Positions 1-60,133 of a stretch of DNA of 60,133 nt are shown piece after piece. The notes below the pieces were generated by a model. It did no database searches. It was not told where the DNA came from and worked only from the letters and a program-made list of their open reading frames with translations. The stretch is from Verrucomicrobiia bacterium (GTDB lineage Bacteria; Verrucomicrobiota; Verrucomicrobiia; Limisphaerales; UBA11358). The first letter of the stretch is position 1; the number at the start of each line of letters is the position of its first letter. The translations under genes were made by a program, and so were the position numbers. The DNA lies in contig JANWKE010000011.1 in NCBI GenBank assembly GCA_025451535.1, positions 1-60,133 on the forward strand, read 5' to 3'.

Positions 1-1
1 A

Positions 2-1195
2 CAGGGCGACCAATGGAATCGGTACGACCAGCCGATTGTTGCCTACTACAGTGCGTTTTACCGTCTCCCGCTGGGCAACCCGGAACCGATCGAGAACATG
101 GTGGTAAACCATCCGGGTAGTTTTGGTTACAATGAAGCCACGCGTCAATTCAACCTGCCGCCGCCTTCCGGACAACCGGAGCTGACCCTGTACGCCAGCC
201 GCGCCACCATTGACACCGGTTTGGAAAACCTCAGCGGTTCGACCATCTTTGCCGCCCCCAATAACATTTTCACCATAAGCCAGCAGGATGTGCAGCAGGA
301 TATCACGATTAACGAGGCGGCTGGATTCCGCCTGACCAGGCCGCTGCCGGAGGTGGATAATGTCCGTTCCACGCTGTTGGGCGGGCTGGATTTTAAACGA
401 TATTCCCAGGACAGTTACAAAACCAATTCGTTTATCACCACTGAAGTTACGTTCGATCAGAACGGCAATCCCCTTCCACCGCTGATCACGACTGTGCCTT
501 CCCCGATAACGACGCTTTCGACTCTGGACTATCTGCCGTTGCAACTGGAGTACGATGCAAGCATGCCTGACGCTTTTGGACCCGCCACTTTGGGACTGGG
601 GATCAGCGCCAACCTCTGGTATTCCGGCACCTACGCTTCCGCTACCGGCAGCACCAACTTCCCTGCGCTTCACGGTCGGGCGGGTCTTACCAACATTACC
701 GGCTCGGCCCGGTCCACCGGCCATTGGGTGGTTCTTCGGCCCAGCTTCTCGCAGCAGTTTCAAATTTATACCAATTGGATAACAAGCCTGCGCGCGGACG
801 GCCAATGGGCCAGCGAGCCGGTCATCAGCCCCGAACAGTTTGGTGCCGGCGGCGTGAACAGCGTCCGGGGTTACCATGAAGGCGAGGTCTTCGGCGACAC
901 CGGCTGGCATCTTTCCCTCGAACAACAGACGCCGCCGCATATTGTGGGCATGGTTCGCGACAATACTCCGCTGACCGTTCGTGGCTCGATCTATATGGAT
1001 TATGCCCGAGTTTACTTGATCGATCCCGAAGGACGTCAGGGCAGCACCCCACTGTGGGGAACGGGTTTTGGGATGGCCGCCGCGGCCGGGTCGCACTGGC
1101 AGGCGCAATTCCTTTTTTCCTGGCCGCTCGTGAGCGCCGGCAGCACGCCGGCCTATCAACCGTTCTTTAATTTCTCACTGACGGCTCAGTTCTGA
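2..1195 (+). CDS. TpsB/FhaC-ShlB family two-partner secretion transporter (5' end missing)
   Basis: The frame is open from base 2 to the TGA at 1195, so this is the C-terminal 397 residues of a gene that starts before the window. It reads as the 16-strand beta-barrel of an outer-membrane TpsB (Omp85 superfamily) that exports a TpsA partner. The clearest marker is the GGVNSVRGYHEG segment near 850-890, the conserved VRGY/F tip of the L6 loop that folds into the barrel lumen, followed by a G-D-x-G-W strand. The protein ends in an aromatic residue (AQF), as outer-membrane barrels do. POTRA domains would lie upstream and are not visible. The TpsA gene follows directly, which supports the assignment. 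The partner specificity is inferred from adjacency only. Confidence 0.85.
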   Translation, partial: QGDQWNRYDQPIVAYYSAFYRLPLGNPEPIENMVVNHPGSFGYNEATRQFNLPPPSGQPELTLYASRATIDTGLENLSGSTIFAAPNNIFTISQQDVQQDITINEAAGFRLTRPLPEVDNVRSTLLGGLDFKRYSQDSYKTNSFITTEVTFDQNGNPLPPLITTVPSPITTLSTLDYLPLQLEYDASMPDAFGPATLGLGISANLWYSGTYASATGSTNFPALHGRAGLTNITGSARSTGHWVVLRPSFSQQFQIYTNWITSLRADGQWASEPVISPEQFGAGGVNSVRGYHEGEVFGDTGWHLSLEQQTPPHIVGMVRDNTPLTVRGSIYMDYARVYLIDPEGRQGSTPLWGTGFGMAAAAGSHWQAQFLFSWPLVSAGSTPAYQPFFNFSLTAQF

Positions 1196-1196
1196 T

Positions 1197-1214
1197 TTGT
1201 CACCTGAATGTCAC
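1197..1214 (+). promoter_or_regulatory. Pho-box-like direct repeat before tpsA
   Basis: TTGTCAC-CTGA-ATGTCAC: two 7-mers separated by 4 bases, the geometry of the PhoB-binding Pho box (consensus CTGTCAT-N4-CTGTCAC in enterobacteria). It starts one base after the tpsB stop codon. A -10-like TTTATT lies 10 bases downstream (1225-1230), the usual distance in Pho promoters. It is on the same strand as tpsA. Binding by PhoB is inferred. Confidence 0.5.
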
Positions 1215-1274
1215 AAAAAACGAATTTATTCCAACTGTGCCGGTCCTATATTGGCGGATGAAGGACGAGTTGCC

Positions 1275-4200
1275 ATGAGAAGCTTCAACGATTTCCAAAC
1301 CGCGCAGCGGTGTCGCGAACTGGAAAGGGCTTGCGCCGGCGCGGCAACGTCCTGGACTGCGGCAGCCCTCTGCCGCTTTCGATTTCACCGCCACCCCAAA
1401 AGCGCCAGAGGACTGGCGCACTCCAAAACCTGGCGGCAGGTCGGATGGTTCAGGGAAAATATTTTTGCCCGGCTTCAGCACGGGTTGATCGGCATGGGTA
1501 TTTTCCTGCTGGTTTGCGGTGGCAGTATCGATCGCCTCCACGCCAATCCGGTGGGTGGCACGGTGACCCAAGGTGCAGCCACCTTCAATACCTCCGGTTC
1601 GCAATTCAGCATCAATCAAACGTCCCCCAATGCCTTCATCAACTGGACGGGTTTCAACATCGCTCCCGGCGAAACCACGAGCTTCAACCAGCCTTCGTCG
1701 TCTTCGGTGACCTGGAATTATATCAACGACCCCAATGTCTCGAGTATCAACGGGAATCTCAACGCCGATGGCTACGTGATTTTGCAAAACCCCAACGGCA
1801 TCAGTGTGGGTGGCCAGGCTTCCATCACGGCCCATGGCCTGGTCATGACCACGGCTTCCACGCCAGCGCTCAATCTTTCCAGCAGTGGCCCGTGGTCTTT
1901 TAATGCGCCGCCGCCTGCCGCCAAAATCATCAACTACGGCCAGATTAATATTGCCGGCGGCGGTTCGGCCTTTCTCATTGCCAATGACATTGAAAACCAC
2001 GGCACAATTTCAGCGCCGGGAGGCAATATCGGCCTTTACGCCGGTCAAACGGTCCTGGTTTCCACGTCGCCCGACGGTCGCGGATTGAGCGCACAAGTTA
2101 CCTTGCCTCAAGGTTCAGTGGATAATAAAGGCAATTTGACTGCCGATGGCGGCAGCATTGTCGCCCAGGCCCAACTCGTTAATCAAAATGGATTGGTCCA
2201 GGCCAATTCCGCCCAGGACGTCAACGGCACGATCGAGCTGGTAGCGGGTGACACGGTCAATCTGAACGCGAATTCCGTCATCTCGGCGGAGGGAAGCAGT
2301 CAAGTCGCCAGCGCGGGTGGCGTCACCGTACAGGCAGGAAACTCCGTTAATAACAATGGCCAGGTGGTCGCCGATGCCAGCTCAATTCTGATGGAAGCGC
2401 CGGCCGTGAATCAAAACGGAACCCTTCAGGCGAATTCCCTTGTGAATCCCCTCGGGAGCGTCAAGGGCAGCATTGAACTGGCCGCGAGTAGTGCCGTCAA
2501 TCTCGGTGCCAATTCCACCATCTCAGCCAACGGCGATTCGACGGCGGCCGTAACCACGCCCAGTTCCGGCGGCTCGGTGACAATCCAATCAGCCAACAGC
2601 TTTTCCGACCAATCCGGCTCAAGCATCAGTGTCTCGGGCGCGTCACAGGGCGGCAACGGGGGTCAGGTGGCCATTTCGGCACCGCAGATGACGGCCTTCA
2701 ACTCGAGCATCAGTGGTCAAGCCAGCGCGGGATACGCGAACGCCAGTCTTTCCATTGACACAGCGGACATCTCGCTGAATGCCGACGGCAGCCCCGTGGC
2801 GGGCGCGCTTGCGCTCAACGTGAATTCCTTGTCCTCAGGGTTGTCACAAATCAACCTGCAAGCTGCCAACCGTATCGAATTGAGTTCACAATGGATGCTC
2901 GGCAATCCTGCCACCGTGTCGTTGCTGGCTGGCAACACCATCACGGTGGACCTCGGCGCAAAAATTGAGGCGGGTGCCGGAAAAATTGCACTGAACGCAC
3001 CAACGGTAAATCAGTACGGAACTCTCCAGGCCGATTCCATCGGGAACGTCAACGGGGTCGTTGAACTTGACGCAGGTGCGAGCCTGAATTTAGGCGCCAG
3101 TTCCGTCATTTCTGCCAACGGCGATGCGACCGCCACCAGCGCCAGTCCCGGAGGATTTGTAGTTTTAAACGCAGGCATTAATGCATTCAACGACATGTCT
3201 GGTTCAGCGATTTCAGTTTCGGGCACCGCGGGAGGGAAAAACGGCATCATTGAAATCTTTGGCAATGGAGTGACCGCCGGCTCAGTTCAATCGACGATTG
3301 GCAGCTATCTCGCGTATTTAATCAATCCCGGTGACGTTTATCTCTCCTCCAGCTCTACCACCCAGAACACGCAACCTGCTAATACCGATCCTAACACCTC
3401 GAACCCCCAACCGTGGGCCAACTTCGGTGTGAGCGATTTGTCCGCTTTCTCACAGATTGATTTGCAGGCACTGGACAATATTACTCTGAATTCAGCATGG
3501 ACTCTTGGCCCTCAGACCGTTCCGGCCGTCCCCACCGCCATTAGCACCCTTAACTTGTCTGCGGGCAACAACATTACCCTGAACAGCTCTTTTGGTGCCG
3601 GGTACAATTGGAATGTCAACCTGACCGCTGGGACAGCCTTTGTTCCCACGTCAGGCCAGCCAACGCCGAATCCCGGAAATGACGGAATCTATGTGAACAA
3701 CAGTCTTCAAGCCCTGAACCGCGACATCATTCTCGACGCGGCCAACGAAGTCATTGTTGGCAGTGGCGCCATCCGCACTATCAGCGGCGGTAACATTGAC
3801 TTGACGGCACAATATGGAAGCGTCAATACCGGAACGAGCGCTAATGGGTTTAATTACAAAACATCGGCACCGTATTATACTCCCGCCTCGTCTCTCGGCG
3901 GCATCAGCACGGCAGCGGGTGGAAACGTCACCCTCAATGCCGGTGGCGACGTCATCAGCTTTCCCACCACCACGGTGGCGGCGGGCGATCCCGGAACGGG
4001 AGCTTTTGGACCAGAAGCAGGAAACGTAACGATCAACGCCGTGGGCAATGTCTATGGAAACTACGTGGTGATGAACGGCACGGGCACCATCAATGCCGGC
4101 CAAAACATCGGCGCGATCCCTTCTTCCCAGAATCCAATGTTTGACAACGTGGCGTTGAGCCTGGCCAAAGGCAGTTGGAACCTGAATGCGCAGGACAATA

Positions 4201-6686
4201 TCTATTTGCAGGAAGTACGGAATCCCAATGGTGTTTTTGACAATACCAGGTTCGTCTCTGGCAGAGTTACCCCCGGAAACCATCTTTTTGACTACGATCC
4301 GCAAGCTTCGGTTTCGCTCACAGCCGGCAACGGTGTTTATATAACCGGCTATGAACTTCCGCGGCCCAATGACCCTGTCCCCATGCTCTTGCCTCCCATC
4401 GTAATTATTAACGCGGGTCCCGGCGGAGTTGTATTGAACACCCCAGGCGCTTTCTCCGCCAGTCCTCAAAATCAGAACGATTTGGTCACCTTGTCGGACT
4501 ATGACATCACGTTGTTTCCTTCGGCCTACCAGAACCTTCAAATCACCACCACCGGTGGAGGTGGGTTTAACAGCGACAACGCCAATGGCTCCCCAACCAC
4601 TTTGCTGATGTCCGATAGCGGCCAAACACACTGGTTTGCCTCCAATTCCAGCACCCAGCCATTCAGTGAAACGGACCACGCCGGCGGCGAACCGGCCGAG
4701 ATAAACAACCCCGACCCGGTTGTCCTTAACATATCCGGCAACATCGAAAACCTCACCCTGCAGGTTTCCAAGTTTGCCCACATCAACGCGGGCGGCGACA
4801 TGATTGGATGTTCTTTTTTCGGCGAGAACCTGCTGCCCGGCCAAACCACTTCAATCACCGTGGGCGGCCAGATTTTCAATTCGGGCTCGTTTAATTTTGT
4901 CACCTTGGACACAGCGTTTCCGGGTCTGCCAGCGGCGGATTTTCAACCGGCGGGCGCGCTTCCTTCGGGTGTTTCGTTGGGCACCTGGTATTTGCCATTG
5001 GGAGCGGCTATTGACACGTCCAAACTGCCAACCCAATCGCTCATAGGTGTCAGCCAGGCGCAGTTGGCGGCAGATATTAACAACGCGCGTATGTTTACCG
5101 ACATTAGTCTTATCGGCGGAAACCTCGTTTATGATCCGAATACAAAAACGCTGACCGCCATTGGCCCGGTGGAGTCAGACTTTCTGACCGCCTTGCAAAC
5201 TCCGACTCTTACGGTGGTCCGTTACGGTCCAAATGGCCTGCCTTTGCTGGACCTGAACCAAACGCTTTCCAACGGCCAGCCGAATCCCGACTACGGTCAC
5301 CTCTTGACGGATACCATCGCTTGGACACCAGCCAACAGCGCCAATTACGCCGACATCCAAAACCTCAACACCGAAAGTCTGGGGGCAACTCCGTTGACGA
5401 GCAACAACGGCGGTTACATCGTTGGTGGCACGGGCACGTTTGATGTTACCGCCAATTCCATCGCCCTCGGCAATTCCGACGGAATTCTCTCCGTCGGCAG
5501 TGGTTCCGTCCTGGGCAGGGATTATTCCTTCCTGGCTCCTTACATCACCTCCGGCGCCAACATTAATGTTACGGCCGCTTATTTGGAGATGCCCAGCTCC
5601 GTTATCGCGGCTCTCGGCGGCGGCAACGTCAATGTGGCCAGCGCCGGCGAGATTCCGAACAGTCCCTTGAACAGTCACGGGGTCGGCGTTTCGATGGATT
5701 TGGGTTCCCAGGAATTGGCACCCTTCATATCCCAGGTCATGCAGCATAACGGGGGAATCGCGCTGGGCATCTACACCACGGGCGGTGGCGATGTGAATGT
5801 GACCGGCCTTGGCACCATCAACGTTGACAGTTCCCGGATTGCCACCTTCAACGGTGGAGACGTCTTTGTCGAATCTTACACCGGCGATGTGGATGCGGGC
5901 AGCGGCGGCTCCACCTTTCTAATCCCGATCACTGTTTTTTCCCCGGATGGCACGACCGTTGGTGGACAGGTCTATGCCAATGGGATTGTGGCGGAAACTC
6001 TGAGAAATCCCTCCGCCGTTCCCGGCGGTGCAACGACCCCGGGTGACATTACGGTATGGACTCCCCAGGGAGACATTATCGCCAATCAGGGCGGCATCAA
6101 GCAGGAGGCACTCAACGGAACCGCCCCGCTCAGTCCCGTGGTCACGCTTACGGCCGGCACGCCACTTGTGCCGGGTGATTATCTTAACCTGGCTGGGCCG
6201 CCGATTTTTGTCGGCAACATTTCATTGGGGACCGTCGGCGTGATTGGTGAGACAGTGATTGCCCAGGCCACTGGCACGATAACCGGCCTGGCGGTTTCCA
6301 AGCATAACGCCGATATTACCAGCCAAACTGTCGGCAGCCTGACGGTGCTGGCCGGGGGAACGGCCAATGTTTCTGCCCAAAGCTCCGGTAGCGGCAGCGG
6401 CATCACCATCATCGGCGGCGCGGGTGTGAACGCCAGCGGCATCGGGGCCGGCGCCACGCTGCTGGGCCAGAACGTTTCCGTTAATGGCGGCGCCGCTACT
6501 TCCACAATGGGAACTACAGCTACGGCCACCGCGGCCAGCCAAAGCGCCGCCGGGCAGGCCAGCAGCGATACCCAGCAACAGGTCGCCAGCAATGACAACG
6601 GCAACGATGACGAAAAGAAAAAGAAGAAGGCGGGATTGGCTCGCAGCGTCGGACGGGTCACGGTCATCCTGCCAAAGTCGAGTTGA
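1275..6686 (+). CDS. TpsA family exoprotein with filamentous-haemagglutinin N-terminal domain
   Basis: Large secreted beta-helical adhesin-like protein of 1,803 residues, the expected cargo of the TpsB encoded just upstream. I chose ATG 1275, preceded by AAGGA at 1261-1265; the frame is open upstream to a TTG at 1197 that overlaps a regulatory site. The presequence is about 90 residues: a basic, aromatic-rich stretch, then a hydrophobic core (GMGIFLLVCGG) and a cleavage-like HAN-P, reminiscent of the extended signal peptides of TPS proteins. The TPS secretion domain follows, with the hallmark NPNGI motif (VILQNPNGISVGG). The body consists of loosely repeating, Ser/Asn/Gly-rich segments (repeated units such as VNQNGTLQANS and NLGANSTISANGD), typical of beta-helix rungs. 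The C-terminus is unusual: a Gln/Ser stretch, then five lysines and a short basic tail. No known enzymatic domain was recognised. Confidence 0.85.
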   Translation: MRSFNDFQTAQRCRELERACAGAATSWTAAALCRFRFHRHPKSARGLAHSKTWRQVGWFRENIFARLQHGLIGMGIFLLVCGGSIDRLHANPVGGTVTQGAATFNTSGSQFSINQTSPNAFINWTGFNIAPGETTSFNQPSSSSVTWNYINDPNVSSINGNLNADGYVILQNPNGISVGGQASITAHGLVMTTASTPALNLSSSGPWSFNAPPPAAKIINYGQINIAGGGSAFLIANDIENHGTISAPGGNIGLYAGQTVLVSTSPDGRGLSAQVTLPQGSVDNKGNLTADGGSIVAQAQLVNQNGLVQANSAQDVNGTIELVAGDTVNLNANSVISAEGSSQVASAGGVTVQAGNSVNNNGQVVADASSILMEAPAVNQNGTLQANSLVNPLGSVKGSIELAASSAVNLGANSTISANGDSTAAVTTPSSGGSVTIQSANSFSDQSGSSISVSGASQGGNGGQVAISAPQMTAFNSSISGQASAGYANASLSIDTADISLNADGSPVAGALALNVNSLSSGLSQINLQAANRIELSSQWMLGNPATVSLLAGNTITVDLGAKIEAGAGKIALNAPTVNQYGTLQADSIGNVNGVVELDAGASLNLGASSVISANGDATATSASPGGFVVLNAGINAFNDMSGSAISVSGTAGGKNGIIEIFGNGVTAGSVQSTIGSYLAYLINPGDVYLSSSSTTQNTQPANTDPNTSNPQPWANFGVSDLSAFSQIDLQALDNITLNSAWTLGPQTVPAVPTAISTLNLSAGNNITLNSSFGAGYNWNVNLTAGTAFVPTSGQPTPNPGNDGIYVNNSLQALNRDIILDAANEVIVGSGAIRTISGGNIDLTAQYGSVNTGTSANGFNYKTSAPYYTPASSLGGISTAAGGNVTLNAGGDVISFPTTTVAAGDPGTGAFGPEAGNVTINAVGNVYGNYVVMNGTGTINAGQNIGAIPSSQNPMFDNVALSLAKGSWNLNAQDNIYLQEVRNPNGVFDNTRFVSGRVTPGNHLFDYDPQASVSLTAGNGVYITGYELPRPNDPVPMLLPPIVIINAGPGGVVLNTPGAFSASPQNQNDLVTLSDYDITLFPSAYQNLQITTTGGGGFNSDNANGSPTTLLMSDSGQTHWFASNSSTQPFSETDHAGGEPAEINNPDPVVLNISGNIENLTLQVSKFAHINAGGDMIGCSFFGENLLPGQTTSITVGGQIFNSGSFNFVTLDTAFPGLPAADFQPAGALPSGVSLGTWYLPLGAAIDTSKLPTQSLIGVSQAQLAADINNARMFTDISLIGGNLVYDPNTKTLTAIGPVESDFLTALQTPTLTVVRYGPNGLPLLDLNQTLSNGQPNPDYGHLLTDTIAWTPANSANYADIQNLNTESLGATPLTSNNGGYIVGGTGTFDVTANSIALGNSDGILSVGSGSVLGRDYSFLAPYITSGANINVTAAYLEMPSSVIAALGGGNVNVASAGEIPNSPLNSHGVGVSMDLGSQELAPFISQVMQHNGGIALGIYTTGGGDVNVTGLGTINVDSSRIATFNGGDVFVESYTGDVDAGSGGSTFLIPITVFSPDGTTVGGQVYANGIVAETLRNPSAVPGGATTPGDITVWTPQGDIIANQGGIKQEALNGTAPLSPVVTLTAGTPLVPGDYLNLAGPPIFVGNISLGTVGVIGETVIAQATGTITGLAVSKHNADITSQTVGSLTVLAGGTANVSAQSSGSGSGITIIGGAGVNASGIGAGATLLGQNVSVNGGAATSTMGTTATATAASQSAAGQASSDTQQQVASNDNGNDDEKKKKKAGLARSVGRVTVILPKSS

Positions 6687-6722
6687 GTTTCAAATCCATC
6701 CTCAAACAAAACACATTGCCCC

Positions 6723-7166
6723 ATGAAACAGCGAGTTCTGTTCGTCTGCATCCACAACAGCGCCCGCAGCCAGATGGCCGAGGCGTTCCTGAATCAAATT
6801 TGCGGCGAGGCATTTGAAGCCCATAGCGCGGGGCTGGAACCCGGCAAGCTGAATCCCATGGTCGTCGAGGTCATGCGGGAAATCGGCAGTGACATTTCCC
6901 ATAAGCAGACGCAGGCGGTGTTCGATGTGTTTAAGTCTGGCAGAATGTTTGCGTATGTCATCACCGTTTGCGATGAAGCGAGCGCCGAACGCTGTCCGAT
7001 TTTTCCCGGTATCACACAGCGGTTACACTGGAGTTTTCCCGACCCGTCCGCCATTCAGGGGACGCGCGAAGATAAGCTCGCCAAGGCCCGTGAGGTGCGT
7101 GACCTGATCAAGGCAAAAATTGAAGATTGGTGCGACGAAATGTGTATTTCTAGAAACGACTGTTGA
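6723..7166 (+). CDS. arsC: Arsenate reductase, thioredoxin-coupled LMW-phosphatase type
   Basis: Cytoplasmic enzyme that reduces arsenate to arsenite. The 147-residue protein has the phosphatase P-loop C-x5-R at Cys9-Arg15 (CIHNSAR), two further cysteines at 83 and 91 (CDEASAERC) and the late DP motif at 107-108. This three-cysteine relay matches the Staphylococcus pI258-type ArsC family that is recycled by thioredoxin. It sits 36 bases after tpsA, and no arsB/acr3 or arsR gene is adjacent. A degraded copy of its C-terminal part lies about 1.2 kb downstream on the opposite strand. An alternative is a plain low-molecular-weight tyrosine phosphatase, but the extra cysteines argue for ArsC. Confidence 0.85.
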
Positions 7167-7235
7167 ATAAATAAAGCCCTGTCAACTATTCAAGATGTTT
7201 TAAAGACGCCCGGGTTTGCTGGGGATTTTTGCACC

Positions 7236-8195
7236 ATGAAAAAAAACGTTGGAATTCTTTGCAGTTTTGCGGTCAGCCTGGGTCTGACTGGCCTTTTAGT
7301 TCTGGGAACATCCGGACAGGCGTCTGAAGAATTTACTTTGGCTTCAGCCCGCGAGGCAGCCGCCAAAGGCGATCCCAGGGCGGAATATTATCTTGCGCGA
7401 CAATACGATGCGGGGCAGGACGTTCCTCAAGATTATGCCAAAGCGGCGGAATACTTCCGCAAATCTGCCGGGCAAGGATACGCCCCTGCCCAGACTGCTC
7501 TCGGTTCTTGCTACGCGCACGGCCTGGGTGTTCCGCAGGACTATTCGGAAGCACTCAAATGGTATCGTCAAGCAGCCGCCCACGGGGATTCGCTGGCTCA
7601 ATACTGCCTGGGTTATGCCTACGCTTATGGCAAAGGCGTACCAACGAACTTTGATGCCGCTTTCCTATGGTGGCAAAAATCCGCCGAGCAGGGCCAGGTC
7701 TATGCGCAAAATGCGCTGGGCCAGTTTTATCTCCATGGCGAATCTCCCGGCGACACCAATCACATCAATTACCCCGAAGCCACTAAGTGGCTTCGCCGGG
7801 CCGCAGAACAGGATTATACGCCAGCCATGAGCACCTTGGGATCTATCTATCAATATGGCATCGGGACGGGCCACGATTGGACACAGGCTCTCCAATGGAA
7901 CCGCCGGGCGGCGGAAAAAGGAGATGCCGCCGCCCAGGACAACCTGGGCCAGATGTATGAGAATGGGAACGCGGGGCTTCCGCATGACCTGGTGCAGGCT
8001 TACAAATGGTTTTGGCTGAGCGAACAGCAGAGAGACCCGGGAGGACGGCATGATGCCATGGAAATTGAGTTAAGTCACGCGCTTACGCCCGAACAAATTG
8101 CCGAAGCAAAACGAATGGCGGCCAAATTTCAGGCCCATATGCATACGGGCAGCCTTTCTTCTACCAAGGAAGCTCCAACCAAAAGCAGCGACTGA
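7236..8195 (+). CDS. Secreted Sel1-like repeat (SLR) protein
   Basis: 319 residues starting with a signal peptide (basic MKKN, hydrophobic core, cleavage near GQASEE). The rest is a run of about six Sel1-type helical repeats (pattern AxxxLGxxYxxGxGVPxDYxxAxxWYxxAAxxG), so it should form a solenoid used for protein-protein contacts, probably in the periplasm. The last repeat diverges (AYKWFWLSEQQ) and is followed by a helical, charged tail. There is no catalytic motif. It is separated from arsC by 69 bases and stands alone; downstream is a non-coding region. Function beyond scaffold is unknown. Confidence 0.8.
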   Translation: MKKNVGILCSFAVSLGLTGLLVLGTSGQASEEFTLASAREAAAKGDPRAEYYLARQYDAGQDVPQDYAKAAEYFRKSAGQGYAPAQTALGSCYAHGLGVPQDYSEALKWYRQAAAHGDSLAQYCLGYAYAYGKGVPTNFDAAFLWWQKSAEQGQVYAQNALGQFYLHGESPGDTNHINYPEATKWLRRAAEQDYTPAMSTLGSIYQYGIGTGHDWTQALQWNRRAAEKGDAAAQDNLGQMYENGNAGLPHDLVQAYKWFWLSEQQRDPGGRHDAMEIELSHALTPEQIAEAKRMAAKFQAHMHTGSLSSTKEAPTKSSD

Positions 8196-8283
8196 TGGTG
8201 AACGTCGGCGCCATGCGAATCAAGGGAAACGGCAGGGGTGAATTCAACTTGAATAGCAGGATCAAGCCGCGCCGAACAGCGTT

Positions 8284-8415
8284 TCAAGACATGACATGCT
8301 GGTAAATTTCGGAACACCACCATTGGACTTTAGCCTTGATGAGGACACGGACTTCACAAATCCGGGCGAGCTTTTCCGTATGTGTCCCTTGAAAACTTGA
8401 AGGGTCAGGATGAGA
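8284..8415 (-). pseudogene. Relic of a second arsC (C-terminal third only)
   Basis: The minus strand encodes PDPSSFQGTHTEKLARI and then EVRVLIKAKVQWWCSEI before a stop. This lines up with the end of the intact ArsC ([17 protein letters not shown] ... [17 protein letters not shown]). The P-loop and redox cysteines are absent upstream, where the frame shows no ArsC similarity. It is therefore a truncated remnant, not a functional gene. Orientation is opposite to the intact arsC, and the two differ enough that a very recent duplication is unlikely. Confidence 0.7.
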
Positions 8416-8680
8416 GCGAGCGCCTCTCGGGCCGTAACCTGGTGAAGGCTGACCCTTGCGAGCCGTAATATAATTTCTGGTGAGGTGCGGAAAATCATCA
8501 CCGCGCCGGTCCTTTTCCAATTTGTCACCGTCTTGTTGCCGAACCGTCTTTGACGGGAGTTTGCGGATGTGATTTGCTGGCATGGTTCGATTCGCATAAG
8601 GCCATGCTTCATCACGCCTGATCGGCGCTGGGGTTCAGCAAGCTTCACCAACCGGCGCCGTCTTCATTTCGAGCGGAGAT

Positions 8681-8719
8681 AGAAAAAAGCCAGCGAACGT
8701 TCACAGGCCGCTCGCTGGC
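8681..8719 (-). terminator. Rho-independent terminator-like hairpin
   Basis: Arms GCCAGCGA (8689-8696) and TCGCTGGC (8712-8719) pair over 8 bp. On the minus strand they are followed by a run of six T (8682-8688 region). No clear gene precedes it, so it may be a relic. Confidence 0.5.
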
Positions 8720-8971
8720 GGTACTTCAAAGAGCTGGCTAACGGGTAGATCACCGGATTTAACCCTCCAAACGCCCCTGCGCCAAACGCAGTGCGCGGAC
8801 TGAAACCCAGCACTCTTCGTCAGCTCTCGCGCCGGATAAATAGCAAAATGCCCGGCGGATTTCAAGAAATTTAGACGGGTTAATTCTGCAGCGGTTGAAA
8901 ACTGAAATCCAGGGTCATTGCCCGGTTTTGGATGGACTTTGGAGAGAATTTTTGCTCTAATAAAATGCAAT

Positions 8972-9205
8972 GTGAATACGTCCCTCGTGAAATCGGCGCC
9001 GCAAGGAGATTTCGTGGAAGTCAGCGTTCTGATGAAGGGCTGGGAAACCAAATTTCAAACATTGGTCAGCCAGAGACAGCCGATCAAGTAGGACATGTAC
9101 CCGATGCCGGGCATTCCGTCGGAATTCAGGAACCGGCTCAGCCAGCAGGGATATCAGGACCTGATAGTGGTGCTGTTCGATGTACTCAGGATATCGAGGC
9201 GCTGA
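8972..9205 (+). pseudogene. Possible interrupted coding remnant
   Basis: From GTG 8972 the frame gives a plausible, amphipathic protein start (VKSAPQGDFVEVSVLMKGWE...), is interrupted by TAG at 9089-9091, and continues in the same frame (DMYPMPGIPSEFRNRLSQQG...) to TGA at 9203-9205. The composition looks coding on both sides of the stop. I do not recognise the family. It could equally be chance in a GC-rich gap. Confidence 0.3.
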
Positions 9206-9225
9206 GGTGAATTGACGCTGGCTCG

Positions 9226-9254
9226 CTCCGCGCCTTTGCGCCTCTGCGGTTAAA
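9226..9254. repeat. Dispersed intergenic repeat (CGCAGAGGCGC type)
   Basis: The minus strand reads AACCGCAGAGGCGCAAAGGC and onward. Related sequence occurs at 54180-54230 (AACCGCAGAGACGCGGAGAA) and at 55434-55450. All three are in gaps next to gene ends. Confidence 0.55.
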
Positions 9255-9521
9255 ATCCCCCGCAGCCGTAACTTAGAACCATCCCGGCCACCAACACGGG
9301 AAACTTCCACCAAGCCATTGGACAACCAGTCGGTAGCGCGGCCTGCCGTGTGAGGCGACCTGTCCGTCGTAGCTTTGGCGAACCCGGTTGTCTTTCACGG
9401 AGAAACACAATGCTTTGAAAACGACCCAAGATGTTTTTGCAGCGAGACCGGTTTCTTTTTAATCATCATGAAGCTTTGTTCATCCTGAGCCAGGCGTTCT
9501 TGTCCCAAAATAGACAGACAG

Positions 9522-9547
9522 AAAAGGCGGACAGTTTCCTGCCCGCC
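9522..9547 (-). terminator. Rho-independent terminator of the 9581-10516 gene
   Basis: On the minus strand the arms GGCGGGCAG and CTGTCCGCC close a GAAA tetraloop (9526-9547, one G-U pair), followed by TTTTCTGTCT. It lies 34 bases after the stop of the secreted paralogue gene. Confidence 0.75.
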
Positions 9548-9580
9548 CCGCTCATCGTGGTCAGATGCTAAAGAAGGACG

Positions 9581-10516
9581 TTACTGACCTTGGACCCGGT
9601 AGTATCGCGGCGAACTGGTCGCGGTGGCATCGGTGTTTGTTACCAACGTGCCGCCAGCCGTCTGTGAACTGCCCACATTGCTCCAGCTCACCGGATTCAG
9701 ACCGGAGGTGGATTGCAATTGGTACATGTGGGTGGGGGCCGCGTTGCTCGAAACCACGATGACCGTGCTACCCGCCTTGCTGATCGACACGATGACTGGC
9801 GGAGTAAGCGCTGCTGGAGCATTGGTCGGCGTGAAGGTAAGGCTCGGGCTGCCACCGGTGAGATTCAGCGTGAAGTAACCCACATAGGTGAAAGGTATCT
9901 TCGCGCTTGATGAATTGTTGCTCACATACCAGAGATCCTCGTAAAGAACGCTGTTAGTGCCAACGGCCGAGTCTGGATTGATGCCAGTGTCCCCATAGAA
10001 GGTGCCGGGGGCGATATTAGGCTCAACATAATTCTCCCATGACTTGGAGGTATCCAGCGTTCCATTGCCCGCAGTGGGTAAATTGGCAAGTTGAGAGAGA
10101 TCGCTATAGCCGAGCAGAATATCTCCCTTGTAAAAAGTTCCCGGGGAAGTTGAACCCGGCACCGATGGAATCCCCGCGCCGCCGCTGCGCAACTGGGTCG
10201 CATACAGATTCGGCGGGTTGCCATTGGAGGCAGCCACCACACCGCCGAACATGCTGGATGAAACGCCGCGGACGGTGTTAAAGTTGCTCAGGGAGAAATC
10301 GCCGCTGAGATTCACCACCGAGGAACTGCCAACAATACCGGATGCCGGGCCGAGGTTGATGATGTAGTCCGCAGTTCCACCGCCTGCCTGATTTTCGAAA
10401 CCCATATACAGGTCATCCGAAATCAGTGACACCTGTGCAAATGCGGATTGCGAAGCCATAAAGGCTCCGCCAACGAGGATTGTCGCCGTTATCAAATTTT
10501 TCGTGATTTTTCTCAT
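9581..10516 (-). CDS. Secreted protein, paralogue of the 13336-14109 PEP-CTERM protein with a different C-terminus
   Basis: 311 residues; start chosen at ATG 10516 because it opens a clean signal peptide (MRKITKNLITATILVGGAFM... ASQSAFAQ) matching that of its paralogue. The mature part is strongly similar to the 13336-14109 product over about 200 residues (shared LYATQLR, GAG-P-PGSTSPGTFYKGD, GYSDLSQLA, DTSKSWENYVEP, SVLYEDLWY). Instead of a PEP-CTERM anchor it ends with a Pro-rich linker and an Ig-like module (MYQLQSTSGLNPVSWSNVG ... SPRYYRVQGQ) that is also at the end of the RCC1 protein. Probably exported and surface-associated; function unknown. A terminator follows it. Confidence 0.75.
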   Translation of the reverse strand: MRKITKNLITATILVGGAFMASQSAFAQVSLISDDLYMGFENQAGGGTADYIINLGPASGIVGSSSVVNLSGDFSLSNFNTVRGVSSSMFGGVVAASNGNPPNLYATQLRSGGAGIPSVPGSTSPGTFYKGDILLGYSDLSQLANLPTAGNGTLDTSKSWENYVEPNIAPGTFYGDTGINPDSAVGTNSVLYEDLWYVSNNSSSAKIPFTYVGYFTLNLTGGSPSLTFTPTNAPAALTPPVIVSISKAGSTVIVVSSNAAPTHMYQLQSTSGLNPVSWSNVGSSQTAGGTLVTNTDATATSSPRYYRVQGQ

Positions 10517-10869
10517 AACTTCGTGTTTGTCTGTAATTGCTGTTTCGTCGTCGTTGTTCTTCAAAAATGTTTGCGTGCTAAAATCCACCTTGAACCAACT
10601 CCATTTTAAAGCGCCGTTATCGTGCGCTTTTGATCGCTCCGTAGCCGAGGTGCAAAACTCTATCACGAGCCAACCTGGCTTTGCTGCCAGATATAGGACA
10701 TGACTTGTCTGTTTCAAGACTTGGGATTTGATATCGTAACTCCTTGTCAAAAATCAGCTTAGCGGAACCATTACCCTTAAGCCTCGAAGCTGTCGGACTT
10801 TGTCACTGAAAGGTAACTTTCCCGGGCTGAAACCGCGATGCCAGGCATCCTTCAGTTTGGAAGCTCCTT
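10517..10869 (-). promoter_or_regulatory. Upstream region of the 9581-10516 gene, sharing a conserved block with 14189-14350
   Basis: No gene is seen here. The segment 10656-10817 shares three islands with 14189-14350 at identical spacing: AACTCTATCA (10656), GGACATGA-TTGTCT...AAGAC (10696, 26 of 31 bases by eye) and GAAAGGTAACTTT (around 10808-10820). The leader between block and start codon differs in length. Confidence 0.6.
10800..10817 (+). promoter_or_regulatory. Weak Pho-box-like site, reversed relative to its gene
   Basis: TTGTCAC-TGAA-AGGTAAC has 7-4-7 spacing but lies on the plus strand, far upstream of a minus-strand gene. The matching position in the paralogue region (14333) is TTGTCGC-GGAA-AGGTAAC. 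Conservation may only reflect duplication. Confidence 0.25.
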
Positions 10870-11757
10870 TCACTTCGACGAAAATGCTTCAGGATTGATG
10901 GTCAGATTCCCGCTGCCCGCATTGGCCAGCACTTGAGGCTGGTACCACGCATAATATTGCTGCTGCTTGTAGGCGGCATAACCCTGGGCGCCGAGCAGTG
11001 CCTGTAACTGATCGTCGGCGTTCTGCAAGGCCTTTTGCCACTGCGACAAGGGAACCGAGCTGGCAGCCGGATTCGCTGATTTGGGAGTCTGGTTCGCCGA
11101 ATCGCCGGTATTCGGGGTCAAATTGTTAACTTCACCCAAAAACTGCTGCCGCACCTGAGCAATGGCAGCCTGCTGGCTGGTGGTGAACCCCAAAGCGCTC
11201 CAGTTCGCATTTTGGAGAAACAAGGGGTAAGCAGGTGCTGCCACCCCCTCGTTTTGGGGCGGCACGGAGGCTTGGGCCACCTCGCTGTTATTGTTCCCTT
11301 GCCCGGGATTCTCCGTGCTTTGCGCCGAGGCCCCGGTTTCAGTTGATGACGAACCGCTCAACAGGCTGACGACCAGATGCATCTCCTGTGACCGCGACCA
11401 CGGACCGGCGCCCGAGCCGTCCAGCCCCAGTTGGCTGCGCTCCCAGGAAAATGCCCGGCCGGTGTCGCCCCGGACAATGTCCTCAATGGTCACTTCCGGG
11501 CAGCCGACGGCACGCAGGTTCGCTATGTACACCCCGTAATCCTTCACCGACATAAGCTGGCTCCAACGAAACGGTGCCAGCTCCGTGCCTGACGGTGCCG
11601 GAGCGACGGGAGGAGTCGTCACTGGTGCCGACGGTTTGACTTCGGATAAAACCGGCGCGGGAGCGGATTCTTTCTGCCGCTGGTTCGTCAGAACAAAAAA
11701 CAAGCCGCCGAGCAAAACCACATTCAGCAAGATCGAAATTCTCAATGTCGCTTTCAT
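10870..11757 (-). CDS. Membrane-anchored or periplasmic protein of unknown function
   Basis: 295 residues from ATG 11757 (an ATG five codons upstream at 11772 is also possible). An N-terminal hydrophobic segment (ISILLNVVLLGGLFFVLT) is not followed by a clear cleavage site, so it may be a single-pass anchor. A Pro/Ala-rich linker leads to a conserved-looking block, FRWSQLMSVKDYGVYIANLR-AVGCPEVTIEDIVRGD, of a kind I associate with Verrucomicrobia proteins of unknown function. The C-terminal half is helical and Gln/Ala-rich (LGAQGYAAYKQQQYYAWYQP). No catalytic motif was identified. It lies in a run of minus-strand secreted-protein genes but has its own 175-base upstream gap. Confidence 0.65.
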   Translation of the reverse strand: MKATLRISILLNVVLLGGLFFVLTNQRQKESAPAPVLSEVKPSAPVTTPPVAPAPSGTELAPFRWSQLMSVKDYGVYIANLRAVGCPEVTIEDIVRGDTGRAFSWERSQLGLDGSGAGPWSRSQEMHLVVSLLSGSSSTETGASAQSTENPGQGNNNSEVAQASVPPQNEGVAAPAYPLFLQNANWSALGFTTSQQAAIAQVRQQFLGEVNNLTPNTGDSANQTPKSANPAASSVPLSQWQKALQNADDQLQALLGAQGYAAYKQQQYYAWYQPQVLANAGSGNLTINPEAFSSK

Positions 11758-11847
11758 ATTTCGTTTCAACATCGATCAACGCGGGCGCGGCAACATCCTG
11801 GATGGAACAGCAGCAGCCGACGCAAGTCAGGTCTGACTTTCAGATGG

Positions 11848-11865
11848 AGCGGACTCACGTCCGCT
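11848..11865. repeat. Short hairpin repeat, AGCGGAC-TCAC-GTCCGCT
   Basis: A perfect 7-bp stem with a 4-base loop in an intergenic gap; REP-like in form. No second exact copy was found in this window. Confidence 0.4.
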
Positions 11866-11873
11866 GCCACCGA

Positions 11874-11911
11874 AAACCTAAAAGCCAGCCCCGAAAGCTT
11901 TCGGGGCTGGC
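11874..11911 (-). terminator. Terminator of the 11933-13267 gene
   Basis: A perfect inverted repeat with 14-base arms, GCCAGCCCCGAAAG and CTTTCGGGGCTGGC (11884-11911), is followed on the minus strand by TTTTAGGTTTT. It lies 21 bases after the stop of the phosphate-binding-like gene. Confidence 0.75.
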
Positions 11912-11932
11912 CATGCCTAAGCCGCCTTTCAA

Positions 11933-13267
11933 TTACTGACCAGGCAGCGGGAAACCCGTATCGCCGTTTTTGTGGACATGCATGAGCGAGTTCTGAATCG
12001 CAGCATCATGGCCAAGGGGATTAGATCCAAAATTCTGGGTAGCCAAGGTATTCAGGCCCGCATTAAAGAGAACATTCCCGAGAGTGAGGGCAGTACCACT
12101 GATTTGATATTTGCCCAGCAAATGTTCATGGCCCCAATACCACCACGAGCCATTTTCAATGTTTCCATTATTTGAAAATGCGCCATCCACTGTCAGCCAA
12201 CAATTGGTCGGGGCGCCGCCGAAGTTTCCAGCATTGAGCGCATCGGAAGGACTGATATAACCAATCGCAAACCAGCCGGTGCCGCCGTTGAACGGGTCGG
12301 CCTGCTGGCAACTGCCGAGAATGCCCAGTGCTTTGCCCACGTCGCCGCCGCTTTCATAACCATTGTTGCCCTCGTTGGTCAGAATGAGCGCGTTCTGATG
12401 CGGCGTTTCCTCAATCCCATACCCGACGGAGTACTGCTGCACCGCCCGATGGGCGCCGTAAGCGCTGTCACCCAGCATGTTCATGCGCGTGCCCGAACCC
12501 AGGTTGCGGCCGACGCAATAGACGGTAAAGTCGTTGTCATTCGTATTGCCGCTGATAAAGCCGGCCGGCAACGCGCCTAGCGACAGCAATGTATTCATCT
12601 GAGGCAGGGTGACGTTCCCGCAATCCACCCATTCATTCGAAGCGCCGGTCGGAATTCCCGAACCGCTGTTGCCGCTCTGGTTATTTCGGGTGATGGTGAA
12701 CGTAACGATGCCTTCCACACCGAAGTCTTTCAAGGCCGTCGGGGTGTTGGCCACAAAGGGGGTCCAGGAAATTGCCTGGGACGTGTCCGACTGGGCCAAA
12801 TCCGCTCCGTGGGAACTGCTTTCCATCACGCTGGAGGGAGGATTGGTGGAGATGGCGCTGCCATTCAAAGTAACGTTGCTGACATTAAGCCACGTTTCCG
12901 GCGAACCGGCCAAGGGGATGGTATTCCCGTTGCGGTCCTGATTTTGCAGCGCCGTGTTGCACGCCGAGGCGATGCCCGCTTCGGAACCGCTCCACGCGCA
13001 ATCAAGAAAGACTGGGCTGCCATTGACGGTGCCATGAACCGCCGCGAAGTTGCAACTGGTGGGAACGGAGTTGCCATACGTCACATAGGTCACGGAACCG
13101 GTATCGAACACGCCGCCGTTGTTGGTGCCGGTGTTGTTCAAAATCGCCGTCATGATCGTCGAACGGAAGGCCGTCGAACCGGTAAGATAAACGACCGGAT
13201 CCGCGCCGGCCTGGGAAACAATGCCCAAGGCAAGCAGCGCAGCACTGAGTTGGGTGATAATTTTCAT
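11933..13267 (-). CDS. Secreted substrate-binding-like protein (PstS/PBP type 2 fold suspected)
   Basis: 444 residues with a signal peptide (MKIITQLSAALLALGIVSQAGA-D). Segments resemble phosphate-binding periplasmic proteins: VVYLTGSTAFRSTI near the mature N-terminus (ligand-loop GST-x-F), WSGSEAGI, VGRNLGSGTR near residue 260 and GWFAIGYISPSDA. These match the order GS-T, G-S-E, R-x-x-GSGT and IGY seen in PstS-like proteins, but overall similarity is remote and the protein contains six cysteines, unusual for PstS. It may bind an oxyanion in the periplasm or on the surface. No pst permease genes are adjacent. It follows the PEP-CTERM gene with a 68-base, A-rich gap and may be cotranscribed. 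Confidence 0.6.
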   Translation of the reverse strand: MKIITQLSAALLALGIVSQAGADPVVYLTGSTAFRSTIMTAILNNTGTNNGGVFDTGSVTYVTYGNSVPTSCNFAAVHGTVNGSPVFLDCAWSGSEAGIASACNTALQNQDRNGNTIPLAGSPETWLNVSNVTLNGSAISTNPPSSVMESSSHGADLAQSDTSQAISWTPFVANTPTALKDFGVEGIVTFTITRNNQSGNSGSGIPTGASNEWVDCGNVTLPQMNTLLSLGALPAGFISGNTNDNDFTVYCVGRNLGSGTRMNMLGDSAYGAHRAVQQYSVGYGIEETPHQNALILTNEGNNGYESGGDVGKALGILGSCQQADPFNGGTGWFAIGYISPSDALNAGNFGGAPTNCWLTVDGAFSNNGNIENGSWWYWGHEHLLGKYQISGTALTLGNVLFNAGLNTLATQNFGSNPLGHDAAIQNSLMHVHKNGDTGFPLPGQ

Positions 13268-13335
13268 ATTCTTGTTGGTCTGGTTGTTTTTTGTTTTGTT
13301 TATTTATTCGTTGGTTTGGTGAATTCGAAACTGGA

Positions 13336-14109
13336 TCAGGCATTTTTTCCGCCCAATCGGCGGCGGAACGAAAGGAGCAAAAGGCCGGCGCCACCGAGCA
13401 AACTGAGGACAGTCGGTTCGGGCACGGCCGCCGGAGTGAAGGTCAGGCTCGGGCTGCTGCCGGTGAGGTCCAGCGTGAAGAACCCTTCATAGGTAAACGG
13501 TTGTTTTACAGAAGAGGAACTGTTGCTGTTATACCAGAGATCCTCGTAGAGGACACCGGAAGCGCCGATGGATGAATCCGGATTAATGGCGGTATCTCCA
13601 TAAAAAGTGCCGTTGGCGTAGGCCGGCTCAACATAATTTTCCCACGACTTGGAGGTGTCCAGAACACCGTTACCCGCCGCGGGGGCAACCAGCGCAAGCT
13701 GTGAAAGATCGCTATAACCAACAAGCAGATCGCCTTTATAGAAAGTTCCAGGGGACGTTGAACCCGGCATGGATGGAGTTCCCGCGCCGCCGGTGCGCAA
13801 TTGGGTGGCATAAAGATCCGGCGCTTGATTGTTATTTGAGCCGGCCACAACACCGCCGAACAGGCTGGAGGAAGTGCCCAGAACGGCGTTAAAGTCACTC
13901 AGCGAAAAGTCGCTGCTGAGATCAACCACGGAAGAACTGCCAACGATACCGGATGCCGCGCCAAGGTTGATGATGTAATCTTCGCTCCCGCCGCCAGACT
14001 GATTTTGGAAACCCGCGTACAGGTCGTTATTCACGAACTGCCCGAACGCAGATTGGGAAGCCAAAATCGCTCCGCCAAAGAGTACTGCTGCCGTTGTTAA
14101 TTTTTTCAT
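13336..14109 (-). CDS. PEP-CTERM sorting-domain surface protein
   Basis: 257 residues from ATG 14109, which begins a signal peptide (MKKLTTAAVLFGGAILASQS-AFGQ). The C-terminus has the full PEP-CTERM anchor: VPEPT, a hydrophobic helix (VLSLLGGAGLLLLSF) and a basic RRR tail, so exosortase processing and surface or extracellular-matrix attachment are expected. No exosortase gene is in the window. The body is a close paralogue of the 9581-10516 protein. The upstream 350 bases are shared with the divergent RCC1 gene and contain Pho-box-like sites and the block conserved with the paralogue. Ligand or role is unknown. Confidence 0.8.
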   Translation of the reverse strand: MKKLTTAAVLFGGAILASQSAFGQFVNNDLYAGFQNQSGGGSEDYIINLGAASGIVGSSSVVDLSSDFSLSDFNAVLGTSSSLFGGVVAGSNNNQAPDLYATQLRTGGAGTPSMPGSTSPGTFYKGDLLVGYSDLSQLALVAPAAGNGVLDTSKSWENYVEPAYANGTFYGDTAINPDSSIGASGVLYEDLWYNSNSSSSVKQPFTYEGFFTLDLTGSSPSLTFTPAAVPEPTVLSLLGGAGLLLLSFRRRLGGKNA

Positions 14110-14332
14110 ATAGCTTTGTTTGTTAACGCTTTTGCTGTTTGTTCTCCAAATTTGCCGTTGCCTGACCACAAAGTGGCTTAACAGGTCAAACTCTATCATG
14201 TAGTGACTTGGATATACTTCATGTCAGAGGACATGATTTGTCTCTTTTAAGACGTGGAATGTTAAGGCGTACTATTTTGTGGTAAAACGACTTAATATAG
14301 AAGCTCTCTTAAAGCCTGTCATTTGGCCGGTC

Positions 14333-14350
14333 TTGTCGCGGAAAGGTAAC
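14333..14350 (+). promoter_or_regulatory. Weak Pho-box-like site in the divergent gap
   Basis: TTGTCGC-GGAA-AGGTAAC, collinear with 10800-10817 in the paralogue upstream region and 43 bases before the stronger 14376-14393 site. Confidence 0.25.
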
Positions 14351-14375
14351 TTTGGCCGCTCCCCAAAACCTGATT

Positions 14376-14393
14376 CTGTCACCTACTTGTAAC
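14376..14393 (+). promoter_or_regulatory. Pho-box-like direct repeat before the RCC1 gene
   Basis: CTGTCAC-CTAC-TTGTAAC, 7-4-7 geometry on the same strand as the RCC1 gene. The first 7-mer matches the enterobacterial Pho half-site in 7 of 7 positions. It is 21 bases before the -35 box at 14415, so it would act from an upstream position. Confidence 0.5.
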
Positions 14394-14414
14394 AGATAAT
14401 AGCTCCCGGTGCAT

Positions 14415-14443
14415 TTGACAGAGCTGAGCCGCGACAATTATAG
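14415..14443 (+). promoter_or_regulatory. Sigma-70-type promoter of the RCC1 gene
   Basis: TTGACA (14415-14420), a 17-base spacer, then TTATAG (14438-14443). The predicted transcript would start near 14450, only about 12 bases before ATG 14462 and 3 before GTG 14453, so the mRNA has almost no leader. Confidence 0.6.
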
Positions 14444-14461
14444 GTATGAACCGTGGCCATT

Positions 14462-15682
14462 ATGAACAAGCCCCGATGTCTGACCGGAGGTAATGTCAGA
14501 TTATTTTTGATTCTGCCGGCCTTGCTCGTAGCACTGGTTCGTTCCACTCCCAACGCGAATGCCGGGCCCAATGTGGTCGCGTGGGGAGCGGGAATGGTCT
14601 ACCATCCGGCCGATACCAACGATTATGGCCAGTCCATCGTTCCGACGGATCTGACGAACGCCGTCATGGTGGCGGGCGGCTGGTGGCACAGCCTGGCGCT
14701 GAAATCAGACGGCACCTTGGAAGGTTGGGGCGACGATTCACAGGGGCAGACAAGTTTTTTTCCGGCAGGCGGCAGCAATTACCTGGCTATCGCCTGCGGC
14801 TGGTGGCACAGCCTGGCACTGAAATCAGACGGCACGGTGGCAGCGGCGGGATATAGTCTCGGTGATCTCTATGGCCAGACGGATGTTCCGAATAATCTCA
14901 GCAATGTGGTGGCCTTTGCGTGCGGATTTTTTCACTCTTTGGCCTTGAAGGCCGACGGCACGGTGGTCGCCTGGGGCGGAACTGGTTCTGCGAATTACGG
15001 CCAGGGAACGGTCCCCAATGGTTTGTCCAACGTGGTGGCGGTTGCCGGCGGTGGATGGCATAACCTGGTACTGAAATCGGACGGCACCCTGTTTGCCTGG
15101 GGACGCGGTGACAGCGGCCAGACAAACATTCCTCTTGGATTAAGCAATGTGGTGGCCATTGCGGCAGGCGCTGCTCACAACCTCGTTCTCGAAGCCAACG
15201 GCACCGTGGTCGCCTGGGGTCTCAACACTTATGGTGAAACCAATGTTCCCACCGGGTTAAGCAATGTCGTGGCCATTGCGGCCGGTGGCTGGCATAACCT
15301 CGCACTGAGGAGCGATGGAACCGTGGTGGCGTGGGGTGCCGGAACCGGAACCAATAGCTTTATAGATTGTGGACAAAACCTCGTGCCGACCAACCTGAAC
15401 AACGTCGTGCAGATTGCCGCCGGAAAGGTGCACAGTCTGGCCCTGGTGGGGAGCGGCCCACCAGCGATACGAACCGCGCTGGTCCAACCCAATCTCGGTA
15501 CCAACGGCTTCAACGTGGCATTGCCCACACAAAACGGACGGGTCTATCAATTGAACTACAAAAATTCCCTGACGGACAGCGCCTGGCAATCCCTGCCGTT
15601 GCGCGCCGGCACCGGCGGCCGGTTGCAATTGACGGACCCCACCGTCATATCCCAACGGTTCTACCGCACTATGCGATGGTGA
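14462..15682 (+). CDS. Secreted RCC1-repeat (beta-propeller) protein
   Basis: 406 residues from ATG 14462; GTG 14453 in the same frame would add three residues. A signal peptide (LFLILPALLVALVRSTPNANAGP) is followed by about seven RCC1-type blades with the core pattern NVVAIAAGGWHNLALRSDGT and VVAWG...GQTNVP, spaced about 50 residues apart, which should form a seven-bladed propeller. The last 60 residues are a separate module (GRVYQLNYKNSLTDSAWQSL ... RFYRTMRW) like the end of the 9581-10516 protein; such modules are common at the end of exported Verrucomicrobia proteins. Probably a surface binding protein; the ligand is unknown. Confidence 0.8.
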   Translation: MNKPRCLTGGNVRLFLILPALLVALVRSTPNANAGPNVVAWGAGMVYHPADTNDYGQSIVPTDLTNAVMVAGGWWHSLALKSDGTLEGWGDDSQGQTSFFPAGGSNYLAIACGWWHSLALKSDGTVAAAGYSLGDLYGQTDVPNNLSNVVAFACGFFHSLALKADGTVVAWGGTGSANYGQGTVPNGLSNVVAVAGGGWHNLVLKSDGTLFAWGRGDSGQTNIPLGLSNVVAIAAGAAHNLVLEANGTVVAWGLNTYGETNVPTGLSNVVAIAAGGWHNLALRSDGTVVAWGAGTGTNSFIDCGQNLVPTNLNNVVQIAAGKVHSLALVGSGPPAIRTALVQPNLGTNGFNVALPTQNGRVYQLNYKNSLTDSAWQSLPLRAGTGGRLQLTDPTVISQRFYRTMRW

Positions 15683-15751
15683 TTGGTTAACGACGGTTGC
15701 AGGCTTAATAGCCACTCGTCAAAGATGCAATTTCCCAGCGAAGACGGTTGT

Positions 15752-15769
15752 TTGTAACCGACTTGTAAC
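15752..15769 (+). promoter_or_regulatory. Pho-box-like direct repeat before the porin gene
   Basis: TTGTAAC-CGAC-TTGTAAC: two identical 7-mers separated by 4 bases, 47 bases before the porin ATG and on the same strand. The half-site TTGTAAC also forms the second half of the site at 14376-14393. Confidence 0.5.
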
Positions 15770-15816
15770 CGTCGCGCCACGAATTCGCCGCATTAAACCG
15801 GCAGCATTCGTGCCTC

Positions 15817-17454
15817 ATGCGAATGATCAAAGCAAGGCATCGGGCTACCGGGCTGGCAGGCATTATCATGATGGCAGCCGTAAGCACGGTGACCCAGGGA
15901 TTGTGCGCGAATCCTTCAAATGCCGACGATCCGCTATTGGATTTGTTCATACAGAAAGGATTTGTCACCCAGCAAGAGGCGGAAAAGGTCAAAGCGGAAG
16001 CGGAAGCCATGCGGACCAATGAACCGGCCAACGCCACCTTTCCGCCGTCCCGATGGAAAATCACCGAAGGCATCAAACACGTGGAATTGTTCGGGGACGT
16101 GCGGCTGCGCTATGAGGACCGCTCGGCGCAAGATCCCGCAGGCAACAGTATTGATGAGCAGCGTTTCCGCTATGCAGTGCGATTCGGTTTGCGCGGAGAG
16201 GCGTTTGACGACTTCTACTACGGTTTGAGGCTTGAAACGGGTCAAAGTCCACGTTCTCCATTTATCACTTTGGGCACCTCCACGACCACGAGCAGCGGGC
16301 CGTACCAGGGTCCCTTTGGCAAATCAAACGACGGTATCAACATCGGCCAGGTCTATTTTGGCTGGCGGCCATGGGACTGGATGGATGTGACGGTGGGTAA
16401 GATGCCCAATCCGCTCTACACGACGCCCATGGTTTGGAGCGGGAATATCAACCCGCTGGGGGCGGCGGAGCGTTTCAAATACGCCGTCGGCCCGGTGGAT
16501 TTTTTTGCCACGTTCGGACAATTTCTTTACGCGGATTTCAACCCTGACTCCGCCTCGGCAGGCTTGGGAATTAACTCGGGTATCGGCCAGAAAACGGACA
16601 ACATTTTCATGTTTGCCTGGCAGGGCGGTTTGAACTACCACTTTACCACCAACACTTCCGCGAAAGTCGCGGCAACCCTGTACACCTATACGGGACGCCA
16701 GCAGAGTACCGTCAATAGTGTGGGTTCGTTGTCTCCCTACTTCGGGGATCCTTACATAGGCGAAGGCGCTTATTACTATTATGGTGGGGTCTCTCCCAAT
16801 ACCGCTGCCGGTGTCAGTGGCTACAGCCCCGGACAGCAGTTCAACAATCTGCCGGGTTATGCCAGTGTGAGTTTTCCGTTTAACCAGGTCGGTCTCAACC
16901 ATTTGATGGTGTTGGAAATCCCCTTTGAATTCAATTTCAAAATCAGCCGGTTGGATGCGCAGGTGTTTGGCGACGTGGCCTACAACCTGGACGGCGCGCA
17001 ACGAGCCCGGGACGCAGCCGCAGCCTATACGTATGTCTTGAATAATACGGTCGGGGCCATACCACGCTCTTTTCCTGCGCAAACGCGAGATGTGAAGGCC
17101 TATCAAATCGGTTTGGATCTGGCCAGCCAGGGGGGCCGGGGATTGGTGTATGGCACGACTTCGAAAAAAAATGCCTGGGAGGTCAGAAGTTATTGGCAGC
17201 ATACCGAACAATACGCGCTGGACCCCAACCTGCCGGATACGGACTTTTTCAATGGCGCCGCGAATCTGGAAGGTGTTTTCGTGGCCTTGGCCTATAGTTT
17301 CACTGACAACTTCATCGGCACCTTCCACTATGGCCATGCCAGCCGGATCAACAGCCTGTTGGGCACCGGCGGCAGCGATACGGGAGACATTGCCCAGATA
17401 AATCCCATCAACGATTTTGACATCTACCAGATAGACCTGACTTTCAGGTTCTGA
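15817..17454 (+). CDS. Putative outer-membrane porin (Porin_5-like)
   Basis: 545 residues. A signal peptide (GLAGIIMMAAVSTVTQGLCAN) is followed by a short alpha-helical segment (DLFIQKGFVTQQEAEKVKAE) typical of trimeric or peptidoglycan-contacting porins, then a long barrel beginning VELFGDVRLRYEDR. Alternating strands rich in aromatic residues continue to the terminal phenylalanine (IDLTFRF), the outer-membrane assembly signal. The GQVYFGWRPWDWMDVTVGKMPNP segment is characteristic of this porin group. The substrate cannot be read from sequence; the Pho-box-like site upstream and the phosphate-binding-like gene nearby make an anion or phosphate role an attractive but unproven idea. Confidence 0.75.
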   Translation: MRMIKARHRATGLAGIIMMAAVSTVTQGLCANPSNADDPLLDLFIQKGFVTQQEAEKVKAEAEAMRTNEPANATFPPSRWKITEGIKHVELFGDVRLRYEDRSAQDPAGNSIDEQRFRYAVRFGLRGEAFDDFYYGLRLETGQSPRSPFITLGTSTTTSSGPYQGPFGKSNDGINIGQVYFGWRPWDWMDVTVGKMPNPLYTTPMVWSGNINPLGAAERFKYAVGPVDFFATFGQFLYADFNPDSASAGLGINSGIGQKTDNIFMFAWQGGLNYHFTTNTSAKVAATLYTYTGRQQSTVNSVGSLSPYFGDPYIGEGAYYYYGGVSPNTAAGVSGYSPGQQFNNLPGYASVSFPFNQVGLNHLMVLEIPFEFNFKISRLDAQVFGDVAYNLDGAQRARDAAAAYTYVLNNTVGAIPRSFPAQTRDVKAYQIGLDLASQGGRGLVYGTTSKKNAWEVRSYWQHTEQYALDPNLPDTDFFNGAANLEGVFVALAYSFTDNFIGTFHYGHASRINSLLGTGGSDTGDIAQINPINDFDIYQIDLTFRF

Positions 17455-17500
17455 AGCGGTTGGGTGACAATTTTGGGGGGCAGTGGCGGCACGTTCTTAC

Positions 17501-17577
17501 TGGCGCGTCCGGCAGGACTTGAACCTGCAACCTTCTGATCCGAAGTCAGAAGCTCTATCCAATTGAGCTACGGACGC
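17501..17577 (-). tRNA. tRNA-Arg (anticodon TCG)
   Basis: On the minus strand a full cloverleaf can be folded: acceptor GCGTCCG/CGGACGC, discriminator G, encoded CCA (17501-17503), D arm GCTC...GAGC, anticodon stem CTTCTGA/TCAGAAG with loop CTTCGGA (anticodon TCG, reading CGA) and a T arm with GGTTCAAGTCC. 77 nucleotides including CCA. Confidence 0.95.
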
Positions 17578-17672
17578 CCAACCCCAGTCTGCCCATTTCC
17601 CGGCGACGATAAAGCGGATTTGTGCGCCGCCGGTTGACTTGCGGCGCGGCCCCCGTTAGCGTGCGAACTGCC

Positions 17673-19232
17673 ATGGCGAAAGGAACGTTCTCGCGTTTGG
17701 TCAAAATTCTGGCCGGTCTCCGTGCCGATACAGAGGGGGAATGGGTTCACGCGCAAACCGAACTCAATCGGCTTGAACGGTTTGCCCACTTTTGGGTGCT
17801 GGTGGGTAAAAGTTTCACGGGCAACCGGTGTCCGGTGCGCGCGGCGGCGTTGTCCTATACCACTCTGCTGGCACTGATTCCCTTGCTGGCGGTGGCCATC
17901 AGCGTCACCAGCAGCCTGCTCAAAAGCGAGGGTGAGCAGAAAATTTATGAGGGGATCGACCGGCTCGTTGCCAGCGTCATGCCGCCGGCAAGACTCGACA
18001 CCAACGGCCCCGCCGTTTCGCTGGACCTCGGGCCCGCCATGTCCGTCCCGCTGACCCGGACTAATGAGGTACCAGCGGAAACATCGACCAATGCCGTTGC
18101 CAGCGGTACGCCGGAGGGCCCCCCAGGCGGGATGCCGGCGGCCGATAACCACACCCGCATCCTGACGGCTCAAAAAGAAGCAGCGTCATACATTCAAGAT
18201 TTTGTGCAGAACACGCGCAGCGGCGCCCTTGGCGTCACGGGCATGGTTTTGCTGGTGTTTATCGCCATCCGGATGCTGGCCGGCGTCGAAGCCACCTTCA
18301 ACGATATCTGGGGCGTGACGCAAGGCCGCAACTGGCTTTGGCGCACCGTGCTTTACTGGACAACGATTACACTGGGCCCGCTGCTCTTGATCGCTGCCCT
18401 GGGATTGGCGGGGGGACCGCACCTGCAGGCCGCCAAAAATCTCATCAACCACATGCCGCTCATTGGCGAACTCATTTTTAGCCTGCTGCCGCTGGTCGTC
18501 CTCTGGCTGGCATTCACCTTAATCTATTTGCTGGTGCCGAACACCAGGGTGCAATTCGCGGCGGCACTGGTTGGTGGCATCGTGGGCGGCTCGCTTTGGC
18601 ACCTGAATAATATTTTTGGTTTCCTCTATGTCTCCCGCGTGGTTACTAACAGCAAAATCTACGGCAGCCTCGGCCTCGTGCCGGTGTTCATGATTGGGCT
18701 TTATTTTTCCTGGCTGATTCTCCTCTTTGGCGCGCAGGTCGCCTATGCCTTTCAAAACCGCCGGACCTATTTGCAGGACAAGCTCGTTGAAAACGTAAAC
18801 CAACGCGGACGCGAATTCATCGCCTTGAGACTGATGACGTATATCGGACAATGCTTCCAGGAAGGCCGGCCTCCAGCCACGGTGTCGGCGATTTCCATCG
18901 AATTCGACGTTCCCGGCCGGTTGGTACAACAAATTCTGCAGACGCTCGTGGCCGCACGGCTGGTCACCGAGGTCATCGGGGCTGAATCCGCTTACGTGCC
19001 CGCCCGCCCGCTGGATGCCATCAACGCCCATCACGTTCTGCACGCTCTACGGGCGGGTTTTGGGCAGGAACTGCCTCCGCACGATGAACCGGCCCGCGCG
19101 GAAATTTACGGCGAGTTCGCCCGCATTGAAGAAGCGGAACGTCAGGCGGCATCCGCGGTGACCCTGCTCGCACTCGTCAATCGCCTTCCGGCGCGCCGGG
19201 AAATTGCCGCGCCAAAAGAAACGGGAAAATGA
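17673..19232 (+). CDS. YihY/BrkB family inner-membrane protein with C-terminal winged-helix-like region
   Basis: 519 residues from ATG 17673. It shows the conserved start of the family (RCPVRAAALSYTTLLALIPLLAV) and five to six further membrane segments, including WRTVLYWTTITLGPLLLIAAL, LVVLWLAFTLIYLLVPNTRV and the typical GSLGLVPVFMIGLYFSWLIL followed by GAQVAYAFQNRR. Between the first two membrane spans an insert of roughly 80 residues, rich in Pro, Thr and Ala, should face the periplasm. After the last span about 150 residues look like a winged helix (FDVPGRLVQQILQTLVAARLV), a common extension in this family. Family members have been mis-annotated as ribonuclease BN; the role is unknown. 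Confidence 0.85.
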   Translation: MAKGTFSRLVKILAGLRADTEGEWVHAQTELNRLERFAHFWVLVGKSFTGNRCPVRAAALSYTTLLALIPLLAVAISVTSSLLKSEGEQKIYEGIDRLVASVMPPARLDTNGPAVSLDLGPAMSVPLTRTNEVPAETSTNAVASGTPEGPPGGMPAADNHTRILTAQKEAASYIQDFVQNTRSGALGVTGMVLLVFIAIRMLAGVEATFNDIWGVTQGRNWLWRTVLYWTTITLGPLLLIAALGLAGGPHLQAAKNLINHMPLIGELIFSLLPLVVLWLAFTLIYLLVPNTRVQFAAALVGGIVGGSLWHLNNIFGFLYVSRVVTNSKIYGSLGLVPVFMIGLYFSWLILLFGAQVAYAFQNRRTYLQDKLVENVNQRGREFIALRLMTYIGQCFQEGRPPATVSAISIEFDVPGRLVQQILQTLVAARLVTEVIGAESAYVPARPLDAINAHHVLHALRAGFGQELPPHDEPARAEIYGEFARIEEAERQAASAVTLLALVNRLPARREIAAPKETGK

Positions 19233-19276
19233 ACCTCTGTCGTCAGCTTGAACCGGATCTGCCACGGTAAGTCAGC

Positions 19277-19296
19277 CCCGGTTGGTACCAACCGGG
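19277..19296. repeat. Perfect 20-base palindrome
   Basis: CCCGGTTGGTACCAACCGGG lies between yihY and its terminator. It could form a hairpin in the transcript or be a symmetric protein-binding site. No second copy was seen. Confidence 0.6.
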
Positions 19297-19328
19297 TTTC
19301 CCGGTGGAAGAGCTTGTGAAAAATGGCC

Positions 19329-19353
19329 GCCGGCCCGGCCGGCAGTTTTTTTT
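19329..19353 (+). terminator. Rho-independent terminator after yihY
   Basis: GCCGGC-CCG-GCCGGC hairpin (19329-19343) followed by AG and eight T (19346-19353). It separates yihY from the membrane cluster starting at 19440. Confidence 0.8.
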
Positions 19354-19439
19354 GGCATTCCGACCTCCGGTCTGGCATGTTTCCTGCCAATCAAGTCGAG
19401 CGGAAGAAAACCAAGACGATATATTTCCGGAGACCAAAC

Positions 19440-20222
19440 ATGAACTGGTATTACGCTGACCAAGGACAACAGACCGGCCCGGTAACTGAAGAACAATTCA
19501 CGGAGTTGGTGCGTACCGGAAGAATCCAGCCCGATACACTGGTCTGGCGCGAAGGCATGGCGGCTTGGGCGCCCTATCGGCAAGCCGGCGCTCCGCCCCA
19601 TCCGTCCACCTCTGCTCCTGCCGACGGCCCCGGTTTCGTGGCCGGCCAAAACCCGGAGGCTGTGTGCGCCGAATGTGGCAAGACGTTTGCGATCCAGGAC
19701 ATGATTCATCACAGCGGGCCCACCGGCGGAATTTATATTTGCGCCAATTGCAAGCCGGTCTTCCTGCAAAAACTGGCTGAAGGCGCGCAGATCAACACCG
19801 GTGAATTGAATTATGCCGGGTTTTGGATTCGCTTCGCGGCCAAGTTCTTGGACGGCTTGATTCTGGGCGTACCCATGATGGCATTGTTCATACTCGTGAT
19901 GGTTCCGCAATTACGTTCCGGCCAGCCAAGTTCGGCCATTTTTCTCCCCTATCTGCTCCAATTTTGTTTTATCTTCGTTCAAATGGCATATGAGATTTTT
20001 TTTCTGGGCAAATACGGCGCCACCTTGGGAAAGATGGCCTGCAAAATCAAAGTGGTTAAGTCAGAAGGTGGTCCGATCGGTTATGGCCGGGCCACCGGGA
20101 GATTCTTCGCGGAAATGCTCAGTGGTATGATTTGTTATATCGGTTACATAATTGTTGCATTTGACGGCCAAAAGCGCGCGTTGCACGATCATATTTGCAA
20201 TACCCGGGTCGTGTTCAAATAG
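19440..20222 (+). CDS. GYF_2 and RDD domain membrane protein
   Basis: 260 residues from ATG 19440 (GGAG about 9 bases upstream; an upstream in-frame ATG at 19323 would cover the terminator and is rejected). Residues 1-55 are a GYF_2 domain (WYYADQGQQTGPVTEEQF ... VWREGMAAWAPY). A small four-cysteine zinc motif follows (CAECGKTF ... YICANCKP), then an RDD membrane domain of three or four helices with its hallmark residues (AGFWIRFAAKFLDGLIL, GATLGKMACKIKVV, HDHICNTRVV). First gene of a set separated by 3, 3 and 18 bases, so cotranscription is likely. GYF_2-RDD proteins are frequent in Verrucomicrobia and Planctomycetes but their function is not established. Confidence 0.85.
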   Translation: MNWYYADQGQQTGPVTEEQFTELVRTGRIQPDTLVWREGMAAWAPYRQAGAPPHPSTSAPADGPGFVAGQNPEAVCAECGKTFAIQDMIHHSGPTGGIYICANCKPVFLQKLAEGAQINTGELNYAGFWIRFAAKFLDGLILGVPMMALFILVMVPQLRSGQPSSAIFLPYLLQFCFIFVQMAYEIFFLGKYGATLGKMACKIKVVKSEGGPIGYGRATGRFFAEMLSGMICYIGYIIVAFDGQKRALHDHICNTRVVFK

Positions 20223-20225
20223 CCA

Positions 20226-20825
20226 ATGAATAATTCGCTGGTTCATTGCCCCAAATGCCAGGCCTGGCTCCTGGACGGCGTTTTCAACCAACCCGAACTT
20301 TCACCCTGCCCCGCATGCGGCACTCCTCTACAAATTGAAGTTTTTCCCACCCTGTTTCGCAGCCAGAATGTCGGCCGAAGCGGTGAGGCCATTTTGGTCG
20401 AGGGCGAATCCAGTTGTTTCTATCACCCGCAGAAGAAGGCAGTCATACCCTGCCAGGGTTGTGGGCGGTTCCTCTGTGCCCTGTGTGATTGCGAACTCCA
20501 TGGACAGCATTTCTGCCCGGTCTGCCTGGAAACGGGAAAAACCAAGGGCAAAATCAAAAGCCTGGAAAACCAGCGCACGCTTTACGACAATCTCGCACTG
20601 ATATTGGTAGTCGTTCCACTGATACCCCCCCTCGCTTTCATCGGTATCTACGCGACGATCATTACGGCGCCCGCGGCTTTGTTTGTGGCCGTCCGCTATT
20701 GGAACGCGCCGCGCAGCATAGTACACCGGACGAGAATTCGACATGTTATTGCCATCGTTCTGGCTTCGTTACAAATTGCCGGGTGGGGCGTGTTCTTTTT
20801 TGCTGTAACCAGCCACCGTTTCTAA
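20226..20825 (+). CDS. Zinc-motif membrane protein of unknown function
   Basis: 199 residues, 3 bases after the previous gene. The N-terminus has a zinc ribbon (CPKC-x19-CPAC). A second cysteine/histidine cluster (CFYHPQKKAVIPCQGCGRFLCALCDCELHGQHFCPVC) resembles a B-box-like zinc finger. The C-terminal half has two or three hydrophobic segments (LALILVVVPLIPPLAFIGIY, ALFVAVRYW, VIAIVLASLQIAGWGVFFFAV). So it is a membrane protein with a cytoplasmic zinc head. A related but shorter design is found at 21477-21803. No known function. Confidence 0.65.
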   Translation: MNNSLVHCPKCQAWLLDGVFNQPELSPCPACGTPLQIEVFPTLFRSQNVGRSGEAILVEGESSCFYHPQKKAVIPCQGCGRFLCALCDCELHGQHFCPVCLETGKTKGKIKSLENQRTLYDNLALILVVVPLIPPLAFIGIYATIITAPAALFVAVRYWNAPRSIVHRTRIRHVIAIVLASLQIAGWGVFFFAVTSHRF

Positions 20826-20828
20826 TTT

Positions 20829-21458
20829 ATGCCCGCGAAGGAATACCAGCGCTTGACTTTTGCCCGATCCCGGATGGCTTTTGTATCCTACTCAAGTCTC
20901 TGGCTGGGCCTGGACCATCTGCTTTGTGTTGACTCCAGTGGGTACCTGGAAACTTACAAGCGATTTTATTTCCGCGATATCCAAGCCGTTTCCATCCAGC
21001 GAACCGAGCGGCGTCAATGGTGGACTCTCATTCTGGGCTTCCTCGCTTTCATCTTTTTTATTCTGACGGTTATTAGCACGCCCAAAACCTCACCGGCACA
21101 ATGGAGCGGCGGCGAGATCGCCGGCGGAATTTTTCTGGGCGGTTTGACCGGGCTCTTTCTGTTGCTGCTGCTGATCAACCTGTCTTTGGGCCCCACGTGC
21201 AAATGCCTGTTGCGTACGGCTGTGCAAATTGAGGAGTTGCCATCGCTGAACCGCCTGCACCGCGCGCGCAAGGCGCTGGCGCGCCTTCGTCCTCTGATCG
21301 TTGCCGCCCAGGGCGAGTTGACGCCAGGGGAAATTTCCTCCCGGATGCGCGTCGCCGCCGGAACGTTGCCCAGAACCGAAACGGCGGTGGCCCCGGAAAT
21401 TTCCCCTGCACCAACAGCGACTTCGCAGACCCCGGGTGCGCCACCCGTCATCACCTGA
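20829..21458 (+). CDS. Membrane protein of unknown function, possible bacterial PH-like fold
   Basis: 209 residues, 3 bases after the preceding gene. The first 60 residues (LLCVDSSGYLETYKRFYFRDIQAVSIQRT) resemble the strand pattern of bacterial PH-like domains that precede or contain membrane helices, but this is only a resemblance. Two hydrophobic helices follow (WWTLILGFLAFIFFILTVIS and AGGIFLGGLTGLFLLLLLINLSL), then a basic region (LNRLHRARKALARLRPL) and a Pro/Ala/Thr-rich tail. No catalytic residues are evident. Conserved position inside the cluster suggests it works with the neighbouring zinc and RDD proteins. Confidence 0.6.
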   Translation: MPAKEYQRLTFARSRMAFVSYSSLWLGLDHLLCVDSSGYLETYKRFYFRDIQAVSIQRTERRQWWTLILGFLAFIFFILTVISTPKTSPAQWSGGEIAGGIFLGGLTGLFLLLLLINLSLGPTCKCLLRTAVQIEELPSLNRLHRARKALARLRPLIVAAQGELTPGEISSRMRVAAGTLPRTETAVAPEISPAPTATSQTPGAPPVIT

Positions 21459-21476
21459 ATGGGGACCCTGTAAACC

Positions 21477-21803
21477 ATGCAAAATCTGGCCCAACAACGC
21501 TGTTTTAATCATGTGGGACGTGAAGCGGTGGCCCGCTGCCCGGAGTGCGGGCAGTGTTTTTGTCGCGAGTGCATCACCGAACACGACGACCGTGTGGTTT
21601 GCGCCGTCTGTTTGAAAAAACTGACGCAGCAACCCCTTGCCCGGCACATCACGTTCACATGGTTCCTGCGGCTCGTCCAGTGTGCCTTCGGCATTTTGAT
21701 GGCCTGGTTTTTCTTTTTTTTGATCGGCGAAAGTTTGTTGAGGCTGCCGAATTCGTTCCATGAAGGAACGCTCTGGCAGGTTCCCTGGGTGGATAAGGAA
21801 TGA
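21477..21803 (+). CDS. Small B-box-type zinc membrane protein
   Basis: 108 residues. The N-terminal half has a compact Cys/His cluster (CFNHVGREAVARCPECGQCF, CREC, HDDRVVCAVC) that should bind zinc and resembles the start of many B-box-plus-membrane proteins. One clear transmembrane helix follows (LVQCAFGILMAWFFFFLIGE). It is similar in plan to the 20226-20825 protein but has only one helix. It starts 18 bases after the previous gene and is probably in the same transcript. Function unknown. Confidence 0.6.
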   Translation: MQNLAQQRCFNHVGREAVARCPECGQCFCRECITEHDDRVVCAVCLKKLTQQPLARHITFTWFLRLVQCAFGILMAWFFFFLIGESLLRLPNSFHEGTLWQVPWVDKE

Positions 21804-21872
21804 ACATCGAACATTCAGCCTCGAACGTCCTGTGGCGCACGAAGGTTCAGCCGTCGGATGTTGAATGTTTTC
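21802..21872. repeat. Palindromic array of 7-base words in the gap before the DUF4129 gene
   Basis: Left arm words on the plus strand: GAACATC, GAACATT, CAGCCTC, GAACGTC (21802-21829). The right arm (about 21855-21872) reads as similar words on the minus strand (ACATTCA, ACATCCG). The two arms face each other around a 25-base centre. Confidence 0.6.
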
Positions 21873-21883
21873 CGGTTTCCTGA

Positions 21884-23545
21884 ATGAAACAACGGCGACA
21901 ACAAGGCAAAGGCGCCTTCGATCTCATCGAAGAAGCCACCCACCGGTTGCGCACGGCGCCGGTCGCAACGTTGGCGGTTTATTATGTCGGGTCGGTTCCG
22001 TTTGTGCTGGGGTTGCTTTATTTCTGGGCGGACATGAGCCGTAGTCCATTTGCCGGGCAACATCTGGTTGATTCCGCGCTGGGCCTGACAGCGTTATTTT
22101 TCTGGATGAAATTCTGGCAGGTCATCTTTGCCCGCCACCTGCGGGCGCATGTTGCCGCCGAACCCATACCACGCTGGACGGCCCGCCGCTGGGGACGCGT
22201 TTTCCTTGCCCAGGCCTTCGTGCAGCCGACGGGTTTGTTTCTGATCCCCCTCTTACTGATTCCGGTGCTGCCGGCGGCCTGGGTCTATGCCTTTTATCAA
22301 AATGCCACCGCCCTCGACGACGGCGGTCCGGAAGGAGTCTCAAAACTTCTGAAAAAATCCTGGAAACAGGCAACGCTCTGGCCAGGACAAAACCACCTCA
22401 TCCTGGCCATCATGACCGGCTTCGGGTTTTATGTCTTTCTGAACTGGATGGTAACGGGTTTGGTACTGCCGCACTTGATCAAAATGCTGTTTGGCATCGA
22501 ATCGGTCTTTACGCAAAGCACGTTCAGCCTGTTGAATACGACGTTCTTCGCCGGAATGCTCGGTCTGACGTACTTGTGCGTGGACCCGATTTTAAAAACC
22601 GTCTATGTGCTTCGCTGTTTTTACGGTGAATCGTTGGAATCAGGTGAGGATTTGCGGGCAGAACTGAATTCCCTGGCGGCATCGGCACCATCCGTGGCGG
22701 CCGCCGTGGTGCTCTTGCTGGGACTACTGATTTGGACTCCGCCGCTGCGGGCCGCGGACGCGCCAGTGCCCGCGGTTCAACCAGCCAAGGCACCAGTTTC
22801 AACATCGGTCACACCGGCAGATCTGGACCAGGCTATCAACCAAACCATCCACGACAACAAGTACACCTGGCGCATGCCACGGGAAAAAATCGTGGAACCG
22901 GACGCGCAGGAAGGCATGGTGGCGCGGTTTTTCGACAAGGTAGGCTCCCTGCTGCGGCGGTGGGTGCGCGCGGTTGTGAACTGGCTGGAAGAATGGCTCC
23001 GGAAACTTTTCCGGAACCAACGGGTGAGCACCAGTTCCGGAACCTCCGGTTATGGCTGGATTGAATCGCTGTATGTTTTGCTCTACGGGCTCGTCGCCGT
23101 GGCCGTGGCCGCGCTGCTTATCCTGCTTTACCGCGTCTGGCAGAATCGCCCTGCCCGGGTGATGGTCGCCAGCGAACCCATTCAGCCGTTGCCGGACATC
23201 AATGACGAGAATGTGGGCGCTGATCTGCTGCCGGGAGACGATTGGACCAAATTAGGCCGCGAGTTGCTCGATCGCGGCGAACTGCGCCTGGCCCTGCGGG
23301 CGTTTTACCTGGCCAGCCTGGCCTACCTGGCAGCACGCAATTTGATCAGCATTGCGCGTTTCAAATCCAACCATGAATACGAGCGGGAATTGCGCCGGCG
23401 CGGACATTCATTTCCCGATTTACTTTCGGTGTTCGGCGACAACCTCGTGACCTTCGAGTACATCTGGTATGGTCTGCATGAGGTCAACCGTGAGCGGGTG
23501 GAGCAATTTGTGACCAATGTGGAAAGGATGAGGGGCGCTGGATGA
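21884..23545 (+). CDS. DUF4129 domain membrane protein
   Basis: 553 residues. The N-terminal half has four to six hydrophobic segments (for example VYYVGSVPFVLGLLYFWADM, GLFLIPLLLIPVLPAAWVYA), then a periplasmic-type stretch, another helix (YVLLYGLVAVAVAALLILLY) and a C-terminal DUF4129 region (LGRELLDRGELRLALRAFYL ... ARFKSNHEYERELRRRG ... FEYIWYG). DUF4129 is regularly encoded with MoxR and DUF58 genes, as here; in other systems this region resembles a transglutaminase-associated tail, but no transglutaminase triad is present. It overlaps the next gene by 4 bases (ATGA). Confidence 0.8.
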   Translation: MKQRRQQGKGAFDLIEEATHRLRTAPVATLAVYYVGSVPFVLGLLYFWADMSRSPFAGQHLVDSALGLTALFFWMKFWQVIFARHLRAHVAAEPIPRWTARRWGRVFLAQAFVQPTGLFLIPLLLIPVLPAAWVYAFYQNATALDDGGPEGVSKLLKKSWKQATLWPGQNHLILAIMTGFGFYVFLNWMVTGLVLPHLIKMLFGIESVFTQSTFSLLNTTFFAGMLGLTYLCVDPILKTVYVLRCFYGESLESGEDLRAELNSLAASAPSVAAAVVLLLGLLIWTPPLRAADAPVPAVQPAKAPVSTSVTPADLDQAINQTIHDNKYTWRMPREKIVEPDAQEGMVARFFDKVGSLLRRWVRAVVNWLEEWLRKLFRNQRVSTSSGTSGYGWIESLYVLLYGLVAVAVAALLILLYRVWQNRPARVMVASEPIQPLPDINDENVGADLLPGDDWTKLGRELLDRGELRLALRAFYLASLAYLAARNLISIARFKSNHEYERELRRRGHSFPDLLSVFGDNLVTFEYIWYGLHEVNRERVEQFVTNVERMRGAG

Positions 23546-24798
23546 AAAAGTACTTCCCCCTCTGCCTGCTGGCAGGCTGCGCGGCCATATTAGCCCTGGG
23601 CCTGATCCGGCTCTTCCAGCTCCGGTTCGAGGCGGGTGACATTTACCCGGCCTATTCATCGTTGCGTGCCGACCCACTCGGGACCATGGCGTTTTACGAA
23701 AGCCTCGCCAAGCTGGCGGGTATTTCCGTCCGTCGCGATTTCAGCACCGGGAACCGCCTGCCGGAGGAGCCGCGCACGGTCTATCTGCAAGTGGGTGGTT
23801 CCGATTACGATTGGGACCGGGTACCGGCGGACCTGTTCGGCGAGTTGAAAGCGTTCCTCGCCCGCGGCAACCGGCTGGTCATCCTGCTTTATCCGCAGAC
23901 CGGGTCGTATGAATTCCACGACGAGAACGACGACGAAACCAATACCGTGAAATCGGCCCAAGGCGGGGCGAAGGACAAAAAAATGACGCCCGGCAAACCA
24001 GCAAAGCAAAAGAAGAACGCGAATGATGAAGATGTGGATTTGACCGAGCGTTGGGGGTTCGAGGTGAATTTTGTCAAACTCGCTCAAACAGAAGGTGTTT
24101 ACGAAGCGGCCCGGGTCGTGAATAAAACCGACCTCCCGTTGCCGCGTACCCTTGATTGGCACAGCGGCGCGGTCTTCACCAATCTGGACAACGCGTGGCG
24201 CGTGATTTACGGGCGTGGCACCGATGCCGTTGTCATTGAAAGGCAGTTCGGCAAAGGTTCGGTCGTGATGGCTACCGACCCGTATTTCGTCAGCAACGAG
24301 GCGATGGAAAAGGACCGGCACGCGGACTTGCTGGCCTGGCTCGTCGGTTCCACCCAGAATATTGTTTTTGACGAGTCGCATTTCGGCATTGTTGACAGTT
24401 CAGGCATCGCCATGCTGATGCGCAAATACCGGCTGCACGGGCTGGCGGCCGGGTTGTTGTTGCTGGCCGGATTGTTTATCTGGAAAAACGCCAGCAGCCT
24501 CGTGCCGCCGCACGCCGGGCGGGAACAGCGGGATTACATTGCCGGCAAGGATTCCGCGGCCGGCTTTGTCAATCTGCTCCGCCGTAGCATTGCTCCACGC
24601 GACCTGTTGCCGGTCTGTTTTGCCGAATGGAAAAAATCGGCCGGGCCGGCCGGCCAACCCGCCACCGCCCGGCGGCGACAGGCCGAGGCAGTTTTTCAAG
24701 CGGAACATGGCCTGCCGCCCAAAGACAGGAATCCCATCGCCACCTATAAAAAGATCTGTTCCATCCTAGGCACCCGTAACGCACCACCAAAATCATGA
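23542..24798 (+). CDS. DUF4350 domain protein, membrane anchored
   Basis: 418 residues; the start overlaps the DUF4129 stop. An N-terminal helix (LCLLAGCAAILALGLIRLF) acts as an anchor, followed by the DUF4350 region (YPAYSSLRADPLGTMAFYESL and RLVILLYPQTG, then FGKGSVVMATDPYFVSNEA), which resembles the GATase-like or ThuA-like alpha/beta fold. A second helix (GLAAGLLLLAGLFIWKNASS) lies near residue 300. A Lys/Asp-rich low-complexity insert (about residues 128-165, KDKKMTPGKPAKQKKNANDE) interrupts the domain. It is a standard partner of MoxR/DUF58 operons in Bacteroidota and Verrucomicrobiota; biochemical role unknown. Confidence 0.8.
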   Translation: MKKYFPLCLLAGCAAILALGLIRLFQLRFEAGDIYPAYSSLRADPLGTMAFYESLAKLAGISVRRDFSTGNRLPEEPRTVYLQVGGSDYDWDRVPADLFGELKAFLARGNRLVILLYPQTGSYEFHDENDDETNTVKSAQGGAKDKKMTPGKPAKQKKNANDEDVDLTERWGFEVNFVKLAQTEGVYEAARVVNKTDLPLPRTLDWHSGAVFTNLDNAWRVIYGRGTDAVVIERQFGKGSVVMATDPYFVSNEAMEKDRHADLLAWLVGSTQNIVFDESHFGIVDSSGIAMLMRKYRLHGLAAGLLLLAGLFIWKNASSLVPPHAGREQRDYIAGKDSAAGFVNLLRRSIAPRDLLPVCFAEWKKSAGPAGQPATARRRQAEAVFQAEHGLPPKDRNPIATYKKICSILGTRNAPPKS

Positions 24799-25754
24799 AT
24801 ACAGAACGACTCAAGGAAGTCCTCGCCCAGGCCCGTTCCGAGGCCGGCAAGGTAATCATCGGCCAGCACGACGTCATCGAAAAAGCGCTCATCGCCATCT
24901 TTACCGGCAATCATGCCCTCGTCGAAGGCGTACCCGGTGTCGCCAAAACCCTGTTGGTGCGCACGCTCGCCCGCGTGCTCGGCGCCGATTTCGCCCGCAT
25001 CCAGTTCACCCCCGACCTGATGCCCGCCGACATCACCGGCACAAATGTTTTCAACCTGCAACGCAACGAATTCTCGCTCATCAAAGGACCGATCTTTACC
25101 TCGTTTTTGCTGGCCGACGAAATCAACCGTGCGCCGGCCAAGACCCAGTCCGCGCTGTTACAAGGCATGCAGGAACGCGTGGTGACGATTGACCGCGAAA
25201 CGCATCCGTTGCCGCCAAATTTTACCGTCTTCGCCACGCAAAATCCGATTGAATACGAGGGCACCTACCCGCTGCCCGAGGCCCAGAAGGACCGGTTCAT
25301 GCTCAAGATCACAATGAAAACACCGGACCGCGCTGAGGAATTGGTGTTGGCACAGCGTACCATGACCAAAGACGCGCCGGAAACGGTGTTGGCACAAGGC
25401 GCGGTCCAGCCCGTCATCAAGGCCGAAGATCTGGCGGCGTTGCGGGAAAGCATGACTGCCATCGTGATGCGGGAGGAACTGGTCGGTTATCTCGTGGATA
25501 TTATTCGCGCCACCCGGCAGCAGGAAAGCATCCTGGTCGGAGCGGGGCCGCGCGCCACGCAGGCGCTTATCATGGGCGCGCGCGCCCGAGCCGCCCTGTC
25601 CGGCCGTGACTTCGTCACGCCGGACGACATCAAGGAGATGACGCCGCCGGTGCTCGAACACCGTTTGATCCTTCGTCCGGAATTTGAAATCGAAGGCCTG
25701 ACGGTGGCGGAAGTCATCCAGCAAATTCTCCAGCAAATTGCCGTGCCACGATGA
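24795..25754 (+). CDS. MoxR family AAA+ ATPase
   Basis: 319 residues. Walker A is GVPGVAKT (45-52), Walker B LLADE (about 105-109) and sensor 1 FATQNP, followed by IEYEGTYPLPEAQKDRFMLK, the canonical MoxR signature. MoxR ATPases act as chaperone-like remodelling factors on partner proteins carrying VWA or DUF58 domains; the DUF58 protein encoded next (4-base overlap) is the likely client. Cytoplasmic, probably hexameric. The upstream gene also overlaps by 4 bases, so translation of the three proteins is coupled. Confidence 0.9.
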   Translation: MNTERLKEVLAQARSEAGKVIIGQHDVIEKALIAIFTGNHALVEGVPGVAKTLLVRTLARVLGADFARIQFTPDLMPADITGTNVFNLQRNEFSLIKGPIFTSFLLADEINRAPAKTQSALLQGMQERVVTIDRETHPLPPNFTVFATQNPIEYEGTYPLPEAQKDRFMLKITMKTPDRAEELVLAQRTMTKDAPETVLAQGAVQPVIKAEDLAALRESMTAIVMREELVGYLVDIIRATRQQESILVGAGPRATQALIMGARARAALSGRDFVTPDDIKEMTPPVLEHRLILRPEFEIEGLTVAEVIQQILQQIAVPR

Positions 25755-27142
25755 TTGTCCCTCGTTTCCAGCTGTTGTTCTGGGTGGCCGCAGTGGTACT
25801 GCCATTCGCCCTCCTGGCAGCGGTATCGCCGCTGACAACGGGTGTCTCCCTGTTGTGCATCGGCGGACTGATGATGATAACGCTGGCCGATGCCATCATG
25901 GCGCGCAAGAGCCTCACGGGTGTCGGGGTGGAATTGCCTGCCGTCACGCGCATGTCGAAGGATCGTGAGGCCAAATTGGAATTGCGCATCCGCAACGAAC
26001 GGCAGCGGCAAAAGAGCTTGCGGGTCGCCCTGGCCTGGCCGCGGGAAATCCGGACTGCTACCGAATCGCTGGACGCCCGGTTGCCGGCTCAAAGTGAATG
26101 GTCACGGCTGACCTGGCCCTGCACCCCGCTCAAACGCGGCAATTACCGGTTTGATTCGGCCTACGTGGAAGGCAGTTCGCCCTTTGGTTTCTGGGCGGTG
26201 CGCAAAACCGTGCCGGTACGGTCGGAAATCCGCGTTTATCCCAACCTGCTCAACGAGCGGAAGAGTGTCGCGGCGCTGTTCCTGAACCGGGGCGCCTTTG
26301 GCGTGCATGCACAACGACAGGTCGGCAAAGGCCGCGATTTCGAAAAACTCCGCGAATATATCCCCGGCGATGACTATAACGAGATTCATTGGAAGGCAAC
26401 CGCCCGCCGGGGAAAACCCATCACGAAAGTCTTTCAAATTGAGAAGACGCAGGAAGTGTACGTGATTCTGGACGCTACCCGTTTGAGCGCCCGCGCAACC
26501 GGTCGGGGGTCGAGCGCCGAGGGTCGAGCGCCGGACAGTCGGTCTTTAACCCCGACGCTCGACGCGGGACCCTCGACCACGACGCTGGAACGTTTCGTGA
26601 CCGCTGCGCTGGTTCTTGGGTTGGCAGCGGAGCGACAGGGCGATTTGTTCGGTCTGCTGACCTTCACGGACAAGGTGGAAAAGTTTGTGCGCGCCAAAAA
26701 CGGCAAGAACCATTATGGCGCCTGTCGCGACGCGCTTTATACGCTGGAACCGAAAATCACCACGCCGGATTTTGACGAAGTGTGCACATTCAACAGGCTG
26801 CGGCTGCGCCGCCGCGCGCTGCTGGTGTTCCTGACCGCGCTGGATGACCCGGCGCTGGCAGAAAGCTTCGTCCGCAACCTGGATTTGATCCGGCGGCAGC
26901 ACCTGGTGCTGGTGAATATGCTGCAAATGCCGGGCGTGAAACCGCTCTTCACGGACCCCGCCCTGGCCGGGCTGGATGATTTGTATGGGCAGCTCGGCGG
27001 CCACCTGCAGTGGCAGAAAATGCGCGAGTTGCAAAAGGTCCTGCAGCGATGCGGGGTCCAATTTTCATTGCTCAACAACGAACGTTTGAGCGCCGAGCTG
27101 GTGTCGCAATACCTGAACGTGAAACAGAGGCAGTTACTGTGA
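25751..27142 (+). CDS. DUF58 (VWA-like) membrane protein
   Basis: 463 residues. Two N-terminal hydrophobic segments are followed by a beta-rich region and the DUF58 core (GRDFEKLREYIPGDDYNEIHWKATAR split over residues 198-224, with the conserved R-x-Y-x-x-G-D-D and H-W-K). The VWA-like part starts at VYVILDATRLS, where the metal-binding DxSxS motif is not intact (D-A-T-R). About 25 residues at roughly 252-276 are encoded by a palindromic repeat (26505-26578) with a reading frame that stays open; this sits where family members have a short loop, so it looks like an insertion. Expected partner of the MoxR ATPase. Overlaps its neighbours by 4 bases on both sides. Confidence 0.85.
   Translation: MIVPRFQLLFWVAAVVLPFALLAAVSPLTTGVSLLCIGGLMMITLADAIMARKSLTGVGVELPAVTRMSKDREAKLELRIRNERQRQKSLRVALAWPREIRTATESLDARLPAQSEWSRLTWPCTPLKRGNYRFDSAYVEGSSPFGFWAVRKTVPVRSEIRVYPNLLNERKSVAALFLNRGAFGVHAQRQVGKGRDFEKLREYIPGDDYNEIHWKATARRGKPITKVFQIEKTQEVYVILDATRLSARATGRGSSAEGRAPDSRSLTPTLDAGPSTTTLERFVTAALVLGLAAERQGDLFGLLTFTDKVEKFVRAKNGKNHYGACRDALYTLEPKITTPDFDEVCTFNRLRLRRRALLVFLTALDDPALAESFVRNLDLIRRQHLVLVNMLQMPGVKPLFTDPALAGLDDLYGQLGGHLQWQKMRELQKVLQRCGVQFSLLNNERLSAELVSQYLNVKQRQLL
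26505..26578. repeat. Palindromic 7-base-word array inside the DUF58 gene
   Basis: The 14-base unit GGGTCGAGCGCCGA (26507) is followed by GGGTCGAGCGCCGG (26521). After a 20-base centre, words GACGCTC, GACGCGG, GACCCTC run in the inverse sense (about 26553-26578). The array length is compatible with the frame and adds a Ser/Arg/Pro-rich segment to the protein. Confidence 0.75.
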
Positions 27143-28140
27143 TAGTTGATTTGCAGCGTTTCCTCGCCGGTGAACGGCCGTTCTGGACCGAATTCGAGAA
27201 GATGCTTGATCGGTTGGAAGCGGAGCCGGAACTGCGGATGACATTGCCGCAATTACAGCTTTTCCACCACCTTTACGAACGTACCGCCGCCGATCTGGCA
27301 AAGATCACCACGCTTTCCTCGGAACCGGAAACCCGGCGGTATCTGGAAAATCTGGTGGCCCGCGCCTATGGCGAAATTCATGAAACGCGTGAGAAACAGC
27401 GCCGGTTCTTTCCGTTGAAATGGTTTTCCCAGACGCTGCCGCAAACCTTTCGCCGCCATGTCCGGGCCTTTTATCTGTCCGTGGCCATCACGCTGGTGGG
27501 CTGTGCCTTTGGCGGACTGGCCATCGCCTTCGACCCGGACGCCAAACCGGTGCTGATGCCTTTTTCCCACCTGCTCGCAGACCCGGCCAAACGCGTGGCC
27601 GAAGAGGAAAAGGCAACGCACGACCGGTTGGCGGGTTTCAAAACCACATTTTCGGTGGAGCTGATGACCCACAACACCAAGGTTTCCATCTTCACGCTGG
27701 CGCTCGGGATGACGTGGGGCGTCGGCACCATCATCATGTTGTTTTACAACGGGGTGATTCTCGGCGCCGTGGCAGTGGATTACATCCACGCGGGGCAAAC
27801 GAAATTCCTGCTTGGCTGGCTCATGCCCCACGGCGTGGTGGAAATCCCGGCCATTCTCATTGCCGGCCAAGCCGGTCTGCTGCTGGCGCTGGCGCTTATC
27901 GGCCGGGGCAGCCGCGTTCCGCTCAAAACGCGGTTGCGCGAAATTTCCGGCGACATTGTCACGTTAATTTTTGGCGTCGGCGTGTTACTGGTCTGGGCCG
28001 GGTTTATCGAAGCGTTCCTCTCCCAGTATCACGAACCCGTCATCCCCTACGAGGCCAAAATTGCCTTTGGCGCCATTGAACTGATCCTGCTGTCTCTGTT
28101 CCTGGCAAAATCGGGAACCGGTAAAAAACCGGAATCATAA
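27139..28140 (+). CDS. SpoIIM-like (stage II sporulation protein M family) membrane protein
   Basis: 333 residues from GTG 27139, which overlaps the DUF58 stop by 4 bases (GTGA); an ATG at 27010 would overlap DUF58 by over 130 bases and is less likely. A helical N-terminal domain of about 110 residues precedes five or more membrane spans (AFYLSVAITLVGCAFGGLAIAF, TLALGMTWGVGTIIMLFYNG, GVVEIPAILIAGQAGLLLAL). The block NTKVSIFTLALGMTWGVGT and HGVVEIPAILIAG is diagnostic for the family. In Bacillus SpoIIM takes part in peptidoglycan remodelling; in non-sporulating phyla the family regularly travels with RDD and MoxR/DUF58 genes and its role is unknown. Confidence 0.85.
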   Translation: MIVDLQRFLAGERPFWTEFEKMLDRLEAEPELRMTLPQLQLFHHLYERTAADLAKITTLSSEPETRRYLENLVARAYGEIHETREKQRRFFPLKWFSQTLPQTFRRHVRAFYLSVAITLVGCAFGGLAIAFDPDAKPVLMPFSHLLADPAKRVAEEEKATHDRLAGFKTTFSVELMTHNTKVSIFTLALGMTWGVGTIIMLFYNGVILGAVAVDYIHAGQTKFLLGWLMPHGVVEIPAILIAGQAGLLLALALIGRGSRVPLKTRLREISGDIVTLIFGVGVLLVWAGFIEAFLSQYHEPVIPYEAKIAFGAIELILLSLFLAKSGTGKKPES

Positions 28141-28150
28141 ACTGGCACCG

Positions 28151-28939
28151 ATGAAAACCAGCACTCTGTTCATCCGCACTCCGGAAGGAATCGTCTTTTC
28201 CCAATTGCTCGCCGGCCCGGTGACGCGATTCTTTGCTTGGTTCATTGACCAGCTTTGCATCAGCGCCGCCATGTTCATCCTGGGAATCGCCCTGGATTTG
28301 CTCGAATTGATTAACTGGAACTTCGGACTGGCACTGTCCGTCATCAGTTATTTTGTCATCAGCACCGGCTACGGCATTTTTTTTGAATGGAACTGGCGCG
28401 GCCAGACCATTGGCAAGAAGTTGCTCCGCCTGCGCGTAACGGACGTGGAAGGAATGCGGCTGCAATTCAACCAGATTGTCGTGCGCAATCTGTTGCGGTT
28501 TGTGGATTCGTTGCCGGCGTTCTATTTTGTCGGCGGCCTGGCCTGCTGGTTGAATGCCAAGTGCCAGCGCCTTGGTGATATTGCGGCAAACACCGTGGTC
28601 ATCCGGAACCCGCGTGTTTCCGAGCCGGATCTCGACCAGTTGCTCGCCGGCAAATACAATTCGCTCCGGCAATATCCGCATCTGGCCGCCCGGCTGCGTC
28701 AGCGAATCTCACCGGCGGAAGCGGACATTGCCCTGCAAGCACTCTTGCGGCGCGAAGAATTCGATGAGGTGGCCCGGGTGGAATTGTTCGGCGAACTGGC
28801 TGGCCATTTCCGGGCCAGGGTTGAATTTCCGGCGGAGGCCACCGACGGTGTCGCCGACGAACAATATCTTCGCAACGTGGTGGACCTGCTTTACCGGACG
28901 CGTGGCGAGAACCGTGTTCCGGCCGGACATCCTCAATGA
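28151..28939 (+). CDS. RDD family membrane protein
   Basis: 262 residues, 10 bases after the SpoIIM-like gene. The RDD domain covers residues 18-155 with the hallmark elements GPVTRFFAWFIDQLC (R...D), EWNWRGQTIGKKLLRLRV and QRLGDIAANTVV, and three or four membrane helices. A C-terminal soluble helical part of about 100 residues follows. Unlike the RDD protein at 19440 it lacks a GYF_2 domain. Its 3' end overlaps the convergent gene by 7 bases. SpoIIM-RDD pairs are a recurring unit next to MoxR and DUF58 genes. Confidence 0.85.
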   Translation: MKTSTLFIRTPEGIVFSQLLAGPVTRFFAWFIDQLCISAAMFILGIALDLLELINWNFGLALSVISYFVISTGYGIFFEWNWRGQTIGKKLLRLRVTDVEGMRLQFNQIVVRNLLRFVDSLPAFYFVGGLACWLNAKCQRLGDIAANTVVIRNPRVSEPDLDQLLAGKYNSLRQYPHLAARLRQRISPAEADIALQALLRREEFDEVARVELFGELAGHFRARVEFPAEATDGVADEQYLRNVVDLLYRTRGENRVPAGHPQ

Positions 28940-31344
28940 AACTGCCGCACCTGCACGTCACGATAGCGGACAACGGTGTCCGCGCTGTCGCTGAACGCGC
29001 CCAGCCCAACCAGATAGCCATTCTGCGGCACCTGAATGTATCCTGGCGGAGCAGCTTTGTGAAAGACTTCCACTCCATTGACCGACGCCGTCACCCGGCC
29101 GTTCTGGAGGAGGAAGTCAAACGAATTGGTGACATCATTCAAAACGATTTGTTGGACGATCTGTTCCCGTGACCAACCGACGCCAAGACATGCGACGTCG
29201 CCTTCCACGTAATGCCGTTTGATCCGAAAGCCATACCAATTGTAGCTGCCGAAGTCGGGCACACCCATGACCAGACCCGCTTGAAAATCCTTGTTGGAGG
29301 AATGGACAACTTCGAATTGGCCATGCACTTCAAAATTGTCGCCCACCGGCACCCCGGAAAACAGCATGTGACCTTTGGACCCGTACTCCACCTCCAACGC
29401 GCCGTCGGAGAGGCGGCGCACCTTGCCAAAGCTAAAGACCCAGTCGGGGTCATGGTCGGTTTCCGGCAACCAATTCACCCATTGGCTTTGTCGCAGGTGT
29501 TGTTCGACCGTGAGCTGGGCCAGCCGGCGCTGGATGAATTCCTCCGTACGCGAGTCGGCCGTGGGAGCGGACGCCAAATCCGTATACTGTTTCAACGCCG
29601 TTGCCACTTCGCCATCGTTGCCGGCAGATTCGGCCGCTGAAATTTTCGCGCCGAGCGGGCCCGTCCGGGCGGCGACTTCGAGCGGCATCAAGGAAAGGTC
29701 CGCCCCCCAATTCCGTAAATTCTCCGGTACGGGCTGCCAGTCCAGGGCTTCCATTTGTTTGCGGGCCACGTCGTATTTCCCGGCAAAATAAGCGACGACG
29801 GCGTACGAGGTGCGCCAGCCGTTGTGCCAGGGGGATTGCGCCGGTTCGGCAATGTAACCTTCGTACATCTTCTGAAATTCCGGCCAGACGTCGGCGCGAC
29901 CGTAAATGTGCCGGCCGGCCGGCAAGTTCATTTCCGATTCCACATCCGCCACACAGTCAAAAAACTTGCGCGGCACGTCGGTATCAAAGCGCCCGGTATG
30001 GATGGCAGTCCGGCCCAGCGCCAAGAGCGCGGCTTCACTGCCATACCAGCGGGGTCGCAAGCCCCACCGCAGGTCGGACCAGGCGCGAGGGCAATCCATC
30101 TGGGCCATCAGTGTCCGGTCAAACCAGACGCGCATCTGTTCGAGATCCGAATCGCCCAAAGAGACATAAATCAGGCGGCAGGGCGCCAGCGGGAAATCAG
30201 GATGCATTTTCCACGCCAGCGTGAGGTCTTCGCGGGCCTTTGCCAGCTGCTCGCGAAAGCCCTGCCAGCCTTCTTTGGTGACGGTGTTGGCGTAGCCGCC
30301 GCCGCGCGCGCGCCAGGCTGCGCCGATTTCCCGTTCTCCATCCAGGGTCAATGCCAGCCATTGGTACGATGGCCCGGCGCGGTGGACGATTTGACAAACT
30401 GAGTCGCCGTTGCGGTAAAAGAAATTGTAAGCCCACCCGTTCGCGAAGATTTCAGCGATTTCCTGCTGGTCGGCAGGCATAAAACTGCCGTCGGTAAAAC
30501 ATTTCGTTAATAACTCCAGCGCCGCGGTATCCAGCGCCCCCGCCTGATAGGAATCGTTGTTCAATTGACTCCGGAGCCGGACCGTGGCGTAAAACTGCGG
30601 ATATGACCGCTGGGCGGCTCCGGGGTATATTGCCAGGGCGCGCTCGAAACGGTGAAGGCTGTCAAAATAGTTCAGGCTGTTGTCCGCTGCCACGGTCAAC
30701 ACCAGGGGATCGGTAAAATTCGAATTATTGGCGAGCCGGTCGCTTTCGGTCTCCAGCGAGAGCGTGTTGGTCGCCTCCGGCCCGCCGTAATTACGGTCAA
30801 TCCAGACGCGGATAAACTGCTCCACTTCGGCGTCAAGGACCGGATTACGGCGGCCGCGTTGTTCGTAACCTTCCAGCCATTGGCGAAGCCGGAATTCGCG
30901 CGCCCTTTTCTGAACGTCGCGCACCGTCAGTGTGTTGGTGGTCCACACCATGGGTTTGCTCGCCACGGCCACGCCTTCGGTACTTGACTGATTCCAATTC
31001 CGTTGCGCCCGGCTGGAATTGATGGAGGCTTGAAAACCGCGTTGAAAATTAATCGCCAGATAAAAGAAGAACGTGACGAAGAGGATGAAAAAAATTCCGA
31101 CGCCGGCAATAATCACCCAAACCACGCCCTGACCCGGACCGCTGCCCGGCGCCGACGACGGCTGTGGTGGCGGATTCACGCGGTAACCTTGCTGCAACAC
31201 CAGATCCAACGGCTGCCAGTCGGACTTGCCCTCCTCCTGAATATACTCAGCGCCGGTCAATTCGCCGGCCTGACGACGGCGGCGCAATTCGTCGAGTGCA
31301 TAAACGCCCAGGTCCTCTCCCTGACAGCGCATCCGATAGTTCAT
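28933..31344 (-). CDS. GYF_2 domain membrane protein with large C-terminal region and concanavalin-like end
   Basis: 803 residues from ATG 31344. The N-terminus is a GYF_2 domain (MRCQGEDLGVYALDELRRRR ... GKSDWQPLDLVL). A Pro-rich linker leads to one membrane helix (VVWVIIAGVGIFFILFVTFF), placing about 690 residues outside the cytoplasm. That part is helical and tetratricopeptide-like in places (a tally of tandem helices around 200-560). The last 180 residues look like a beta-sandwich of the LamG/DUF1080 type (FEVHGQFEVVHSSN, GLVMGVPDFGSYNWYGFRIK, TASVNGVEVFHKA). Convergent with the membrane cluster yet sharing the GYF_2 theme with its first gene. Function unknown. Confidence 0.7.
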   Translation of the reverse strand: MNYRMRCQGEDLGVYALDELRRRRQAGELTGAEYIQEEGKSDWQPLDLVLQQGYRVNPPPQPSSAPGSGPGQGVVWVIIAGVGIFFILFVTFFFYLAINFQRGFQASINSSRAQRNWNQSSTEGVAVASKPMVWTTNTLTVRDVQKRAREFRLRQWLEGYEQRGRRNPVLDAEVEQFIRVWIDRNYGGPEATNTLSLETESDRLANNSNFTDPLVLTVAADNSLNYFDSLHRFERALAIYPGAAQRSYPQFYATVRLRSQLNNDSYQAGALDTAALELLTKCFTDGSFMPADQQEIAEIFANGWAYNFFYRNGDSVCQIVHRAGPSYQWLALTLDGEREIGAAWRARGGGYANTVTKEGWQGFREQLAKAREDLTLAWKMHPDFPLAPCRLIYVSLGDSDLEQMRVWFDRTLMAQMDCPRAWSDLRWGLRPRWYGSEAALLALGRTAIHTGRFDTDVPRKFFDCVADVESEMNLPAGRHIYGRADVWPEFQKMYEGYIAEPAQSPWHNGWRTSYAVVAYFAGKYDVARKQMEALDWQPVPENLRNWGADLSLMPLEVAARTGPLGAKISAAESAGNDGEVATALKQYTDLASAPTADSRTEEFIQRRLAQLTVEQHLRQSQWVNWLPETDHDPDWVFSFGKVRRLSDGALEVEYGSKGHMLFSGVPVGDNFEVHGQFEVVHSSNKDFQAGLVMGVPDFGSYNWYGFRIKRHYVEGDVACLGVGWSREQIVQQIVLNDVTNSFDFLLQNGRVTASVNGVEVFHKAAPPGYIQVPQNGYLVGLGAFSDSADTVVRYRDVQVRQFH

Positions 31345-31408
31345 ACGAGTGATCCGGAATGAAAATAAAAAAAACTGAAGAATTTCGCAAGGGCGTAACC
31401 CGGCCGGG

Positions 31409-32935
31409 TCACACCCATAACTGCCGGTCCAGCGAGCGGTATTGAATGGCCTCGGAGATGTGGTCGCTGAGAACTTTTTCTGAACCGGCCAGATCCGCGA
31501 TGGTCCGCGCAACTTTCAAAATTCGATCGTAGGCGCGGGCGCTCAAATTCAAATCGGCCATTGCGCTCTTGAGCAGTTCCTTGGTTGCCTCATCCAGCTC
31601 GCAGCATTGCTTCAATTCGCGCGTCCCCATCCGCGCGTTGCAGGTGATTTTGGGCTTGTGCCGGAAACGGTCGTGCTGGCGCCGACGCGCGGCAATGACA
31701 CGTTCGCGGACTTGTGCCGAAGTTTCGCCCGTGCGGTCGCCGGCAATTTCCCGGAATTTCACCGGCGGCACCTCAACATGCAGATCAATGCGGTCGAGCA
31801 AAGGCCCGGAAATGCGGCCCAGATAATTTTGAATTTCCCGCGGTGAAGACCTTGATTCTCCGGGTATTTTGCCATCCGGCGTTGGGTTCATCGCCGCCAC
31901 CAGCATCAGTTGCGAGGGGAATGTCATCGTCCCGGCGGCACGCGAAATGGTTACGCAGCCTTCTTCCAGCGGCTGGCGCATTGTTTCCAGCACACTGCGC
32001 TTGAACTCCGGCAGTTCGTCCAGAAACAGAACGCCATTATGCGCGAGCGAAATTTCTCCCGGCGTCGGATTGATGTTGCCTCCCAGCAATCCCGCGTCGC
32101 TGGCGGTGTGATGCGGCGCGCGAAAAGGCCGCCGCGTCACCAGGGCCTGGCCTGGCGCCAGCAAGCCGACGATGCTGTGAATCTTTGTCGTTTCGAGCGC
32201 TTCGTCCAGGGTCAACGGCGGCAATATCGTCGGCAGCCGTTTGGCCAGCATGGATTTTCCCGTGCCCGGCGGGCCGATCAGTAATGCGTTGTGCCCGCCG
32301 GCAGCGGCGATTTCCAGCGCGCGTTTTACGTTTTCCTGGCCTTTGACCTCGGCAAAATCCAGTTCGTCGTCCGGCAGCTGGTCAAAAATTTTAGCGATAT
32401 CCACCTTCGCCGGCGCAATCTTGATTTCACCTTCGAGAAAACCGGCGGCTTCACGCAGGTTTTGAACCGGAATGACCTGCAAACCGGAAACCACGGCGGC
32501 TTCGGCGGCATTTTCCGCCGGCACCAGCACGCCAATTTTCCCGTCGGCCCGCGCGCGAATGGCCACCGGTAAAACGCCCTTGCAGGGACGCACCGCGCCG
32601 GTCAGGGCGAGTTCGCCAACGATGACAAAATTGTCGAGCTGGTCGGTTTCAACCTGTTCGCAGGCGGCCAGCATCCCCAGCGCAATGGGCAAATCGAAAC
32701 TTGGGCCTTCTTTTTTTACATCGGCGGGCGCGAGATTGATGGTGGTGCGGCCCATCGGGAATTTGAAGCCGGAATTGGCAAGTGCCGTGGTGACGCGGTC
32801 GCGCGATTCCTTTACCGCGGCGTCCGGCAGGCCGACAATAACAATCAGCGTGTCGCCCCAACCAGCGTTGACCTCAACTTCGACCGGATACGCCTCAATG
32901 CCATGGAGAGCCGCGGAACAGACCCTGGCTAACAT
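31409..32935 (-). CDS. comM: YifB/ComM family Mg-chelatase-like AAA+ ATPase
   Basis: 508 residues, close to the family norm. The N-terminal Lon-like S5 fold ([34 protein letters not shown]) is followed by the AAA+ core with Walker [10 protein letters not shown] (about residue 218-226) and Walker [11 protein letters not shown], the sensor segment [10 protein letters not shown], and the C-terminal [20 protein letters not shown] helix bundle. In naturally transformable bacteria ComM is a branch-migration helicase that extends integration of incoming DNA; in others the gene is widespread without proven role. The typical four-cysteine zinc loop is reduced here (CNARMG). Stands alone. Confidence 0.9.
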
Positions 32936-32977
32936 GGCCCGATTATTAGCCGGAACCCGGGAACTGGGAAGGGAAAA

Positions 32978-34387
32978 TTAGGCGCTTTCGCCCGCCGGCT
33001 CGGCCTGGACGCGAACGCGGTTGAGAAGCAACACAATGACTTCGAGCACAACAAATCTCATCCCCGCGTCCCACAAAAGCATCCTCCAATGTTCCAGATT
33101 CAAATTCGGATTCTGATGAACTTGAATAATGCTCCAAATCACCATGGCGGTTGCCACGGCCAAAGTTCCCCAGCGTTGATTCACAATCAGCGTCAGCGCC
33201 GCGCAAGGAATCAGATAAAAGGGCAGCAGTGTAAAGTCAGGACCGGTAATAATATCAAGGCACGCCACAAACGCCAAAACCACTGCACTTGCCAGGATGG
33301 TGACCCAATGCGCGCGGAATTGTTCGCCCAATGAGCGCCGGTCGGCGGGCAATTCGGCGCGTTGCTCGAGAAACCACTTTTTGGTCTGGCGGTAAGTGCG
33401 CAGCCATGCCAGCGGCAGAAATTCAAAAAGCGCGCGTTTCCCGCCATCCATCGACTGAAAGAACACGCCCGCTATTTTGCAGGAAAGACGTTCCAAAACG
33501 GAGGGTTCCGATTCAGCCGCGGTATCGGTTTGGTTACCGAGCCATTGGCTTTGCAGTCGGCGCCAGCGGGCGCCAAATCGTTGCAGTCGTTTGAGGGCCG
33601 CTGGATCAAGGTCTTCCATTTCCATTTCGTCCGCAAACTGCCGGCGGACAATCCGGCCGCTGCGCAAATGATTGTGTTCCGGTCCGGGAAAAACGGCCGA
33701 CAAATCCGCACTGGCCAGATCCAGCATCTTCTCATCAAATTCGATTCCCAAAAACCGGCAAATTCGCCGGCAGGTTTCCTCGGTGTCGCCGGTTAAATCG
33801 GCATAGGTGACATGACAAAGCGGGACACCCGCCCGCTCGAGCCGGGCGGTTTGTTGAATCATTTGTTCCCGGTAAAAAATAAGCCGGCTCAGAATGCCCC
33901 GACGCCGAAAGAAACGCTCTTTGCGCCCCGCTCGGACCACGCTTCGATAAATCTCAATGGGGTCACGCCAAAGCAGGATAAAGCGGCATCCCGGATAACG
34001 CCGGACGAGCCGCCGCAAGTGCGCGCAATAGAACGGTGATTTTTCTCCAAAAAGCGACTTATCCTTGGCTTCACTGAAAACGCGATACAAATCTTCAGGC
34101 GCACGAACCCCTTCCAGCCCGCGCAGGCTGCCGCCAAAGGTCAGCCGATGACGGGAGAGCGCCTGGTTGTAAAATTCCTGTCGCTGCAGCCAATCGCGCT
34201 TGAACCGTATTCCGCAAAATGCTTCCGGGAAATCCCAGACGTCACATTCATACATCAACGCCACCTGCGGATGCTGGTTCAGCAGGGCATACAGCAACGA
34301 AGTGCCGGAACGAAGCACACCCACCACAAAAATCGGACTTGAACAAGGATGTTCCCCGTTTTTCGTCAATGGTTCTTCCTTCAGCAT
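32978..34387 (-). CDS. Sulfotransferase fused to a C-terminal membrane domain
   Basis: 469 residues. The N-terminal 280 residues form a sulfotransferase (Sulfotransfer_3 type): the 5'-phosphosulfate-binding loop FVVGVLRSGTSLL at residues 19-31 and the second binding element RFILLWRDPIEIYRSVVRAG (R-D-P, Ser/Arg) near 130. After a linker, four hydrophobic segments follow (VTILASAVVLAFVACLDIIT, LLPFYLIPCAALTLIVNQRW, LAVATAMVIWSIIQVHQNPN, MRFVVLEVIVLLLNRVR) that resemble the membrane sensor region at the start of some bacterial kinases and diguanylate cyclases. Such a fusion is unusual. Substrate unknown; a membrane or surface glycan is possible given the sugar genes nearby. Confidence 0.75.
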   Translation of the reverse strand: MLKEEPLTKNGEHPCSSPIFVVGVLRSGTSLLYALLNQHPQVALMYECDVWDFPEAFCGIRFKRDWLQRQEFYNQALSRHRLTFGGSLRGLEGVRAPEDLYRVFSEAKDKSLFGEKSPFYCAHLRRLVRRYPGCRFILLWRDPIEIYRSVVRAGRKERFFRRRGILSRLIFYREQMIQQTARLERAGVPLCHVTYADLTGDTEETCRRICRFLGIEFDEKMLDLASADLSAVFPGPEHNHLRSGRIVRRQFADEMEMEDLDPAALKRLQRFGARWRRLQSQWLGNQTDTAAESEPSVLERLSCKIAGVFFQSMDGGKRALFEFLPLAWLRTYRQTKKWFLEQRAELPADRRSLGEQFRAHWVTILASAVVLAFVACLDIITGPDFTLLPFYLIPCAALTLIVNQRWGTLAVATAMVIWSIIQVHQNPNLNLEHWRMLLWDAGMRFVVLEVIVLLLNRVRVQAEPAGESA

Positions 34388-34405
34388 AATCTTACACTAA
34401 CATTA

Positions 34406-34434
34406 ATAGTAACAATTTCCGTTTTATTTTACAA
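34406..34434 (-). promoter_or_regulatory. Possible promoter of the sulfotransferase gene
   Basis: On the minus strand TTGTAA, a 17-base spacer and TACTAT precede the start codon by about 19 bases, within a markedly AT-rich gap. Each box matches consensus in 4 of 6 positions. Confidence 0.35.
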
Positions 34435-34595
34435 TGTAAAAGTGCCGGTATGGCTTGTCCTATTAACCAGTTGATTGCGGGATCGCGGTCTGGATAATTC
34501 ACGTTTCTTATTCTATCAGCATGAGAGATGCCATCCATTGGTTTTATCGGTACGAACTTGCTGAAGCATAGGCAAAAATTGCCGTCGGGCCGGAG

Positions 34596-34964
34596 TCACA
34601 AATGATTTTGAAGCCAAAGCAACATTTGCTTCAACCAATTGAAATTAAAATAGCCACGCGCGAATCCCCAGTAAGCCAGGAATAATCCGGCAAAAACTCC
34701 CGTCCATTCCCAACAGAGCATTTTCCCTTTGCGGCCTTTGACGACGAACCTCCCCACCAACATATTCCCGGCCACGGCAATGGCCAATCCCCAAAACAAC
34801 AGACGTCGGCCGGTGGCAACGGAGGCGATTTGCCAGTCACCCCATTGCGCATGGGTCGCCGCCGGCAGACCGATGAGCAGCAACGCCAGCAACGCACAGT
34901 TCGCGGTGATGATAAAAAACCGCTGCATAGGGTGGTAACGGCGGTCTATGAGCGCCGCGACCAT
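34596..34964 (-). CDS. Small membrane protein of unknown function
   Basis: 122 residues; ATG 34964 directly follows the stop of the glycosyltransferase gene and has GAGAG 8 bases upstream, so it is likely translated from the same transcript (ATG 34928 is an alternative). Three or four hydrophobic helices are present (FFIITANCALLALLLIGLPA, RRLLFWGLAIAVAGNMLVGR, WTGVFAGLFLAYWGFARGYF), covering most of the protein. There are no charged active-site-like residues. Position behind a polyprenyl-phosphate-type glycosyltransferase hints at a role in lipid-linked sugar handling, but that is inference. Confidence 0.6.
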   Translation of the reverse strand: MVAALIDRRYHPMQRFFIITANCALLALLLIGLPAATHAQWGDWQIASVATGRRLLFWGLAIAVAGNMLVGRFVVKGRKGKMLCWEWTGVFAGLFLAYWGFARGYFNFNWLKQMLLWLQNHL

Positions 34965-35696
34965 TCAATTGACTCTCTCGGCGACCTGGTATTTGAACAT
35001 CCGCTTTTTCATCCAGCGCACGGCGAGCAGGTCGTAAAACGACGCGAACAGCCGGTTCCACACGCCGTAATGGCTCTCACCGGCAAAACGCGGATTGTTC
35101 GTCACCTCGATTTCCGTGACCGAGTGGCCTTCAATCTTGAACAGCGTCGGCAGAAAGCGGTGCATTCCCTTGAAGAATTTCAGGTTCTCGATGCACTCGC
35201 GCTTGAAGGCCCGATAGGTGCAGCCGGCGTCGGCAATTTGCTCACCGGAAAGTTTGTTCCGCACCCAGTTGGCGATGCGTGACGACGCCACGCGGATGAA
35301 ATTATCGCCTTCGCCGCGCGCTTTCACACGTGTGCCGCAGACACAGTCGTATTGCTTTAACGCCTCCAGGAATTTCGGCAGGTCCTTCGGATCGTTCTGC
35401 AAATCGGCATCGAGGGTGACGAGGTATTTGCCCTGCGCCGCCTTCAGGCCGGCCCAGCTGGCCGCGCTTTCACCGCAGTTGAACGCAAACCGTTGCACGC
35501 GGAGGCGCGGATCGCCCGCCGCCAGTTCCTTGAGAATCTCCCACGACTTGTCCCGGCTGCAATCGTCGGTAATGACGACCTCGTACGGCAGCTGGAGCGG
35601 GTCCACCGCCTCGCGGATCGCCTGGATGAGCGCGCGCAAATTGTCCTGCTCGTTGTAGCAGGGAATCACGAGGCTCAGTTCGGGTGCGTCGGCCAT
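34965..35696 (-). CDS. Family 2 glycosyltransferase, DPM1/ArnC-like
   Basis: 243 residues from ATG 35696, which overlaps the preceding stop codon by one base (TAATG). The GT-A fold is clear: LSLVIPCYNEQDNLRALIQA, VVITDDCSRDKSWEIL, and the metal-binding LVTLDADLQNDPKDL (D-A-D), then VCGTRVKARGEG. The pattern, with LQNDP and the conserved R-K-L region, matches polyprenyl-phosphate mannosyl- or glucosyl-transferases, but there are no C-terminal membrane spans. It should transfer a sugar from a nucleotide donor to a lipid carrier at the cytoplasmic face. It could supply the GT39 enzyme encoded at 38359-40122. Confidence 0.85.
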   Translation of the reverse strand: MADAPELSLVIPCYNEQDNLRALIQAIREAVDPLQLPYEVVITDDCSRDKSWEILKELAAGDPRLRVQRFAFNCGESAASWAGLKAAQGKYLVTLDADLQNDPKDLPKFLEALKQYDCVCGTRVKARGEGDNFIRVASSRIANWVRNKLSGEQIADAGCTYRAFKRECIENLKFFKGMHRFLPTLFKIEGHSVTEIEVTNNPRFAGESHYGVWNRLFASFYDLLAVRWMKKRMFKYQVAERVN

Positions 35697-36784
35697 TATT
35701 TCTTGCCGTAAAATTCCGCAATCGTGTCGCAAACTTTGTCAGCGGCGTCCAGAGCCATTTCACCGTGAATCGGCAGCGACAGGATTTCCTTCACGGCCTG
35801 TTCCGTGCGCGGGAGTTTGGGAATAAAGGGGAACAAACCGGTGACTGCCGGTTGCAGATGGTTCGGTTTCGGATAATGGATGCCGGTGTCAATCTCCCTG
35901 GTCTTGAGAAATTTCTGGAGGTCGTCGCGCTTTTCGCACCGGACCACATACATGTGATACACTGGCGTGGCCCATGCACGCACGGGCGGGGTCTGGACGA
36001 TGCCTTTGAGTCGTTCGGCGTAGCGCGCGGCAATCTTGCGGCGGTTTTCGTTGAATCCGTCGAGGTGCTTCAACATCACGCGACCGATGGCCGCCTTGAT
36101 TTCGTCGAACCGCACGTTGTAACCCGGAAATTCGTGGTCGTATTTGCCCTGTCGTCCATGGTTGCGCAGCATCCGCAGGCGGTCGGCCATCTGCGTGTTG
36201 TTCGTGGTGAGGCAGCCGCCGTCGCCGAGCACGGTGAGGTTTTTCGACGGGAAAAAGCTGAACGCGCCGAAGTCGCCCATGCTGCCGACGGTCTTGCCCT
36301 TGTACTTCGCACCCTGCGCTTGCGCGCAATCCTCGATCACCCACAGATGATGCTTCGCCGCGATGGCCAGCACGCGGTCCACGTCCACCGGATGACCGTA
36401 AAGGTAAACCGGGATGAGGCCGACGGTGCGCGGTGTGATGGCGGCTTCGACCTGGTCCAGGTCCAGACAATAGGTGTCGTCAATGTCCACAAACACCGGC
36501 CGGGCGCCGAGATGGATAAGTGGTTCCATGGTCGGGAATGCGGTGTGGCTGGGCACGATGATTTCGTCGCCGGGCCCGACGCCCTGAAGCTGGTGCAGCA
36601 GATAAACAATCATCGTCCAGGACGAGCCGAGCACGCATTGGCTGGTACCGGTGTGCGCGGCGAGTTCTTTTTCAAACTCCTGCGATTCCTTGCCGAGGAT
36701 GTATTGGCCGGAGCGGATGGCGCGCAACGCGGCTTCCTCGACTTCGGCGTTCACGAAACATTTGGATAACGATATTTTGCTCAT
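35696..36784 (-). CDS. DegT/DnrJ/EryC1/StrS family sugar aminotransferase
   Basis: 362 residues. The PLP-binding lysine is Lys181 in FSFFPSKNLTVLGDGG; ED at 151-152 with the AQAQGA segment binds the cofactor ring; GDEIIVPSHTAFPTMEPLI and ARPVFVDID are family signatures. Members aminate keto-sugars attached to nucleotides, producing amino-sugars for surface polysaccharides. It is the first gene of a coupled set with GT2 (1-base overlap) and a membrane protein. A GxxExxY gene bounded by inverted repeats separates it from the Gfo/Idh oxidoreductase gene, with which such enzymes usually work. The exact sugar is unknown. Confidence 0.88.
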   Translation of the reverse strand: MSKISLSKCFVNAEVEEAALRAIRSGQYILGKESQEFEKELAAHTGTSQCVLGSSWTMIVYLLHQLQGVGPGDEIIVPSHTAFPTMEPLIHLGARPVFVDIDDTYCLDLDQVEAAITPRTVGLIPVYLYGHPVDVDRVLAIAAKHHLWVIEDCAQAQGAKYKGKTVGSMGDFGAFSFFPSKNLTVLGDGGCLTTNNTQMADRLRMLRNHGRQGKYDHEFPGYNVRFDEIKAAIGRVMLKHLDGFNENRRKIAARYAERLKGIVQTPPVRAWATPVYHMYVVRCEKRDDLQKFLKTREIDTGIHYPKPNHLQPAVTGLFPFIPKLPRTEQAVKEILSLPIHGEMALDAADKVCDTIAEFYGKK

Positions 36785-36792
36785 AAAGGTTT

Positions 36793-36811
36793 TGTCCGCG
36801 AATTACGCGAA
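36793..36811. repeat. Left inverted repeat beside the GxxExxY gene
   Basis: TCCGCGAATTACGCGAATT; its reverse complement matches the right copy at about 37281-37299 (GATTCGCGAAATTCGCGGA) in 17 of 19 positions. Both lie in the gaps flanking the GxxExxY gene. Confidence 0.55.
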
Positions 36812-37243
36812 TTTGCGCAAATTGCTTTTTGATTTTGGTTGAAAGTCAACCGACTCAATTACGTGATTGGTTAGCACGATGCGTTTCCATTCGAGGCTCG
36901 GTGCACCAAAATTAATCAAAACGCCCACCGCCAAGCCGGAAGATTTCAGGTAATTGATAACTTGGGCTTCCTCGCGCGAACTTAATTTATCCGATGCTTT
37001 TAGTTCGACAATGATTTTGTCGTAAGCCACAAAATCCGCAATGTAAGTTTTCTTAAGCGGGTGTCCTTTGTAGGAAATAGGCATTTCTTTCTGTGCCAAG
37101 GCCGGAATTTTCCGGTGAGACAGTTCGATTTCCATGCATTCCTGGTAAACCGGCTCGGCAAAACCAAAACCCTTTTCACGATGCACTTCCATCGCCGCAC
37201 CGACTATCGCATAAACTTCATCTTTCAGAATCAATTCCACCAT
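36803..37243 (-). CDS. GxxExxY family protein (PD-(D/E)XK nuclease-like fold)
   Basis: 146 residues, with a strong ribosome-binding site (GGAAAGGAG) before ATG 37243. It has the family signature GFAEPVYQECMEIEL and the nuclease-like core DFVAYDKIIVELKA (D then E-x-K), placing it in the PDDEXK_3 family, whose function is not established. It is inserted between two sugar-biosynthesis genes and bounded by inverted copies of a roughly 19-base repeat; the 3' end of the gene overlaps one copy. Codon and base composition are more AT-rich than neighbours, in line with a mobile passenger. No transposase is nearby. Confidence 0.85.
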   Translation of the reverse strand: MVELILKDEVYAIVGAAMEVHREKGFGFAEPVYQECMEIELSHRKIPALAQKEMPISYKGHPLKKTYIADFVAYDKIIVELKASDKLSSREEAQVINYLKSSGLAVGVLINFGAPSLEWKRIVLTNHVIESVDFQPKSKSNLRKFA

Positions 37244-37280
37244 AGGTTGCTCCTTTCCTGCATGCTTTGGTTTTAATTCG

Positions 37281-37299
37281 CCCTGATTCGCGAAATTCG
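37281..37299. repeat. Right inverted repeat beside the GxxExxY gene
   Basis: GATTCGCGAAATTCGCGGA, the near-exact inverse of the copy at 36793-36811. It is built of 9-base words (TTCGCGAAA, TTCGCGGAT). Confidence 0.55.
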
Positions 37300-37303
37300 C
37301 GGA

Positions 37304-38290
37304 TTATTTTAGTTCAACAGCTTTACCGGTTTTCGCGGATTCCAGCGCGGCGTTCATCACGCGGACGGCATCGTAACCGGCCCAGCCGTCGGCGCGCGGC
37401 GCTTTCCGTGTCTGCACCGAGTCAATAAATGCGCGCAACTCGGCCAGCAACGGTTCTTCCGGCGGACATTCAATCTGATGCACCGCGCCTTCCATGCCTT
37501 TGAAATCCTTCCCGTCACGGACGTGCTTGTTTTCGTAGGTCTTGATCTTGTATTGCGCCACGTTGTAATCACAAACCGCGCTCAGTTTGTCCCCGCAAAC
37601 AATGACCTCGCGAAATTTGCCGGGAATGAAATAGTCGTTTTCGACGGTCGCCCAGGTCTTACCGTGCGGCGTGTCGTATTCGAGCGAGACGAATGAGACA
37701 TCATCCATGCCGCGTCCCATGAAATCGTGGTGGATCGCCAGCACGCACTTCGGCAGCGCGCCGAGGATGAAATTAAACAGGTCGGCGAAATGGATGCCGT
37801 CGGCGAACATCACGCCACTGTCGTTGCGCGGGCGTTTGAAGCCGCCGAAATGGCCGCGCACCATGTTCACCCGTCCGAACTGACCCCCCTGCACCGCGTC
37901 GCGCAGCCACAACGTCGCTGGATCGAAACGCAGGATATGGCCGACCTGCAGGATGCGTTTGTTTCTATCGGCCAATTCGGCGAGTTGCTTTGCCTCGTGG
38001 TCGGCCAGCGTCAGCGGTTTTTCGACAAACACGTCCTTACCGGCTTCCAGGATTTCCCTGCCCAGGGCGAAATGATATTGTGCCGGTGTGACAATGACGG
38101 CGCCGTCCACTTTGCCGATGAAATCCTTGTAGTTAGTCGTAAGCCGTTCGGCGGGCAGGCCGAGCTTGCGCGCCGGTTCGAGCTGTTTCTCGCCTATTTC
38201 GGCGACATACAACTCAATCGGGAGGGAATGCAGATTGCGCAAATGGTTGGCACCCCACCGGCCCAAACCCAGAAGCAGAACTTTTGTCAT
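37304..38290 (-). CDS. Gfo/Idh/MocA family NAD(P)-dependent oxidoreductase
   Basis: 328 residues from ATG 38290, which places the Rossmann motif at the very N-terminus (KVLLLGLGRWGANHLRNL, G-x-G-x-x-G). The family core EKPLTLADHEAKQLAELAD includes the catalytic EKP lysine, and HFADLFNFILG provides the conserved D-H region in modified form (GIHFADL). The enzyme should oxidise or reduce a sugar, likely a nucleotide-sugar given the neighbouring DegT aminotransferase. The end of the gene lies 5 bases from a repeat bounding the GxxExxY insertion, so the original operon was probably DegT-adjacent. Confidence 0.85.
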   Translation of the reverse strand: MTKVLLLGLGRWGANHLRNLHSLPIELYVAEIGEKQLEPARKLGLPAERLTTNYKDFIGKVDGAVIVTPAQYHFALGREILEAGKDVFVEKPLTLADHEAKQLAELADRNKRILQVGHILRFDPATLWLRDAVQGGQFGRVNMVRGHFGGFKRPRNDSGVMFADGIHFADLFNFILGALPKCVLAIHHDFMGRGMDDVSFVSLEYDTPHGKTWATVENDYFIPGKFREVIVCGDKLSAVCDYNVAQYKIKTYENKHVRDGKDFKGMEGAVHQIECPPEEPLLAELRAFIDSVQTRKAPRADGWAGYDAVRVMNAALESAKTGKAVELK

Positions 38291-38358
38291 TCCCGAAATT
38301 TTTGAGCAAATCATCTAAGCCAGCAAGAAAAATGCGCCGATTCCTCGTTCGAAAGCGT

Positions 38359-40122
38359 TCAGCGATTCACAAACAGTTTCCATTGGCCGACGTTCGTCAC
38401 CAGGGTCAACGGCGTGGCCGGGTGGTTTTGCAAAAAATGCTCCACCTCGTCGTTGAAGCCGGCAATCCAGATGCGGTGGTTTTCCGCCAGCAAATGCACC
38501 AGTGCGCTTTCATCCGGCAACAGCAAATCACCCAGCCGTTTCTGATTGCCGGGAAATTCAAACGGCACCTGCGCCAGGTTCATGTCGCCGAAATACGGCC
38601 GGCTCGTCGCGGAAATTGCCGGGTAGGCATAAAAGGGCAGGCCTTCGGGCAGCTGGCCCCAGCAAACGATGACATCACCGGGCCGGCAATTCACCCGCAA
38701 CGTCAGGCCCAGCGGTTTGAGCGTCGAATTACGCTTGAGATTGTTCTGAAACAACGGAATTTCGGCCACCGTTACTACCAGACTTAACAGCACCAGTGCC
38801 ACGGTCAGTGCCGTGCACGCGGACGGCTTCCATTTTCGCGCCAGCCATAAAACGAAAAGGATGATTCCCGCCGCGACCGGCGTCTGCCATTTCATCCATC
38901 CGGGCAGCGGATTGTGGAAAGCATAAACCACGGCCAGCGGAAAAAACGCCGGCAACAGCAATGCACCGCCCAGACAAAACCGCCAGGCCAGCGCCGCAAC
39001 AGGTTTGGCCGCCGGTTCACCGCCGAAAAACCGCCAGGCCAGCATCACCGCCAGGGCCGGGAAAATGGGCAGGATGTAAGGAGGCAATTTGGCCTGGGAA
39101 AACGAGAAAAGGGCAAATGTGAAAATGGTCATCGTGTTGAGCAGAACCCAGCCATCCTTTGATTTCGGATCCAGGCCGCACCAATATGCCCGGCGCCACA
39201 ACCACCCCAGCAACCATGTCCACGGCAGCAGTCCGACGGCGAGAATGCCGAAGAAATAAAACAGGCTGCCCTTACGATCTTTGATGGTGGTGCCGAGCAA
39301 ATGTCCCGCAGCCTGGCCAAGGGTCATGTAATGAAATGACTCCGGCACGCGCCGGAAAACCACCAGGAACCACGGCAACACCAGAATTAAGAACAGCACC
39401 AGTCCAACCACCAGGCCGCTCCACAAAAGCTTTTTCGCCGCGAAACTTTTCCAGCGGTAGATCACCAGCACGGCCAGGGCCGCAAGCGGGATGGCCAGGG
39501 CGATGGGACCCTTTGCCGAAAAGCCCAACGCGATAGCCACCCAACCGGCGAGGTGCCAGCTAAAAAACTCTGACTTCCGATTCCTGACTTCGGAATTCAA
39601 GCTTTGCCAGCTTCGCCAGAAGAAATAAATCGCCCAGGTGTTAAACAGGGTTAGGAACATGTCCGTGGTCAGCATCCGCGCCATGACGAAGTACAGCAGG
39701 CTCGTTTGCAGAATCAACGCGCTCCAGAAGCCGACCCGCCGGCCGCCGACGGAACAGCCGAGCAGCCAGACCGCCCATACGCCACCGCAACCCGCGAGCG
39801 CGAGCGGCAGGCGCGCTGCCCATTCGTTCTGGCCGAACCACTTCATCGAAACGGCCACCAGCCAGTAGGTCATCGGCGGTTTGTCGAGATGCGGGAGATA
39901 CCAGAGGTGCGGCACGACCCAGTCGCCGGTCTCGATCATTTCGCGGGCGATTTCGGAGTAGCGCCCTTCGTCGGGCTCGTTCAACGCGCGGCTGCCGAGC
40001 AGGATGAAAAATGTGAATGCCGTCAACAACAGCAATAGCCATCGTTGGCGTGTTTCGGTCAGAAAAACTTTTTCCACAGGCTCTGGAGATACGAAGTCTC
40101 CGACAAACCGTGCCGCCAGCAA
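38359..40122 (-). CDS. GT39/ArnT-like membrane glycosyltransferase
   Basis: 587 residues from TTG 40122, supported by AAAGG 6 bases upstream and absence of an ATG before the conserved region. The N-terminal motif NEPDEGRYSEIAREM carries the catalytic D-E after the first helix, as in ArnT and protein O-mannosyltransferases; it is followed by HLDKPPMTYWL and about ten membrane spans, then a C-terminal periplasmic domain. It transfers a sugar from a polyprenyl-phosphate donor to a lipid or protein outside the inner membrane; the GT2 gene at 34965 may make the donor. About 11 residues near 174-184 (SLNSEVRNRKSEF) are encoded by a 7-base-word repeat and look like an in-frame insertion. Confidence 0.85.
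   Translation of the reverse strand: MLAARFVGDFVSPEPVEKVFLTETRQRWLLLLLTAFTFFILLGSRALNEPDEGRYSEIAREMIETGDWVVPHLWYLPHLDKPPMTYWLVAVSMKWFGQNEWAARLPLALAGCGGVWAVWLLGCSVGGRRVGFWSALILQTSLLYFVMARMLTTDMFLTLFNTWAIYFFWRSWQSLNSEVRNRKSEFFSWHLAGWVAIALGFSAKGPIALAIPLAALAVLVIYRWKSFAAKKLLWSGLVVGLVLFLILVLPWFLVVFRRVPESFHYMTLGQAAGHLLGTTIKDRKGSLFYFFGILAVGLLPWTWLLGWLWRRAYWCGLDPKSKDGWVLLNTMTIFTFALFSFSQAKLPPYILPIFPALAVMLAWRFFGGEPAAKPVAALAWRFCLGGALLLPAFFPLAVVYAFHNPLPGWMKWQTPVAAGIILFVLWLARKWKPSACTALTVALVLLSLVVTVAEIPLFQNNLKRNSTLKPLGLTLRVNCRPGDVIVCWGQLPEGLPFYAYPAISATSRPYFGDMNLAQVPFEFPGNQKRLGDLLLPDESALVHLLAENHRIWIAGFNDEVEHFLQNHPATPLTLVTNVGQWKLFVNR
39569..39600. repeat. 7-base-word repeat inside the GT39 gene
   Basis: The coding strand reads as words GAATTCC, GAAGTCA, GGAATCG, GAAGTCA, a 14-base period. 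It lies in a cytoplasmic loop between two membrane spans and keeps the frame open. Confidence 0.55.
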
Positions 40123-40141
40123 GAAAAACCTTTACCGGGAA

Positions 40142-40210
40142 CGCCGGCCTCTGGCCGGCGAGCGGAGGTTTCCTTGCGTATGATTAACAACTTGCCGGCT
40201 GGAAGCCGGC
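40142..40210. repeat. Pair of REP-like GC-rich hairpins
   Basis: CGCCGGCC-TCT-GGCCGGCG (40142-40160) and GCCGGCT-GGA-AGCCGGC (40194-40210) are two perfect hairpins with 3-base loops, 33 bases apart, in the gap between the aminotransferase stop and the GT39 start. Flanking GGGAA and CTCCC extend the symmetry. Confidence 0.65.
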
Positions 40211-40229
40211 GCTCCCGGCCACCGAAATT

Positions 40230-41405
40230 TCATCGCTTGGCGACCAGCTTCTGTACGTGCCGTTCTATCCGGTCGGCCGCCTCGATGAGTTGATCGTAGC
40301 CGGTGGCAAAGCATGCGCGGCAAAATCCGGCGCCATTGGCCCCAAAGGCCGTGCCCGGCACCATGGCCACGTGTTCGGCCTGCAGCAAACCCACGGCGAA
40401 ATCCGTTTCCTTCAGCCCGGTTTTCTCCACGCACGGGAACGCGTAAAACGACCCCCGCGGCAGATGACATTTCAAACCGATTTCATTGAACCGGCGCACA
40501 ATAAAATCCCGCCGCCGCTGGTATTGCTCACGCATGGCCTTCATGCCGTCCTCGCCGCGCTGCAACGCCTCGATGGCGCCCTCCTGGCTGATGATCGAGG
40601 CACACATCATCGAATACTGGTGCACCTTCATCATCGCCTCAATCAACGTCGCCGGTCCGCACGCGTAGCCGATGCGCCAGCCGGTCATCGCAAACGCCTT
40701 GGAAAAGCCGTGCAGAAAAATCGTTCGCTCCTTCATGCCCGGCAGGCTGGCGATGCTGACGTGTTCGCCTTCGAACGTCAGCTCGGAATAAATCTCGTCG
40801 CTCAGAACGAGCAAATCTTTTTCCACAGCGAATTTCGCAATGGCCTCGACTTGCGCGCGGTCGCACGTGCCGCCGGTCGGATTGCACGGCAGATTCAACA
40901 TCAGCAACTTGCAACCCGGCTGCCACGCGGCGACCAGTGCCCCGGCCGTCAACGCAAAATTGTCTTTGGCATAGGTCGGCACCGGCACCGCCACGCCGTG
41001 CGTCAGCGTGATGCTCGGGTGATAGCTCACGTAACAGGGTTGATGGAACATGACCTTGTCGCCGGGGTTCACCAGCGCGCGGAACGCGATGTCGAGTGCT
41101 TCGGAAACGCCGACCGTAACCAGGATTTCATCCTCAGGCCGGTAACCGATGCCGAAATTTTTTTCAACGTAACGATTAATGGCCCGCCGCAACTCGATCA
41201 GGCCGAGGTTCGAGGTGTAATGGGTCTTGCCCTTTTCGAGCGCGTAAATGGCCGCCTCCCGAATATGCCAGGGCGTGTCGAAATCCGGCTCGCCGATGCC
41301 CAGCGAAATCACGTCCTGCATCTTCGAAACCACTTCAAAGAAATCGCGAATGCCCGAACGGGGCAGGTTGACGACGTGTTTGGCGATGAAACGGGTGGTG
41401 TCCAT
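40230..41405 (-). CDS. PLP-dependent aminotransferase, class I/II (AspC/PatA-like)
   Basis: 391 residues. Fold-type I features: LGIGEPDFDTPWHIREAA at the N-terminus, LLMLNLPCNPTGGTCDR (N-P-T-G), VLSDEIYSELTF (D-x-x-Y), the PLP lysine in HGFSKAFAMTGWRIGYACGP, and a C-terminal arginine in FCRACFATGYD that should hold the substrate carboxylate. Similar enzymes act on aspartate, aromatic or other amino acids; the substrate is not determinable. The Lrp-type regulator gene immediately upstream (35-base gap) suggests amino-acid-responsive control. A cysteine replaces the more usual residue before the substrate arginine (FCRACF), which may be a family trait. Confidence 0.88.
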   Translation of the reverse strand: MDTTRFIAKHVVNLPRSGIRDFFEVVSKMQDVISLGIGEPDFDTPWHIREAAIYALEKGKTHYTSNLGLIELRRAINRYVEKNFGIGYRPEDEILVTVGVSEALDIAFRALVNPGDKVMFHQPCYVSYHPSITLTHGVAVPVPTYAKDNFALTAGALVAAWQPGCKLLMLNLPCNPTGGTCDRAQVEAIAKFAVEKDLLVLSDEIYSELTFEGEHVSIASLPGMKERTIFLHGFSKAFAMTGWRIGYACGPATLIEAMMKVHQYSMMCASIISQEGAIEALQRGEDGMKAMREQYQRRRDFIVRRFNEIGLKCHLPRGSFYAFPCVEKTGLKETDFAVGLLQAEHVAMVPGTAFGANGAGFCRACFATGYDQLIEAADRIERHVQKLVAKR

Positions 41406-41413
41406 GTTCGGAA

Positions 41414-41438
41414 ATTCAGAATTCAGAATTCAGAATTC
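41414..41438. repeat. Tandem 7-base repeat ATTCAGA
   Basis: Three full ATTCAGA units and a partial one, in the gap between the Lrp-type regulator stop and the aminotransferase start. Confidence 0.8.
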
Positions 41439-41440
41439 TT

Positions 41441-41923
41441 TCAGGGCGTGACCTTCAACCGGTCGTTTTCCCCGGCCTTCACGTCCAGGAGGAATCCCTG
41501 TTCCTTGTAAGTGCGCAGCAGAAAATGGGTGGCCGTGGACAGCACGCCTTCGAGCGTGGACAGTTTTTCCGTCACAAATCCCGCCACCTTTTGCAGGCTG
41601 GAGCCATTGACAAACACCAGCAGATCGTAACCGCCGGACATGAGATAGCACGACTCGACCTCGTCGAACCGGCTGATGCGCTCGGCCAGGCGGTTGAAGC
41701 CGCCGCCGCGCTCGGGCGTGATGCGCACTTCGATGACGGCGTGCACGATGCCGGCGTCTTCCTCGGCCAGATTCAACACCGGCCGCCAGCCCAGCAGGAG
41801 CCGATCCTTTTTGAGTTGATCCAACTGGCGGTTGACCTCGACTTCCGAGAGGTTGAGCACCTGCGCCATCTGCGCCGTGCTCAAGCCGCCGCCTTCGAGC
41901 AAAAGTTTGATTAACGGATTCAT
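41441..41923 (-). CDS. Lrp/AsnC family transcriptional regulator
   Basis: 160 residues from ATG 41923. An N-terminal winged-helix (LSTAQMAQVLNLSEVEVNRQLDQLKK) is followed by the RAM/AsnC ligand-binding domain (AVIEVRITPERGGGFNRLAE, YLMSGGYDLLVFVNGSSLQK). Length and order match the family. The DNA-binding helix-turn-helix lacks the usual leading basic patch, which some single-domain-like relatives also lack. Located just upstream of the aminotransferase gene on the same strand, so it likely controls that gene in response to an amino acid. The gap contains only the 7-base repeat. Confidence 0.85.
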   Translation of the reverse strand: MNPLIKLLLEGGGLSTAQMAQVLNLSEVEVNRQLDQLKKDRLLLGWRPVLNLAEEDAGIVHAVIEVRITPERGGGFNRLAERISRFDEVESCYLMSGGYDLLVFVNGSSLQKVAGFVTEKLSTLEGVLSTATHFLLRTYKEQGFLLDVKAGENDRLKVTP

Positions 41924-42161
41924 CGGAAGATCAGTTTCGCAAAAATCCGCCGTAAATCCATAAATAATTCTGCACCAAAAGACTTTTGCCCTTGGTTCAA
42001 ATCCTGGTTTTGACACTCTGCGCCGCAATCAGAAAACTCTTGATTGAAGCATTGAAAATGATACGTAGTCCTCATTTCGTAGTGGCCGGTTTTGATTCAA
42101 GTCGGATTGTAAATGGCCGGTGACCTGAGAAAGAGCAACGAATAAAAACACTGACATCACG

Positions 42162-44105
42162 ATGACTAAATCCATTGTAACTCTGCTTTTGGTTTGCGCC
42201 TTCGCGTCCGCCGGCGCAGCGAATCCCACGCTTACCATTGAAGCCGGACAACCCGTCGCCAACGTCAGTCCCATGCTTTACGGACTGATGACCGAGGAGA
42301 TTAATCACAGCTACGACGGCGGCCTCTACGGCGAATTGGTCCAGAATCGCGCGTTTCTGGACAACCCGAATGCGCCCGTGCACTGGTCGGTGGTGACGGA
42401 CAAGAGTTCGGCCGCAACCATGACGCTGGATCCGTCTCAGCCGCTCAACGACGCGCTGCCGGTCAGTTTGCGGGTAGAAGTGAGCGAAGCTTCCAAACGC
42501 CACCCGGCCGGTATTGCCAACGACGGTTATTGGGGGATTCCGGTCCGGCCGGCCGCGCGCTATCACGCCTCGTTTTACGCGAAGGCGGCGCCGGGATTTT
42601 CGGGATCGGTGATTGTCTCCATCCAGGCCGATGACGGGGGCAAGGTTTACGCCCGGGGTGAAGTGTCCGGGTTGACGCAGGATTGGAAACCGTACGAGGT
42701 CACCCTCGAAACGGGCAAAGCGAAACCGACCGCGAAAACGCGTTACGTCCTGACCCTGGACCAGCCGGGCAAAGTATGGTTTGCTCTGGTCTCCCTGTTT
42801 CCGCCGACGTGGCAGGACCAGCCGAATGGTTTTCGCCCGGATCTGCTGCAAATGCTGGTGGACTTGAAACCCAAGTTCCTGCGGTTTCCGGGAGGAAATT
42901 ATCTGGAAGGCGATACGGTCGCGACCCGCTTCGATTGGAAAAAAACCATCGGCCCCCTCAGCCAGCGCTCCGGCCATCCCTGTCCGTGGGGATACCGTTC
43001 CACGGACGGCATGGGACTGCTGGAGTTCCTCCGTTGGTGCGAAGACATGGGCGCCGAGCCGGTACTGGCGGTCTATGCCGGATATTCGCTTGGGGGCAAG
43101 CATGTAAATCCCGGTCCTGATCTGGAACCCTATGTGCAGGACGCGCTGGATGAAATCGAATACGTGACCGGCCCGGTAACCACCAAATGGGGGGCCCAAC
43201 GCGCCAAGGATGGTCACCCGGAACCGTTCCCCATGCACTATGTCGAGATCGGCAACGAAGACTGGTTTGACCGATCCGGTTCCTACGACGAGCGCTTCGC
43301 GCAATTTTCCGACGCGATCAAAGCTAAGTATTCCCAGCTCAAATGCATTTCCACCGTCGGCACCGAGCAACCGGAAACGCTGCGCGTGCATAGCCGCCAG
43401 CCCGATATGCTCGATGAGCACTACTACCGTCCCGCTCGAACGTTCCTGAACGATTCGGCGCATTTTGACAACTACAACCGCAAAGGCCCGGAAATCTTTG
43501 TGGGCGAGTGGGCCGCCTACGAGACTTCTTTTCCCCCTTGGAACGGGCGCTCGGCGAAGGAACTGCCTACCGCCGACATGACCGCGGCGCTGGGCGACGC
43601 GACCTGGATGACTGCGATGGAACGGAATTCGGACCTCGTAAAAATGCAATGTTATGCACCGTTATTCGTGAACGTAAATCCGGGCGCAAGACAATGGCGG
43701 CCCGATTTCATCGGATACGACACCCTCCACTGTTACGGCTCGCCCAGCTACTATGCCTTCAAGATGTTCAGCCGGAACGTCGGCGACGAAATTCTCAAAG
43801 CCTCGCTGGATGGTGCCGCGCTCCATTATTCGGTGACCAAAGACAGCCAGCGCGGGGCCATCCTGATCAAACTGGTGAATCCCCAGGCGGCGCCACAACC
43901 GCTTGAACTGGATTGCAAAGGCGTTACCGGGCTCAAACCCACGGGCACGGCGACTACGCTGGCCGCCGCTCCGGACGCAAACAACACGATTGACCATCCA
44001 AACAATGTTGCGCCGGTTACCACCAAAGTTTCAGGTGTGAAGCCGGTGTTCGTTTACACGCTGCCGGCGGATTCCGTCACCGTGCTCCAGCTCGACGTCC
44101 AGTAA
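42162..44105 (+). CDS. Secreted alpha-L-arabinofuranosidase, GH51
   Basis: 647 residues with a signal peptide (MTKSIVTLLLVCAFASAGAA-N). A carbohydrate-binding-like beta region (about 80-215) precedes the GH51 barrel: FLRFPGGNYLEGD at 239-251, the acid/base Glu366 in VEIGNED and the nucleophile Glu449 in IFVGEWAAYE. GH51 enzymes release terminal arabinofuranose from arabinan or arabinoxylan with retention. The C-terminal beta-sandwich (LDGAALHYSVTKDSQRGAIL...) completes the family layout. Secretion implies use on plant-derived polysaccharide. No transporter or SusC-like gene is adjacent; the gene ends 3 bases before the convergent mqnC. Confidence 0.92.
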   Translation: MTKSIVTLLLVCAFASAGAANPTLTIEAGQPVANVSPMLYGLMTEEINHSYDGGLYGELVQNRAFLDNPNAPVHWSVVTDKSSAATMTLDPSQPLNDALPVSLRVEVSEASKRHPAGIANDGYWGIPVRPAARYHASFYAKAAPGFSGSVIVSIQADDGGKVYARGEVSGLTQDWKPYEVTLETGKAKPTAKTRYVLTLDQPGKVWFALVSLFPPTWQDQPNGFRPDLLQMLVDLKPKFLRFPGGNYLEGDTVATRFDWKKTIGPLSQRSGHPCPWGYRSTDGMGLLEFLRWCEDMGAEPVLAVYAGYSLGGKHVNPGPDLEPYVQDALDEIEYVTGPVTTKWGAQRAKDGHPEPFPMHYVEIGNEDWFDRSGSYDERFAQFSDAIKAKYSQLKCISTVGTEQPETLRVHSRQPDMLDEHYYRPARTFLNDSAHFDNYNRKGPEIFVGEWAAYETSFPPWNGRSAKELPTADMTAALGDATWMTAMERNSDLVKMQCYAPLFVNVNPGARQWRPDFIGYDTLHCYGSPSYYAFKMFSRNVGDEILKASLDGAALHYSVTKDSQRGAILIKLVNPQAAPQPLELDCKGVTGLKPTGTATTLAAAPDANNTIDHPNNVAPVTTKVSGVKPVFVYTLPADSVTVLQLDVQ

Positions 44106-44108
44106 CGC

Positions 44109-45242
44109 TCAATTCACCAGCCGATACCAGTTGTCACGCTGGTGCGGTTCATAGCCGAGGTCGCGAATCAAACGTTGCATGTCGGCAACGGTCATGCGGA
44201 AGGTCGTGCCCGCCTGGCTCACGACGTTCTCCTCAATCATGATACTGCCAAGGTCGTTCGCGCCGAACTTCAACGCGACCTGGCCGATTTCCTGGCCCTG
44301 GGTGACCCAGGAGCTTTGGACGTTGGTGAAATTATCGAGGTAAATCCGGCCCAGCGCCTGCGTCCGCAAATACTCGTGCGCGCCGACGGTCGGCGCCTTG
44401 AGCTTCGTGTGCTCGGCCTGGAACGTCCAGCAGATGAACGCGGTGAAACGGCCGGGGGTACGGTCGCCGGGCGCCGACCCTACCGCGTATTGCAGTGACT
44501 TGTCCTGCTGCGCGCGCAACCGCTCCAAATGTTCGATGCGGTCCTCAATCGTCTCGACGTGGCCGAACATCATCGTCGCGCTGGAATACAAACCCAACCG
44601 GTGGGCCACATCCATGACCTCCAGCCAGTCGTCGCTCATCGCCTTGAGCGGTGAGATGCGCTGGCGCACGCGGTCCACCAGAATTTCCCCGCCGCCACCG
44701 GGAATCGAGCCGAGCCCGGCAGCCTTGAAATCACCGATGATTTTATCCAGCGGTTCGTTGAACACTTCGCGGAAATGGATGAATTCGCTCGGGCTGAAAC
44801 CATGAATGTTGAAGCCGGGAAACTTGTTTTTGATGTGCGACAGCAAATCGAGATACCATTGCTTGGTCAATTTCGGATGGTGCCCGCCCTGCATCAAAAT
44901 TTGCGTGCCGCCGAGCGCGATCGTCTCCTCGATTTTCCGGTCCATCTCATCGAACGTAATGACGTAGGCGTCATTGTCCTTTTCCACGCGGTAGAATGCG
45001 CAGAACTTGCAATAGACATTGCAGACGTTCGTGTAATTGACGTTGCGATCAACGATGTAAGTGACGAAGTCGTTGCCGCGGCCATCGAAATCGTTCGCCT
45101 TGGCGAGCTGGCGGCGGCGATCCGCGAGCGCGCCGAGTTCCTCCAGCGGCAGATGGTAAAGCCGCAGGGCCTCCGCCGGATTGATGCGTTGGCCGTCCCA
45201 GACTTTTTGCCGCAACTCGTCCAATGACGCGTCGTAAATCAC
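44109..45242 (-). CDS. mqnC: Cyclic dehypoxanthinyl futalosine synthase
   Basis: 377 residues from GTG 45242. Radical SAM enzyme with Cys74, Cys78 and Cys81 (CNVYCKFC, C-x3-C-x2-C) that binds the 4Fe-4S cluster. The segment FYRVEKDNDAYVIT, then LGGTQILMQGGHHPKL and SSATMMFGHVETIEDRIEHL, matches MqnC rather than MqnE. It cyclises dehypoxanthine futalosine in the futalosine branch of menaquinone biosynthesis, used in place of the MenFDHCEB pathway. Menaquinone would serve the type II NADH dehydrogenase encoded nearby. No other mqn gene is in the window. Confidence 0.93.
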   Translation of the reverse strand: MIYDASLDELRQKVWDGQRINPAEALRLYHLPLEELGALADRRRQLAKANDFDGRGNDFVTYIVDRNVNYTNVCNVYCKFCAFYRVEKDNDAYVITFDEMDRKIEETIALGGTQILMQGGHHPKLTKQWYLDLLSHIKNKFPGFNIHGFSPSEFIHFREVFNEPLDKIIGDFKAAGLGSIPGGGGEILVDRVRQRISPLKAMSDDWLEVMDVAHRLGLYSSATMMFGHVETIEDRIEHLERLRAQQDKSLQYAVGSAPGDRTPGRFTAFICWTFQAEHTKLKAPTVGAHEYLRTQALGRIYLDNFTNVQSSWVTQGQEIGQVALKFGANDLGSIMIEENVVSQAGTTFRMTVADMQRLIRDLGYEPHQRDNWYRLVN

Positions 45243-45251
45243 CCGGCTAAA

Positions 45252-46211
45252 CTAGCGAAGAAGCGTGGTTTTAACAAGTTTGGTACGCGCCGGCCGCAAT
45301 CGCCAGATCCCCGCGAGGATGCTGCCGATGACCGAATGAAATGTTGCGGAAATCGCACAGGGCAGGGCGGTCAAGGGCATCGCCGCGAAATGCGCCCTGG
45401 CCAAAGCCGCGCCCAGCCCGGAGTTTTGCATGCCGACTTCCACAGAGATGGTGCGGCTGGTCAATTCGTCGCAACGCAGCAGCCGGCTGGCAAAGTAGCC
45501 CAGCAAGAATCCGCCGCTGTGCAGGAAAAACACCGCCAGAATGAGTTCACTACCCGAACGTTTGAAAGCGTCCGCACTGTCGCCGATAATGCTGGCGCAA
45601 ATGAGTGTGATGGTCAGCACCGAGATCAGCGGCGATACCGGCAGCACGAATTTTACAAACCGCGGCGCATAACGATTCAGCGCCACGCCGATGACCACCG
45701 GCGCGAGCACGATTTTCAATGTGCTCAGGAAAAGCCCCCACGCGGGCACCGGCACGTAGTCGCCCGCGAGCCATTTCGTCAGCAGCGGCGTCATCACAAT
45801 CGCGCCCAGCGTCGAGCACATGGTCATCAGCACCGACAGCGCGACATTCGACCTTGCGATGTAATTGACCACATTGGACGCCGTACCGCAGGGGCAACAC
45901 GACACCAGGATCAGCCCCACGGCGAGCGGAGTTTCCAGTTTCATCAGGCGCGCGATGCTCCAGCCGAGGAACGGCATGATGGCGTAATGCGCGACGAAGC
46001 CGATGCCGACCGCGCGCGGCATCTGCAACACCCTTTCGAAATCGTCCACGCTCAACGTGATGCCCATGCCGAGCATGATCACCGCCAGTCCCCACGTGAT
46101 GAAGTCGCCGCTGAACCAGGTGAACCAGGCCGGGTGCGCCAGCGCCAGCGCGCCGCCGAGCAGGACCCAAATCGGGAAAAGATTGGTGGCGAGAGCGAGG
46201 ACCCGGTTCAT
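45252..46211 (-). CDS. Bile acid:sodium symporter family (BASS) transporter
   Basis: 319 residues from ATG 46211 (an upstream in-frame start at 46277 would overlap the divergent gene). About ten membrane helices are visible, including the family signature VGLILVSCCPCGTASNVVNYIARSN split across residues 100-126 and EVGMQNSGLGAALARAHF near 270, the crossover regions that bind sodium and substrate. Bacterial BASS proteins import diverse organic anions (for example pantoate or keto acids); the substrate here is unknown. Located 9 bases before mqnC on the same strand, which could place both in one transcript. Confidence 0.88.
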   Translation of the reverse strand: MNRVLALATNLFPIWVLLGGALALAHPAWFTWFSGDFITWGLAVIMLGMGITLSVDDFERVLQMPRAVGIGFVAHYAIMPFLGWSIARLMKLETPLAVGLILVSCCPCGTASNVVNYIARSNVALSVLMTMCSTLGAIVMTPLLTKWLAGDYVPVPAWGLFLSTLKIVLAPVVIGVALNRYAPRFVKFVLPVSPLISVLTITLICASIIGDSADAFKRSGSELILAVFFLHSGGFLLGYFASRLLRCDELTSRTISVEVGMQNSGLGAALARAHFAAMPLTALPCAISATFHSVIGSILAGIWRLRPARTKLVKTTLLR

Positions 46212-46234
46212 GCTGGCAGTCGAGCCATTAGAAC

Positions 46235-47605
46235 ATGCGTCAAAATAAAAGTCATCCGCATTTGCTGAACACCGCACTTTGCATTTCCCTCCGATTCGTC
46301 GAAATTAAACCCGTGGCGGACGATAAAACATTTCATGTCGTTGTGTTGGGCGCGGGTTTCGGGGGCCTGTTTTTCTGCAAATATTTCCGGCATCCCCGTG
46401 TGCGCGTGACGTTGGTGGACCGCACCAATCATCATCTCTTCCAGCCATTGCTGTATCAGGTCGCCACCGCCGGACTTTCCGCGCCGGAAATCGCCCAGCC
46501 CATCCGCTCCATCCTGTCCCGCCGGCCCGACGTCACGGTGTTGCTGAGTGAAGCCACGGATTTCGACCTCGTCCACCGGAAAGTCACTCTCCGCGAAAGC
46601 ACGCTGGAATATGATTTTCTCGTGCTGGCGATGGGAAGTCAGACGGGTTACTTCGGCCACCCCGAATGGGAGCCATTCGCACCGGGCCTGAAAACGCTCG
46701 ACGACGCGCTGCGCCTCCGCAGCCGCATCCTGCTTGCGTTTGAACGGGCCGAAAACGAAACGAACGCGGCGGAGCGTGACAAGTTGCTGACCATCGTCAT
46801 CGTGGGCGGCGGGCCGACCGGTCTGGAATTGGCGGGTGCATTTGCTGAACTGGCACGGACGGTGTTGAAACGCGACTTCCGACGGATTGATCCCGCGCAG
46901 GCAAGAATCATTTTGATTGAAGGCGCACCGCGGGTGCTTTCGAATTACCCGCCGGACCTTTCGGCCAGCGCCCAACGCCAGCTCGAGGCACTCGGCGGAC
47001 AGGTGCGCACTGCAACACCGGTGAAAAACATCCGGGCCGGTGAAGTGGAACTCGCCAACGGTGAAACCATTCGTGCAGAAAACATCGTCTGGGCCGCGGG
47101 GGTTGCCGCCGTGCCGCTCACCCGGAAACTCGGCGTGGAACTGGACCGGGCCGGCCGTATTAAGGTGAATCCGGATTTAAGTGTGCCGGGGCATCCGGAA
47201 ATTTTCGCCATTGGCGACCTCGCGCTGGTGATGGGCAAGGCCGGCCAACCGGTTCCGGGCATCTGCCCGGCGGCGATGCAAATGGGACGCCACGTCGCGC
47301 GGGTCATTGAAGGCGAACTGGATTCCGCGGCCAGTCGCGGGGCGCGTCCGCCGTTCAAATATTGGGACAAGGGAACGATGGCGACCATCGGCCGTTCGGC
47401 AGCCGTGGCGTGGATCGGCCGATTGAAGATGTCCGGTTATCCGGCCTGGCTGGCGTGGTTGTTCGTCCACCTCATCTTCCTCATCGGCTTTCGCAACCGG
47501 CTGGCCGTGCTGCTGCAATGGACCTACTCGTATTTCGCCTACAAACGCGGCGCCCGCATCATTACCAACCCGCCGCCGGAACCGGACGGCACGCTTCACC
47601 GCTGA
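46235..47605 (+). CDS. ndh: Type II NADH dehydrogenase-like FAD oxidoreductase
   Basis: 456 residues from ATG 46235; a GTG at 46313 closer to the first domain is an alternative. The FAD motif FHVVVLGAGFGGLFFCKYF (G-x-G-x-x-G at 39-44) is followed by DRTNHHLFQPLLYQVATAGLS, the NDH-2 signature, then the NADH-binding GGGPTGLELAGAFAEL near 188 and the second FAD contact IFAIGDLALVMGKAGQPVPG. The C-terminal region (LAWLFVHLIFLIGFRNRLAVLLQWTYSYF, written in parts) is hydrophobic and should attach it to the membrane. NDH-2 passes electrons from NADH to menaquinone without proton pumping. Confidence 0.88.
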   Translation: MRQNKSHPHLLNTALCISLRFVEIKPVADDKTFHVVVLGAGFGGLFFCKYFRHPRVRVTLVDRTNHHLFQPLLYQVATAGLSAPEIAQPIRSILSRRPDVTVLLSEATDFDLVHRKVTLRESTLEYDFLVLAMGSQTGYFGHPEWEPFAPGLKTLDDALRLRSRILLAFERAENETNAAERDKLLTIVIVGGGPTGLELAGAFAELARTVLKRDFRRIDPAQARIILIEGAPRVLSNYPPDLSASAQRQLEALGGQVRTATPVKNIRAGEVELANGETIRAENIVWAAGVAAVPLTRKLGVELDRAGRIKVNPDLSVPGHPEIFAIGDLALVMGKAGQPVPGICPAAMQMGRHVARVIEGELDSAASRGARPPFKYWDKGTMATIGRSAAVAWIGRLKMSGYPAWLAWLFVHLIFLIGFRNRLAVLLQWTYSYFAYKRGARIITNPPPEPDGTLHR

Positions 47606-47615
47606 ACGATCTGGT

Positions 47616-48458
47616 TCAAAGTTCCAGTCTGGGTTCGCGCGGCCAGAGCAGATTTTTCAGCGCAAATAGCTCCAAGGCAAACGGGATGTAACCGCCGTAA
47701 CCCAGCAGCGGCATTTCAAAAATGTGGAGGAACCCCGCGCCCGGTGTGTGGTAAATCCATTGCGGCCACGACCAGTAATTCCACATCTCCCAGAAAAACC
47801 CGCAAATCAGCGCGCCCAGCGACAGCGAAATCACCGGCCGCCAGTCGCCGTGTTGCAGCCATTCCAGAAAATGTCGCCGTCCCAGCCAGCGGTTGACCGG
47901 CTCGAAAATCAGCACCAGCGAAATCCAGACCAATGGATAAAAAAATTTCGGCCAGGCCAACGTCAACGCCAGCATCATCACACCGATGAACAGCATTCGC
48001 GCATTTACACGCGGCGAATCCGGAATCCGGACCCCGGGCCGGATTGACTTTACCCAGCGGAACGTCCGCACCAGTTCCGCCGTCTCGAACACGGCCGGCA
48101 TGACGGTCGAGAACGACAGTGTGCAGAGCGCGTAATATTCGAGCGGCGTGAAGGTGCCGGCGCCGAGGTATTCCCAGTTGCCCGTCCGGTCGTTGATGAT
48201 TTCAAACAGCCACCAAGCCGGCACGGACAGGACGAAGAGCAGGACGAACCCTATTCGCGAGCGCGTCCACAATGAGGCGCCGCTCCGCCAAAAGACCAGT
48301 GCGTCCACCAGGAGGATGTAACCCAGCCAAAGCGGGAAGAACAGGTAGGCCGTCCGCTGGCCCGGCAGGATCCAGTTCAACGGCCAGCATACCGCCAGCA
48401 GGAATAATCCCAGCCAGCCTTGCGGCGCCAACCGCGGCCATGGTCGTGCAGCTTCCAT
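47616..48458 (-). CDS. Polytopic membrane protein of unknown function
   Basis: 280 residues from ATG 48458 (a GTG immediately before it at 48461 is equally possible). Six to eight hydrophobic helices span most of the protein (WLGLFLLAVCWPLNWILPG, LFFPLWLGYILLVDALVFW, ARMLFIGVMMLALTLAWP, RPVISLSLGALICGFFWEMW). Aromatic and Trp-rich loops such as RTAYLFFPLWLGY and EMWNYWSWPQWIYHTPG are notable. It does not match a known transporter. It is convergent with ndh, separated by 10 bases. Confidence 0.65.
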   Translation of the reverse strand: MEAARPWPRLAPQGWLGLFLLAVCWPLNWILPGQRTAYLFFPLWLGYILLVDALVFWRSGASLWTRSRIGFVLLFVLSVPAWWLFEIINDRTGNWEYLGAGTFTPLEYYALCTLSFSTVMPAVFETAELVRTFRWVKSIRPGVRIPDSPRVNARMLFIGVMMLALTLAWPKFFYPLVWISLVLIFEPVNRWLGRRHFLEWLQHGDWRPVISLSLGALICGFFWEMWNYWSWPQWIYHTPGAGFLHIFEMPLLGYGGYIPFALELFALKNLLWPREPRLEL

Positions 48459-48514
48459 CACCCGTTAAAATAGCCGGGTGAATTCAGAATGCAAAGCCGG
48501 CGGACGCGGCAGGG

Positions 48515-49213
48515 TCAGAAGTCAAACGTAAGCCCAAACAGGACGGAATGCGTCCGGGCACCCTTAAAGCCGACATTAAAATTATCCGGCGGATAGGTGA
48601 AGGTCGGGTCCTCGGTGGCAAAGTATTTGTAGCCGACGTCGAGCATCAGGTGGCGAGACAACGCAAAACGCACGCCGGCAAAAATCTGCCCGGCGAATAC
48701 CACGTCATTTTCACTGCCGACCACCCCATTTATGCCGGCGCTGTCTTGAAAATTGTCAGTATCGAACACCATGTCAGCACCACCAACGCCCGCTCCGACA
48801 TAGGGAATGATATTGGTGCGCGGAATCGGATACGACAGCGTGGCGTTGACCATAAACGGCACGTTATACAGCCGCGAGTTGTCCGAAAGATACCCTGGCA
48901 CGTTGTTGATTTTTGCGCCAATGAATCCGGTTTCAAAATCCAGGGCCGCGTATTGGTTGAAGGCCCAGCCGAGAGCGGCGTCAAAGGCCAGACCCGTATC
49001 ATAATCCACTTTGCTAGGAACCGGCCCGGTGGGTGCGACGCCGGGAGTTGAAAACTGAGTTATCTGGCCATCCTGGAAAAAGGACGGGCCTACACCGAGG
49101 CGAAAAGTTGGGCCGGCGCCTTCCGGCAAATAGGAATAATATTGCGCCTGCGCCATGACAGCGCCGAGGCAGAGTGACAACGCAGCGACACCAATTGCAT
49201 ATCGGCATTTCAT
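48515..49213 (-). CDS. Outer-membrane beta-barrel protein (OmpW/Opr86-like small barrel)
   Basis: 232 residues. A signal peptide (IGVAALSLCLGAVMAQAQ) precedes eight alternating strands with aromatic girdles (TFRLGVGPSFF, YAALDFETGFIGAK, TNIIPYVGAGVGGADMVF, MLDVGYKYFAT) and the C-terminal FGLTFDF, ending in phenylalanine. The size and PYVGAGVG signature fit small 8-strand barrels of the OMP_b-brl family. Role (adhesion, small hydrophobic transport) is unknown. Monocistronic; 290 bases separate it from the divergent Rrf2 gene. Confidence 0.8.
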   Translation of the reverse strand: MKCRYAIGVAALSLCLGAVMAQAQYYSYLPEGAGPTFRLGVGPSFFQDGQITQFSTPGVAPTGPVPSKVDYDTGLAFDAALGWAFNQYAALDFETGFIGAKINNVPGYLSDNSRLYNVPFMVNATLSYPIPRTNIIPYVGAGVGGADMVFDTDNFQDSAGINGVVGSENDVVFAGQIFAGVRFALSRHLMLDVGYKYFATEDPTFTYPPDNFNVGFKGARTHSVLFGLTFDF

Positions 49214-49466
49214 AATTCTCCTTTCATCCTTTGCGATTATTCGACTCCATGGCCATGTAAAAAGTTCAATGCCATTAATACGTACATGAGAGGGAAGACG
49301 TTACAACATTTCGATTTCGCGGGCCGCTTCAAACATTACGGCGTAAGACGCTCGCTGGTAAGTGCGCAGGTGCCGAGGTAATGAGACTCAAATCTTCAAA
49401 TGTTTCAGCGGAAAATATGGGTTTTCGGCCGTCTTTTGACGGCGAAAAATATTTCAAAAAAATCAC

Positions 49467-49500
49467 TTGCGTCATTTTTAATTGTGACTATAATAGTAAC
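49467..49500 (+). promoter_or_regulatory. Promoter and overlapping dyad of the Rrf2 gene
   Basis: TTGCGT (49467-49472), a 16-base spacer and a perfect TATAAT (49489-49494). The -10 lies inside the dyad GTGACTAT-A-ATAGTAAC (49484-49500, one mismatch between arms). A repressor bound there would block the promoter; the ATG at 49505 leaves almost no leader. Confidence 0.65.
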
Positions 49501-49504
49501 AGTT

Positions 49505-49924
49505 ATGGCGATTAACACCCAGTTTCCGATTGCGGTCCACCTCATGGCCGCCCTCGGTTACCGTTCCGGCCGGGACACGACCTCGGCCCAACTGGCGATG
49601 AGCGTCAATACCAGCCCCAGTTTTGTGCGGCGGACGCTCGCCAAATTGTCCCGGGCGGGTTTGGTGGAGACGGCCATCGGCAAGACCGGCGCGTGCTGGC
49701 TCGCCAAAGACGCGAAGAACATTTCGCTGCTGGACATTTACCGGGCTGTGGATGCGCCCAAGGCGTTTTCCATCCACCATTACACCGAGCAAAAAGCCTG
49801 TCCGGTGAGTTGCCACATCAAGGAGGCGCTCGACCGGGCCCTGGACAAAACTCAGAAGGCCATGGAAACCAGCCTGGATGACATCACCCTCGAGCAGATC
49901 GTTTCCCAGTTGAACAAAAACTAA
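49505..49924 (+). CDS. Rrf2 family transcriptional regulator
   Basis: 139 residues from ATG 49505; an upstream in-frame ATG at 49400 would cover the promoter. The winged-helix start IAVHLMAALGYRSGRDTTSAQLAMSVNTSPSFVRRTLAKL is typical of Rrf2 proteins such as YwnA or CymR. Two cysteines (CPVSCH near residue 100) are present, not the three of IscR/NsrR, so iron-sulfur binding is possible but unproven; redox or ligand sensing is the usual role. The dyad overlapping its own -10 and a related dyad before the SDR gene suggest autoregulation and control of the downstream gene, 73 bases away. Confidence 0.82.
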   Translation: MAINTQFPIAVHLMAALGYRSGRDTTSAQLAMSVNTSPSFVRRTLAKLSRAGLVETAIGKTGACWLAKDAKNISLLDIYRAVDAPKAFSIHHYTEQKACPVSCHIKEALDRALDKTQKAMETSLDDITLEQIVSQLNKN

Positions 49925-49938
49925 AAAATTTCCCCATA

Positions 49939-49955
49939 ACTGTTACTTTTACAGT
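49939..49955 (+). promoter_or_regulatory. Dyad before the SDR gene, related to the Rrf2 operator
   Basis: ACTGT-TACTTTT-ACAGT. The segment TGTTACTTTTACAGT matches TGTGACTATAATAGT of the Rrf2 promoter in 11 of 15 positions by eye. In addition CCATAACTGTTACT here is the reverse complement of AGTAACAGTTATGG at the Rrf2 start. Confidence 0.55.
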
Positions 49956-49997
49956 CGCAATAACAAAACAACAAAACTAAAGGAGAAAGAACACAAC

Positions 49998-50756
49998 ATG
50001 AGCACGAACAAAAAACTGACGGGCAAGGTCGCCGTTGTCACCGGCGCGTCCAAAGGTATCGGCGCGTCCATTGCCAAACATCTGGCCGCCGAAGGCGCCT
50101 CCGTCGTCGTCAACTACGCCTCCAGCAAGGCGGGCGCGGACAAGATCGTCGGTGAAATCACCGCGCAAGGCGGCAAAGCCATCGCTGTGCAGGGCAGTGT
50201 GGCGAAGAAGGCGGACATCGAACGCCTGTTCACCGAAACAAAGAAGGCATTTGGCCAGACCGATATTCTGGTCAACAACGCGGGCGTCTATGAATTCAGC
50301 CCGCTCGAACAAATCAGCGAGGACCATTTCCACAAGCAATTCAACACGAACGTGCTCGGCCTGATTCTCACGACACAGGAAGCGTTGAAGCATTTCAACG
50401 GTGACGGCGGCAGTGTCATCAACATCAGCTCCGTGGTCGGCGTCAACCCGTTGCCCAATGCGGCGGTTTACAGCGCCACCAAGGCGGCGGTGGATGCCGT
50501 GACCAAGTCGCTCGCCCGGGAATTGGGACCTAAAAAAGTCCGCGTGAATTCTATCAACCCCGGCATGATTGAAACGGAGGGCACCCATGGTGCAGGCATT
50601 ATCGGCACCGACTTTCAGAAACAGGCTGAAGCGCAAACGCCGCTGGGCCGCATCGGCCAGCCGCAGGACGTGGCAACCGTGGCGACGTTTTTGGCCTCGG
50701 CGGATTCCGGCTGGATCACCGGCGAAACGTTTCTGGTCTCCGGCGGTTATCGTTGA
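49998..50756 (+). CDS. Short-chain dehydrogenase/reductase (classical SDR)
   Basis: 252 residues. AGGAG at 49981 precedes ATG 49998. Cofactor motif TGASKGIG (15-22), NNAG at 93-96, catalytic Ser144 or Ser145 with Tyr158 and Lys162 (YSATK). Asn40/Tyr at the end of the second strand (VVNYASSKAGAD) suggests NADP(H) preference, as in FabG-like and glucose-dehydrogenase-like members. The substrate is unknown. It sits after the Rrf2 regulator and carries a related dyad, so it is a likely target gene. Probably a cytoplasmic tetramer. The DUF5069 gene follows 38 bases later. Confidence 0.9.
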   Translation: MSTNKKLTGKVAVVTGASKGIGASIAKHLAAEGASVVVNYASSKAGADKIVGEITAQGGKAIAVQGSVAKKADIERLFTETKKAFGQTDILVNNAGVYEFSPLEQISEDHFHKQFNTNVLGLILTTQEALKHFNGDGGSVINISSVVGVNPLPNAAVYSATKAAVDAVTKSLARELGPKKVRVNSINPGMIETEGTHGAGIIGTDFQKQAEAQTPLGRIGQPQDVATVATFLASADSGWITGETFLVSGGYR

Positions 50757-50794
50757 GTCGACGCCAAACACGTGCATATTGATGTGAATTGTTT

Positions 50795-51256
50795 ATGAGC
50801 ACGTCCGCTATTGCACCTGACCTCACACAACGCCCGCCGCGCAGCCCGCGTGTGCGGCTGGGCGGTTATGTCCTGCTGCCGCGCATCCTCGACAAAGGAC
50901 GCGCGGCGCTCGCCGGCAAACTGGGCGAATATCATTACGCCGGCAAAGGCATGGACCGGCATTTTTTCAACTTCGTCGGCCTCGACCACGCATCGCTGAA
51001 ACAGGAACTCGCCAAAGGCGGCGGCGACTGGGAAATCCTCAACTGGATTCAGGCGAACGCGAAACACCAACGCCCGCCATGGGAAATCGCCGCGTGGAGC
51101 GAATATCATGAGCGCCGCACGCCGGACGGCGATATCGAAACGCTGGAATTTATTACCGAACAGTTGAAAAAACTGAGCACGTTGCGCGAGGACATCCACA
51201 CCTGGTTCGACTACCTCGATCTCGACGACCACTGCACCTTCGGCGGCAAGGCGTAA
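50795..51256 (+). CDS. DUF5069 domain protein
   Basis: 153 residues from ATG 50795 (a TTG two codons upstream is in frame). Nearly the whole protein is the DUF5069 domain (PRVRLGGYVLLPRILDKGRA, YHYAGKGMDRHFFNFVGLD, WEIAAWSEYHERRTPDGDIE), common in Verrucomicrobia and of unknown function. It is soluble and helical with no signal peptide. It may be cotranscribed with the Rrf2-SDR pair (38-base gap) and is followed by a good terminator. Confidence 0.85.
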   Translation: MSTSAIAPDLTQRPPRSPRVRLGGYVLLPRILDKGRAALAGKLGEYHYAGKGMDRHFFNFVGLDHASLKQELAKGGGDWEILNWIQANAKHQRPPWEIAAWSEYHERRTPDGDIETLEFITEQLKKLSTLREDIHTWFDYLDLDDHCTFGGKA

Positions 51257-51263
51257 AACCACG

Positions 51264-51301
51264 CGGCGGGCCGAACAATTTTTCTGCTCGCCGTTTTTTT
51301 T
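51264..51301 (+). terminator. Rho-independent terminator after DUF5069
   Basis: CGGCGGGC (51264-51271) pairs with GCTCGCCG (51286-51293) over 8 bp with one G-U pair and a 14-base loop, then eight T. Confidence 0.75.
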
Positions 51302-51364
51302 AAACCCTACTGCGAGCAATCCCATCGCCGCAGCAATGCGGGTGGCGAGGGTTGAGGGTCGTTG

Positions 51365-52411
51365 TCATTTTAATCGCTTACGATTTTCGAAATGTAAATT
51401 CAAAGAACCGCAACCGTTTCGACATTTGATTGAACCAGTCAGATAGAATTGTTTCAGATTCCTCTTATTCATGACATATGAAGCGGAGCATCTCGGACAT
51501 TTGAGTCCAGCATTTTCAAAATGTTCTTTGAATAGATGCTGGACCTCTTCCAATTTGTCGGCTATTGGCGGCCGCTGCATGCACAACAACAATCCGGCTG
51601 TTGATCTTAATGGCACAATATCAACCTCGTGACAAATCCGCTTGGCAAACTTGCCCAAAAGCGCCTCAACAACGGATACGGCGTGATAAAGCAAGATCGG
51701 AAGAAACCAATAGATGCCGACCCATTGCGAATAGCGAGCCTCTTTATCGGAAAAAACAAAATTAAAATTGCTAGGCTCTGTTTCTAAAAAATCAAACGTT
51801 GTTACCAAATGGTTTGCCTTTTGCCACAGCGGCTCAAACCCGTAAGGCAAATTTTTCTTGAACCTTAAGGCATGAACAAATTCTGCTCGAATCCATTCAA
51901 CTTGTCCGATTGCTTTTATCGCTTCACGGATGATTGCAATTTGCTCTTGTTCCTTCGTGTTTGATGGTAATTGAAATCGCTTGGGATTCTGCCCTTCAAA
52001 TCTTTGAAAAAACTCTGCGGGCCTTGCCAGCAACCATTCGAGTAAAAATAAATTGTCTTTCAGCGGTTTTCTGAGCAATGCATAAGCAACAGTCAACTTT
52101 CCTTTTTTTGAACTCTGTAATGCTTCGTAAATAAAATGTAGGAAATCCGAAAGTAAAGCAGCGCAGATTTGTTTGTAGAAGAGCTTTCGCACTTCATTTT
52201 TATAGCCATGAGTCTCCAACCAAGTCACAAGTGCTTCCCCGGAATGTCTGCCCATTTCCCGGGCTTCGTTTTTGTTTCTGTGCTTTATCTGGATGTTGAA
52301 GATTTTTGCCTTTTCACCCGAAATCAATGTTTCAACTAGTTGGTCGTGAAGGAAGAAACAATAGTTGTGGCAGAAATGGAATTCGGCAGGCAGAGCAACT
52401 TTTTGTTTCAT
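51365..52411 (-). CDS. AT-rich protein of unknown function with a C-terminal zinc ribbon
   Basis: 348 residues from ATG 52411 (TTG 52426 is possible). Markedly lower GC than the surrounding genes, with Lys/Phe/Asn-rich composition, which points to acquisition from elsewhere. The N-terminal and middle parts are all helical (YALLRKPLKDNLFLLEWLLA), a pattern seen in HEPN or DUF5677-like proteins, but I cannot assign a family. The end carries a likely zinc ribbon, CPRC-x19-CRNGC. It sits next to a toxin-antitoxin pair and a duplicated trpB end, so it may be part of the same insertion. No catalytic residues were identified. Confidence 0.7.
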   Translation of the reverse strand: MKQKVALPAEFHFCHNYCFFLHDQLVETLISGEKAKIFNIQIKHRNKNEAREMGRHSGEALVTWLETHGYKNEVRKLFYKQICAALLSDFLHFIYEALQSSKKGKLTVAYALLRKPLKDNLFLLEWLLARPAEFFQRFEGQNPKRFQLPSNTKEQEQIAIIREAIKAIGQVEWIRAEFVHALRFKKNLPYGFEPLWQKANHLVTTFDFLETEPSNFNFVFSDKEARYSQWVGIYWFLPILLYHAVSVVEALLGKFAKRICHEVDIVPLRSTAGLLLCMQRPPIADKLEEVQHLFKEHFENAGLKCPRCSASYVMNKRNLKQFYLTGSIKCRNGCGSLNLHFENRKRLK

Positions 52412-52427
52412 TAAATTGTCAACCAAT

Positions 52428-52542
52428 TCATTTCGGCATTTCCAACTTCACCTTCGCCGCCACCTGCGCCACGTCCTTGTCGCCGCGACCGGAGAGGTTC
52501 ACGATGGTAAGCTGATTCTTGCGCATCTTCGGCGCGTTTCAT
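52428..52542 (-). pseudogene. Partial, frameshifted copy of the trpB 3' end
   Basis: Nucleotides 52448-52500 match the end of the intact trpB (about 52977-53029) at 48 of 53 positions by eye. The translation [20 protein letters not shown] reproduces the TrpB C-terminus ([19 protein letters not shown]), but a 2-base deletion near the MKRA start shifts the frame. The 5' end begins exactly at the ATG overlapping the hicA stop. Confidence 0.75.
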
Positions 52543-52724
52543 GGTTCAGAAATTCCCAAGTCCCGGCAAATTTTCCGGGCGAGGAATTTGTTGATTTCCG
52601 TATGCCTCGGTACGGCGGAGCGGCGGTTTGCCGATCGATTGCCCCACCAAGAATGGTTGCTGCCTTCGCGGATGAGCACGCAACCCTGCGCGGCCAGATG
52701 CCGGATTAGCTCCCGCCGTTTCAC
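52539..52724 (-). CDS. hicA: HicA-type toxin (mRNA interferase)
   Basis: 61 residues, a normal size for HicA. It contains the dsRNA-binding-like fold motif RELIRHLAAQGCVLIREGSNHSWW with the likely catalytic His24, then VPRHTEINKFLARKICRDLGI. HicA cleaves mRNA and halts translation unless neutralised by HicB. The gene follows hicB with a 4-base overlap. The stop codon overlaps the ATG of the trpB fragment. Order hicB-hicA is inverse to Escherichia coli hicAB but common in other phyla. Confidence 0.88.
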   Translation of the reverse strand: MKRRELIRHLAAQGCVLIREGSNHSWWGNRSANRRSAVPRHTEINKFLARKICRDLGISEP

Positions 52725-52933
52725 ACAAGGATGGCTTCTTCTTCGTAATCCGTTTTTGCGGCGGCTAGCGCGTCTTCGCGGTTAAATTCCAAAGCTTCCT
52801 TCAGAGCCGAGCGGAGATTTTTCATGAGTTCCGCACGCGTTTTCCCCTGGGAATTCACGCCGGGAATTTCCTGCACCCAGCCAATCCACCAGCCTTCGTC
52901 CCGTTTGATGACGGCGTTAAAAGTGCGTTTCAC
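52721..52933 (-). CDS. hicB: HicB-type antitoxin
   Basis: 70 residues with the short HicB fold: TFNAVIKRDEGWWIGWVQEIPGVNSQGKTRAELMKNLRSAL (given here in motif parts), a partial RNase H-like domain that binds HicA. It lacks the C-terminal ribbon-helix-helix or helix-turn-helix seen in longer HicB proteins, so autoregulation may depend on a different partner. The gene starts 30 bases after the trpB stop and overlaps hicA by 4 bases (ATGA). Confidence 0.88.
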   Translation of the reverse strand: MKRTFNAVIKRDEGWWIGWVQEIPGVNSQGKTRAELMKNLRSALKEALEFNREDALAAAKTDYEEEAILV

Positions 52934-52963
52934 AGTTTCAACTTAAATCCGTTCCCGCTTTCT

Positions 52964-54166
52964 TCAAAGTTTAATTTTTGCCGCCACCTGCGATACGTCC
53001 TTGTCGCCGCGGCCGGAGAGGTTCACGATGATGAGCTTGTCCTCGCCCAGCTTGGGCGCGCGTTTCATGACTTCGGCAATGGCGTGCGCGCTTTCCAGCG
53101 CGGGAATGATGCCTTCCAGCCGCGCCAGTTTCATGAACGCCGCCAGCGCCGCGTCGTCTTTGATGTAAGTGTACTCCACGCGTTTCTGGTCGTGCAACCA
53201 GGCGTGTTCCGGCCCCACCGCGGCGTAGTCCAGCCCGGCACTCACGCTGTGGGTCAGTTGAATCTGGCCGTATTCGTCCTGCAGAATGTAACTGCGCGTG
53301 CCCTGCAACACGCCGAGCGAGCCGCCGTGAAACCGCGCCGCGTGCTGGTTGGGTTTGATGCCCAGGCCGCCCGCCTCCACACCCACCATCTTCACAGATT
53401 GGTCATCCAGGAACGGATAGAACAATCCCATCGAATTGGACCCGCCGCCGACACAGGCGATGAGCAGGTCGGGCAGGCGCTTCTCCTTTTCGAGGATCTG
53501 CCGGCGGGCTTCGTCGCCGATGACGCGCTGGAAATTCCGGACCATTTCCGGATACGGATGCGCGCCATAGACCGTGCCGAGGATGTAATGCGTGGTGCGC
53601 ACGTTGGTGACCCAGTCGCGCATGGCTTCGTTGATGGCTTCTTTGAGCGTTTGTTGCCCGGCCTTCACGGACACCACCTCCGCGCCGAGCATTTTCATGC
53701 GATAGACGTTCAGCTCCTGCCGCTGGCAATCCACCGCACCCATGTAGACCACGCATTTCATGCCAAACATCGCGGCGACGGTAGCGGTGGCGACGCCGTG
53801 CTGGCCCGCGCCGGTTTCGGCGATGATGCGTGTCTTGCCCATGCGTTTGGCGAGCAGGATCTGGCCGATGCAATTGTTGATCTTGTGCGCGCCGGTGTGG
53901 AGCAGGTCCTCGCGCTTGAGATAGATTTTCGGCCCGCCGAGTTCTTTGGTCAGCCGTTCGGCAAAGTAAAGGGGCGTGGGCCGGCCGCAAAATTCTTTCA
54001 GGTAGTACTTGAACTCACGCTTGAACACCGGGTCCTTCTGGGCACGCCGGTATTCGTTCTCCAATTCCTGCAACGGGTGGACCAGCGTTTCCGGCACAAA
54101 GCGCCCGCCATACGGTCCGAAATGGCCCTGGGCGTCGGGTAGATTTTTTGCGGCAACTGAACTCAT
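52964..54166 (-). CDS. trpB: Tryptophan synthase beta chain
   Basis: 400 residues from ATG 54166. Catalyses the last step of tryptophan synthesis (indole plus serine). The PLP lysine is Lys95 in [19 protein letters not shown] binds the cofactor phosphate; [21 protein letters not shown] is diagnostic of TrpB1 proteins that pair with TrpA. No trpA is next to it, but trpF lies 4.2 kb upstream on the same strand. The gene is intact; a partial copy of its 3' end lies beyond hicBA. A repeat array of 8-base words (CGCAAAGA) lies just before its start. Confidence 0.95.
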
Positions 54167-54179
54167 ACCGCAATTCTCA

Positions 54180-54235
54180 CGCAAAGACGCAAAGACGCAA
54201 AGAATTATTTAACCGCAGAGACGCGGAGAATTATT
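54180..54235. repeat. Tandem 8-base words and dispersed repeat between trpB and the ankyrin gene
   Basis: CGCAAAGA occurs two and a half times (54180-54202), followed by AACCGCAGAGACGCGGAGAA (54211-54230), the same family as the repeats at 9226-9254 and 55434-55450. It touches the stop of the ankyrin gene. Confidence 0.7.
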
Positions 54236-55388
54236 CGTGGCCGCCATGCTGATGAAGCAAATCAATAACGTCTTGAAGGTCATGTTGCATCAGTTTATCC
54301 ATTGGCCCTATTACCTGTATGTTATTTTCGGCACCCCCCAAAGGCGTAATACCCCATTTGTCTTTAGCATTAACATCCGCGCCATTGGCCAATAACAATT
54401 TCACGATTTCAGTGCGGCCATTAAACGCTGCTGCATGCAGCGGCGTCCAACCGGCCGTATCCCTCGCATCGACCTCAGCTTTTTCTGCCAATAACAATTC
54501 GACAATACCTTTGCGATTAGAAATTGCCGCCACATATAGAGGCGTTGCTCCCTTGCTATTTTTAGCATTAATCTCAGCCTTGTTGGCCAACAGCAATGCC
54601 ACTACGTCATTGTGATTGTTAAACACTGCCGAGTGCAAAGGCGTATCGCCGTCTATATTCATAGCATTTACATCGGCTTTACCAGCTAACAGCAATTTTA
54701 CCATGTTTGTGTGTCCACAGATTGCCGCCCATTGCAAAGGAGCATAGCCTTTCCCATCCTTCGCATTGGCATCAGCTTTGTTATCTAACAGCAGTTTCGC
54801 GACATTCGTGTGATCATAAAATGACGCATAATCTAAAGCGGTCCAACCATTGTCAGCTTTCATTAACGCCAAGTGAGGATCGTTTTTTAAGAGAGTCTCT
54901 ACTTTTTCCAAATTTCCATTTCGGGCGGCCTCAAAAAACTCACCGCTATTTGTAGCAGTGCCAATATTTTCTCCGCCATGCTGGCGTAGTAATTCAATTA
55001 CATTTCTGCTTGCGCCATCCAAAGGCGTCCATCCATTGTTATTTTTCGCGTTAACGTCGGCCTTGTTTGCCAATAGCAGTTCTACAATTTCCAGACTGCC
55101 ATGTTTTGCCGCAATATGTAACGGAGTTTCGCCGCCATTGTTCTTCGCATTGACATCGGCTTTATAGCTTATCAGTAATTCTGCCGCGTCTTTGTTTCCA
55201 GTTATCGCGGCCCAATGCAATGGTGTTTGTCCGCCATAATCTTTAACGGAGGCTAAATCTGAGTTCGTTTCAAGCAGTGTCTTAATTTTTTCCAAGTTGC
55301 CATTTTTGACCGCATTGTGGATTTCCCCACAAAGGGCGAGACTGCAAATTAATACGACTAGAATAATTGCAGCAAATTTTTTGTTCAC
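54231..55388 (-). CDS. Secreted ankyrin-repeat protein
   Basis: 385 residues. A signal-peptide-like N-terminus (FAAIILVVLICSLALCGEI) is followed by eight to ten ankyrin repeats (GQTPLHWAAITGNKDAAELL, GETPLHIAAKHGSLEIVELL, GWTPLHAAAFNGRTEIVKLL) interrupted by a Gly-rich linker that restarts the array near residue 150 (GEFFEAARNGNLEKVETLL), so the two halves look like an internal duplication. Composition is AT-rich relative to neighbours, consistent with horizontal gain. Bracketed by intergenic repeats on both sides. Probably a protein-binding scaffold in the periplasm; ligand unknown. Confidence 0.85.
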   Translation of the reverse strand: MNKKFAAIILVVLICSLALCGEIHNAVKNGNLEKIKTLLETNSDLASVKDYGGQTPLHWAAITGNKDAAELLISYKADVNAKNNGGETPLHIAAKHGSLEIVELLLANKADVNAKNNNGWTPLDGASRNVIELLRQHGGENIGTATNSGEFFEAARNGNLEKVETLLKNDPHLALMKADNGWTALDYASFYDHTNVAKLLLDNKADANAKDGKGYAPLQWAAICGHTNMVKLLLAGKADVNAMNIDGDTPLHSAVFNNHNDVVALLLANKAEINAKNSKGATPLYVAAISNRKGIVELLLAEKAEVDARDTAGWTPLHAAAFNGRTEIVKLLLANGADVNAKDKWGITPLGGAENNIQVIGPMDKLMQHDLQDVIDLLHQHGGHE

Positions 55389-55433
55389 GCGGTTGGAATA
55401 CGCCGCTTGCCATGATCTGACAAGCGCACAATT

Positions 55434-55450
55434 GCGTCTCCGCGGTTGAA
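55434..55450. repeat. Third copy of the CGCAGAG/CGCGGAG intergenic repeat
   Basis: GCGTCTCCGCGGTTGAA; its reverse complement TTCAACCGCGGAGACGC matches the repeat at 54211-54230. Lies before the pntB end. Confidence 0.5.
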
Positions 55451-55457
55451 AAGATTT

Positions 55458-56861
55458 CTAACTCGCCTTTACCGCCGCGACAAGCGCGTTGAGCGACGCC
55501 TTCGCGTCGCCGAAGAGCATCCGGGTGTTGTCCTTGTAGAAAAGATGGTTTTCGATGCCGGCAAAGCCCTTCGCCATCGAGCGTTTCATCACGATGACGG
55601 TCTTGGCGTGGTCGGCTTCAATGATGGGCATGCCGTAAATCGGGCTGGATTTTTCCTCGCGCGCGGCGGGATTGACCACATCGTTGGCACCGATGACCAG
55701 GCAGACGTCCACACGGTCCATCGAGGGGTTGATGGCTTCCATTTCCTGAAGCTGGTCGTAGGGAACATTCGCCTCGGCCAGCAGCACATTCATGTGGCCA
55801 GGCATGCGGCCGGCGACGGGATGAATGGCGAACTGGACTTCGACACCGCGCTTGCCGAGTTCGTCGGAAAGCTCGCGCACAGAATGTTGCGCCTGCGCCA
55901 CCGCCATGCCGTAACCGGGAACGATCACGACCCGCTGCGCGTAGGACAGCAGCAACGCGGCCTCGTCGGCTTGAATCGGTTTGACGGTTCCCGCCACACC
56001 GCCGGCCGCCGCCTGACTGCCGCCGCCGGAGCCGAAGGCGCCGAACAAAACGTTGGTGACCGGCCGGTTCATCGCCTTGCACATGAGCAGCGTGAGCAGC
56101 GTGCCCGACGAACCGACGAGCGTGCCGGCGACGATCATCGAAAGGTTGTTGATGACAAAACCGTCTCCCGCCACAGCCAGACCGGTGAAGGAGTTGAGCA
56201 ACGAGATGACGACCGGCATGTCCGCGCCGCCGATGGGCATGACCATCGCCACGCCGAACGCCAGTGCCAGCACGAACATGACAACAAAAGCGGTGGCCGA
56301 ATTGCTACCGGAGGCATTAAACGTGAGCCAGCCGCCCAAACCACGAATCACCAGCAGGACGAGCCCATTCAAAAAGTTCTGGCCGGGAAACGTGTGCGGC
56401 CGCTCGAATTTCCCCTCTAGTTTCAAAAACGCGATGATGCTGCCGGAAAACGAGAGCGAGCCGATGAGCGTGGCGAACAGCATCGGAACCGCGGCAGACA
56501 CCGCGACGCCTTCGAGACTGTGCGAGCGCCGCAGAAATTCCAGGCTCGCGACCAGCGCCGCCGACCCGCCGCCCAGGCCGTTGAACGCCGCGACCATCTG
56601 CGGCATCGCGGTCATCTTGACCGAATACGCGCCGATCGCGCCGATGACGAGGCCGATCACAATGCCGACGGCCATGAGCGTGCAGTTGAGATTCCACTCG
56701 TGCAGTTGCATCAGTGGAATCGTGGCGAAGAAGGCAACGACCATGCCGGCGGCGGCGAGGAGATTTCCGTAGCGCGCGGTCTTCGGCGAACTCAAAAATT
56801 TGATGCCGAGGATGAACAGGACCGCGACACCGATGAAAATGAGGGCAAGCGTGGAACTCAT
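55458..56861 (-). CDS. pntB: Proton-translocating NAD(P) transhydrogenase, beta subunit
   Basis: 467 residues. About nine membrane helices in the first 270 residues (LALIFIGVAVLFILGIKFL ... TARYGNLLAAAGMVVAFF), then the NADP-binding domain III with VVIVPGYGMAVAQAQHSVREL, VIGANDVVNPAAREEKSS and GMPIIEADHAKTVIVMKRS. It couples hydride transfer between NADH and NADP to proton movement, supplying NADPH. Last gene of the pntA1-pntA2-pntB set, 2 bases after pntA2. Confidence 0.95.
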   Translation of the reverse strand: MSSTLALIFIGVAVLFILGIKFLSSPKTARYGNLLAAAGMVVAFFATIPLMQLHEWNLNCTLMAVGIVIGLVIGAIGAYSVKMTAMPQMVAAFNGLGGGSAALVASLEFLRRSHSLEGVAVSAAVPMLFATLIGSLSFSGSIIAFLKLEGKFERPHTFPGQNFLNGLVLLVIRGLGGWLTFNASGSNSATAFVVMFVLALAFGVAMVMPIGGADMPVVISLLNSFTGLAVAGDGFVINNLSMIVAGTLVGSSGTLLTLLMCKAMNRPVTNVLFGAFGSGGGSQAAAGGVAGTVKPIQADEAALLLSYAQRVVIVPGYGMAVAQAQHSVRELSDELGKRGVEVQFAIHPVAGRMPGHMNVLLAEANVPYDQLQEMEAINPSMDRVDVCLVIGANDVVNPAAREEKSSPIYGMPIIEADHAKTVIVMKRSMAKGFAGIENHLFYKDNTRMLFGDAKASLNALVAAVKAS

Positions 56862-56863
56862 GG

Positions 56864-57148
56864 CTATTTCTTCTTTTTCTTGAACATTTGCAACATGCGG
56901 TCCGTGACCATGAAGCCGCCGAAGACGTTGGCCGAACCGAAAACCACCGCGATGAAGCCGAGGGTCCGCGCCAGCGGCGTGTCCGCGGCGGCGAGCACCA
57001 ACATGCCGCCGAGCAGGATAATGCCGTGAATGGCGTTGGTCCCGGACATCAACGGCGTGTGCAGCATCGAAGGCACTTTCGAGATTTCTTCAAAGCCCAC
57101 GAAAATCGAGAGCACGAAGACGAACAGGACGAGAATTTCTACGCTCAT
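56864..57148 (-). CDS. pntA2: NAD(P) transhydrogenase alpha subunit, membrane part
   Basis: 94 residues with three membrane helices (EILVLFVFVLSIFVGFEE, AIHGIILLGGMLVLAAADT, LGFIAVVFGSANVFGGFMV) and the conserved VPSMLHTPLMSGTNAIHG. It corresponds to the C-terminal membrane part of the alpha subunit, encoded separately, as in many bacteria with three-gene pnt operons. It is 3 bases after pntA1 and 2 before pntB. Confidence 0.92.
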   Translation of the reverse strand: MSVEILVLFVFVLSIFVGFEEISKVPSMLHTPLMSGTNAIHGIILLGGMLVLAAADTPLARTLGFIAVVFGSANVFGGFMVTDRMLQMFKKKKK

Positions 57149-57151
57149 AAA

Positions 57152-58285
57152 TCAGTTCGGTTTGGCGATGAGTTTTTCGTTCACGATTTTGCCGCCGTGC
57201 GTGACGAGGCAGCCTTTGATGATTTCGTCATCCAATTTCAACACGAAGGTCTTGTTCTGCTTGTCCCAGAATTCCTCGACGAGGGCCAGGAGGTTCGCGG
57301 AATAAACCTGGCTGGCGTGAAGCGGCGCACGGCCGGGCAGGTTGGCGATGCCGACAATCTTCACACCGTTGCGGTCAGTCACCTGGTCATAAACCACGCC
57401 CTCGACGTTGCCGCCGGTTTCGACTGCCATGTCGATCACCACACTGCCGGGTTTCATGGCGTTGAGCATTTCGGCGGTGACGAGAACCGGCGCTTTGCGC
57501 CCGAATACCTGCGCCGTGGTGATGACCACGTCGGAATCGCCGCAGGTCTTGTTCATCGCCTGGCGCTGCTTCTGGATTTGCTCCTCGGTCAGCGCCTTGG
57601 CATAACCGTCCTTGGTCTGGCCGGTTTCGCCGAGGTCAATCTTCAAAAATTGGGCGGCCAGCGACTTCACCTGTTCTTCGACCACCGGCCGCGTGTCGTA
57701 AGCGGTGACTTTTGCGCCCAGCCGTTTCGCGGTGGCGATCGCCTGCAAACCGGCGACCCCGACGCCGATGATAAACACCTTGGACGGCAGGATCGTCCCC
57801 GCCGCCGTGGTCATCATGGGAAAAATCTTGTTGGAATACCGCGCGGCCAGAATGACCGCCTCGTAACCGCCGAGGTTTGCCTGCGACGACAGCACGTCCA
57901 TTTTCTGCGCGCGGGTCGTGCGCGGAATGAATTCCATGCTGATGGCGCTGACGCCGTGTTCGGCGAATTTCTGGACCAGTTCCTTTTCGTTGAACGGGTC
58001 GAGCAGGCTGACATGAATCGAACCGGATTTGAGCAGCGCGATTTCCTCGACCGGCGGTTTGCGCAGGCGCAGCACGATGTCGCCGGAGCCGATGAGCGCC
58101 CGGCGGTCGATGGCAATCGTCGCACCGGCTTTGGCGTAGGCGTCGTCGGGAAATCCGGCGGCGAGGCCAACCCCGGCTTCGACTTCCACTTGGGCGCCGA
58201 GCTTGACCAGCTTGGCGGTGCTGTCCGGTGTCAAGGGCGCCCGGGTTTCACCCGGATGCGTTTCTTTAGGCACTGAAATTTTCAT
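57152..58285 (-). CDS. pntA1: NAD(P) transhydrogenase alpha subunit, NAD-binding part
   Basis: 377 residues. Domain I signatures: ISVPKETHPGETRAPLTPDS, VILAARYSNKIFPMM, and the Rossmann FIIGVGVAGLQAIATAKRLGA (G-x-G-x-x-G), followed by VYDTRPVVEEQVKSLAAQF-type sequence. It delivers hydride from NADH to the NADP site in PntB. Membrane spans are absent here and are provided by pntA2. Related to alanine dehydrogenase, but the operon context settles the call. Confidence 0.93.
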   Translation of the reverse strand: MKISVPKETHPGETRAPLTPDSTAKLVKLGAQVEVEAGVGLAAGFPDDAYAKAGATIAIDRRALIGSGDIVLRLRKPPVEEIALLKSGSIHVSLLDPFNEKELVQKFAEHGVSAISMEFIPRTTRAQKMDVLSSQANLGGYEAVILAARYSNKIFPMMTTAAGTILPSKVFIIGVGVAGLQAIATAKRLGAKVTAYDTRPVVEEQVKSLAAQFLKIDLGETGQTKDGYAKALTEEQIQKQRQAMNKTCGDSDVVITTAQVFGRKAPVLVTAEMLNAMKPGSVVIDMAVETGGNVEGVVYDQVTDRNGVKIVGIANLPGRAPLHASQVYSANLLALVEEFWDKQNKTFVLKLDDEIIKGCLVTHGGKIVNEKLIAKPN

Positions 58286-58408
58286 TTCTCAAAAAACGTG
58301 GCGCGCAACCTATCACACCCGATTTCCGCTGTTAACTCAAATGTTGCGATTCTTTGCACGCGAATTGTCGTGCCTTATGCGCAGGATAAATTACGATTGA
58401 AAATGTTA

Positions 58409-59029
58409 TCACACCGTCGACTTAGACGCCTTAATGAAGGCGCGCACTTTGGCGTGATCCTTCCTGCCGGGCGAGGATTCGACGCCGCTGGACACGTCCA
58501 CACCGAACGGTCGCACCTGTCGAATGGCGGCAACGACGTTTTCCGGGGTCAAACCGCCCGCGAGAAAAACCGGTTTGCCGGGTTTTTGGGCCTCACTGGC
58601 CAGCGTCCAATTGAATTTTTCACCTGTGCCACCGAATGTATCGGGTGAATATGAGTCCAGCAACCACGCGTCCGTCTGGTATTTCGGCAATTCTTTCAGC
58701 GACCCGGTGTCGCGGATGCGGAAGGCTTTCATGTTCATCAGCCCGAACCGCGTGCAAAATTCCGGCGGCTCGTCTCCGTGAAATTGGAGCAAATTCAGGC
58801 CGCATTCGCCGATGGCGCGCCGAACGAGCTCCTCGGCTGGATTTACGAAGACGCCCACGCGCAGCGTGAATGGCGGCAGCCCACGGGAAATGTCCGCCGC
58901 GGTTTTCGTCGCAACGAACCGGGGGCTCTTCTCATAAAAATTGAACCCCAGCGCGTCTGCGCCCGCCTCGACGGCCGCCTGCGCGTCGGCAAGGTTGGTA
59001 ATGCCGCAAATTTTTACCCGTATACTCAT
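58409..59029 (-). CDS. trpF: Phosphoribosylanthranilate isomerase
   Basis: 206 residues. TIM-barrel enzyme of tryptophan synthesis: VKICGITNLADAQAAVEAGADALGFNF at the N-terminus with catalytic Cys (KICGIT), LLQFHGDEPPEFCTRF, and the C-terminal phosphate-binding GVDVSSGVESSPGRKDHAKV with the catalytic Asp (G-V-D-V). It is near trpB (same strand) but separated from it by pnt and ankyrin genes. Its start codon overlaps the end of a 7-base-word array. Confidence 0.95.
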   Translation of the reverse strand: MSIRVKICGITNLADAQAAVEAGADALGFNFYEKSPRFVATKTAADISRGLPPFTLRVGVFVNPAEELVRRAIGECGLNLLQFHGDEPPEFCTRFGLMNMKAFRIRDTGSLKELPKYQTDAWLLDSYSPDTFGGTGEKFNWTLASEAQKPGKPVFLAGGLTPENVVAAIRQVRPFGVDVSSGVESSPGRKDHAKVRAFIKASKSTV

Positions 59030-59105
59030 TTATGATTTACGATTGATGATTTTTTGTCCGGCGGACCACGGACAAATCATAAATCATAAATCGTAAATCG
59101 TAAAT
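59028..59105. repeat. Palindromic 7-base-word array filling the feoB-trpF gap
   Basis: Left arm words ATTTATG, ATTTACG, ATTGATG (59028-59048). A hairpin TTGTCCG...CGGACAA forms the centre. Right arm words AAATCAT, AAATCAT, AAATCGT, AAATCGT (59074-59101). The arms are inverse to each other. The array includes the trpF start codon and ends at the feoB stop. Confidence 0.8.
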
Positions 59106-60133
59106 TCAATGAACGAAGCGGCTGACCACCTGGTAAACGATAAACGCGCAGAGGTAGGCCAGGCCGGTCATGTAGGCAATCTGGAACAGCGGCCATTTCC
59201 AGCCGCCCGTCTCGCGGCGCACGACCGCCGTCGTGGACAGGCATTGCGCGGCCAGGATGTAATAAATGAGCAGGCTGGCGCAGGTGGCCGTGGTGAACAT
59301 GGGCGTGCCGTCAGATCGCGTAGCGTGCCGCAACGAATCGTAAAGTGACGCACTGTGATGTTCGGCGGCGTCCTGGCCGACACCATAAACGATGGCCAGC
59401 GTGGAAACGATGACCTCGCGCGCGGCAAACGAGCTGATGATACCGATGCCGATCTGCCAGTCGTAACCGAGCGGTTTCAGCACCGGTTCCAGCAAACGGC
59501 CCATCTTGCCGGCAGCGGAATTTTGCAGCGAAAATTGCGCCGACAACCGGTCGGCGTCCGCGTGAAGCTCCGCGGCTTTCTGCCGATCGCCGGCTTTGTC
59601 CAGTTGCGCGGCCTGCGCCGTCAGTGCCACGGCGGCGGGCGGCGGCACGGATTTGGGATAATGCGAGAGCGCCCACAGGGCAAGCGAAACCACCAGGATG
59701 ATGGTACCGGCCTGCTTCACAAAAATTTTCGCGCGGTCGAATGTATGCAACAGCGCCGACCACAGGCTGGGCAGGCGATACGGCGGCAGTTCGATCAGCA
59801 GCGGCCGGCTGCCGCCCGGCAAAATGGTGCGGTTGAACACGACCGCTGCCAGCACCGCCGCCAGCGCGCCGGTCGCGTACGCCGCGGTGAAAATGAGCGC
59901 GGCCTTGAGCGGCGAGTGCGGAAACAGCAGCGCCGTGACCATCGCGTAAACCGGAATGCGCGCCGAGCACGTGAGCAACGGCGTGATGAGGATGGTCACC
60001 AGCCGGTCGCGGGGATTTTCAATGACGCGCGCGGACATGATGGCGGGAATCGCACAAGCATGCGCCGACAGCATCGGCACGAACGCCTTGCCCGGCAGTC
60101 CGAGCCGGCGCATGATTTTGTCCATCACCAGCG
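59106..60133 (-). CDS. feoB: Ferrous iron transporter FeoB, C-terminal part (5' end outside window)
   Basis: 342 residues to the right edge; the frame is open there (LVMDKIMRRLGLPGKAFVPM). It covers the second half of the membrane core: the Gate domain signature SAHACAIPAIMSARVIENPRDRLVTILITPLLTCSARIPVYAMV (in parts) and the last Gate motif near ASSFAAREVIVSTLAIVYG. The GTPase domain would be beyond the edge. FeoB imports Fe(II) across the inner membrane. An insert near residues 195-240 (AVALTAQAAQLDKAGDRQKA) is charged and helical. The gene ends next to a repeat array before trpF. Confidence 0.92.
   Translation of the reverse strand, partial: LVMDKIMRRLGLPGKAFVPMLSAHACAIPAIMSARVIENPRDRLVTILITPLLTCSARIPVYAMVTALLFPHSPLKAALIFTAAYATGALAAVLAAVVFNRTILPGGSRPLLIELPPYRLPSLWSALLHTFDRAKIFVKQAGTIILVVSLALWALSHYPKSVPPPAAVALTAQAAQLDKAGDRQKAAELHADADRLSAQFSLQNSAAGKMGRLLEPVLKPLGYDWQIGIGIISSFAAREVIVSTLAIVYGVGQDAAEHHSASLYDSLRHATRSDGTPMFTTATCASLLIYYILAAQCLSTTAVVRRETGGWKWPLFQIAYMTGLAYLCAFIVYQVVSRFVH

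Follow-up and report, generated by a model that had tools for sequence, protein, structure and literature searches.

The window, i.e. the whole 60,133-nt stretch of Verrucomicrobiia DNA analysed here, contains three intergenic arrays of 7-nt words just where the earlier note on this DNA had placed them, and the gap between the two adjacent genes is in each case filled almost exactly (Table 1). At locus 1, the gap (59030-59105) lies between genes for a Gate/FeoB_C protein and TrpF, with the end of the right arm adjoining the stop codon of the gene at 59106-60128. Locus 2 (gap 21804-21883) separates a 108-aa ORF from the gene for a DUF4129-type protein, itself part of a DUF58 gene cluster; an ftsL/ftsI identity for these neighbours has no Pfam support. 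The gap at locus 3 (41406-41440) is bordered by genes for an AsnC-type regulator and an aminotransferase. Neighbours were assigned with Pfam on our own gene calls, which come from a simple hexamer predictor, and the genomes are draft assemblies.

Two more arrays had been placed in coding sequence. The one proposed at 26505-26578 is indeed a hairpin made of heptamers and lies inside a DUF58 ORF, in a linker that is 13 aa shorter in genome G024, while the one at 39569-39600 is weak, and TRF reports no period-7 array there. Similar to the DUF58 case, CATTCAA is repeated four times at L037 10592-10621, apparently within coding sequence (HAM1/RdgB-like, by eye only). A different short period is found at window positions 54179-54203, where an 8-base array (ACGCAAAG repeated 3.1 times, followed by AACCGCAGAGACGCGGAGA) lies in the gap before the minus-strand ORF at 52964-54184.

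Table 1. Heptamer arrays and other features located in the window.
Feature	Positions	Strand	Remarks
Locus 1, left arm (ATTTATG ATTTACG ATTGATG ATTT)	59028-59052		
Locus 1, centre	59053-59073		own short stem with arm edges, TTTGTCC...GGACAAA
Locus 1, right arm (AAATCAT twice, then AAATCGT twice)	59074-59105		
Locus 2, left flank (direct repeat GAATGAA)	21798-21804		G024 has the empty site, GAATGAAACG
Locus 2, left arm (GAACATC GAACATT CAGCCTC GAACGTC)	21802-21829		
Locus 2, right arm, inverse (GGTTCAGCCGTCGGATGTTGAATGTT plus next bases)	21844-21871		
Locus 2, right flank (direct repeat GAATGAA)	21882-21888		holds start codon of the gene at 21884-23545
Locus 3, single array (AATTCAG, 3.7 copies)	41413-41438		most of the 35-nt gap
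Heptamer/14-mer palindromic array	26507-26586		within DUF58 ORF 25751-27142; length-variable linker
tRNA gene	17504-17577	minus	only Rfam match in the window

Period-7 arrays (score of at least 9) occur in 18 of the 243 gaps of a 372-kb genome sample, compared with 0.6 in shuffles. In the same sample, periods 5, 6, 8, 9, 11, and 13 are each found in 0-3 gaps, i.e. near background, and period 14 tracks period 7 as its multiple. The arrays are mostly intergenic: 27 of the 48 found in 728 kb lie for the most part in intergenic DNA, which makes up only 13% of that sequence (P = 3e-12). All genome statistics refer to sampled sequence, part of which was centred on matches to the word AAATCRT; the 372-kb gap count and the 728-kb array and orientation counts leave out these AAATCRT-centred regions. 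Of 184 arrays, 83 have an inverse-complement arm no more than 150 nt away, compared with 2 in a mirror (reversed) control and 13 in a complement-only control. As such, the arms described in the earlier note as mirror images do exist, and they are really inverse complements. Non-AAATC arrays at loci from other phyla present the same signal, with an inverse arm at 58 of 95 vs 9 (reversed) and 19 (complement-only) in the controls. The loop measures 20-52 nt in 17 of 18 hairpins, and the architecture is one of two inverted ends with a variable spacer. Given the excess of period 7 over shuffles and of inverse arms over controls, the proposed class of period-7, often two-armed, mostly intergenic arrays is genuine. 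In L127 (genome G022), GACTACT, GTTGAAT, and CTCGACC arrays follow one another in a single gap (3351-3581), together with TTCGTGTGTTTCGTG, a possible hotspot.

The earlier note had also claimed a different set of words at each locus, which holds for the three intergenic loci of the window and does not extend genome-wide: three units of AAATCRT, the word of locus 1, have 36 exact matches in this genome (reversed control, 0), and locus 1 has 54 BLAST matches within it. The sampled sequence of the genus contains at least 65 distinct words, among which AAATCRT is the most frequent, and we found no stem shared among words. Nor is the pattern restricted to Verrucomicrobiota. Specifically, the two-armed AAATCRT pattern is present in at least 115 stretches from several phyla, with carriers in Chloroflexi, Bacteroidota (isolates included), Desulfobacterota, Acidobacteria, Planctomycetes, Alphaproteobacteria, and Verrucomicrobia, and only 23% of these hairpins across phyla lie within ORFs of at least 100 aa, compared with 89% of random positions. 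Parabacteroides massiliensis is one of the cultivable carriers. AAATCRT family aside, the genus and other phyla have 6 words in common vs 3.5 expected by chance (P = 0.13), so it is the period and the architecture that recur, while the words are largely lineage-specific. The search covered tens of thousands of genomes, and one word recurring alone is thus not evidence of transfer; with the sharing of other words at chance level, horizontal spread is not shown to be the cause of the cross-phylum AAATCRT hairpins. A phage origin was rejected, with 1 match among 2.9 million viral contigs. At two places, one in this genome and one in a Verrucomicrobia MAG (L017 1390-1610 and L159 at about 1879), an AAATCRT hairpin adjoins a candidate SRP RNA gene recognised by eye.

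Comparing orthologous gaps, as the earlier note had proposed, reveals both presence/absence and changes of word. The locus 2 junction, where the window carries an 80-nt GAACATC hairpin between two GAATGAA copies, is an overlapping or abutting ATGA in G004, G020, G021, and G024, while G011 has an independent hairpin of a different, GTTCAAA-type word—i.e. one junction presents two different insertions alongside empty relatives. One further junction (L104:12067-12166), occupied by an insertion in both G000 and G022, is an overlapping ATGA in G010; together with locus 2, it is the only heptamer junction with clear empty sites. The flanking repeats are 4-8 nt long and include ATGA in every case, so coding constraint alone may select them. 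An ATGA stop precedes 12 of 60 heptamer gaps vs 18 of 224 gaps without a hairpin (P = 0.016), an excess that is supporting evidence only, since some arrays could supply the stop codon themselves. At locus 3, words are exchanged between species, the filler being AATTCAG, GCAATCC, AAATTTG, GAACATC, or CGCAGATTT-type; the gap lengths are graded among orthologs (12, 28, 35, 41, 42, and 54 nt), and several of these gaps contain related AATTC/AATTT words.

Between G000 and G022 (87% flank identity), 10 heptamer junctions are alignable and 6 are replaced, compared with 36 and 5 for other junctions (P = 0.06), and heptamer turnover may be underestimated here because AAATCRT arrays in the two genomes guided the choice of some of these regions. 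Indels in multiples of 7 nt represent 5 of 42 in heptamer gaps vs 5 of 206 elsewhere (P = 0.015). Such unit indels are few at 13% divergence, from which we infer that most of an array seems to be in place from the outset, with decay following.

A different type of palindrome, rich in GC (L124 and L287), presents a similar filled/empty pattern. For example, L124 of G022 carries a 97-nt palindrome at 8024-8120 (GTGGCACGGGCGTCTCGCC...) flanked by ATGAAA repeats, where G000 has an overlapping GTGA, i.e. a similar insertion logic without heptamers. In the window, the gap at 40078-40229 contains GC-rich palindromic segments (GCCGGC...) with several matches in related genomes (73-82% identity), and these probably constitute a second dispersed family of palindromic filler.

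We consider, with about even confidence, that the heptamer elements are DNA-level palindromic insertions at gene junctions that survive where they are harmless and later decay. An element would consist of an unconserved spacer, typically of 20-50 nt, between two inversely oriented arms of degenerate 7-nt words, would mostly measure about 75-125 nt, and would enter a junction as a nearly ready-made unit. Because an element causes little damage between a stop and a start codon, most survivors would be found in that position, and insertion at an overlapping ATGA junction would duplicate the ATGA, leaving both genes intact. The arms would then decay by point mutation with an occasional 7-nt gain or loss, each arm separately. 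Near-neutrality of the elements and insertion as one event are steps that we infer, and the generator may be replication template switching or a transposition system; among transposases Y1_Tnp was searched, and no enzyme or generator for the insertions was found. Loops are unique (n = 18), with no similarity between non-orthologous loci in the sampled sequence, and for two whole elements none of the strong matches in their own genome is a donor with a matching loop, so whole-element copy-paste is not supported; given this absence of donor loops, neither simple copy-paste nor cut-paste fits. The insertion model does not account for the dominance of a single word family in a genome whose spacers are unique.

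A possible, if doubtful, alternative is growth in place, whereby a chance 7-nt duplication expands by polymerase slippage and template switching at a quasi-palindrome makes the inverse arm, with no need for insertion and with words that are local. The 7-nt indels between orthologs and the graded gap lengths of locus 3, several with related words, are consistent with this, as is the over-representation of heptamers among repeats of many bacteria (PMC4692102, citing earlier work). However, the same words recur genome-wide, full hairpins stand where relatives have no gap at all, and unit indels are few for the divergence involved. Arm variants within a locus are also uncorrelated (r = -0.06 and -0.11; n = 18, low power), and arms as mirrored copies of each other were rejected on this basis. 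It is unlikely that the elements are mobile in the manner of REPINs or MITEs, i.e. that a transposase encoded in the genome recognises the arms while the spacer is free to diverge. Inverted ends with a less conserved spacer are the architecture of REPINs (PMC3116915), and dispersal across the genome and presence/absence with direct repeats at gene junctions would also be expected from mobility, but invariant ends are absent, each genome has many unrelated words, and non-orthologous elements have dissimilar loops. In addition, neither the conserved terminal inverted repeats with copied interior of MITEs nor the conserved GTAG- or CGTC-tagged stem of REPs was found. Y1_Tnp, the only transposase family searched, has matches in most genomes, including G000, that do not track the elements, and none in G011 despite its own heptamer insertion; these matches give no clear support to a link with Y1 transposases.

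It is quite improbable that the hairpins function as RNA in the stretches of mRNA between genes, where they would control stability, attenuation, or translation through a conserved structure with free sequence. Co-directional heptamer gaps do fold better than shuffles (median z -2.4 vs 0.0 in coding sequence), as palindromes must, and the arrays abut start codons, as do TAACTGA arrays in the passages of PMC4679880 on Beggiatoaceae. Against this, heptamer gaps have no preferred orientation (co-directional 14/279, convergent 3/57, and divergent 3/57), their sense and antisense folding energies are equal (difference 0.28 ± 0.82), and no compensatory covariation of the arms was found on the transcribed strand (n = 18, low power), so these three tests give no sign of RNA function. 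Similarly, conserved junctions have empty sites, one copy lies within coding sequence, locus 1 has no terminator-like site (GC stem, then T run), and none of the window arrays matches Rfam. Together, the lack of strand difference, orientation preference, and arm correlation, along with the coding copy, makes a DNA-level feature more likely than an RNA regulator, and the elements resemble a little-described type of DNA filler more than they do a regulatory signal.

More broadly, and tentatively, a widespread bacterial process might make palindromic insertions in which the 7-nt period is fixed and the word is free. Whole junction hairpins would then arise independently in many phyla with duplication of the overlapped start/stop codon, perhaps through a template-switching or repeat-copying polymerase activity. 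A fixed period with free words points to a polymerase property or an unknown enzyme, not to a sequence-specific element. If whole hairpins arise in one step at stop/start junctions, they contribute sizeably, and for the most part unnoticed, to intergenic sequence and to changes in operon spacing, and junctions with both filled and empty relatives make this question testable.

To call the class undescribed, as the earlier note tentatively did, is too strong, since heptamer arrays or stems have been reported in Xanthomonas (PMC4692102), Nostoc (PMC4476775), and, in the passages of PMC4679880 on these repeats, marine Beggiatoaceae. In the latter, TAACTGA arrays end just before start codons, as our arrays do; as presented in those passages, they differ by having one word, nearly always in direct repeats with a single orientation, and by the lack of any mention of hairpins or insertion. 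In the trnL intron of Nostoc, both arms of the P6b stem consist of heptamers (TDNGATT or NNTGAGT), and lineages differ by replacement of the entire stem (PMC4476775); TDNGATT covers TACGATT/TATGATT, i.e. the AAATCRT words of locus 1. That stem, however, occupies one place in an intron and is constrained by RNA structure, whereas the present elements lie scattered between protein-coding genes.

REPINs (PMC3116915) and GTAG/CGTC REPs (PMC3733652) also have inverted ends, a variable spacer, an extragenic location, and many copies. REPs, however, have a tagged stem that is conserved and are associated with a tyrosine transposase, whereas our elements have no invariant stem and their arms have period 7; they are REPIN-like in layout and, lacking the conserved tagged stem, are not REPs. 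The GGGAATC/GGGGAYT repeats of Xanthomonas and Nostoc (PMC4692102) are similar in their 7-nt units, intergenic location, degenerate words, and lengths that vary between related species, and some form inverted (convergent) pairs, as reported in Xanthomonas. Those studied are of one G-rich word type per organism and mostly single arrays, while the present elements comprise many different words in one genome, and about half of the arrays have an inverse arm. Our search of the open-access literature found no paper on the literal words, nor any on a multi-word, two-armed, junction-inserted form in Verrucomicrobiota. Tandem 7-nt units are over-represented in intergenic DNA here as in published heptameric repeats, which have one characteristic word per genome, compared with at least 65 words in the sampled genus sequence. 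As such, heptameric intergenic arrays are already known, while their multi-word, two-armed, junction-inserted form appears to be poorly described.
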